A stretch of 30,639 nucleotides of DNA from a virus, in the IMG/VR virus record IMGVR_UViG_3300045935_000022, positions 1 to 30,639 of that record; one strand, given 5' to 3'. A model generated the notes under the pieces. The model did not search any database. It saw nothing but the letters and a program-made list of their open reading frames with translations, and had not been told where the DNA came from. Of this stretch, positions 1 to 30,639 are shown piece after piece. Numbering within the stretch: position 1 is the stretch's first letter; every line of letters starts with the position of its first letter. Both the position numbers and the translations under genes were made by a program.

Positions 1-681
1 GGTCTGCGGTTGCCGGTGCACGAAAAATTTGCCGCGTTCGAACAAGCCGCGATCGAGGGCGGCTTGCGGTTCATGCATCCCGAGTTCTGCATGGTCTGCG
101 ACTTTCCGGAAGTGCTGCTGGTCGACGAACAAAACCGCCCACACTGCGCGGATGGTCCGTCGCACCGCTGGCGTGATGGCTGGTCGCTCTACTATTGGCA
201 CGGCGTGCGCTTGCCGGAATACATCATCGAGCGGCCGCACGAGATCACCGTCGAGTTGATCGACAAGGAGCCGAACGCCGAAATCAAGCGCGTGATGATT
301 GAGCGCTACGGCATGGCGCGCTACCTGCACGACGGCGGCGCCGAAGTGCTCAGCCACGACGCGGTCGGCATCCTGTACCGCAAGGAGATTCCGGGCGACG
401 AGCCGCTGGTGATGGTGCGCGTGCTCAACTCCACGCCGGAGCCGGATGGCGTGATGGACCGCGATGAGGCGATCGCCATCTTCGGCGAGGCGGCCAAGGC
501 CGCGATCAATGCGCCTGCGGATGCGCGGTTCAAGCAGTACATGCTCAGAGTTGATCCCGAATTACGCCCGCTTCTGGCTAACGGTACGAAAGGTTCGCCG
601 CAGAAGATAACTGCGAGAAACGCGGTGGCTTCCACCTTTGGTCTGCGCGGAGAGGAATATGAACCAGAACTTGAAACCTGA
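1..681 (+). CDS. DUF6745-like protein, 5' end missing
   Basis: The reading frame is open from the first base, so the gene starts outside the window; the in-frame TTG at 10 has no special claim to be the start. The visible protein has the features I associate with the DUF6745 family: a segment HRWRDGWSLYYWHGVRLPEY, then an EPNAEIKRVMIERYG stretch, a PLVMVRVLNSTPEPDG stretch, and a C-terminal 'RNAVASTFGL' segment before the stop. The function of the family is not known to me. It sits first in a plus-strand run leading into the recombination genes, and its last 23 bases overlap a small ORF. The family assignment is from memory of motif patterns; the role in the phage is unknown. Confidence 0.6.
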   Translation, partial: GLRLPVHEKFAAFEQAAIEGGLRFMHPEFCMVCDFPEVLLVDEQNRPHCADGPSHRWRDGWSLYYWHGVRLPEYIIERPHEITVELIDKEPNAEIKRVMIERYGMARYLHDGGAEVLSHDAVGILYRKEIPGDEPLVMVRVLNSTPEPDGVMDRDEAIAIFGEAAKAAINAPADARFKQYMLRVDPELRPLLANGTKGSPQKITARNAVASTFGLRGEEYEPELET

Positions 682-757
682 TACCGAAAAGATCGTTCGC
701 GCGATAGATATTCGCCTTGGAATGCGGGAATACAAGCCGCTTCCTCTCGAAACCTAA
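659..757 (+). CDS. Small hypothetical protein, 32 aa
   Basis: An ATG at 659 lies just after an AGAGGA purine-rich stretch that can act as a ribosome-binding site, and overlaps the end of the DUF6745-like gene. The product (MNQNLKPDTEKIVRAIDIRL...) is charged, has no membrane segment and ends in PLPLET. The overlap and the ribosome-binding site fit the coupling pattern of the rest of the operon, but the ORF is short and could be chance. No function is recognised. Confidence 0.45.
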   Translation: MNQNLKPDTEKIVRAIDIRLGMREYKPLPLET

Positions 758-775
758 CCCCCACCACCCTGCCGG

Positions 776-787
776 TTAGCCGGCTAA
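776..787. promoter_or_regulatory. 12-bp perfect palindrome, possible operator
   Basis: TTAGCCGGCTAA reads identically on both strands. It lies in the gap between the 32-aa ORF and the start of the recombination genes, where a protein dimer could bind. No convincing -35/-10 pair is visible next to it, so an operator role is only a suggestion; a short RNA hairpin is the alternative. Confidence 0.3.
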
Positions 788-795
788 GAGGATGT

Positions 796-870
796 ATGCG
801 CTGGAAAGATGACCCGCCCGATGTAACCGACCCCGATGAACCGGAGATTCCCCATGAACACGAACACTGA
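796..870 (+). CDS. Possible leader peptide, 24 aa
   Basis: An ATG at 796 follows AAGAGG and reads 24 codons, ending in an acidic/His tail (...EIPHEHEH) 17 bases inside the annealing-protein gene. It could couple translation into that gene. It is very short and nothing but position and ribosome-binding site supports it. Confidence 0.25.
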   Translation: MRWKDDPPDVTDPDEPEIPHEHEH

Positions 871-1513
871 ACACGCGTCGCCCGCCCTATTCGCCGCGAT
901 TGCCGAGGCGCAGGGCGAAATCGAGAACGCGAGCAAGAATGCCGCCAACCCGCACTTCAAATCGAAGTACGCGGACTTGGCCGAAATCCTCAACACGACG
1001 CGCCCGGTCTTCGCCAAGCATGGCCTGAGCCTGTCCCAGTTCCCCGGCTTCGACGGCGCGCTCGCCAGCGTGACGACCATCATCGCCCACAAGGAAGGCG
1101 GCTATATCGTGGCGGTGGCGTCCTGTGTGCCCGCCAAGAGCGATGCGCAGGGCATCGGGAGCGCCACGACCTATCTGCGCCGCTACAGCGCGGCAGCAGC
1201 CGCAGGCATCGCCCAGGAAGACGACGACGGCGAATCGGCCAAGCATGACTCTCGTCCGGTGCCGGTCGGCGCGGTCAAGCGCGTGCCGAATACCTCCTTC
1301 GGTGTCTGGGAAGGACTGGAAGAAGAAACGCGGAACGAGCTGGGAAAGCTGGCGATCACTGTCCGCGAATACCTCGAAGTCGATGACGGCAAGGGCGCCC
1401 TCGAGGCGATCGGTCGCGCCGGCCTGGACAACGAAGAAAAGGCCGGCCTGTGGACCCGCTTTACTCGCGCCGAATGTCTGGCGCTCAAGCATGCCGCCAA
1501 GGAGGCTGCGTAA
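854..1513 (+). CDS. erf: ERF-family single-strand annealing protein
   Basis: A phage recombinase that anneals complementary single DNA strands, used for recombination and genome circularisation. The family signature is clear: NPHFKSKYADL (residues 32-42), followed by the GLSLSQF strand, and the DAQGIGSATTYLRRYS core (98-112) ending in GIAQEDDDGE. Beyond residue 130 comes a proline/charged linker and a separate helical C-terminal domain. The start at 854 is chosen because GGAG lies 8 bases upstream and the protein then begins shortly before the conserved domain; an in-frame ATG at 836 is less well placed. At 219 aa it is a normal size. It overlaps the SSB gene by TAATG and, with SSB and the NinB-like protein, forms a recombination module. 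Confidence 0.9.
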   Translation: MNTNTEHASPALFAAIAEAQGEIENASKNAANPHFKSKYADLAEILNTTRPVFAKHGLSLSQFPGFDGALASVTTIIAHKEGGYIVAVASCVPAKSDAQGIGSATTYLRRYSAAAAAGIAQEDDDGESAKHDSRPVPVGAVKRVPNTSFGVWEGLEEETRNELGKLAITVREYLEVDDGKGALEAIGRAGLDNEEKAGLWTRFTRAECLALKHAAKEAA

Positions 1514-1884
1514 TGTCGAACTTCAAAGAGCTAGTCCGCATCGGCAAAGACGCCGTGACGCGCTTCACCCAAGGCGGGAAGGCCGTCACCGGGTTTTCTG
1601 CCGCCTTCGACAACGGCTGGGGCGATAAGAAGCAAACCGTCTGGCTCGATTGCAGCCTGTGGGGCGATCGTGGCGAAAAGCTGGCGCCGTATCTCACGAA
1701 GGGTTCGCAGATCGTAGTCGAAGGTGACATCGGCACGCGCGAACACGAAGGCAAAACCTACCTGACGCTGGATGTTCGAGAGGTGAAACTCACGGGCGGG
1801 AAGCCGGACAGCAAGCCTGCAAGCAAACCAGCATCGCGTCAGTCCGAATTCGAGCCTGACGACTTGGACAAAGTGCCATTTTGA
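1513..1884 (+). CDS. ssb: Single-stranded DNA-binding protein
   Basis: A small OB-fold protein (123 aa) that coats single-stranded DNA. Visible features are the N-terminal strands with VTGFSAAF, the VWLDCSLWGDRGEKLAPYLTKGSQIVVEGD core typical of SSB, and the YLTLDVREVKL strand. A Lys/Ser/Pro-rich linker follows, then an acidic tip ending DDLDKVPF, comparable to the DDIPF tail that recruits partner proteins. The start overlaps the stop of the annealing-protein gene (TAATG), so an annealase and its ssDNA partner are translated together. The longer frame from 1450 only adds an out-of-family extension inside the upstream gene. Confidence 0.92.
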   Translation: MSNFKELVRIGKDAVTRFTQGGKAVTGFSAAFDNGWGDKKQTVWLDCSLWGDRGEKLAPYLTKGSQIVVEGDIGTREHEGKTYLTLDVREVKLTGGKPDSKPASKPASRQSEFEPDDLDKVPF

Positions 1885-2273
1885 TGGACACGAAGCCTAC
1901 CGAGCCGTGGGAAGAATCGGGCCGCGCACCGATGACGCGCAAGCAGCAGAACTTGTTCAACGCTGCCTGCGAGGACTTGGAGCAAATCCGCTGGCACGGT
2001 CAACGGTTCCGTAAAGCCGACTGGCGGCACCTGTTCTCGGCCATGGTGCTGGGCGAGCGCATGGTTCCCGGCGTCAACACCGGCAACGGGCCGCCAGGAT
2101 TGGTTCGCATGGCGCGATCCAGCACCGAGTTGACGAAGTCAGACGCCACCGAGGCCATACACATGGCTTTCGACGTTGGCGACCATCCTGAAGATCAGGG
2201 CTTAAATGTTCCGGCTATCCGCTGGTCCGCAACCGTCTGTAAAGCCCGCTGGCTAATCGAGGACAAAGCATGA
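1884..2273 (+). CDS. NinB-like recombination protein
   Basis: A 129-aa protein resembling the NinB/Orf family, a recombination mediator that helps load strands onto SSB-coated DNA. The supporting features are the early MTRKQQNLFNAACEDLEQ helix, the Trp-rich WHGQRF..ADWRHLFSAM segment and the later MARSSTELTKSDATEAIHMAFD segment, which match the family layout. The ATG at 1884 overlaps the SSB stop (TGATG), directly following SSB as expected for a mediator. The C-terminus ends in IRWSATVCKARWLIEDKA. Identification is by pattern and context, so moderately sure. Confidence 0.65.
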   Translation: MDTKPTEPWEESGRAPMTRKQQNLFNAACEDLEQIRWHGQRFRKADWRHLFSAMVLGERMVPGVNTGNGPPGLVRMARSSTELTKSDATEAIHMAFDVGDHPEDQGLNVPAIRWSATVCKARWLIEDKA

Positions 2274-2965
2274 CCCCCTACCCCACCGACCCGGCGTTCG
2301 AGAAGTTGCTGAGCGGCAATCGGGTTGTGAAGTGCAGGCATTGCGGAAAGCTGCACTCAGACCGGATTCATGGCCGAGTTTGCCTGACATGTCTGCGCGC
2401 TTACCGCGCGGAACGTGCGCGACTCAACCGCGTCCGATCAAATCAGAGGGCCAAAGAAAGAAGGCTGCTGGCCGGCCCACCGCAAACCCCGAGTGGAGAC
2501 CTAAGGGAATCGGTATTGAGGCGTTTTGATTCCAAGTGGGAGGCTGTGACTGAAACGGGGTGTTGGCTTTGGACGGGCTCAACCGATATGCGCGGGTATG
2601 GCCGCCTCAATACCCGCCACCGGCCAGAAGTTGCCCCAAGGGTGTCATGGATGCTTCGCAAAGGAGATATCCCGCCCGGCATGTGTATCTGCCACAAGTG
2701 CGACACCCCGGCTTGCGTCAACCCTGACCACTTGTTCCTCGGAACGCATGCCGACAACAACCGGGACATGAGGAACAAGGGCCGGTATGTCGCCATACCT
2801 GTTGCCAGGGGCGAGGACTGCCATTTGACGAAACTAACCACGGAACAAGTATTGCGCATTCGCGGAGACATTCGGATTGGTCGTGAGATTGCCAAGGACT
2901 ATGGCGTTTCCACAGCCGCCATATACGCCATCCAAAACCGCAAAACCTGGAGACATTTGCCATGA
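2270..2965 (+). CDS. HNH endonuclease with N-terminal Cys4 finger and C-terminal HTH
   Basis: A probable homing-type nuclease of 231 aa. Residues 22-41 hold two CxxC-like pairs (C22, C25, C38, C41) that look like a zinc ribbon. Residues 98-103 give GCWLWTG, and 139-162 the HNH core CICHKCDTPACVNPDHL..GTHADN, with H142, N151 and H154 as likely catalytic/metal residues. The C-terminal 45 residues (LTTEQVLRIRGDIR..IAKDYGVSTAAIYAIQNRKTW) look like a helix-turn-helix that would bind DNA. The first ~18 residues resemble those of the next protein downstream. ATGA overlaps on both sides keep it in the operon. It belongs to the same family as the genes at 4312 and 28753. Confidence 0.87.
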   Translation: MTPYPTDPAFEKLLSGNRVVKCRHCGKLHSDRIHGRVCLTCLRAYRAERARLNRVRSNQRAKERRLLAGPPQTPSGDLRESVLRRFDSKWEAVTETGCWLWTGSTDMRGYGRLNTRHRPEVAPRVSWMLRKGDIPPGMCICHKCDTPACVNPDHLFLGTHADNNRDMRNKGRYVAIPVARGEDCHLTKLTTEQVLRIRGDIRIGREIAKDYGVSTAAIYAIQNRKTWRHLP

Positions 2966-3147
2966 AAACCGGAGTTGACCCCGCGTTTGAAAAGCTACTT
3001 TCCGAAAACAGGGAAATCTACATTTCACAATCCGAGCGCACCCGCTACGGCAAAGCCGCCGAATTGCGCCCGGTCAAGAATGTGAGCCTGATCTCGCGGC
3101 TGGCGCGGGAAGTGTTGCTGTTGAGTTGGGAGAAATCTAATGGCTAA
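2962..3147 (+). CDS. Hypothetical protein, 61 aa
   Basis: A short protein starting at an ATGA overlap with the HNH gene. Residues 5-17 (VDPAFEKLLSENR) match the N-terminus of the HNH protein (TDPAFEKLLSGNR), after which the two differ. The remainder is basic and helical (SLISRLAREVLLLSWEK). No function is recognised. It may be the original carrier of a module that was copied onto the endonuclease. Confidence 0.6.
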   Translation: MKTGVDPAFEKLLSENREIYISQSERTRYGKAAELRPVKNVSLISRLAREVLLLSWEKSNG

Positions 3148-3316
3148 GAATCTTGTAGACGTTGAGTTGCGGTTACCAAAAGGCCACGCGAAGTTCATTG
3201 CTGACCTTGCAAAGATCGGCGGCATTTCGCAGTCGGATGTTGTGTCCGTAATTCTCGCGCTGACCATCTACCGGGAAAAGCTGTACGCAACCGCCAAGCC
3301 GGACCCGCAGCCATGA
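3140..3316 (+). CDS. Small ribbon-helix-helix-like protein, 58 aa
   Basis: The ATG at 3140 has GGGAG 8 bases upstream and overlaps the end of the previous gene by 8 bases. The product begins MAKNLVDVELRLPKGHAKF, an alternating beta-strand pattern, followed by two predicted helices (FIADLAKIGG; SQSDVVSVILALTIYREKL). This strand-helix-helix layout is that of CopG/Arc-type DNA-binding proteins, so a small transcription regulator is plausible. The tail is Pro-rich. The fold is my inference from pattern only. Confidence 0.6.
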   Translation: MAKNLVDVELRLPKGHAKFIADLAKIGGISQSDVVSVILALTIYREKLYATAKPDPQP

Positions 3317-3357
3317 CCCGTCAACCGTGGTTGCTTATGGAATGGGGGTGGAAGTGA
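3313..3357 (+). CDS. Possible 14-codon coupling ORF
   Basis: An ATG in the ATGA overlap with the previous stop reads MTRQPWLLMEWGWK and stops in a GTGA overlap with the GTG start of the next gene. It bridges what would otherwise be the only 37-base break in this part of the operon. It may serve only to carry ribosomes to the next start; chance is also possible. Confidence 0.3.
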   Translation: MTRQPWLLMEWGWK

Positions 3358-3596
3358 ACGCCAGCCAAAGTACGAAGAACTTCTTTATTCCCGAGCCGGA
3401 TTTGACTTTGCTGGAAAAGTCGCTGGCCGTGCTGCATGACTCGGCCAGCATGTCGCCCAACTACATGACGGCAGACGTGCAGGTGGCGGCGGAAACGGCA
3501 AAAGAAATCCTGTCAAACGTGCGATGGAGCTACGGTCCGTTTTCGCATTCTGAGCGGATCGAAGGATATTTAGGAGGCTTAGATGCTTGCGATTAA
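3354..3596 (+). CDS. Hypothetical protein, 80 aa
   Basis: A protein of unknown function, with the start placed at GTG 3354 because of the upstream GGGGG stretch and the GTGA overlap; in-frame starts at 3327, 3342 and 3348 are alternatives. It contains an aspartate/leucine-rich first half (FIPEPDLTLLEKSLAVL) and a second half with SPNYMTADVQVAAETAKEIL, predicted largely helical. No motif of known function is seen. It overlaps the zinc-finger gene by 14 bases. Confidence 0.55.
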   Translation: MNASQSTKNFFIPEPDLTLLEKSLAVLHDSASMSPNYMTADVQVAAETAKEILSNVRWSYGPFSHSERIEGYLGGLDACD

Positions 3597-3966
3597 GCTC
3601 GATTACGATCTAAAGGAAATGGTCTGCCAGCAGTGCGGTTGTGTGCATGCCATTCCGCAAGCCATGTATGACCGCTGCGCCCGGCTCGGTGGTTACTGGC
3701 ATTGCCCGAACGGCCATTCATGGGGCTGGGAAAAGGGCGCCGAACACACGCGCATCAAAGAACTCGAACGCAAGCTGGCCGAAGAACAGGCCCGCAAGGT
3801 CGAAGCCTTGAGCCGCGAGAACATGGAACGCCTACGCGCTGACACAGCAGAGAAAGCCCGGAAGCGGCTCATCAAGCGCGCCAGTGCCGGTGTCTGCCCG
3901 TGCTGCAACCGCACGTTCGAGAACCTTGCGCGGCACATGAAAACGAAACACAAGGACACCCCATGA
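3583..3966 (+). CDS. Zinc-finger/coiled-coil phage protein
   Basis: A 127-aa protein with three parts. Residues 15-45 form a zinc ribbon (CQQCGCVH ... GYWHCPNGHSWGW). A charged heptad-like coiled coil follows (about 55-98, IKELERKLAEEQARKVEAL...). The C-terminus is a C2H2 finger (CPCCNRTFENLARHMKTKH, about 105-123). Proteins of this layout are common in phage early regions, but their job is not known to me; nucleic-acid binding is inferred. It begins with an overlap with the previous gene and ends in an ATGA overlap with the next, which is also Cys-rich. Confidence 0.75.
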   Translation: MLAIKLDYDLKEMVCQQCGCVHAIPQAMYDRCARLGGYWHCPNGHSWGWEKGAEHTRIKELERKLAEEQARKVEALSRENMERLRADTAEKARKRLIKRASAGVCPCCNRTFENLARHMKTKHKDTP

Positions 3967-4136
3967 CCCCTATGCGCAACCGTGGGGTGGCGGGGACAAC
4001 TGTTCGTTTTATCCCGCGCCGCAAACGTGGCCGGCGAACTGACTGCTGCTGCAAATGCAAAGCGCGCAACGCTTGGACAATGACCGCGTGGGTCTGCGAC
4101 GAATGCCTACTCAATCAACGAAAGGATCGCCCATGA
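3963..4136 (+). CDS. Small Cys-rich basic protein, 57 aa
   Basis: The ATG at 3963 lies in an ATGA overlap. The product is strongly basic at first (FIPRRKRGRRTD) and then has CCCKCKARN and VCDEC clusters that could bind one zinc ion. A role in binding nucleic acid is suggested by the charge and the finger, not by a recognised family. It ends with ATGA overlapping the next gene. Confidence 0.6.
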   Translation: MTPMRNRGVAGTTVRFIPRRKRGRRTDCCCKCKARNAWTMTAWVCDECLLNQRKDRP

Positions 4137-4315
4137 ACACCCCCGCATTGCAGTCGATCATTGCCGAGATGCGCAAGAAAGGCACAAAACGATTTTCGGC
4201 AGAAGGCTTTGATGGCGAAAGTCTAATGGACCGCTGGGACGATCACGCCATGATCGAGTTCGCCGACCAATTATCTGCCCTCACCGCGCAGCCAGCGGAG
4301 GGCGAAGATAAGTGA
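4133..4315 (+). CDS. Hypothetical protein, 60 aa
   Basis: A small acidic protein starting at ATG 4133 (ATGA overlap). It has a basic helix (IIAEMRKKGTKRF) and a second helix with DRWDDHAMIEFADQLSALTA. No family is recognised. The stop overlaps the GTG start of the following HNH gene (GTGA). Confidence 0.55.
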   Translation: MNTPALQSIIAEMRKKGTKRFSAEGFDGESLMDRWDDHAMIEFADQLSALTAQPAEGEDK

Positions 4316-4710
4316 ACGTTCCTCCGCTTTCTCAGGCTGAAGCACGCAAGCTGATGACGCCGTATTTGGCTGAAAACTACTTCCCTATCCCGGGGCGCGG
4401 TTGCTGGTTATGGGCGGGCAAGTGGCACGCGAATGGATACGGCTATGCACATAGCGCAGGACAATGGTGGAAGGCCGCGCATAGGCTGTTCTACGCCTAT
4501 TTTGTTGGCGACATCGAGGCCGACTTGTTCGTCTGTCATAAATGCGATACGCCACCCTGCGTCAATCCTGCGCATCTTTCGTTGGGCACGCAGTCAGACA
4601 ACTGCTTACAGAGAGAAGCAAGAAAGCGCGGCGAACGGCCATACCAATTAGACGCGCGAAAACCGGAACTTGCCGCCACCCCACCTGCCGCCGCGCGTTC
4701 GGAGGAATGA
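4312..4710 (+). CDS. HNH endonuclease, short form
   Basis: A 132-aa nuclease related to the genes at 2270 and 28753. Residues 30-35 give GCWLWAG and 75-97 give CHKCDTPPCVNPAHLSLGTQSDN, the His/Asn/His core with its structural cysteines. It starts at GTG 4312 in a GTGA overlap. Unlike its two relatives it has no helix-turn-helix; the C-terminal 30 residues are Pro/Ala-rich. The middle His-flanking position reads NPAH rather than NPDH. It is probably mobile and may cut a related phage. Confidence 0.83.
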   Translation: MNVPPLSQAEARKLMTPYLAENYFPIPGRGCWLWAGKWHANGYGYAHSAGQWWKAAHRLFYAYFVGDIEADLFVCHKCDTPPCVNPAHLSLGTQSDNCLQREARKRGERPYQLDARKPELAATPPAAARSEE

Positions 4711-4713
4711 GAA

Positions 4714-5184
4714 GTGAACACGAAATTACCAGATCGTCTTGAGCCGCCAAGGGAAATGTTCAGCGGCAACGACAAGCGTTATCAAGATGGCCGGAACGAT
4801 GGCTTTCAAGAAGGTTGGAATGCTTGTGTTGATGAAATAGAACGGGCTAAGGCTATCGCCGTATGGAATCAGGATGCGGAGGTGGCGAGGAACCGCTACG
4901 CCGTTGAAGTCTTAGACACGATGCTGCGCGGACGTGACATTGAATCTGGCGGGTACGCAGCGCTGCTTACGGCGCGGTCTGCTATTGCCACCTACGCCCA
5001 CCCCGCCAAGGCCGTCGAGGTCACGGAGGAGGTTCAGTCGGCGATAGATCGAACCGAGGAAGGTCGCGAGAAGTTAGCCGAGTACCATTTCGGCGACGGC
5101 ATGGAGGAACGCTACGTCAGCGTATCCGTGAAGGATTGGCAGACGATGCGCGCTGCCCTAGGGAGGCTAAGCCATGATGACTGA
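4714..5184 (+). CDS. Hypothetical protein, 156 aa
   Basis: A GTG start at 4714 has GGAGG about 8 bases upstream. The protein opens with a Gly/Asp-rich segment (SGNDKRYQDGRNDGFQEGWNACVDEI) similar to the start of many small phage proteins, then charged helical stretches. The second half (EVTEEVQSAIDRTEEGREKLAEY) is charged and helical. No function is recognised. It overlaps the next gene by 11 bases. Confidence 0.6.
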   Translation: MNTKLPDRLEPPREMFSGNDKRYQDGRNDGFQEGWNACVDEIERAKAIAVWNQDAEVARNRYAVEVLDTMLRGRDIESGGYAALLTARSAIATYAHPAKAVEVTEEVQSAIDRTEEGREKLAEYHFGDGMEERYVSVSVKDWQTMRAALGRLSHDD

Positions 5185-5614
5185 AGGTTGGGCCGATTAT
5201 GGACCGCCAAAGGACTCGCGCGACGAACGCATTGCCACTCTTGAGCAATCACTGGCAAGCAGGGATTCAGAACTGTCTGCATTCAAGAGGCAATTTGAAT
5301 CGAACGAGGAACAGCGCCTACACCTGATCGAAGAACTGTCGCGGCTTGCCGACCAGCTCGCCGCCTGTCAGCGGGAACGTGAGGAGATGGCGCGTAATTT
5401 CCTAAATGAATCGTTTCTGCACGCCGAACAGAAAAGACGCGCCGAAGCCGATGCCGGCTATGCGGAAGTTGGCCGCCTAGTATTCCGGTACGTTGATCGC
5501 ATGTTCGACCCTGGCCTCTGCGATCCATTGGAAAAGATCGTCGGCGAGTTTGAGGCGGCGTTCAACGAACTGACGCACCCGAAGGCCGCCCTCCATCCGG
5601 GCGAGGCGGGGTGA
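5174..5614 (+). CDS. Coiled-coil hypothetical protein
   Basis: A 146-aa protein starting at ATG 5174, preceded by GGGAGG at good spacing. Residues 18-90 form a long coiled coil (heptads such as RIATLEQSLASRDSELSAFKRQ and IEELSRLADQLAACQRE). The C-terminal part (RLVFRYVDRMFDPGLCDPLEKIVGEFEAAF) is a helical domain. No enzyme motif is seen; an oligomerising accessory role is possible but unproven. Confidence 0.6.
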   Translation: MMTEGWADYGPPKDSRDERIATLEQSLASRDSELSAFKRQFESNEEQRLHLIEELSRLADQLAACQREREEMARNFLNESFLHAEQKRRAEADAGYAEVGRLVFRYVDRMFDPGLCDPLEKIVGEFEAAFNELTHPKAALHPGEAG

Positions 5615-5618
5615 CGGG

Positions 5619-5837
5619 ATGAAAATGGACAATGAAAAATACGAACGGTTAGTTCGCGAGAATAATGAGCGCGATCAAGAGTCACGCCGTAAGTGGGCAA
5701 AATTCAATCTGGAAATGCAGGCGCTATCTATCCGTTTGCAAATGGAACACCTGATTAACACTTACGAAATGATGTATGCCATTGACCGTTCTCGCGCTGA
5801 TCCGCGCTTAGACAATACGGCGAGCATTCGAGCATGA
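5619..5837 (+). CDS. Hypothetical helical protein, 72 aa
   Basis: A small charged protein, almost wholly helical by composition (NNERDQESRRKWAKFNLEMQALSIRLQMEHLINTYE is the core). The start could be ATG 5619 or 5625. It is the only gene here separated from its upstream neighbour (4 bases) rather than overlapping. It ends in an ATGA overlap with the excisionase candidate. The base composition is more AT-rich than its neighbours. No function is recognised. Confidence 0.5.
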   Translation: MKMDNEKYERLVRENNERDQESRRKWAKFNLEMQALSIRLQMEHLINTYEMMYAIDRSRADPRLDNTASIRA

Positions 5838-6061
5838 GCGACCTGCTTCTAACCCCCGAGGAAGTCCACGAAGCCACGGGCGCGATCAAGCGCGCGAAGC
5901 AGATGGCATGGTTCCTGGGCCACGGTATTCCTGCCGAGTTGGGGACCGATCGCCGGGTCAAGGTCTTGCGCGCCGCCTACGTGGCGAAGATGATGCCCGG
6001 CACCGGACGCCATAAAGCCAAGACCGAACCCCGGCTGGATCTGATCCGCAAGGCGGGATAA
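5834..6061 (+). CDS. DUF4224-like protein, candidate excisionase/recombination directionality factor
   Basis: A 75-aa protein directly upstream of the integrase, sharing a TAATG overlap with it. The pattern LLTPEEVHEATGAIKRAKQMAWFLGHGIP..LGTDRRVKVLRAAY matches the DUF4224 family, small winged-helix-like proteins that usually sit beside phage integrases. In the lambda-type systems a small DNA-bending protein in this position sets the direction of recombination. A role as excisionase is therefore likely but is inferred from family and position. Confidence 0.65.
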   Translation: MSDLLLTPEEVHEATGAIKRAKQMAWFLGHGIPAELGTDRRVKVLRAAYVAKMMPGTGRHKAKTEPRLDLIRKAG

Positions 6062-7053
6062 TGCCGCGACCCCGAAAGCACCATACCGGCCTGCCGTCCT
6101 ATTGCCAGCGCGACAAGATGACCGGGGCGCTATGGATGTACGTCCCCGACGAGAGCCGCAAAAGTGGCCTACGCAGGCAGCCCTACGGCTCGCTGGACGC
6201 GCTCCTGGCGGCATGGCGTTCGACGTGGGGCGAGAGCAAGCGCCGCGGCGAACGTGTCGTGGGCGACCTGCTGGACGCCTGCCTGGCTGAATTTAGCGAG
6301 CGGGTGAAGAAAGGGAGTTTGTCGCCGGTCACGATGACGGATTACACACGCTGCCATGCCAGCTTGCGGCCGATCTGGTCGGACGTGCTGATCGAGGATG
6401 TAGACGTGCCGATGCTCTATCGCTGGCGGGATGCGCGGGGCGCGGTGGCGCAGGTCAGGACGAACAGGGAACGCACGTTCCTGTTCGAGTCCTTTCAGTT
6501 GGCGGTGCGCCGGGGAACGATCAAATCCAACCCCGTGCAGTATTTGGAGCGGTTCACCGAGAAAGCGCGGACGAAGTACGTCACCGACGCCGAGTTCATG
6601 GCCGTGTTTGCCGTGGCGCCGCCCGTGGTCCGCGCTGCGATGCTGATGGCCGCTGTGACCGGACTTCGGCAGGGCGACATTCTGCGCATTCGCCGGTCGG
6701 ACTTTTCCGACGCCGGCCTGACGGTTCACACGCGCAAGACCGGCAAAACGCTGGTGTTCGGCTGGACCGAAGGGCTGCGCCGCGCGGTCCTGGCTGCCGT
6801 CGAATCGCGCGAGTTCATTCCGCTGATGCTGATCGCCACGGAGACAGGCCGTGCCTATACCGGCGACGGCTTCCGGTCACTGTGGCATCGCGCCTATACG
6901 AAGGCCGGCATTGCCGACGCCTTCACCTTCAACGATCTGCGCGCCAAGGCCGGCAGCGATTCCCGCGACTGGCGATTGCTGGGCCATCTGGATCAGCGCA
7001 CGTTCGAGCGCGTGTATAACCGACTGCCTCGGCACGTCACGCCGAGCCGCTAA
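6061..7053 (+). CDS. int: Phage tyrosine integrase
   Basis: A 330-aa site-specific recombinase that inserts and removes the phage genome. The C-terminal catalytic domain has Arg203 (TGLRQGD), a Lys in HTRKTGKT (226 or 229), Arg294 (NDLRAKAGSD), His309 (LLGHLDQ) and the nucleophile Tyr319 (FERVYNR). The N-terminal region holds an arm-type-binding segment and a core-binding SAM-like domain (about 65-170). The HxxR motif reads NDLR: residue 291 is Asn where His is usual. The stop codon TAA is part of one of the repeated CTAAAAACT motifs flanking the tRNA-derived core, and the core lies 122 bases downstream, the normal place for attP. Confidence 0.95.
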   Translation: MPRPRKHHTGLPSYCQRDKMTGALWMYVPDESRKSGLRRQPYGSLDALLAAWRSTWGESKRRGERVVGDLLDACLAEFSERVKKGSLSPVTMTDYTRCHASLRPIWSDVLIEDVDVPMLYRWRDARGAVAQVRTNRERTFLFESFQLAVRRGTIKSNPVQYLERFTEKARTKYVTDAEFMAVFAVAPPVVRAAMLMAAVTGLRQGDILRIRRSDFSDAGLTVHTRKTGKTLVFGWTEGLRRAVLAAVESREFIPLMLIATETGRAYTGDGFRSLWHRAYTKAGIADAFTFNDLRAKAGSDSRDWRLLGHLDQRTFERVYNRLPRHVTPSR

Positions 7054-7058
7054 AAACT
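7050..7058 (+). repeat. CTAAAAACT motif, candidate integrase arm-type site
   Basis: First of three identical 9-mers (extended CTAAAAACTNC) around the attachment core; it overlaps the integrase stop codon. Sites to the left and right of the core in the same orientation are what lambda-type integrases bind with their N-terminal domain. Binding has not been shown. Confidence 0.5.
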
Positions 7059-7174
7059 CCATTGGCCGCTGTTGCGGATCAATGACCTATCTTGTGGATA
7101 ACCCTGTCCGGTTTTGAGAACCGTTCGCCGGCAAGCCGTTGACGCTCCACGGGAAACACAATCCCCGCAACACT

Positions 7175-7221
7175 GATTGAAAATCCCCGTGTCGGGGGTT
7201 CGATTCCCTCCCTGGCCACCA
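7175..7221 (+). other. attP: attP core: 3' part of a tRNA-Phe gene
   Basis: From 7175 the sequence follows a tRNA-Phe(GAA): loop TTGAAAA with anticodon GAA, 3' anticodon strand TCCCC, variable GTGTC, T arm GGGGG-TTCGATT-CCCTC, acceptor strand CCTGGCC, then A and an encoded CCA ending at 7221. The 5' half is absent: bases before 7175 do not pair as an anticodon stem, so this is not a working tRNA gene. Phages carry such a fragment so that insertion restores the host gene. A CCCCG-TGT-CGGGG dyad (7185-7197) lies inside. Host acceptor arm is predicted to begin GGCCAGG. Confidence 0.8.
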
Positions 7222-7239
7222 TTTCCAGCGGTACGAAAA

Positions 7240-7248
7240 CTAAAAACT
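7240..7248 (+). repeat. CTAAAAACT motif, candidate integrase arm-type site
   Basis: Second copy of the 9-mer, 19 bases beyond the end of the tRNA-derived core and 19 bases (start to start) from the third copy. The pair forms a possible P' arm. Confidence 0.5.
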
Positions 7249-7258
7249 TCCGGCTTAG

Positions 7259-7267
7259 CTAAAAACT
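7259..7267 (+). repeat. CTAAAAACT motif, candidate integrase arm-type site
   Basis: Third copy of the 9-mer, between the core and the stop of the leftward operon. Its spacing from the second copy places both on nearly the same face of the helix. Confidence 0.5.
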
Positions 7268-7273
7268 ACACCC

Positions 7274-7534
7274 CTACCCGTGCGCCTTTAGGGAGGCCCG
7301 GAAGGCGTCCACGGCGTCCGAGTAGTCGGCTTCGACCGCTTCCCAGACCTGCAGGCTGTCGGCGTCGGACTGGTTGCGAATGCGAGCCAGCAGGCCGTTG
7401 AGTTCGCTGCCGGCTTCCAGCAGTTGCTTGAGCTGGTTGGCGCGGACGATCAATGCGCCCGTGGGCGAAAACGAACTCGCCACGTCGAGAACGAGGCCGC
7501 CGATTTCTTCGAGTTTGGAAATATCAAGGCGCAT
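7274..7534 (-). CDS. Hypothetical protein at the end of the lysis operon, 86 aa
   Basis: An 86-aa helical protein with the last position in the leftward late operon. GGGAG precedes the ATG at 7534, and the gene overlaps the lipoprotein gene by 11 bases. It has a hydrophobic stretch (IGGLVLDVASSF..TGALIV) too weak to be a clear membrane segment, then QLKQLLEAGSELNGLLARIRNQ and an acidic C-terminal helix. Similar small helical proteins often follow phage lysis genes. Function unknown. Confidence 0.6.
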   Translation of the reverse strand: MRLDISKLEEIGGLVLDVASSFSPTGALIVRANQLKQLLEAGSELNGLLARIRNQSDADSLQVWEAVEADYSDAVDAFRASLKAHG

Positions 7535-7829
7535 GGTTTACTCCCGTCGCAGCCACTTCGAGCGCGTGAATCGCCGCCCGAAAGGCCGATGAGTTGTCCG
7601 GCACCGCCGAGCCGCGGCAAATCGGATCGGTGATGGCGATGGCGTTCGAGATGGACTGCTGCTGACTGGCTGACAGCTTCCCAGTCTGGTTGGCGACGGT
7701 CAGGACGCGGATCGCGGCAGAGGCGGAAACGCACCCTTCCTCGATCGACTGTCGGCCCGTGCTGGGCGACGTGTTGGCGCAGCCGGCCAGGATGGCGAGC
7801 AAGACGAGATAACGGCCGATGGTCTTCAT
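7524..7829 (-). CDS. Small lipoprotein, possible outer-membrane spanin
   Basis: Starting at ATG 7829, the product is MKTIGRYLVLLAILAGC..., a textbook lipoprotein signal with lipobox LAGC and the lipidated Cys at 17, leaving a mature chain of about 85 residues. The ATG overlaps the stop of the 51-aa membrane protein (ATGA). Phage lysis cassettes of Gram-negative hosts often have a small lipoprotein as the outer-membrane spanin, which joins an inner-membrane partner to fuse the membranes. The mature part is Ser/Ala-rich, not Pro-rich as in Rz1, so the spanin role is only one possibility. The frame upstream of 7829 belongs to other genes. Confidence 0.7.
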   Translation of the reverse strand: MKTIGRYLVLLAILAGCANTSPSTGRQSIEEGCVSASAAIRVLTVANQTGKLSASQQQSISNAIAITDPICRGSAVPDNSSAFRAAIHALEVAATGVNHAP

Positions 7830-7981
7830 GCGTGCAGCGCCGGCAGGAGCGGGACGACAAGCAGCAGCACGATCGACGTGACCAGCCAGAACGTGCCATT
7901 GCGGTATTCGCCATTGCGGATCGCCAGCACGAAGCCGGCAATGACCGCGATCAGAGCGATGAGTAGGGTCAGGTTGTTCAT
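7826..7981 (-). CDS. Two-helix membrane protein, 51 aa, possible holin
   Basis: A short gene with ATG at 7981 overlapping the muramidase stop (ATGA) and with its own stop overlapping the lipoprotein start. The product has two hydrophobic segments (LTLLIALIAVIAGFVLAI, residues 4-21; FWLVTSIVLLLVVPLLPAL, about 31-49) with a short polar turn RNGEYRNGT between. Small two-helix proteins next to an endolysin are typical holin candidates, or may be an inner-membrane spanin partner. It shows no other motif. Confidence 0.65.
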   Translation of the reverse strand: MNNLTLLIALIAVIAGFVLAIRNGEYRNGTFWLVTSIVLLLVVPLLPALHA

Positions 7982-8478
7982 GCGTTACTCCCAAGTGAGT
8001 TGTCCTGCACCGCGTAGGCCAGGCTATCGGCCAGCCTTCGGGTCCAGCCGCGCCCGAAGGTGGAAAAGCTGGCGAGCCCGGCGTAGAAGTTCAGTCGGAC
8101 CGCGTTGAACAGCAGCGCGAGCGCGAACGGGTTGGCGGACTGGATCGCGCGGATCGTCATCGGCCCCAGGTGTCCGTCCTGATCGCAGCCCGCCGCCCAT
8201 TGCAGCCATTTCACCGCGCGATCGACGCCATGGTTCACCGCGGCATCGAGGACTTGGAACGCGACCGCAGGCGGCAAGTCGTCGCCCCGGATCTTGTCCC
8301 AATAGTCCCGGCGATAGATGGCGATCGCGCCAGCGCGGGTCAACCCCCGGATATCGACATCGGGATAAGCGCGCTTGCTGATGCCGTAATTGGTTTCGCC
8401 GCCCGGATCGTCGGTCAGATTGACGTAGCCGCCTTCCGATACCAGCACGCGGTCAATGCAGATATCGAAGACGCTCAC
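7978..8478 (-). CDS. Endolysin, GH108 N-acetylmuramidase
   Basis: A 166-aa peptidoglycan hydrolase that opens the host cell wall at lysis. The N-terminal VSEGGYVNLTDDPGGETNYGIS (residues 13-34) is the hallmark of the glycoside hydrolase 108 family, with Glu15 of EGGY as the catalytic residue. The AVNHGVDRAVKWLQWAAG segment and the C-terminal FGRGWTRRLADSL complete the family pattern; the C-terminal third resembles the peptidoglycan-binding part (PF09374). There is no signal peptide, so a holin is needed to release it. ATGA overlaps join it to the genes on both sides. Confidence 0.92.
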   Translation of the reverse strand: MSVFDICIDRVLVSEGGYVNLTDDPGGETNYGISKRAYPDVDIRGLTRAGAIAIYRRDYWDKIRGDDLPPAVAFQVLDAAVNHGVDRAVKWLQWAAGCDQDGHLGPMTIRAIQSANPFALALLFNAVRLNFYAGLASFSTFGRGWTRRLADSLAYAVQDNSLGSNA

Positions 8479-8864
8479 GGCGCGTAATCCTTCGGCTGTT
8501 CGGTGATCGGCGCGCCCTTCGCCAGATCAGCCGCGACCGTGGCCGCCACTTCCGACACCTTGCCCGGGACTTCGGCGACGGCCGTCTTCACGTCGCTCAA
8601 GTGGTCGCGCTGTTCGGCAGCGATGGCCTGGCGTTCGATTGCGGCTTCTTTCTGCGCCTTGCGGATGCGCCGGCCGAGTTCGGCGACCAGACCCAAAATG
8701 CCGGTAATAACCAGCAGCAACGTGCCTGTCAGTTCATTGACCCGGCCAAGCGTGTGCTTGATGTCATCGAACACGCGGTCGATCAGCGCGAAATCGTTAT
8801 TCGGTCCCGCCGCCCCGGTCAGGAATAGCACGGCGACGAGCAGCAAAATCAGTGCGTATTTCAT
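8475..8864 (-). CDS. Membrane-anchored coiled-coil protein, lysis candidate
   Basis: The start at 8864 gives 129 aa with a hydrophobic N-terminus (YALILLLVAVLFLTGAAG, 3-20), a second hydrophobic segment (LTGTLLLVITGILGLVAEL, about 45-63) and a charged helical C-terminal region (RRIRKAQKEAAIERQAIAAEQRD). The ATG overlaps the previous stop (ATGA). The layout fits a holin or an inner-membrane spanin; either would work next to the muramidase. The longer frame up to 8909 lies inside the neighbouring gene and is not needed. Confidence 0.6.
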   Translation of the reverse strand: MKYALILLLVAVLFLTGAAGPNNDFALIDRVFDDIKHTLGRVNELTGTLLLVITGILGLVAELGRRIRKAQKEAAIERQAIAAEQRDHLSDVKTAVAEVPGKVSEVAATVAADLAKGAPITEQPKDYAP

Positions 8865-9142
8865 GGCACTTTCCCTCGAAGAATGGCTAAGAGAATGACT
8901 TTCCCCCACAGATATAGCGCAGCAATCGTGCCGCCGAACAAACCGAATGCGATGGTGAATCGCCCCACGGCGCGCACGAAACCGATGACTGACTTCGTGC
9001 CGTTGAATACGTCCAGCAGTTCCTTGACGCTCTCGCCTACCCGGCGAATGTCCTGCTGCATGTCGCCCAGTTGGTCGAACATCACATCGTTCTGTCGTTC
9101 CAGAGAATCCAGGCGCTGCCGGATATTTTCAGCGTCGATCAT
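8861..9142 (-). CDS. Coiled-coil/membrane protein, possible holin
   Basis: A 93-aa protein with a charged coiled coil at the start (NIRQRLDSLERQNDVMFDQLGDMQQDIRRVGESV) and a strong membrane segment (FTIAFGLFGGTIAALYLWGKVILLAIL) near the end. AAGGAG precedes the ATG at 9142. Proteins of this shape next to the endolysin are often annotated as holins or phage-lysis accessory proteins. The name is inferred from topology and position. Confidence 0.6.
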   Translation of the reverse strand: MIDAENIRQRLDSLERQNDVMFDQLGDMQQDIRRVGESVKELLDVFNGTKSVIGFVRAVGRFTIAFGLFGGTIAALYLWGKVILLAILRGKVP

Positions 9143-9169
9143 CGCGCGCTCCTTGGCGATTGATGGGCG

Positions 9170-9335
9170 TCATGGACTTTGATCTGTCCGGTTTTCGTGG
9201 AGAAAGATCAGCATCGCGACGGCTTGCGTCAGCACCTTGATCTGCGCCGTCTGTTGAGCCGCCGTCGGCGTAGCCAGCCCGTTGTAGTTCTTGCGTGGGG
9301 ATCAGGGCGTCTAGCTGCTGTTCGAGGGTCGCCAC
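9170..9335 (-). pseudogene. Small late protein, in two frames (+1 shift at a C4 run)
   Basis: A GTG at 9335 with GGAG 7 bases upstream begins VATLEQQLDALIP. The frame then runs into a Gly/Asp/Arg-rich nonsense stretch. In the +1 frame directly after, the sequence reads on sensibly as RKNYNGLATPTAAQQTAQIK... to a stop at 9170-9172. One base in the CCCC run (9297-9300) must be skipped to join them; the +1 frame has a stop just before it, so the shift can only happen here or just after. The joined protein of 54 aa looks like a small phage protein of the tail-to-lysis junction. It is either a programmed +1 shift, a natural mutation, or a sequencing indel. Confidence 0.55.
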
Positions 9336-9336
9336 G

Positions 9337-10902
9337 TCAGCTCTCCGTGTAAACGTCGATGGTGCTGATACCGAGCTGCGCGTCGTTGGCCGCCGTGTTC
9401 GCGGTGCCGTTAGACATGACCACATTCACGCCGAGTGCCGTCGTGTTGACCGGCAGATCGGTATTCGTGGACGTGTCGCAGAGCCAAGTGCCCTGCACCA
9501 AGTCATACAGCGCGTAGTAGATTTTTGAGTCGTTCGGATAGCAGCCAATCACGGCAATGAATCCGGTGTTGTTCGTGGCGAGCGTGGCCTGCCCGCCGAT
9601 GGCGTCTTTCGTCGCCGTGCCGGAGTTGTCGTTGTGCATGAACGTCCAGGCGGTATCGCCCACGTCGAAGCCGAAACCCGCGATATTGGTCAGGCCGGAC
9701 GGGTCCGAAGTCACGTTGTTGGTGTTCGCCGATAGGCCGACAAAGCAGCGCGACGCCGTCTTGATGGTCGTGAAGCCGAACCGGACCACCACCCAGAAGC
9801 CACCAATGCCCGCGGCGCTGCCTCGGAACAACGTGTTGAACGTCGCGCGGCTGCCGATCTGCTGGCTCGGGGTCGTGACCACGCTCGAATAGGTTGAGCG
9901 GTGCATGAGCGTGAATCGGTTGGTATTGGTTGGCGAGGTCTGAACCGGCGTGACCGTGTTCGTGCCGGCGATGCCGACATAGGTACCCGCCGCGGAGCCG
10001 AAACCCTTGAACCAGCCGTGCCAACTCGTAATCTCCGGCATTTCCAGGCAGCGTTCGATGCCGCTTGGGCCGCGCACGAACGGCATTTCCCGACCGCACA
10101 GGGTCTTGGTGTAGTTCTGCAAGAAGCCGGAGCTCGGGGCGGAAGGCGTCGAAACCGCCGTCATGCTGTTGGCCGCGGTAATCACCGCCAGCGTCCCCGA
10201 GGTCGGGAAGGTGACGTTGGTCGCCGCTGTCAGCGTCAGCGTGAAACCGTAGTTGCCGGAAAACGTGATCGTGCAGGCGGCGTTGTTGGCAATGCCGGTG
10301 CCGCCGTTGGCAGCAGGCAGGATGCCGGTAACGTTGGTCGTCAGATCGACAAGGGTCAGTCCGCCGCTCTGCGGCCAAGATTCGCCCGTTTCGATGTCGG
10401 AAAACAGCAGCGGCTCGCCCTGCGCATCGCGGCCATCTCGTCCGTTCTTGCCGTCTTGCGCCAGCGGCCAGGCATCGTCGCCATCATCGCCGCGCATTCC
10501 CGGCAAGCCATCTTTGCCGGGATCTCCTTTCTTGCCGTCCTGACCGGGCCAGGTCGGCTCCGGTTCGTTCTCAAATACGACCGGCGCGTTGACGATGTTG
10601 TACTGCCCGAAGCCGTCCGGCAGCTTGATCAGGAAGCCGTCGCGCATGTCGCCGGAGACAAGGACCGGATATATCCCGGTCAACTCCGTGTTCACCACGT
10701 CGATGATGGTGTCGGCGGTACCGTCCGTCGTGCCGAGCGAAATCAGGATTTTGGCGACGGCCGCCGTGAGCTGGTCATCAGTGATCGTTCCGTTCGCCAG
10801 CGCGGCGTTGACGCTCGCAAACCAGTTTCGCCAGGGAATCGTGGCGCGACGGTTGGGGTCAACGACTTCCGACGCGGCGTTCGGAAAGAACTGGTTGGTC
10901 AT
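9337..10902 (-). CDS. Tail fibre protein with collagen-like segment
   Basis: A 521-aa probable receptor-binding fibre. Residues 1-90 form an N-terminal virion-attachment region (IPWRNWFASVNAALANGTI). Residues 120-162 are collagen-like G-X-Y repeats (GQD GKK GDP GKD GLP GMR) interrupted by DDAWPLAQ, giving a trimeric stalk. The motif GILPAANGGTG (193-203) is common in phage fibres. Residues 205-521 are Ser/Thr/Asn-rich beta structure ending ISTIDVYTES, the likely receptor-binding domain. The start overlaps the previous stop (TAATG). The long antisense ORF at 9901-10905 is a shadow. Confidence 0.75.
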   Translation of the reverse strand: MTNQFFPNAASEVVDPNRRATIPWRNWFASVNAALANGTITDDQLTAAVAKILISLGTTDGTADTIIDVVNTELTGIYPVLVSGDMRDGFLIKLPDGFGQYNIVNAPVVFENEPEPTWPGQDGKKGDPGKDGLPGMRGDDGDDAWPLAQDGKNGRDGRDAQGEPLLFSDIETGESWPQSGGLTLVDLTTNVTGILPAANGGTGIANNAACTITFSGNYGFTLTLTAATNVTFPTSGTLAVITAANSMTAVSTPSAPSSGFLQNYTKTLCGREMPFVRGPSGIERCLEMPEITSWHGWFKGFGSAAGTYVGIAGTNTVTPVQTSPTNTNRFTLMHRSTYSSVVTTPSQQIGSRATFNTLFRGSAAGIGGFWVVVRFGFTTIKTASRCFVGLSANTNNVTSDPSGLTNIAGFGFDVGDTAWTFMHNDNSGTATKDAIGGQATLATNNTGFIAVIGCYPNDSKIYYALYDLVQGTWLCDTSTNTDLPVNTTALGVNVVMSNGTANTAANDAQLGISTIDVYTES

Positions 10903-11264
10903 TAGGCCAGGAAAATCTCAGCCGAGAACATGACCACCAGTGACGTATTGGCGCTCGCCAAGCCGACCAGGAATTGCGACGTGTCGATCCGCTGGGCGCA
11001 GTTGAGCGTGTACACGTCATTGGCGGCGACGGACTTGCCGGTACCGAAAATCTCCGTGCCTGCGGCACTGGCGCCCGTGGCGCCCAAGTAAAACGAAAAG
11101 GTGGCGGCTGAGGCCGATTTATTCACCACCGACACCTGCCGGATGATAAGGGCCGTATTGGGCGTGCCGCAGTTCGTGCCACCCGTCGTGGTCGGCGGGT
11201 TCAGTACGTTGGCGGCGCTGTTGGTCAGGGCGATAGGGCCGAGCGTGACGATTTTGGATTGCAT
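10902..11264 (-). CDS. Hypothetical virion protein, 120 aa
   Basis: A 120-aa, Thr/Ser/Ala-rich protein with few charges, predicted as an all-beta fold (ALIIRQVSVVNKSASAATFSFYLG; SLVVMFSAEIF). Proteins of this type beside fibre genes are often capsid or tail decoration proteins, but no family is recognised. It overlaps the fibre gene (TAATG) and has TAAGGA upstream of the ATG at 11264. Confidence 0.55.
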   Translation of the reverse strand: MQSKIVTLGPIALTNSAANVLNPPTTTGGTNCGTPNTALIIRQVSVVNKSASAATFSFYLGATGASAAGTEIFGTGKSVAANDVYTLNCAQRIDTSQFLVGLASANTSLVVMFSAEIFLA

Positions 11265-11276
11265 GAGGAAATGTCC

Positions 11277-12104
11277 TTAAGGGTCGATCGCCTTGGTACC
11301 CTTGGCGAGATAGGTAAAACCCAGCGTCCCCGTGAACACGGAGCCGTTCGTGTTGTTGGTCGAGCCCATCACCGTGAATCCGGTGCCGTCTTTCGCGGTC
11401 ACGGTGAGCGGGACGCTGAAGGCCACACCCAGCACGTTGGTCGGGGTCACGCTGACGTGTTCGCAGCTGTCCATGGCGATGCCGCCATTACTGGCGAACA
11501 CGATGGCTTGCGACGAGGAAATGCCCCCGGAGGCCGCCATGGTGCCGCTGCCCGACTGCTCGACCCATGTACCGATGCGCAGTACGGTCGTGGTGTCGTT
11601 GACGGTTACGCCACCATCGGGAATGACCGGATCGGGAATATCGGGAAATGCGACCCATTGGGAGACATTGGCGACGGTGGATAGGTAGGCGTTGTCGTGC
11701 CCGGTGCCGTCCGGCACTTCACGAATCGCCCGCAGCTCATAGACCGAGCCCGTCGTGCTGAGAACGTCGCCGGCATCGCCCGAAGTCGGGTCCGGAATCG
11801 ACACGGCCCCGAAGTCCGCCCCGGAGACATCATCGACCGGGTAGTCTGCAACCGTGGCGCCGAGGGAGTCCTGCAACTCGATTCTGTACTGGATCGTGCT
11901 GTCGCCCCAGAGCGGCGTCGGCGAGCGCGCATCGGCCCCGAGCGTAATGACGTTGCCGAGGTTCGTACTCAGGTCCGAATCCGCGTACACGTCCGACGGG
12001 TCGCTGGTGTTGGTCAGCGTGAACGTCAGCGAGCCATTGGCGCAGAGGGTGCCGTCGGCCTTTCGGTATTGGGGCCTGGGGTCATAGAACAGGAAGGACG
12101 ACAT
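11277..12104 (-). CDS. Tail-fibre/tailspike-type structural protein
   Basis: A 275-aa protein. The N-terminal FYDPRPQYRKADGTLCANGSLTFTLTNTSDPSDVYADSDLST matches the head-binding or adaptor domain found at the start of many phage tailspikes and fibres (DPRxQY ... ANGxxL ... VYxDS). The IQYRIELQDSLG segment continues that pattern. The C-terminal half is beta-rich with no enzymatic motif. It starts 12 bases after an intrinsic terminator. A short adaptor or decorated fibre is likely; the receptor is unknown. Confidence 0.65.
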   Translation of the reverse strand: MSSFLFYDPRPQYRKADGTLCANGSLTFTLTNTSDPSDVYADSDLSTNLGNVITLGADARSPTPLWGDSTIQYRIELQDSLGATVADYPVDDVSGADFGAVSIPDPTSGDAGDVLSTTGSVYELRAIREVPDGTGHDNAYLSTVANVSQWVAFPDIPDPVIPDGGVTVNDTTTVLRIGTWVEQSGSGTMAASGGISSSQAIVFASNGGIAMDSCEHVSVTPTNVLGVAFSVPLTVTAKDGTGFTVMGSTNNTNGSVFTGTLGFTYLAKGTKAIDP

Positions 12105-12116
12105 TTATTTGCCCCA

Positions 12117-12140
12117 ATAAAAAAGCCCCTTGCGGGGCTT
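12117..12140 (-). terminator. Intrinsic terminator between ejection and fibre genes
   Basis: On the minus strand the arms AAGCCCC and GGGGCTT close a 4-base loop (GCAA) and are followed by a run of T. It lies after the stop of the 643-aa gene and immediately before the start of the fibre-type gene at 12104. Confidence 0.9.
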
Positions 12141-12161
12141 GTGATCAGCGGAAAGCGTTAG

Positions 12162-14093
12162 CTACTTCTGGTCGTAAGGCAGCGCGAGTCGCGCCAAGTT
12201 GTTTTTCGGTTTCGCCAGTCGCAGGCGGTTGGCCTGGATCGCATCCGCCGCGGTGAGTGCGTTCGCTGCTTTCACGCCGACACGGCGCGTCACGGCATTG
12301 TTAAGCGCATTCGCGCCTTCGACCGCGCCGACGCCGGCCAGATACCCGGGAATGCCGCCGAAAACGCCACCGACACCCGCGCCGGCATGGCCGAGCATGC
12401 GCATCAGCAGCGGCGAGTTTTGAATGGCGCGCTGCGCATCGGCGGCTGTGCCCGGCCCTGTGGCGGCGATGGTGTTGTGACTGACCGTGCGACGCTGCAA
12501 GGCGTCCATCACGTTTTCGATCTGTCGCCGGGCTTGCGGCGACATCGGGAAGTTCGCCCGGTTGTCCTTGGCGATGAGCGCCTTGACGGCCGCTAGGCTA
12601 ACGCTTTGATTGCCGCCAGCGTCCCGCCCACCACTATCAATTGCGCTAAGGAGGGCGCGAGCTGCTTCCATATCGTTGATAGGCTGCGAATGACGTGCAT
12701 ACGCGGCCAGATGAGCGCGATAGCCCGGTACTGCTCGTTCGATCGCATCAGTAATCGCGGCCGAGACAGGTTCATATTTGACGATTTCCTGAGGAGTCAC
12801 CGCGCCATGTTGCGGAATGCTCCGCAAGGTGGACCCGACGCCCTGGCGAATGTCGTCCAGCGCCGTCACGGTGATCTTACCCCCGTTTTGGGCCATGTTG
12901 GCGCGCAGCAGGCCCAGATGCTTGATCGCGGCCCGGCGCACGGTGTCATTGCCAGAAAGCGTCAGGTTTTTCAGCACCCCGACGATGGGCGTCGGATCGA
13001 CCAGCTTTGCGCCGGTTTCCGGCAGGTTCGCGCTCCGGAACTGCTGGCTCATCGCCGTTCGCGCGTTCTTCGCCGCCGTCATCGCGGCATCGTCCCGCGC
13101 CACGCTGGCGACATGCGCCCGCAGGGCGGCATTGTTGGCCGATTCCTGATTGGCGAACGCAGGGGCGGTCTGGCCGTTGTTGCGCAGGATGCGTTCGGCC
13201 TGGACCGCTTCCGGGGTGCTGAGGGCTTGGGCCGGTGTCGGGGTGAAGCCGGGGATCGGCGAAGGCTGACGCAAAGCGGTTTCCGTCGCTGGATCATTGC
13301 CCAGCAGACGCGACACGCGCGCATCCGCGATGGCTTCCCGGCCCGCGGGCGTCAGGTAGCGGGCGCCGGCTTTGATCGCGCCTGCCGCAACGCCTAAGCC
13401 GTGCGTAGCGGCGCCCAATACCGGGGCCGTCACCGCGCCTGTGGCGATCTGTGCGGCCTTCTGGCTGGCATAGTCGCCGGGATCGGTCACAGGCGCCGCG
13501 GCACCCATCAAACCGCCCTCAGCCGCAAGCAGCGCGCCTTTCTTGGCGACGTTGGCAATCTTGCTGACGATGTTCGGCCCCGCTGGCGCAATCTTCGGCA
13601 GCAATCCGGCGGCGCGAAGTTCGGCGATGCCGGTCATCCACGGCAGCACTTCGCCGACCGTTGCGCCGGCATAGGCGCCCGCCGTGTCCCCGGTTTTACC
13701 TTGGTAATCCGCTTCGCGTTGGCGCATGGCGGCGTCGTCTTGATTGACGACATCGGACAGGGCGCCGCCCGTGACGGCGTTGGCGCCATGCTCAATCGTC
13801 TGGGCATGCTCAATCGTCTGGGCCGTGCCATGCAAGAAGTTCAGCGCATGATGCAGCAGAGCGCGCCCGGCATCGCCGACTTCGGGGCCGAGTCCGTAGA
13901 TTCGATCCGTCATTGCCTGATCGGCGCGCGTTTTGTCCGCCGACGGCGCACCGCTCACCATCTGCGCGAACGCGGAGTTGTTGGCGGCAGGTTGGGACAA
14001 ATGCGCCTTCACGGCGTTGTCCATGACCGCATCGGGCGTGTCGTCGGGGAACTCCAGAATCGTTCCGTCATGCAAGTGCGCTTGCTTGCTCAC
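12162..14093 (-). CDS. Large DNA-ejection (internal virion) protein
   Basis: A 643-aa protein with GTG start overlapping the previous stop (GTGA). The N-terminal HLHDGTILEFPDDTPDAVMDNAVKAHL is typical of the first domain of phage internal and ejection proteins. Ala-rich helices follow, with several weakly hydrophobic Gly/Ala segments (KGALLAAEGGLMGAAAP; GHAGAGVGGVFGGIPGYLAGVGAVEGAN) suited to entering the host membrane. By order and size it takes the place of P22 gp16 or gp20, which leave the head with the DNA. No lysozyme motif was seen. A perfect 18-bp tandem duplication (13787-13822) doubles a six-residue AQTIEH unit. Confidence 0.7.
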   Translation of the reverse strand: MSKQAHLHDGTILEFPDDTPDAVMDNAVKAHLSQPAANNSAFAQMVSGAPSADKTRADQAMTDRIYGLGPEVGDAGRALLHHALNFLHGTAQTIEHAQTIEHGANAVTGGALSDVVNQDDAAMRQREADYQGKTGDTAGAYAGATVGEVLPWMTGIAELRAAGLLPKIAPAGPNIVSKIANVAKKGALLAAEGGLMGAAAPVTDPGDYASQKAAQIATGAVTAPVLGAATHGLGVAAGAIKAGARYLTPAGREAIADARVSRLLGNDPATETALRQPSPIPGFTPTPAQALSTPEAVQAERILRNNGQTAPAFANQESANNAALRAHVASVARDDAAMTAAKNARTAMSQQFRSANLPETGAKLVDPTPIVGVLKNLTLSGNDTVRRAAIKHLGLLRANMAQNGGKITVTALDDIRQGVGSTLRSIPQHGAVTPQEIVKYEPVSAAITDAIERAVPGYRAHLAAYARHSQPINDMEAARALLSAIDSGGRDAGGNQSVSLAAVKALIAKDNRANFPMSPQARRQIENVMDALQRRTVSHNTIAATGPGTAADAQRAIQNSPLLMRMLGHAGAGVGGVFGGIPGYLAGVGAVEGANALNNAVTRRVGVKAANALTAADAIQANRLRLAKPKNNLARLALPYDQK

Positions 14094-15670
14094 GGGATGC
14101 GGTTTCCTTTGGCGTCGTAACGGATGACTTTCGGCGAGTTAGCGCCTTGGCTGGACTGGTCGAAGAACTGCTGATTCTGCGGAGTCACGAACGAACGCGC
14201 GTCGGCGGCAATGCCCATGCCTTGCTTGTACTGCTCCGTAAGCGCCTGAATCTTCGACTCGATCAAGCTGGAAATCTTCGTGACCACGCCATGAAGCTGA
14301 TCCGGCGAAGCCGCACTATCAATGACCGAACTCCACGTCCGAATATCGGCCTCGCTGCCACCAGCGCCACGCCAGACGCGGGTCAGTTCGTCCACCACGG
14401 CCTTCTTCGTGGCATTGAACGTCTTGACGCGCGGATCGCCCATCGCGTTTTCGGCATAGTTGGCGACGGAATTGAAGGTCGGGAAGCGCGAGTTTTTCAG
14501 TGCATCGCCCGCGTCCTGTAATTCCTTCAAGTGGCCGGCCACGGTGTTCAGGGCGTTGATGCTCTGCGCGGCTTTGCCGGACGTGAAATCGGAACGGGTC
14601 TTGGCACGGGCGTTGTAGTTGATGGCGTCGAATTGCGGGTCGTACTGAGACACCGCGGCCAACATGCCCTGCCAGTACGGCGACTTGAGCGCGGTTCCGG
14701 TCGGGAACTGCATCCGACCCGAGGCCAACGCCTGAACCTGCGTGCGCGTGGCGTTATCGAGCGTTGCCAAGTAGTCGTTGCCGGTTTTCGTTTCATCGCC
14801 AGGAATCGCGGGCGGCGCGGAATCCTGACCGCCGCTACCGATAACCAACTGCCTTAGTTGCTCAGGCGTGGCGCCAAGCTGCCGCGCCAAGTCGATCCGC
14901 TCTTGCAATGCGCTGGGGCCGCGCTGCGACTGACGCGGCGGCACCACCTGGAGAAATCCACCACCCGATCCCATGCCACCGCCGCTCATCGGGGTGGAGG
15001 GCATTTGGCCTTGCTGATCGGCGATCGCGGCGGCTTTCGTGGCGTCAATGACCGATTGTGGCGTACCCGGCGCGAAGTCAAACTGCACGTTCGGAAGCGC
15101 GGCAGACGGAGCAGCAGCGGGCGCGCTGTTAGGCACCTGCCCGCCACCCGGAGGAAAGGCCCAGCCGCCACGGGCGCTGTCCCAGACCGGCTTCTGCGGC
15201 GCGAAATTGCTGTTCGCGTGAATGACCTTGCCCGTCGTCGGATCCACGATCTCGCCACCCGGCGAAACATTCATCGGACGCAAGGCAGTGGCATTGTTGC
15301 CACCGATGAGCATAGCCAGCTGCGCAATCTTCGGCACAAAGGATGGATCGAACTGCTGTGGTACCGGGAAGCCCAACTGGGTGGCATGCTGCGCCAGCTG
15401 CGGGTACTGCTGCGCCTGCATGTCGGGCGGCAGCTGGGCGAACCATTGCGCGGCCTGACCGAGCGATTGCAGGGCTTGTTCCTTCTGCTTCTGCTGGTCG
15501 TCGCGGATTGCCAGCGGGTTGCCGCCGTTCATGGCAATTCCCGCGTAGTCCGGCTGACCGCCTTGGGCAACCTGCGCCGTCAATTTGGCAAGATTGTTCT
15601 GCTGACCGCGTTGGCGACCGAGATCGCCTTCCCCTTGCACGAACTTGGTCAGTTCAAGCAGATTGTTCAT
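14090..15670 (-). CDS. Ejection/internal virion protein
   Basis: A 526-aa Gln/Ala-rich protein, starting at ATG 15670 in a TAATG overlap. The first 110 residues are a helical region with QQ and QL repeats; the middle (about 140-290) is Pro/Gly-rich and probably flexible; the C-terminal half has helices (FTSGKAAQSINALNTVAGHLKELQDAGDALKNS and SLIESKIQALTEQYKQGMG). This is a common arrangement in podovirus ejection proteins. Its place between the gp10-type genes and the 643-aa gene fits that role. The family is inferred from context and composition. Confidence 0.6.
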   Translation of the reverse strand: MNNLLELTKFVQGEGDLGRQRGQQNNLAKLTAQVAQGGQPDYAGIAMNGGNPLAIRDDQQKQKEQALQSLGQAAQWFAQLPPDMQAQQYPQLAQHATQLGFPVPQQFDPSFVPKIAQLAMLIGGNNATALRPMNVSPGGEIVDPTTGKVIHANSNFAPQKPVWDSARGGWAFPPGGGQVPNSAPAAAPSAALPNVQFDFAPGTPQSVIDATKAAAIADQQGQMPSTPMSGGGMGSGGGFLQVVPPRQSQRGPSALQERIDLARQLGATPEQLRQLVIGSGGQDSAPPAIPGDETKTGNDYLATLDNATRTQVQALASGRMQFPTGTALKSPYWQGMLAAVSQYDPQFDAINYNARAKTRSDFTSGKAAQSINALNTVAGHLKELQDAGDALKNSRFPTFNSVANYAENAMGDPRVKTFNATKKAVVDELTRVWRGAGGSEADIRTWSSVIDSAASPDQLHGVVTKISSLIESKIQALTEQYKQGMGIAADARSFVTPQNQQFFDQSSQGANSPKVIRYDAKGNRIP

Positions 15671-16398
15671 TACCAGGGGCTCCCACCGAAGCCGTAGTTC
15701 GGGTCTTGATAGCCGCCGTAGGGCGTTGTCCCGCCGAAGCCATAGTTGTTGTCGCCCGACGAACTGGGAATGCCACCAAAGCCGTAGTTGTCACTTGGCA
15801 GGCTGCCGTAGCTCGAATCGGTCAACGGCTGGTTCTGGCCCTGGTACCAGTTGTTGAACAGACCGCCGAGCGAAGCCGCGAGCTGACCGTTGCTGTCGTA
15901 GCCCTGCTGCTGCGCGGAACTGAGATTGCCGTAGGCGCCGACGAGGTTGCTGCCAACCCCCGCGCCCAGATTGCCGAGCGCCGTCGCCGAGTTCTGGCCC
16001 ATCTGCGCCAACCGCTCGAGCGAGCCGCGGTAATTGCCGAGGTTTTGCGAGGCCAAGCCGTTGAGGTGCTGCGCGAGTTCAAGTTGCGTGCCGGGATCGT
16101 AGAGTTGACCGCGAGCGGCGGCGCTATGGTCGAGCCCGTACTGTTCTTCACCGCGGGCGTAGAGATAATCCGGGGAATTGGCGAAGCCCGAATAATCGCC
16201 GTTCGCCAGCCGCGTCAGTCCATTCGCACCCGTGACCCCCAGCCCGAGATACGGCGCCTGGTAGCCCTTCGCTTCCCCATAGACTTGTTTCAGGAAGTCA
16301 ATCGGGATCCGCGCATTGTTTGCGGCGTGATCGGACGCCTGCTGGTTTTGGCTGTTGCCGTAAAGATCAACGACGGCCGAGATTATTGAGCCCCAGAT
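15670..16398 (-). CDS. Ejection protein with aromatic-glycine tail; apparent ATC start
   Basis: A 242-aa frame with conserved core NSPDYLYARGEEQYGLDHSAAARGQL...AQHLNGLASQNLGNYRGSL, a pattern seen in a phage family encoded among tail genes and thought to act in DNA transfer. The frame is open from a stop at 16483 and has no ATG, GTG or TTG until well inside the core (TTG at 16056). The only well-placed start is ATC at 16398, 8 bases after GGAG. The N-terminal IWGSIISAVVDLYGNSQ is like the start of relatives. Residues about 200-242 hold three NYGFGG repeats. Stop overlaps the next ATG (TAATG). Confidence 0.65.
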   Translation of the reverse strand: MWGSIISAVVDLYGNSQNQQASDHAANNARIPIDFLKQVYGEAKGYQAPYLGLGVTGANGLTRLANGDYSGFANSPDYLYARGEEQYGLDHSAAARGQLYDPGTQLELAQHLNGLASQNLGNYRGSLERLAQMGQNSATALGNLGAGVGSNLVGAYGNLSSAQQQGYDSNGQLAASLGGLFNNWYQGQNQPLTDSSYGSLPSDNYGFGGIPSSSGDNNYGFGGTTPYGGYQDPNYGFGGSPW

Positions 16399-16925
16399 GA
16401 CACTTTCTCCTTTTTCATCAGGTGTGCTGCTACCAGGCGCTGCGTCCGTGCCGCGTCCAGACCGCCCAAAATGGCGGGAATGTCACATTGAATGTTTCGC
16501 CCGATCATCTCGCGGGCGCGGCCTTCGTCAAACTTCGTGCCCTTCAGAAAGCTCCACAGCCGCGCCAGCGTGTCCATGTCGTCTAGCTGGTGGAAATGCA
16601 CCGCGCGCACGTTCGGAGCGCCCGCTACGCTCGCGTAGGCCACTTCCTGACGGGTGCGCAGCGCCGGCAAGCCGTCGATCGGCAAGCCCACGCGCTCACA
16701 GGACGTAGCGATCTCGCGCATATCCCGAAACACGAACAGGTATCGTGCGTCGGGCCAGCGATGCCACAGCGCGTCGAAGAACAACGCGCTGCCGGTGTCG
16801 ACAATCCCTTCCACCGTCAACTCATCCAGTGAGCCGATGCGAGACAACGCCTCATGCTCCGCACCCAACCACTCAGCGAGCCAGGTCGATCGACTGCGCG
16901 GGAGGGTGATGACGGCATAGCGCAT
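16383..16925 (-). CDS. Sulfotransferase-like protein (PAPS-binding)
   Basis: A 180-aa protein beginning MRYAVITLPRSRSTWLAEWL. Residues 8-16 match the 5'-phosphosulfate loop of PAPS-dependent sulfotransferases (LPRSxSTWL), and FVFRDMREIATS (64-75) matches the 3'-phosphate-binding R-x7-S region. The chain is shorter than typical sulfotransferases (about 250-350 aa). An acceptor is unknown. The ATG at 16925 has an upstream GTGGA and follows the previous stop by 2 bases. It lies inside the tail/ejection gene block, unusual for metabolic enzymes. A related P-loop kinase-like fold is the alternative. Confidence 0.65.
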   Translation of the reverse strand: MRYAVITLPRSRSTWLAEWLGAEHEALSRIGSLDELTVEGIVDTGSALFFDALWHRWPDARYLFVFRDMREIATSCERVGLPIDGLPALRTRQEVAYASVAGAPNVRAVHFHQLDDMDTLARLWSFLKGTKFDEGRAREMIGRNIQCDIPAILGGLDAARTQRLVAAHLMKKEKVSSGAQ

Positions 16926-16927
16926 GG

Positions 16928-17146
16928 CTAGTCCACGGATTCCGCCTGCATCACCGCCGCCAGGATCGGACACTTGATCGGACTGGAAACCGTCACTTCA
17001 AACACAAACTGGCGAGACTGCCCGCAGCGGTTGCGCTTGACCTGCTTCACGAATTTGCCGGTCGTGCCCAGGTCATGGGAGGTAGCGTTGCCGAAGGTGT
17101 TGCCGCCGTCGGTCGAGACGCGAATCATCAGTTGATGGTCAGCCAC
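16928..17146 (-). CDS. gp10 C-terminal-like domain in a separate +1 frame
   Basis: A GTG at 17146 gives 72 aa (VADHQLMIRVSTDGGNTFGN...QFVFEVTVSSPIKCPILAAVM). The S-x-D-G-G-x-T-(F/W) and VFEVTVSxP patterns are those I expect at the C-terminus of some gp10-type stabilisation proteins. Here it overlaps the end of the gp10-like gene by 8 bases in the +1 frame. It may be a separate coupled gene or the tail of gp10 reached by a shift. Upstream of 17146 the frame is a nonsense shadow of the gp10-like gene. Confidence 0.6.
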   Translation of the reverse strand: MADHQLMIRVSTDGGNTFGNATSHDLGTTGKFVKQVKRNRCGQSRQFVFEVTVSSPIKCPILAAVMQAESVD

Positions 17147-19316
17147 GTTCGCGCACCACCGTCGCCACCATGTTGCGAATGTCCGACAGCGGCGCCCATT
17201 GGGCGAATTCAAAGTCGCTCGCATGGATGTATTGGCCGCCGCTCCACACCAGCACTTCACCCGTGTTGTCGCCGCTCGAGTCCTGCGGAATGAATACGTA
17301 GTCGGTACCCGCGCCGGGGTAGCTGTCGTAGTGCGTCGTAAACGACGTTTTCGTGTAGGGCGAATCCGCTAGTCGAATCTTGGCAACCGTCGCCGCCGCC
17401 TGGTCGACTTCAAAGACCCGCGTGCCGTCGTAAGCGACCCCATCGGTATTGTCGAGGGTCGCTTGAACGGTTGTGAAGTCGGTGCCGCTCCACGTCAACC
17501 GCTGGCCGCCACTGAGCGCGAGCGAATCGCCAATCGCCAGCACGTCGGTCGTGTGGACCGTCGCCGTCGTGCTGTACTGCACGCTCAACACGTCTGCCGT
17601 GTTGGTAATGACGATGTATTTCGTGCCGGTGCCACCGACAAACACCGCTTTTCCGCCCATCGAGCAGGACATGCAGTAATCGGGGTGGCCCTTGCTGTCG
17701 TCCAGCGTCAGCGTGTACAGCAGCGAGAACGCCGAACCGTTGAAGCCGTAGAGTTCGGCCTTGCAGTTGTTGCCGGCGTTGTCGGTACGGAACGCCACCA
17801 GCCGCGTTTCCGACAGCTTTGCCACGCCCTGGTAAATCTTGGTCGGGGTGTTCGTGATGCTGGCCGTCAGCAACATACTGCCCGAGCCGTTCGGGAAATA
17901 CGCGCAAATGCTGTCGGCGTTGCCCAGGGTCGAGTAATGGACAATCGTGAAATCGCGATCCGCCAGGCCGCCCGTCATCGCGAAGGGTCGCGATTGAAAG
18001 GACTCGCCGCTGGTCGTGGCGCCGGAGACGGTGAAGTTGTTGTCGGCGACCGTGTAGTTGACCAGCGCAAACCCGCCGCCGCCTTGCATTACCACCACGT
18101 CGAAATTGGCCCCCACGGGCAATGGCTCGTACACGCTCACAGGCCCTCCGGTGTTGATGACCAGTTCCAGCGATTCGCCGATTACCATGTTTTGATTGGC
18201 GTGAAGCACGCCGAGAACGCGTTTGCGCGGCAACGGATCGGGGCCTTCCAGTACATGGTCCCAGTCCAGCCGATAGAGCATTCCCGAGTTGAAGCTGCCG
18301 CCGTACCAGACGCCGTTCCACTCGAACAGCGTATTGAGCCGCCAGCGGTTCAAGCCGTAGGACTGGCGGCGATGCCATTTGCGGCTCGCCACGTCGTAGC
18401 CCCATGTGTTCCCATCGGGACAGGTCAGGTAATAGACCTTGTGGCCCCTGTCTTCCCAGGCGAACGCGAAGCATTTGGACAGGTCGCACTTCGCCAGCGC
18501 CTGTTCGATCGGAAACGTCGGAATCCGGACCGGGGTGTAGCCATCCAACCGATACACGCTGCCGTCATCGCCGACGAACAGCACGGAATTGTCGAGGTTG
18601 ACGACGCAGTACGCGGACGCACAACCGCGCTGAATGGTGATCTTCTTGTTGACGAACAAGATGTGATCGGCGATCGACGCAGGGTCCGTCGTCTGGTCGA
18701 ACACTTCCGTCGTCGTCTGACTGAAGGCCAGCAGTTCCGAATGGCAGACCTTGATGCCGACCAGCAAATCCGGCGAGGCTTCGCCCTGGTACTTTTCCAG
18801 CGCGGAATACGCGCTCAGGTCGTTGATCGCGGAGTTGCGGAAGAACTGCCGGCTGGGGTCCAGCGACACGCCCAGCTGCCCGATGTAGTCGAACACGATC
18901 GCGCCGGGAAAGGCGCTGTCGGTGATCTGCGTCAGCGCGCCGGATTGCGTGTCGTACACGTACCCGGAACTGCCAGTACCAAAGGCCACTTGGTTGGCCT
19001 GGTTCGAGGTCGCGGACACCCGGCCTTCCCCGGGAATCGTTCCGATCAACAGGGTGCGATCGTCGTTGTCCAGACGATAGAGTGAGGTACCTGATACGAC
19101 CAACCGCTGACCGCCGACCACGATGCCACACCGATGCGGCCCGTCGCCCACCTCAACCACTTCACGCAAGCCCGGCGCATCGACCGCCAGCAAGGGCGAA
19201 CGCGTTCCCGCTTGTTCGGCGGTAACCGGAATGTAGTTAACGGTGTCTTGAACCGAAAACGCCCGTGTTTCGTCCGCATAGCAGCCATCCACGATGGGCA
19301 GCGGCGTACGCTTCAT
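17139..19316 (-). CDS. gp10-like packaged-DNA stabilisation protein
   Basis: A 725-aa protein like P22 gp10, which binds under the portal and gp4 ring to seal packaged DNA in the head. The N-terminal segment LPIVDGCYADETRAFSVQDTVNYIPVTAEQAG, the TIPGEGRVSATSNQANQVAFGT stretch and repeated VYxLDGYTPVRIPTFPIEQAL / KWHRRQSYGLNRWR segments fit the beta-propeller-like family. It is longer than P22 gp10 (about 470 aa) by a large beta-rich C-terminal region. It follows the gp4-like gene with an ATGA overlap. The C-terminus appears to continue in the +1 frame. Confidence 0.8.
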   Translation of the reverse strand: MKRTPLPIVDGCYADETRAFSVQDTVNYIPVTAEQAGTRSPLLAVDAPGLREVVEVGDGPHRCGIVVGGQRLVVSGTSLYRLDNDDRTLLIGTIPGEGRVSATSNQANQVAFGTGSSGYVYDTQSGALTQITDSAFPGAIVFDYIGQLGVSLDPSRQFFRNSAINDLSAYSALEKYQGEASPDLLVGIKVCHSELLAFSQTTTEVFDQTTDPASIADHILFVNKKITIQRGCASAYCVVNLDNSVLFVGDDGSVYRLDGYTPVRIPTFPIEQALAKCDLSKCFAFAWEDRGHKVYYLTCPDGNTWGYDVASRKWHRRQSYGLNRWRLNTLFEWNGVWYGGSFNSGMLYRLDWDHVLEGPDPLPRKRVLGVLHANQNMVIGESLELVINTGGPVSVYEPLPVGANFDVVVMQGGGGFALVNYTVADNNFTVSGATTSGESFQSRPFAMTGGLADRDFTIVHYSTLGNADSICAYFPNGSGSMLLTASITNTPTKIYQGVAKLSETRLVAFRTDNAGNNCKAELYGFNGSAFSLLYTLTLDDSKGHPDYCMSCSMGGKAVFVGGTGTKYIVITNTADVLSVQYSTTATVHTTDVLAIGDSLALSGGQRLTWSGTDFTTVQATLDNTDGVAYDGTRVFEVDQAAATVAKIRLADSPYTKTSFTTHYDSYPGAGTDYVFIPQDSSGDNTGEVLVWSGGQYIHASDFEFAQWAPLSDIRNMVATVVRERG

Positions 19317-19732
19317 CGAACGATCGGACTATCCGTGTAAATATTCCAATAGCCGCCGTTCTCCGGACACGGCAAGTCATTGGTCACGCGCAACGGCATC
19401 TCGACCAACCGATCGCGGCGCAACTCGGCCAGCCCTTCGGCGGCCAAATCCACGACGCGCCCGAAGTCACTGGGATGCGCGTAACCGGGCAGGCGAACCG
19501 CCAGGTTATGGATGATTGCGTCCTCGGCTTCGCTGGGGCTCGGCATTTCGTCATCAGGGGCGGAGACATCCGACCAGCCCAACGCGAGCCCGGAGGCTTC
19601 CCAGCGCCGAATCATGCGATTCAAGACCGCAATCGCGTCTTCCATGTCCTGACCGGGCACCGCGGCGGCGGCGTCGATCGCGTTCAAGTCGAGCAGCGCG
19701 CCACGAACAATGGCGGAAACCAACGTAGCCAT
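19313..19732 (-). CDS. gp4-like tail accessory factor
   Basis: A 139-aa helical protein like P22 gp4, which assembles as a ring of 12 on the portal to extend the tail tube. The beginning (VSAIVRGALLDLNAIDAAAAVPGQDMEDAIAVLNRMIRRWEASGL) matches the gp4 N-terminal helices, and the later EAEDAIIHNLAVRLPGYAH segment matches the second part. Order gp4 then gp10 is the same as in P22. It overlaps the glycosyltransferase stop (TGATG). Confidence 0.82.
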   Translation of the reverse strand: MATLVSAIVRGALLDLNAIDAAAAVPGQDMEDAIAVLNRMIRRWEASGLALGWSDVSAPDDEMPSPSEAEDAIIHNLAVRLPGYAHPSDFGRVVDLAAEGLAELRRDRLVEMPLRVTNDLPCPENGGYWNIYTDSPIVR

Positions 19733-20466
19733 CAGCCGAGTTCCTTCTCAGGCACGTTCAACAACGTCGAAAAACTTTCGCGGTTCGGGTCGTCGATCCC
19801 GCCCGGCTGGCGCCGCAGGAACTTGTCGAAGTTGCCCGGGTAGGCTTGATCGGCCGAGTGATGCGTCAGGTCCAGATTCGGAATCAGCCAGATATCGCCG
19901 CCGCATTCGTGCCAGCGACGGGAAAAGGCGTAGTCCTCGCCCCACCACACGCCCTTCCAAGCGCCGTGGTTGAACAGATCGACCGAATAGCAATCGGGAT
20001 CGCCATACAACAGTTCCGGATACGCCCGCATGAACTGTTGCACCGCGGCTCGAGTCACTTTGAGAAAGCCGGCCGGTACGCGATCGGCGCGAATGCAGCC
20101 ATCGGCGCGCGTCTGCGGACGCCCATCGCCGAAGGTGTGGATCGTCGCCATGTACGCTTCTTCGTCTTTCTTGAACCGATAGGTGCCGGCGACGACATCG
20201 CCTTCGGTTTCGATCAGCCGCAACAAATCTTCCGGACGAAAGCTCAGGTCATAATCCAAGAAGATGATGACCTCAGCGCCCGCCGTCAGCGCACGACGCA
20301 ACAAGGTCGCACGGGCGTTACTGATGTACGGACAGCCTCGCTCCTGCACGACAAACTCAGTCCAACCGGCCGCTTTGATCAGCGGCGCCGCGGCCTCGCA
20401 CGATTCCATGAACGGACCCATCGGGCGATGCAGAAACGGAACACACAACGCGACAATCTTTTCCAT
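19732..20466 (-). CDS. GT-A-type glycosyltransferase
   Basis: A 244-aa protein. KIVALCVPFLHRPMGPFMESCEAAAPL opens with a Rossmann-like strand, CPYISNARATLLRRAL continues the fold, and IIFLDYDLSF (67-76) holds a D-x-D motif (DYD 71-73) that would bind the metal and nucleotide sugar. WGEDYAFSRRW (175-185) supplies the acidic residue expected of the acceptor side, and LTHHSADQ another possible metal contact. The start at ATG 20466 is chosen; upstream it is the terminator. It lies just before the gp4-like gene, so it is made with tail proteins. Donor and acceptor sugars are unknown. Confidence 0.8.
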   Translation of the reverse strand: MEKIVALCVPFLHRPMGPFMESCEAAAPLIKAAGWTEFVVQERGCPYISNARATLLRRALTAGAEVIIFLDYDLSFRPEDLLRLIETEGDVVAGTYRFKKDEEAYMATIHTFGDGRPQTRADGCIRADRVPAGFLKVTRAAVQQFMRAYPELLYGDPDCYSVDLFNHGAWKGVWWGEDYAFSRRWHECGGDIWLIPNLDLTHHSADQAYPGNFDKFLRRQPGGIDDPNRESFSTLLNVPEKELG

Positions 20467-20477
20467 GACGCCCTCGT

Positions 20478-20508
20478 AAAAAAGAGGGCGAGATTGCTCC
20501 CGCCCTCT
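20478..20508 (-). terminator. Intrinsic terminator after the capsid cassette
   Basis: On the minus strand AGAGGGCG and CGCCCTCT close a 10-base loop, followed by TTTTTT. A third copy, GAGGGCG (20470-20476), follows directly as the likely ribosome-binding site of the glycosyltransferase gene and could pair with the same CGCCCTC arm. Thus the terminator and a site-covering hairpin exclude each other. Confidence 0.88.
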
Positions 20509-20536
20509 GTGCACTTCCTTGTGCCAACCGTGGAAC

Positions 20537-20806
20537 TTAAGCCGATCCTTTCCAAATTCCGAAAGCAGTCAAGGTGTTCATCACCTCGATGATCGCTGCC
20601 TTCAGGTCGGTGTTGACATCCGCCGAGCTGGCCGTACCGACCAGCGACGTGGCCTGCGCCGCGCCACTGCGTTGGACGATCGGCGTCACGCCGTACACCG
20701 ACAACTTGTCGGACGTGGAAGAACCGATCGACTGATTCGACGGCCAGGAAATGCCGGACCCATAACCCGGGGTCCAGCTCAGATCACTGCGAGATACACC
20801 ACTCAT
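20537..20806 (-). CDS. Small protein downstream of the coat gene, 89 aa
   Basis: A Ser/Thr/Gly-rich 89-aa protein, beginning MSGVSRSDLSWTPGYGSG and with VYGVTPIVQRSGAAQATSL in the middle, then a helical end (TDLKAAIIEVMNTLTAFGIW). Small proteins of this type are often found just after coat genes, where they may be head-decoration or minor head proteins. The gene ends the scaffold/coat unit and is followed by the terminator at 20478. No family name is given. Confidence 0.55.
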   Translation of the reverse strand: MSGVSRSDLSWTPGYGSGISWPSNQSIGSSTSDKLSVYGVTPIVQRSGAAQATSLVGTASSADVNTDLKAAIIEVMNTLTAFGIWKGSA

Positions 20807-20818
20807 GTCTGCTTCTCC

Positions 20819-22033
20819 TTAAGCGGCGCTGAGATCGTTCGGAATACGAACGGCCAATTCCGGACGCAACACGCCGGCCCCGTACAGAATGTCGAAGCGA
20901 CTCACGAACATATCGTTCGCGATGTCGAAGCCATTCATGAAACGCATGGTGATGCCCTTCCACGTCCGCTGGGCGCAATCGACGCCCATGCCCTTCGGCA
21001 GGGGAAGATCGGCGGTCACGAAGTAGAAGGCGTCCGGCGAGAACGCGAGGTTCTGGCCGTAGGTGGTGCTGGCCGAGCCCTTGATCGTCACCGCCACGTC
21101 ATCGACCGGAAGCGCGGAAATGTTCTGCTTCGGGCCGGTCAGGTAGAACGACGGCGAGACATGCAAGGTCACCGTGCCACCGGCCGAAGCCTGGGTAATC
21201 ACGAATTCCTGCAAGTAGCCGAGGTTCTGCTTGGTCTGCGGATGCACGGCGTTGACGCCGGCAATGGTGATGACATCGCCCACCGCGAAGGTACCCGAGC
21301 CGGTATCGACATCGACCGTCGAACCGCCATCGGTCGCGATGCCTGCGGCCGTCAGGTAGCTGCCGTTGGCCGAACCACGGGCCAGCGACGGCATCAGCGA
21401 GGTCTGGTACCAGTCGTACCCGAGGGTTTTCGACTGGACCAGGCCGGTCTTCCACTGATCGCCCAACTGCGACTGCGGGTTGAACAGGCCGGTTTGCGAA
21501 TTGGTCACCTGCGCGTTGCCGACCAGATTGGTCAACATGTAACGCTCCGCAGGGGCCAAGTTGTTGCCGAGCAGGACGCTCGCGGCCAACGTGGTGGAGT
21601 TGTCGTTGAACGAACCGAAGTCGCCGACGCAGTTGTAGACCTGCGGCACGACGGTGCTCAGGACATCGTATTCGACCGCCGCGACCAGATCAGGGATCTT
21701 GGTGTCGATGAACTGTTCTTGGTAGTCGTCGATGTCGAGCGACAGTTCGGCGGAAGTCGCGCCGGTATCCACGCCCTTTTGGGTCGAGACAGTGACGTTG
21801 ACCACCTGATCGACCTGCGGCTCGATGGACATGACGCGGCCGGTGCGGATGGTGGCGCGCTGCGGGATGCGGACTTGCACGGTATCGCCGGGCTTGCCGC
21901 CGGCGCCGTACTTGGTGGAGAAGCGGTCGTCGTACTGACGGTTGATCTTGTCGAGGAAGGTCGGTGCCTGGAAAAGCACCGCCATCGCTCGATCAAGAAT
22001 GATCGAACTGGTGAGAAGGGTGTTGCCACTCAT
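20819..22033 (-). CDS. Major capsid (coat) protein, P22-like
   Basis: A 404-aa coat protein that forms the icosahedral head. The start (MSGNTLLTSSIILDRAMAVL), the FSTKYGAGGKPGDTVQVRIPQR segment and the VDTGATSAELSLDIDDYQEQFID region match the P22 coat family, which has an HK97 fold with an inserted beta domain. Length is close to that of P22 (430 aa). It sits directly after the scaffold gene, as in P22. The long open frame on the opposite strand (20519-22276) is a shadow due to composition. Confidence 0.9.
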   Translation of the reverse strand: MSGNTLLTSSIILDRAMAVLFQAPTFLDKINRQYDDRFSTKYGAGGKPGDTVQVRIPQRATIRTGRVMSIEPQVDQVVNVTVSTQKGVDTGATSAELSLDIDDYQEQFIDTKIPDLVAAVEYDVLSTVVPQVYNCVGDFGSFNDNSTTLAASVLLGNNLAPAERYMLTNLVGNAQVTNSQTGLFNPQSQLGDQWKTGLVQSKTLGYDWYQTSLMPSLARGSANGSYLTAAGIATDGGSTVDVDTGSGTFAVGDVITIAGVNAVHPQTKQNLGYLQEFVITQASAGGTVTLHVSPSFYLTGPKQNISALPVDDVAVTIKGSASTTYGQNLAFSPDAFYFVTADLPLPKGMGVDCAQRTWKGITMRFMNGFDIANDMFVSRFDILYGAGVLRPELAVRIPNDLSAA

Positions 22034-22045
22034 GATTGGATTTCC

Positions 22046-23041
22046 TTATCCGAAGAGTTTGGCTTTCTGTTTTGCCCGCACGACGGCAACGTGGTCCTCA
22101 ATGGTCATCTTGTCCGCAGGTTTCGCCACGGAAGACGCCCCGGAGGGCAAACTGGCCGGTGGAGCGGGCGCTCTCGAAACGGCGACGGGCGGGCGAGGCG
22201 GGAGCGCAGGGGCTGCTTTCACAGCGACTTCGATGCGTCCCAAAGCAACGGCTTGCTGCATGGGCGGCAGCCGTGAAATGGCGTGTGCTTCGTCCAGATG
22301 GTCGGCAAGGTACACCCCAATTTCGGGGCCCACGTCGGACTCGAAAATGACGCGCTCCATGATCGGCGTCGTCTGCAAAGGTGCGTGGGTCGCGCGTTGC
22401 CACGCCCCCGGCATCTTCTTTTCCAATTCCGCCACACGCTGGGTAAACCGCGTGCCTTGCTCTGCCATCTGACGCTGGGCTTGCTCTTGCTCGATTTCCT
22501 GTCGGGCGGCCCGTTTCGCTTCCTGGATCAGCCATTGACGCTCGGCTTTCTGGAAAGCTTCCTGGTCGTATCCGAATTGCTCGAGCGTGGGTTCGCCCTG
22601 CACGGCCGGTGCGCGTGCGGTGTTTGGCGCGGCGGGCTGATTCTGCTGAAACTGCTGCAACAGATAAGCGCGCTCGATCGCCAAGGCATCGCGTTCGCGA
22701 ATAGCCTCGTACTTTTCCCGTTCTATCCGATTAATGCGTCTCTGAAGCCGCGCGGACTGTTTCCGCTTTGGCTTGGGCGCAGCGGCTGGATCGCCGTCCG
22801 AGGGGGCCGAATCCTCTTGATCTTCGTCCTCATCGTCCAAGTCGTCAGGCTCGGATGCGGGAGCGGCAGGTGCCGGTTGTGCTGGCGGCGCAGGTGTCGC
22901 AGGGGGTGCTTCCGCTTCTATCGGCGGAGTTTCAATCTGTGCAGCAGGTGTTGCAGGTTGTACAGGCTCCGGGGTTATGTTCAATTTCGCCCGAATCCGG
23001 GCTTCCGTCGCCAACACTCTTTCCTGACGTTGTTCGTCCAT
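22046..23041 (-). CDS. Scaffolding protein
   Basis: A 331-aa protein with a Pro/Ala-rich first third (about residues 20-65), a very acidic cluster (DDLDDEDEDQED), and long charged helices from about 95 to 225 (ARLQRRINRIEREKYEAIRERDALAIERAYLLQQFQQ). A second Pro-rich stretch leads to a C-terminal helix ending AVVRAKQKAKLFG; phage scaffolds use a basic C-terminal helix to bind coat. Position before the coat gene and composition both fit. AAAGGA precedes the ATG at 23041. Confidence 0.8.
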   Translation of the reverse strand: MDEQRQERVLATEARIRAKLNITPEPVQPATPAAQIETPPIEAEAPPATPAPPAQPAPAAPASEPDDLDDEDEDQEDSAPSDGDPAAAPKPKRKQSARLQRRINRIEREKYEAIRERDALAIERAYLLQQFQQNQPAAPNTARAPAVQGEPTLEQFGYDQEAFQKAERQWLIQEAKRAARQEIEQEQAQRQMAEQGTRFTQRVAELEKKMPGAWQRATHAPLQTTPIMERVIFESDVGPEIGVYLADHLDEAHAISRLPPMQQAVALGRIEVAVKAAPALPPRPPVAVSRAPAPPASLPSGASSVAKPADKMTIEDHVAVVRAKQKAKLFG

Positions 23042-23063
23042 CGCGCAATCCTTTGCGTAGTTG

Positions 23064-23100
23064 GCTCAGCGTCCTGCTGAGCAGCGCGGAATCCGTCCGC
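23064..23100 (-). promoter_or_regulatory. Two hairpins in the leader of the scaffold gene
   Basis: GCTCAGC and GCTGAGC (23064-23070 and 23076-23082) make a 7-bp stem with a 5-base loop; GCGGA and TCCGC (23086-23090 and 23096-23100) make a second, shorter stem. Neither has a T run. They follow the terminator at 23109 and precede the scaffold start by about 22 bases. They could protect the cassette mRNA or mark a processing site. No clear promoter is seen in this gap. Confidence 0.45.
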
Positions 23101-23108
23101 TTCGGTCA

Positions 23109-23131
23109 ATAAAAAACCCGCCTCAGCGGGT
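23109..23131 (-). terminator. Intrinsic terminator before the scaffold/coat cassette
   Basis: On the minus strand ACCCGC and GCGGGT close a TGAG loop and run into TTTTTT. It lies after the stop of the 276-aa gene and before the scaffold gene. Confidence 0.9.
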
Positions 23132-23154
23132 CGGGTGTTCCATGTGCTTCTGGG

Positions 23155-23985
23155 TTAGTAGCTCGGGTACCACTTGTTCGTGGTGTGGTCGTAGAACATC
23201 GTCATGGCTTTGCTCACCACCGCTGTTGAGGCAATGGCAATGTTTCCGGCGTTGGTCGTGTGCCAGACGCCCGTGGGAATCAGCGTTAATGATCCACCGC
23301 CGACCAAGAATCCGTCAGGCGGCGTGATATTGACGACATCGGTCGTGCCGGAAATGAAGGTGATGCCAGCGGTCGGCGCAATCGTCGCTCCGCTGGAAAT
23401 CGTTGGTGCTGCCGCCATCTCGCCGCGGGCTTTCTGGAACAGGTACACCCCGTCCGGCTCGATCGTTCGACGCACGGCCGTCGTGGTGCCATCGCCGAAC
23501 CAGCGATTCGCACGAACGGGCACATGCCCTGCTGTAGCTGCGCCGATGACGGCCACTTCTTCGCCGCCCAACCACTGAAAATTGGCCGGAATATCTACGC
23601 CATCATGTGCATAGTGATTGTAAGAACTCGCCGAGTTGGCGGGCGTGGCGGTTGGTGCCGCGAGCGTGCCGCCCGCCACCAGCAAATTGATCGCTGACGA
23701 GGCCAGCGTGTCATTGGCGTTGGCGTATTGCACGGTGTGCAGCCCGGTGCTGTCATTGCCGCTGGCCAAGCCAGGGTAGTTCAGGCCAAAGCCGCCGTTA
23801 TCGGGAATGGTGCCGAAGCGTGCGCTGCCGTCCTTGAATATCCAGGCTTTTTCGACGCCGCCGACTTTCAGGCTGAGTAGGCGCGAGTCAGCCGCCGATG
23901 CGGTATCGGTCACATTGCACTTGATCGCAAAGAACGTGACCGCGCCATCGTTCCAGGTGTCGGTGAAGTTGAAAATATCGGCCAT
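23155..23985 (-). CDS. Virion structural protein, 276 aa
   Basis: A beta-rich protein whose start (FNFTDTWNDGAVTFFAIKCNVTDTASAADSRLLSLKVGG) and end (NITPPDGFLVGGGSLTLIPTGVWHTTNAGNIAIASTAVVSKAMTMFYDHTTNKWYPSY) are motifs I associate with phage structural and fibre proteins. No enzyme motif is seen. Start ATG 23985 follows AAAGGAG and overlaps the previous stop (TAATG). A head decoration or fibre-related role is likely, given the place between portal and scaffold. Confidence 0.6.
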   Translation of the reverse strand: MADIFNFTDTWNDGAVTFFAIKCNVTDTASAADSRLLSLKVGGVEKAWIFKDGSARFGTIPDNGGFGLNYPGLASGNDSTGLHTVQYANANDTLASSAINLLVAGGTLAAPTATPANSASSYNHYAHDGVDIPANFQWLGGEEVAVIGAATAGHVPVRANRWFGDGTTTAVRRTIEPDGVYLFQKARGEMAAAPTISSGATIAPTAGITFISGTTDVVNITPPDGFLVGGGSLTLIPTGVWHTTNAGNIAIASTAVVSKAMTMFYDHTTNKWYPSY

Positions 23986-24161
23986 TACTGGCTCCTTTCA
24001 GCAAGGGGAAGTCCGGCGCGGGTGTACAAAATCGCGGCGGCGCGGGTTTTCAGGAGCAACGCCTGCGGCGGATCGGAACCTCCGGACGCATTGCTGCCGG
24101 ACGCGGGTACAACCAGCGAGCGCGCTAGCGGCGCAGCCAGTGGTCGATTGAGATGACTCAT
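23985..24161 (-). CDS. Small hypothetical protein, 58 aa
   Basis: A 58-aa gene starting at ATG 24161 in a TGATG overlap and stopping in a TAATG overlap with the next. The product has a first half of MSHLNRPLAAPLARSLVVPA and a Gly/Ser middle, then KTRAAAILYTRAGLPLAERSQ. The exact fit with both neighbours supports it. No function is recognised. Confidence 0.6.
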   Translation of the reverse strand: MSHLNRPLAAPLARSLVVPASGSNASGGSDPPQALLLKTRAAAILYTRAGLPLAERSQ

Positions 24162-24436
24162 CAGTCGATGTCCAACGCCGAACTTTGTGCACTCGGCTGA
24201 CGCTGGGCACGGAACACGCCGGTCCCAAACAGCGTCATCGGCGCATCGGCGGGCTTCAGGATGATGCTCGTCGTGTAGGTGCCATCCGAGTTCTTGTGCT
24301 GGATGTAGTACCGGACGGGTGATGTGGTCCCGGGTGTGTAGCGCAGATACAGCGTGCGCGCGGTGGTACCGACCAACGTGAAGTCAGCCGAATTTGCCAA
24401 CGTCGTACCGTCGGCAATAAGCTCTGTTGCGGCCAT
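24161..24436 (-). CDS. Small beta-rich structural protein, 91 aa
   Basis: A 91-aa protein with alternating strands (TLANSADFTLVGTTARTLYLRYT; SPVRYYIQHKNSDGTYTTSIIL), few helices. It follows the portal gene by 3 bases. It may be a minor head or decoration protein. No family is recognised. Confidence 0.55.
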   Translation of the reverse strand: MAATELIADGTTLANSADFTLVGTTARTLYLRYTPGTTSPVRYYIQHKNSDGTYTTSIILKPADAPMTLFGTGVFRAQRQPSAQSSALDID

Positions 24437-24439
24437 GGA

Positions 24440-26662
24440 CTATCCTTGTCCGTTAGAAGTGGGGCGGTTTTGTGCGGCGATCTTCGCCATTTGCTGCTGA
24501 TGCGCCAAATCCATGGCCTGCATCTGCGGCGCTTGTTCGTGTTGCGCGACCTGCATCGTCGCGTCGTGGGTGGCAATGGCATGGTCGAGCATGAATTGGC
24601 GCTCGGACTGGGATACATCCAAGCCCAGCGCCATGCGTTTGGTGATGGCATCGAAGCGTGCAATCTGCACCTTGGCCCAGTCGATCGAGCTATCGACCGC
24701 TTCCGGACCGCGAGCGGCATCGGCCTGCGACTTCTGCGCGTCGGCTTCGGCCTTCTTGGCCTGCGCCATCTTGAGTTGATCGTCCGGGCTCGGTCCCTGC
24801 GGCTGCGGCGGTTTGTCGCCTTCGCCCGGTTCCAACACGCCCTGACTGATCAACCGCTGGCGCATCGCTTTCTCGAGTTCTTCCGTGCCCGGCGCGTCCG
24901 TGTTCTTCATGATCAGATACGCGGACACCGCGGCAATGACTGGATCTGGATTTCCCGCCAGCTGCGACAACACCCCAACCGTTTCCATACGCTGGGTCGC
25001 GTAGTTCGGACCCACCGTCACGGTCACCGCATACTTGCCTTGCGACAGGTCGTTGATGACCTGCCATTCGCCCGGAGGACACGGGCGCCCCATCTTCATC
25101 AGCTGGTCGTACTGGTCTTGCGTCAGCGTGATCGGCTGACCGTCCGGGCCGGGAATCTGGGTCCGGTAAACCGACTGATTCAGCTGCTTGTAGCTTTCCT
25201 TGCCGTCCTCACCCAGCACCATGATTTCGCGCTCGGTGTCGTAAATCTTCGGGATCAGATCGACCAGGATTTCGCCGACGAACGCCTTGGCGCGGGCCAA
25301 GTTGTCGATGTAGTCGAAGTTGCCGACATCCTGCTGATGCTCGACGGCCTGAATTGCCTTGCCGGAACTCGCGCGGGTCTGGATCGGCGCATCGACCACG
25401 TTGCTGACCGACTTGATGAGGTCGGCGCTGAACTGGCTCGCTTCAAAGAAGCCGCCAGGAAACGCAGGTGGCGGCTCACGGGTCGGTTTGCCACCGGGCA
25501 CGCGATCATCCGGATTGAACGGTAGCCCCGGCGCATTGTCCTTGCCCAGATTGCTGTACGCGGCCTCATAGCCCGCGATCATCTTCGCCGTGAACATCAG
25601 CGGCGAGCGCGGCTGGTTGCTCAGCACTTCCATGCCGACGCAGATGTTCCAGTTGAACAGCCGCTGGCTGTCCTTGATCGGGCGCGTCAGGCCGGAGTAG
25701 TACTCCTCGCCTTCGACGTTGACCGACTCGCCCCAGACCGGGATCAGCGGGATGAACTTGCCGGCCCAATCGTGCGGACCGTCCAGTACTTCCTTGCCCG
25801 AGCAAATCTCCCAGGTGATCTTGTTGGACTTCACCACGCGCTGATTCTTGAGCGTCAGCGGCGCTTGCGGCGGCTGCATCATCACGCCGGAATCGGGTTG
25901 CTGGGGCTGATTCAGCGTCGGCAGGATGGCCTGGTAGTCGTCCTCATCCAGCACGCGCCCATCGGACAGCTGGTAGATCGTCTTGGTGACCGGCGAACGC
26001 TTCCATAGCTTGACGATGCGCACCGTTTTCTCGGTGAACCAGCTGCCCCACTTCTGGACCGCATGATTGCCCGGGCTGAAGTCGCAAGCATCGGCGTCGG
26101 GATACAGCGACTTGAACTCGTCGGTGCTGAGGTCGGTTACCTCCCACACACGGCGAGAATCGCGCTTATCGAACTTCTTGGCGCGGGCATCGAACGTGAT
26201 CTTGAACGGGTCGCGCTCCTCCTCGATCCGGATGTCCTGCTCGAACCCGTCATCGTCCGAATATTCCGTGTTTACCCGGATCACGCCATAACCACCCGCC
26301 GCGGCGAAGAAGCCGGCCGTGTCATACGCCGTATTGGCTCGAGACTGCGCCTCGATGTTCTTGATCAGCCCGTCGAGGATTTCGGCTAGGTGCTTATGCC
26401 CGTCCTCCATCGCCCGAACCTTGATGCTCGGGTCGTTCTGGCGCATGTCGTTGGTGACCGACTTCACCACCGGACGGGTCTTGTTGAACTCGTACAGCGC
26501 CCGCGGGTTCATCGCGCACTTCTGCTGCTCGCCCGGCACGAAGGCGAAGCGGATGTCGTCTATGCACTCCTGGTACTTGTCCAGACACGCATTCGTGTCG
26601 ATCTCGTAGTCTTTGCGCATCTGTGCCAGCGGATCGAGCGCATCCTTGCGCTTGGCGGCCAT
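24440..26662 (-). CDS. P22-type portal protein
   Basis: A 740-aa portal subunit; twelve form the ring through which DNA enters and leaves the head. Start ATG 26662 follows GGAGG; the in-frame GTG upstream at 26677 is less likely. The N-terminal region (CLDKYQECIDDIRFAF..EQQ; RPVVKSVTNDMRQNDPSIKVRAMEDG; TAYDTAGFFAAAGGYGVIRVNTEY) matches P22-type portals of similar length (725 aa). A Gln/Ala-rich C-terminal stretch (about 640-735) is coiled and could form the barrel. It is the largest protein of the head block. Confidence 0.9.
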   Translation of the reverse strand: MAAKRKDALDPLAQMRKDYEIDTNACLDKYQECIDDIRFAFVPGEQQKCAMNPRALYEFNKTRPVVKSVTNDMRQNDPSIKVRAMEDGHKHLAEILDGLIKNIEAQSRANTAYDTAGFFAAAGGYGVIRVNTEYSDDDGFEQDIRIEEERDPFKITFDARAKKFDKRDSRRVWEVTDLSTDEFKSLYPDADACDFSPGNHAVQKWGSWFTEKTVRIVKLWKRSPVTKTIYQLSDGRVLDEDDYQAILPTLNQPQQPDSGVMMQPPQAPLTLKNQRVVKSNKITWEICSGKEVLDGPHDWAGKFIPLIPVWGESVNVEGEEYYSGLTRPIKDSQRLFNWNICVGMEVLSNQPRSPLMFTAKMIAGYEAAYSNLGKDNAPGLPFNPDDRVPGGKPTREPPPAFPGGFFEASQFSADLIKSVSNVVDAPIQTRASSGKAIQAVEHQQDVGNFDYIDNLARAKAFVGEILVDLIPKIYDTEREIMVLGEDGKESYKQLNQSVYRTQIPGPDGQPITLTQDQYDQLMKMGRPCPPGEWQVINDLSQGKYAVTVTVGPNYATQRMETVGVLSQLAGNPDPVIAAVSAYLIMKNTDAPGTEELEKAMRQRLISQGVLEPGEGDKPPQPQGPSPDDQLKMAQAKKAEADAQKSQADAARGPEAVDSSIDWAKVQIARFDAITKRMALGLDVSQSERQFMLDHAIATHDATMQVAQHEQAPQMQAMDLAHQQQMAKIAAQNRPTSNGQG

Positions 26663-26823
26663 CAGTTCTGCCTCCACGGAGCGTCAACCATCAGACGCCA
26701 CCACATCACAACGCGATGCTTGAGCCATCCGCTACGCAGTGTGTGCAGCAGTCCGTTCCACTGAACAACTTCCCGAACGGCACGCACATGCGCTTTGGTC
26801 ACAGACCAGCGGGTACGGCTCAT
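26662..26823 (-). CDS. Tiny basic Trp-rich protein, 53 aa
   Basis: ATG at 26823 overlaps the previous stop (ATGA) and the stop overlaps the portal start (TGATG). The product has 6 Trp in 53 residues and many basic residues (TKAHVRAVREVVQWNGLL; KHRVVMWWRLMVDAPW). A membrane-seeking or packaging-related role is possible; no family is recognised. The overlaps are the main evidence. Confidence 0.55.
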   Translation of the reverse strand: MSRTRWSVTKAHVRAVREVVQWNGLLHTLRSGWLKHRVVMWWRLMVDAPWRQN

Positions 26824-26999
26824 CGCACGTCTCGGCGAAGTTGGTACAGCTTCGGGCGCGCCATCTGCCACAAGTCTCGGGCCAGCTCTGAGCGCGGCTG
26901 ATGGTCCGGCGAAGCCACGTACAGCGTGGCCCGCCAGTCGCCCCTTGTGCGGACCTCGAAGCGGCGGATCGTGCCGCCACAAACCGAGACGCGATTCAT
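26820..26999 (-). CDS. Small protein between terminase and portal, 59 aa
   Basis: ATG at 26999 overlaps the terminase stop (ATGA); the gene stops in an ATGA overlap with the next. The product (GGTIRRFEVRTRGDWRATLYVASP..., LARDLWQMARPKLYQLRRD) has a strand-rich first part and a basic helical end. Unknown function. Other frames here give Cys/Arg-rich or irregular translations and no overlap. Confidence 0.6.
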   Translation of the reverse strand: MNRVSVCGGTIRRFEVRTRGDWRATLYVASPDHQPRSELARDLWQMARPKLYQLRRDVR

Positions 27000-28237
27000 C
27001 GGGCGAACTCCGGCGCAAAGGTCAGGGGTTTCGGCTTCTTGGCTTGGTAGGCTTCGACCGACTGCGCCAGGTAACGGAACGCATCAGCGCCGTGCGAGGC
27101 CCAGTCATGCACAGGCGCATTCTTGAACTCGCCCAGCTTGTCGTTGAACTCACGGCGGTAATTCATCAGAGCGTCAATGCCTTCCTTGCAGGCTTCGGAG
27201 TCGAACCAGCAGCGCGCAAACAGCACCCGCGCGGCGTTGATGCCGGTTTCCAGCGTGTCGCGCTTGAGCGTTTCGGGCTGAATGCCCTGCTCTCGCATCA
27301 TGTCCACGATCGAGCGGCCCGTTCCCAGTTCCCGGCCTGCGGCGTCATGCGGAACGAAGTGCTTGCCGTAAACGTAGGGCTTGCGCGCCAACAGGCTCAG
27401 GTAATGCGTGATCGCATGACCCGTGTTTTCGTAGTAGTCAATCAGGTGAATCTCGCCCTGAATGTTCTGGTAGAACCAGATCGCGGTCGCATCACCGATG
27501 CCCAAGTCCCAGGCGGTATGTACCAGGGCCGCGCCCTCGTACACCACTCGGCCAATCCGTTTCTGCTCGCGGGCCGTGGATAGTTCCGTCGCGTAAATGC
27601 TGCCCAGCGCCGGCACGTCGAACTGACACTCGAACTCCTGCGCGTACTGCTCCGGCGTCATCTGCCGACGGGCGTCCGCCAGTTCGTTCGGCTCGATCAA
27701 GCCGGTTTCCGACGCTCTCAAGCTGATGCTCAGCCATTCCGACGAGCGTTCTGCCGTTTCGTGGATCTGCCAGAAATGGTTCTTTCCCTTCGGCGTGCCG
27801 ATGAATACCGCCCAGCCTTTCCGATCGGTCAGCAGCGGGCGGATGATTTCGCCCCAGACGTTCGGGCGCATGTCGCCGTATTCGTCCAGCACCACGCCGT
27901 CGAGATACAAGCCGCGCAAGGCATCTGGGTTGTCGGCGCCATACAACCGAATGCGCGAGCCCGTGATCAGCTCGATCTGAAGCTCAGACTCCGACACGTT
28001 CTCGGCCACTTCCGCCGTGATCCGCTTGAGGTAGTCCCACGCCACCGCTTTTGCCTGCGCGTGATAGGGCGCGATGTAGGCGTAGCGGGCGTTCTGCTTC
28101 TTTGTCGCCAGTGCACACGTCGCCAGGTCCGCAATGCAAGCCAGCGTCTTGCCCGCGCGGCGATGCGCGACGATGCAGGTCCAGCGTTGAGCGCGATGAT
28201 GGAAGGGAAGGAACGCCGTCCGTGGCGTGAAGTCCAT
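26996..28237 (-). CDS. terL: Terminase large subunit
   Basis: A 413-aa motor that pumps DNA into the head and cuts the concatemer. Walker A is AHRRAGKT (24-31), a form with R in place of the usual G-x-G. Walker B is VVLDEY (116-120) with D118/E119. GTPKGKNHFW (148-157) is the coupling motif. The nuclease domain shows the acidic residues WDLGIGDA (D244), PHDAAG (D298) and SHGADAFRY (D385). Length is a little below the usual 450-500. Start ATG 28237 overlaps the small subunit stop (TGATG). Confidence 0.92.
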   Translation of the reverse strand: MDFTPRTAFLPFHHRAQRWTCIVAHRRAGKTLACIADLATCALATKKQNARYAYIAPYHAQAKAVAWDYLKRITAEVAENVSESELQIELITGSRIRLYGADNPDALRGLYLDGVVLDEYGDMRPNVWGEIIRPLLTDRKGWAVFIGTPKGKNHFWQIHETAERSSEWLSISLRASETGLIEPNELADARRQMTPEQYAQEFECQFDVPALGSIYATELSTAREQKRIGRVVYEGAALVHTAWDLGIGDATAIWFYQNIQGEIHLIDYYENTGHAITHYLSLLARKPYVYGKHFVPHDAAGRELGTGRSIVDMMREQGIQPETLKRDTLETGINAARVLFARCWFDSEACKEGIDALMNYRREFNDKLGEFKNAPVHDWASHGADAFRYLAQSVEAYQAKKPKPLTFAPEFAR

Positions 28238-28506
28238 CAGCTTTCCAGCGGCGGCTTCGTCATCGGCCAGTTGATCACCAGCGGATTCTCCGAATCGCCC
28301 GCCAAGGTCAGCGGTAGCAGCTTCGGATACACCTGAACCCAAAACGCGCGCTCGTTCAATGGGTCTTCCTTGACCCATTCCACCAGCCGATTCATGCCGC
28401 CCAACTTGCCCGCAACGCCCGCAATCACTTCTTTCGCGTCGTTGCTCAAGATATTCAGCGCGCCCTTTTGGCGACCGCCTGTCTTGGGTCTTCCTTTCCC
28501 GGCCAT
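28237..28506 (-). CDS. Terminase small subunit-like protein
   Basis: An 89-aa protein directly before the large subunit. GKGRPKTGGRQKGALNILSNDAKEVIAG is a basic start typical of small terminase proteins that bind the packaging site. The rest is helical (MNRLVEWVKEDPLNERAFWVQVYPKLLP). The assignment depends on position and this motif. Confidence 0.65.
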   Translation of the reverse strand: MAGKGRPKTGGRQKGALNILSNDAKEVIAGVAGKLGGMNRLVEWVKEDPLNERAFWVQVYPKLLPLTLAGDSENPLVINWPMTKPPLES

Positions 28507-28544
28507 TTGTGACAGTTTCTACTTTAGACGTTTCACGGAATGTT

Positions 28545-28742
28545 TCACGCTTTCGACAACGAATCCGCGTATGCCTGCGCCTTTTCTTCCGAGTCGAAGT
28601 TGCCGACCTTGTAGTCGGTGCCGTCCTTCACGTAGCGCACGTCCCATGCGTAAACCGCGGGTGTGGCCGTCAAGGCGTGCATGGGCGTGACTTCGCGCTG
28701 GGTAATGGTGATGTCGGTGGCGGGAGAGGGTTTCTTGGCCAT
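28545..28742 (-). CDS. Hypothetical protein, 65 aa
   Basis: A 65-aa protein upstream of the small terminase. It has a Thr/Pro start (MAKKPSPATDITITQREVT), then a compact strand-turn-helix part (YAWDVRYVKDGTDYKVGNFDSEEKAQAYADSL). The last part looks like a small SPOR-like or KTSC-like beta-alpha element, but this is weak. Gaps of 38 and 10 bases separate it from its neighbours. Confidence 0.55.
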   Translation of the reverse strand: MAKKPSPATDITITQREVTPMHALTATPAVYAWDVRYVKDGTDYKVGNFDSEEKAQAYADSLSKA

Positions 28743-28752
28743 GGGGATTCCT

Positions 28753-29199
28753 TTAGGCGACGTGCTTCCAGCCCTTCCGACGACGGATGTAGCTGATCGT
28801 CTGGAAGGTCACGCCAAAGCGTTTGGCAGCGGAGGAAAGGGAGTCGCGCGAAGCTAAAATCTCGCTTACCTGATCTTCGGTCAGCTTGGACTGCCCGGAC
28901 GCAGAGCCGCGCGGCCTGCGCCCTTTAGCATCCATATCTGCCTGATTGTCGGCATAGGTGCCTAAGAACAGGTGATCAGGGTTGACGCAGGTTCGGATAT
29001 CACACTTGTGGCAAACACACATATCTGGGGGAATGGGGCCGCGATATAATTCCCAAGCCTTGCGGTGCGCTCTGACCTTTTTGCCTTCCTCGACTATCTC
29101 TCCGTACCCATAATTGTTGACGTACCGGGTCCACAGCCAGCAGCCGACCCCTGGCACAGGCTCAGAACGAGCCTCAAATGCCGATAGGCTCATTTTCAT
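28753..29199 (-). CDS. HNH endonuclease with C-terminal HTH, near terminase
   Basis: A 148-aa nuclease. GCWLWT (19-24) and CVCHKCDIRTCVNPDHLFLGTYADN (61-85) form the HNH core, and LTEDQVSEILASRDSLSSAAKRFGVTFQTISYIRRRKGWKHV the C-terminal helix-turn-helix. The start at ATG 29199 overlaps the previous stop (ATGA); a second ATG lies at 29193. It shares order and sequence with the gene at 2270. HNH genes next to terminase are frequent in phages and in some help packaging, but the HTH makes a homing enzyme as likely. Confidence 0.85.
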   Translation of the reverse strand: MKMSLSAFEARSEPVPGVGCWLWTRYVNNYGYGEIVEEGKKVRAHRKAWELYRGPIPPDMCVCHKCDIRTCVNPDHLFLGTYADNQADMDAKGRRPRGSASGQSKLTEDQVSEILASRDSLSSAAKRFGVTFQTISYIRRRKGWKHVA

Positions 29200-29585
29200 G
29201 TGAACGAAACCGAGTAAGGGCCCGAAGGGGGAGCCGTTTCCGTATAGAAATAGGGTTGGTCGGCCACGCGGATCAGGTACAGCTGATTCCAGACCTTGCC
29301 GTTCGTGTCCGTGACCTGACACTTGACCACCGTGGACCAGCCGTAGCCGGCCGTGCATTCGATCGAGCAGTCCCGGCCGTTGTTGGTCGCATTGCCCAGA
29401 ATCACGACGCCCGGGTTTTGCACGTAGAACACACCGGACGCGATCGTGGCGCCTTCCGGCAGGCAGGCGTTGAAGTTGGCGCCCAGTGACCATTGCTGGC
29501 CGCGTGTGCGCTTCTGCTGGTGCAGGCGGGACGGCTGGTAGGCACTGATGCGGGCCTGGTCAATGCGGGGCGCGGTGAACGTCAT
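29196..29585 (-). CDS. Hypothetical late protein, 129 aa
   Basis: A 129-aa protein with a Gln/Arg/Lys-rich start (QPSRLHQQKRTRGQQW) and a beta-rich body (SGVFYVQNPGVVILGNATNNGRDCSIECTAGYGWSTVVKCQVTDTNG). Three Cys in the body could form a pair. No family is recognised; a virion role is inferred from place and strand composition. Confidence 0.55.
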   Translation of the reverse strand: MTFTAPRIDQARISAYQPSRLHQQKRTRGQQWSLGANFNACLPEGATIASGVFYVQNPGVVILGNATNNGRDCSIECTAGYGWSTVVKCQVTDTNGKVWNQLYLIRVADQPYFYTETAPPSGPYSVSFT

Positions 29586-29622
29586 GGGAGCGCCTTCCTT
29601 GGCGCAAAAGCATCCGTGCGCG

Positions 29623-30234
29623 TCATTGGTTTCTCGGCAACGCGCGGGCGTTCCAGTCGTCGCGGGTCGGGGTATCCACGAAGCCCATGCCGATCAGGGG
29701 GTTGCTGCCGAAGTTGCCGCCCGGCGCTTGACCGAGCTGGCCCAAGCCGTTCGATCCGCCACCATTACTAGGCGGGGTTCCGAAGTGAGCCGGACCCGTG
29801 GGCAAGCCGAACTGATCCGTGCCGCCGCCGATCGCACCCAGGCCATTGCCGAAGCCCTGACCCGAGCCGTAGCTGCTGCCGCCCGTGGACCCGTAGCCAT
29901 CGCCATTCAGTCCGTAACCATTGCCGAACCCGCCGTAGGGATTGCCCAGTTGGCCGTTGTTGTAGCCCGTGCCCGGGGCGCCTTGACCCCAGCCCGGAGA
30001 CACGACACCGCCGTTTTGCAGGTTGTGATTGTGAATACCGCGCCAGAGGCGATAGCCGATACCCAGCAGCGGATTGATCGCCATCAGGCCGCGGCCGATC
30101 CAGGGATTGTCCAAGCCGGTATGCGGCGCAGGACGCTCCGGAGCCGTGAACGTACCCGGCGATTGCGTCTGCGGGCGATACACGGGGCCGCTTGGCCGGC
30201 GTGCTTGGCCTACCAAGAAGTTGGGTGAATACAT
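29623..30234 (-). CDS. Gly-rich low-complexity late protein, 203 aa
   Basis: The first 60 residues are Pro/Arg-rich, with a short helix (IGRGLMAINPLLGIGYRLWRGI). Residues about 70-175 are Gly/Asn/Tyr/Phe-rich repeats (NPYGGFGNGYGLNGDGYG and similar). GAGG lies 5 bases before ATG 30234. It is the first gene after the candidate late promoter. Function unknown; similar aromatic-glycine repeats occur in the ejection protein at 15670. Confidence 0.6.
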   Translation of the reverse strand: MYSPNFLVGQARRPSGPVYRPQTQSPGTFTAPERPAPHTGLDNPWIGRGLMAINPLLGIGYRLWRGIHNHNLQNGGVVSPGWGQGAPGTGYNNGQLGNPYGGFGNGYGLNGDGYGSTGGSSYGSGQGFGNGLGAIGGGTDQFGLPTGPAHFGTPPSNGGGSNGLGQLGQAPGGNFGSNPLIGMGFVDTPTRDDWNARALPRNQ

Positions 30235-30249
30235 GCGCACCTCTAGGCG

Positions 30250-30295
30250 CCCGGCACTCCCAGCCTCTAGACGAGGTTTAGAACTGGGAGCCGGG
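30250..30295 (-). promoter_or_regulatory. Leader hairpin before the late operon
   Basis: The arms CCCGGCACTCCCAG (30250-30263) and CTGGGAGCCGGG (30284-30295) pair with one 2-base bulge; CCTC (30264-30267) and GAGG (30273-30276) form a smaller stem in the loop. It precedes the Gly-rich gene by 16 bases and could cover or expose its ribosome-binding site, or be part of an antitermination leader. Confidence 0.5.
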
Positions 30296-30336
30296 CTTAC
30301 TCGCTGGCGGGCGAGATTTTGGGGTTCAGAAACGAC

Positions 30337-30370
30337 GAAACCGCCCTCAGATTTCTCTGGTGGCGGCTTC
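30337..30370 (-). terminator. Hairpin/terminator just after the candidate late promoter
   Basis: On the minus strand, arms CCGCC and GGCGG with extension, a 2x2 internal loop and an inner stem CAGA-TCTG close a GAAA tetraloop; a T-rich stretch TTTCGTCGTTTC follows. It may end transcription of the gene upstream (30408 on), and it lies immediately downstream of the promoter candidate. Confidence 0.6.
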
Positions 30371-30381
30371 TAGACATGCGC

Positions 30382-30411
30382 GTTATCGCACGAATAATTC
30401 CCAAATGTCAA
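30382..30411 (-). promoter_or_regulatory. Candidate sigma-70 promoter for the late operon
   Basis: TTGACA (30411-30406) matches the -35 consensus exactly and GATAAC (30387-30382) matches the -10 in four of six; the spacer is 18 bases. A start near 30375 would put the hairpin at 30370 at the very 5' end of the mRNA. The -35 overlaps the stop codon of the upstream gene. No activator or phage sigma motif is seen. Confidence 0.5.
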
Positions 30412-30639
30412 TCCCGCTTCGGCGTCAAGTCTCGTAGCTGCGCATTGGCGAAGTGGTCGTAAGGAACATAGATAAATTTCGTCTCGTTCCCCGGCTTGCA
30501 TTTAGTCGTGAACGAGCCGTCCGGATACATGCGAATTCCGGCAATTGTGTACTCATCGCCAAAGGTCATCACCCCTTCCGGACCCGCCAGATAGCCGCCC
30601 GTATAGCCGGGGCGGATATAGCTCTTGGCCTTTTGCTTG
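30408..30639 (-). CDS. Hypothetical protein, 5' end missing
   Basis: The reading frame is open to the right edge. The visible 76 residues include SYIRPGYTGGYLAGPEGVM, DEYTIAGIRMYPDGSFTTK and a final FIYVPYDHFANAQLRDLTP, with a strand-rich pattern and no recognised motif. It ends at TGA 30408, followed at once by the promoter and terminator candidates. It may be the last gene of another leftward operon. Confidence 0.65.
   Translation of the reverse strand, partial: KQKAKSYIRPGYTGGYLAGPEGVMTFGDEYTIAGIRMYPDGSFTTKCKPGNETKFIYVPYDHFANAQLRDLTPKRD

Follow-up and report, generated by a model that had tools for sequence, protein, structure and literature searches.

A sulfotransferase-fold protein encoded beside the DNA-ejection genes of a phage and its possible role in virion modification

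What an enzyme of the sulfotransferase type might be doing among the structural genes of a virus is the question raised by the locus described here. The window is a viral DNA record of 30,639 nucleotides (IMG/VR record IMGVR_UViG_3300045935_000022) from a short-tailed phage, in which a first-pass annotation had recognized a sulfotransferase-like enzyme encoded within the tail and ejection block; sequence profiles, structure prediction, and synteny all back that identification. The function of phage sulfotransferases has been called unclear (PMC10580990). A fixed place beside the ejection genes, together with partners from protein-modifying families, makes the question concrete.

The gene runs on the minus strand from an ATG at 16925-16923 to a TAA at 16385-16383, as read from the open reading frames of the 30.6-kb record, and encodes 180 amino acids. 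The interval 16383-16925 given by the first-pass annotation is correct, and the strand is specified here as minus; on translation of the window the plus-strand frame across this interval is interrupted by stops, so a plus-strand reading was dropped. In the direction of reading, the upstream genes encode the coat protein, a glycosyltransferase-2-like protein, the adaptor Ad3, the gp10-like head closure protein Hc3, and the Hc3 C-terminal domain as a small split-off gene; downstream lie a P22 gp7/phrog_598-type ejection protein (ejA) and two longer ejection-type proteins (Table 1). This is the position between a gp10-like gene and the ejection genes that had been proposed, and, judged from the operon, the sulfotransferase is likely made together with virion proteins. 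The closest relatives of the window are the IMG/VR contigs L001 (83%) and L002 (76%), both of which keep the gene order. In L002 an HNH endonuclease gene (5456-6004) is inserted upstream of the sulfotransferase gene, separating it from the gene for the Hc3 C-terminal domain. The glycosyltransferase-2-like gene is also present in L001, L002, and L092, and its occurrence in the window makes glycosylation of the virion possible.

Table 1. Coordinates and supporting evidence for features of the window and of comparison loci
Feature	Coordinates	Strand	Basis or remark
Sulfotransferase-fold protein, 180 aa	16383..16925	-	Profile, AlphaFold2 model, fold matches, conserved residues
5'-phosphosulfate (PAPS) loop, residues 8-15, LPRSRSTW	16881..16904	-	Invariant L8, P9, R10, S11, W15
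His24, candidate catalytic base	16854..16856	-	Invariant; aligns with His of the NodH HDE motif
Asp43, second candidate catalytic base	16797..16799	-	Asp or Glu in 40/40 relatives
3'-phosphate-binding motif, Arg67-X7-Ser75	16701..16727	-	R67 and S75 invariant; Glu71 at the RXXXDXXXS position
ejA, first DNA-ejection protein, P22 gp7/phrog_598 type, Tyr/Gly-rich C-terminal tail	15670..16398	-	
ejB, second ejection-type protein	14090..15670	-	Position; matches in L001, L002, and others
ejC, third ejection-type protein	12162..14093	-	Position; match in L001
Hc3 head closure (gp10-like), phrog_578, variable domain past residue ~393	17139..19316	-	
Hc3 C-terminal domain (head-closure/tail-hub) as separate small gene	16928..17146	-	GTG overlapping upstream TGA
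Glycosyltransferase-2-like, between coat and Ad3 genes	19732..20466	-	phrog_1574 E 2.6e-13; Glycos_transf_2 sub-threshold
Slot enzymes (hydroxylase with cupin or with acetyltransferase) without sulfotransferase	L102 5868-6796; L104 6045-6926; L107 6501-7565		

Against Pfam, the window protein alone yields two matches, both to sulfotransferase families and both below threshold (Sulfotransfer_3, PF13469, 14.4 bits versus a cut-off of 22.8; Sulfotransfer_4, PF17784, 13.9 versus 27). The relative in L010 scores 27.7 bits with Sulfotransfer_4, above the gathering value, and among 40 family members Sulfotransfer_3 is detected in 26 and Sulfotransfer_4 in 22. A PDB search with the window sequence alone returned no matches; with the family profile, SgdX2, a sulfotransferase, ranks first (E 3e-4), and almost all of the other matches belong to sulfotransferases as well. 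The best N-terminal profile match is the lipopolysaccharide (LPS) sulfotransferase NodH, and NCBIfam gave no useful match for the protein. A second search of IMG/VR found 315 related stretches, of which the best 80 were retained. Residue conservation was counted in an alignment of 40 sequences, whose members are mostly 23-34% identical to the window protein. The dN/dS values between the window gene and its relatives (0.10-0.18) indicate purifying selection.

Structure prediction and a Foldseek search, both suggested by the first-pass annotation, gave a confident AlphaFold2 model of the 180-residue protein (mean pLDDT 92, pTM 0.86) whose top matches are sulfotransferases. In a VIA structural comparison, all 50 of 50 among the matches listed are sulfotransferases, the best being human TPST1 (Z 10.7, rmsd 3.0, 145 residues). 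TPST1 and TPST2 (5wrj, 3ap3) are the nearest fold matches, at 17% identity, and the phage protein differs from them in having no luminal targeting. VIA rows less than 1 Z unit apart were counted as tied; because several other sulfotransferases fall within that margin, the TPST match is not evidence for tyrosine sulfation. With SgdX2 (8y9p), Cpz8 (9kf2), and NodH (9vki) the protein has in common the fold, the 5'-loop Arg and Ser, the Arg...Ser of the 3' site, and an acid and a His conserved at base-like positions, whereas its 180 residues are fewer than the ~195-280 of these solved enzymes. It differs from the PAPS sulfotransferase superfamily at large in scoring below the Pfam cut-offs and in being encoded in a phage late operon. 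The core alignment spans residues 1-153 of 180, which favors a minimal sulfotransferase over a diverged P-loop protein, the two descriptions originally offered. Neither a fold without a PAPS pocket nor kinase features were found: the fold is that of a sulfotransferase, the Walker A motif GXXXXGK[ST] is absent, and the LPRSRSTW loop has no GK. Motif and fold together rule out a kinase or NTPase reading of the kind implied by the PHROGs label 'hydrolase'.

Both motifs named by the first-pass annotation, LPRSRSTW (residues 8-15) and FRDMREIATS (Arg67 to Ser75), occur in the protein. Eight residues (L8, P9, R10, S11, W15, H24, R67, and S75) are invariant in 40/40 relatives, and position 71 of the 3' site is Glu or Asp in 32 of the 40. 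Arg10 occupies the loop position at which Lys is usual in sulfotransferases. The superfamily has been described by a loop Lys or Arg, a 3'-site Ser, and a β-sheet PAPS-binding fold, with the 3' consensus RXXXDXXXS (PMC11625862); all three features are found here, with Arg10 and Arg67/Ser75 each present in 40/40 sequences and the sheet architecture in the AlphaFold2 model. The base-type residues of sulfotransferases are His or Glu, with Asp in the schistosome enzyme, and both His24 and Asp/Glu43 are kept in 40/40. Asp43 aligns with the Asp of the TDLP/TVDW segments of the schistosome, SgdX2, and Cpz8 sulfotransferases. In the Schistosoma mansoni enzyme Asp91 bonds the acceptor hydroxyl (PMC4618941), and Asp43 is inferred to correspond to it. 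Invariant residues in 40 relatives, purifying selection, and the sulfotransferase fold together argue that the two motifs are not chance occurrences. On this evidence from sequence and model, the protein is very probably a sulfotransferase; its fold, its invariant residues, and its dN/dS point to a minimal, probably active PAPS-type enzyme rather than a kinase.

Clustering of the relatives at 70% identity left 46 non-redundant loci, and in 26 of them the Hc3 marker is present along with that for ejA. In every one of these 26 two-marker loci a sulfotransferase gene lies between Hc3 and ejA on the same strand. A GNAT acetyltransferase frequently accompanies it, either fused to the C terminus of the sulfotransferase (11/26) or encoded as a separate gene after it (10/26); these slot proportions are not population estimates, since the loci were drawn from a ranked list of sulfotransferase relatives. 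The GNAT domain of the fused protein is modeled with pLDDT 89 and matches acetyltransferases with Z 16.6 over residues 191-349. In two of the 26 loci (L012 and L045) an Asp/Asn beta-hydroxylase replaces GNAT after the sulfotransferase, and an Asp/Asn hydroxylase also occurs in L025, a contig that ends before ejA; all three are above the Pfam cut-off. The sulfotransferase is alone in the slot in the window, L049, and L091.

In the sulfotransferase tree, a large GNAT-linked clade stands apart from the clade of the window and from the one linked to hydroxylases. The slot label changes 6 times on this tree, compared with 13.2 times when labels are shuffled, and well-supported branches of the gene tree force at least two separate arrivals in the slot. 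Mirror-tree correlations are low for the sulfotransferase with Hc3 (r 0.18, p 0.08) and with ejA (r 0.24, p 0.03) relative to that between Hc3 and ejA (r 0.52). Long joint descent of the sulfotransferase with Hc3 and ejA is thus rejected, and the enzyme appears to have been swapped more freely than the structural genes.

Relatives of the ejection gene that lack the sulfotransferase were retrieved as controls. In L102 and L104 the genes immediately preceding ejA encode an Asp/Asn hydroxylase and, after it, a cupin, and the remaining control loci have small tail-type or unknown proteins in the slot. In the isolate Pseudomonas phage PfAn1, genes for a hydroxylase homolog and an acetyltransferase come, in that order, immediately ahead of those for the internal virion proteins; a search of the literature on PfAn1 found nothing relevant. 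A GNAT gene also follows a stabilization or tail-hub gene in two further phages, one metagenomic and the other a Vibrio phage.

That the same slot is filled in related phages by sulfating, acetyl-transferring, or hydroxylating enzymes suggests self-modification of the particle. The favored reading, given a probability of about 0.5, is that the slot enzyme modifies the virion by sulfating a protein of the ejection apparatus or tail hub, or a glycan carried on such a protein. The sulfotransferase would be made late, alongside the tail and ejection proteins, and would bind host-made PAPS through Arg10/Ser11 and Arg67/Ser75. With Asp43 or His24 as catalytic base, it would move the sulfate onto a hydroxyl of a virion component during assembly, the acceptor most likely being an ejection or tail-hub protein or its glycan. 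Adjacency of the genes does not by itself establish the substrate. In the window's phage, one candidate acceptor would be the neighboring ejection protein through its Tyr-rich tail, with 7 Tyr in the final 60 residues, several beside Asp or Asn. Such a tail is found in the window, L001, L002, and L045 and is missing from most other slot phages, which rules it out as a family-wide acceptor and leaves it a candidate only within the clade of the window. A glycan acceptor would fit the glycosyltransferase-like gene of that clade. A broader proposal, put forward tentatively, is that short-tailed phages possess an exchangeable module of sulfotransferase, GNAT, hydroxylase, and cupin enzymes in a fixed pre-ejection slot, which would chemically adjust the proteins of the ejection apparatus or tail ahead of packaging.

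Three other accounts of the gene have been weighed against modification of the virion. The enzyme might sulfate a host envelope glycan or lipopolysaccharide in the manner of NodH, and so change the receptors or the surface of the cell at a late stage of infection. Carbohydrates are the targets of many sulfotransferases (PMC11625862), NodH is the best N-terminal profile match, and an integrase-like open reading frame at 6061-7053 suggests a temperate phage. This account is nevertheless unlikely: the gene belongs to the late operon for virion proteins, and the enzymes paired with it come from the GNAT and Asp/Asn hydroxylase families, the latter of a protein-modifying type. Genes for lysogenic conversion are expected outside the late operon, where this one is not. 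Slightly less likely still is an enzyme-derived assembly factor that acts without catalysis, a counterpart of T7 gp13 (PF11090) and P22 gp14 (DUF2824). Those proteins occupy the same map position, following the tail genes and immediately ahead of the first ejection gene, but they belong to families that differ from the slot enzymes (T7 gp13 is a probable scaffold according to Pfam, and P22 gp14 functions in head morphogenesis). Comparison by hhalign of the slot GNAT profile with each gave a probability of 0.2% from single-sequence profiles, a weak test, and homology of the slot GNATs to either is unsupported. The invariance of the cofactor-site residues across the divergent relatives also speaks against this account.

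The relatives found outside the slot bear on the remaining account, in which the protein modifies nucleotides, metabolites, or DNA bases and lies in the virion operon by accident, as a cargo gene might. Fourteen of the 46 non-redundant relatives have neither marker, and in the isolates viewed (Casjensviridae and PaMx28) the homolog is outside the virion block. Homologs in Casjensviridae and Pamexvirus adjoin genes for MazG, NADAR, a kinase, a DNA methyltransferase, cysteine dioxygenase, topoisomerase, or primase/exonuclease, and the Casjensviridae proteins possibly have a different, nucleotide- or DNA-related role. The family as a whole is therefore not confined to virion functions: in isolates, the relatives lacking both markers have genes of replication, nucleotide metabolism, or other early functions as neighbors. 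The HNH gene beside the sulfotransferase in L002 also indicates that the spot takes insertions. Against an accidental residence, position and strand are kept in all the two-marker loci after at least two independent arrivals, and this account is considered improbable. Among the Casjensviridae contigs, L003, L006, and L008 have the homolog clustered with cysteine dioxygenase, a MazG-like pyrophosphatase, and a kinase; the L006 cluster adds a NADAR protein and a DNA methyltransferase.

Annotated phage sulfotransferases are already known; what appears new, judged by the papers searched, is the conserved slot for modification enzymes beside the ejection genes. Annotated members of the same family include phrog_10855 ('hydrolase'), phrog_38824, PaMx28 gp68, a protein of Xanthomonas phage FoX4 (BFVD), and Pseudomonas phage phiH1 gp01, annotated as 'similar to sulfotransferase'. 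Homologs in isolates located by tblastn are 24-31% identical to the window sulfotransferase, and none of the isolate records so matched has the sulfotransferase in the slot. The fusion of sulfotransferase and GNAT had no match among annotated phage records, and the slot, the fusion, and virion sulfation are undescribed in the openly accessible literature searched. A standard review of DNA ejection (PMC8954989) makes no mention of covalent modification, and neither 'post-translational' nor 'acetyltransferase' occurs in it. If the broader proposal holds, these phages encode a sulfation system for virion proteins that has entered the slot on more than one occasion, and if ejection or tail proteins carry sulfate, acetyl, or hydroxyl groups, covalent modification becomes part of the mechanism of DNA ejection. 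PfAn1, with hydroxylase and acetyltransferase in the slot, provides an isolated phage for part of the module idea.

The junctions around the slot show further variation. Translational overlap between the sulfotransferase and ejection genes, as first described, holds for L001 and L002, where the ejA ATG is intact and overlaps the sulfotransferase stop, as coupled translation would predict; it is not clean in the window, which has no ATG, GTG, or TTG at the expected ejA start. An in-frame ATC (16398-16396, minus strand) located 8 nucleotides past AAGGAG is probably the start there, and would represent either a rare start codon or a contig sequence that differs at base level, through error or genuine change. 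At the Hc3 junction, the start codon of the C-terminal gene overlaps the upstream stop in the window, in L001 (5786), and in L002 (5278); because both relatives show the same overlap, a frameshift is ruled out and Hc3 is regarded as a split gene. The Hc3 piece ahead of the split varies, appearing by eye Ig/laminin-like in L001 and propeller-like in L002. The coat protein of the window (20819-22033, minus strand) is ~50% identical to those of L001 and L002, which are themselves 99% alike. The sulfotransferases of the three are 73-82% identical, which, set against the ~50% of the window coat, indicates strong mosaicism.
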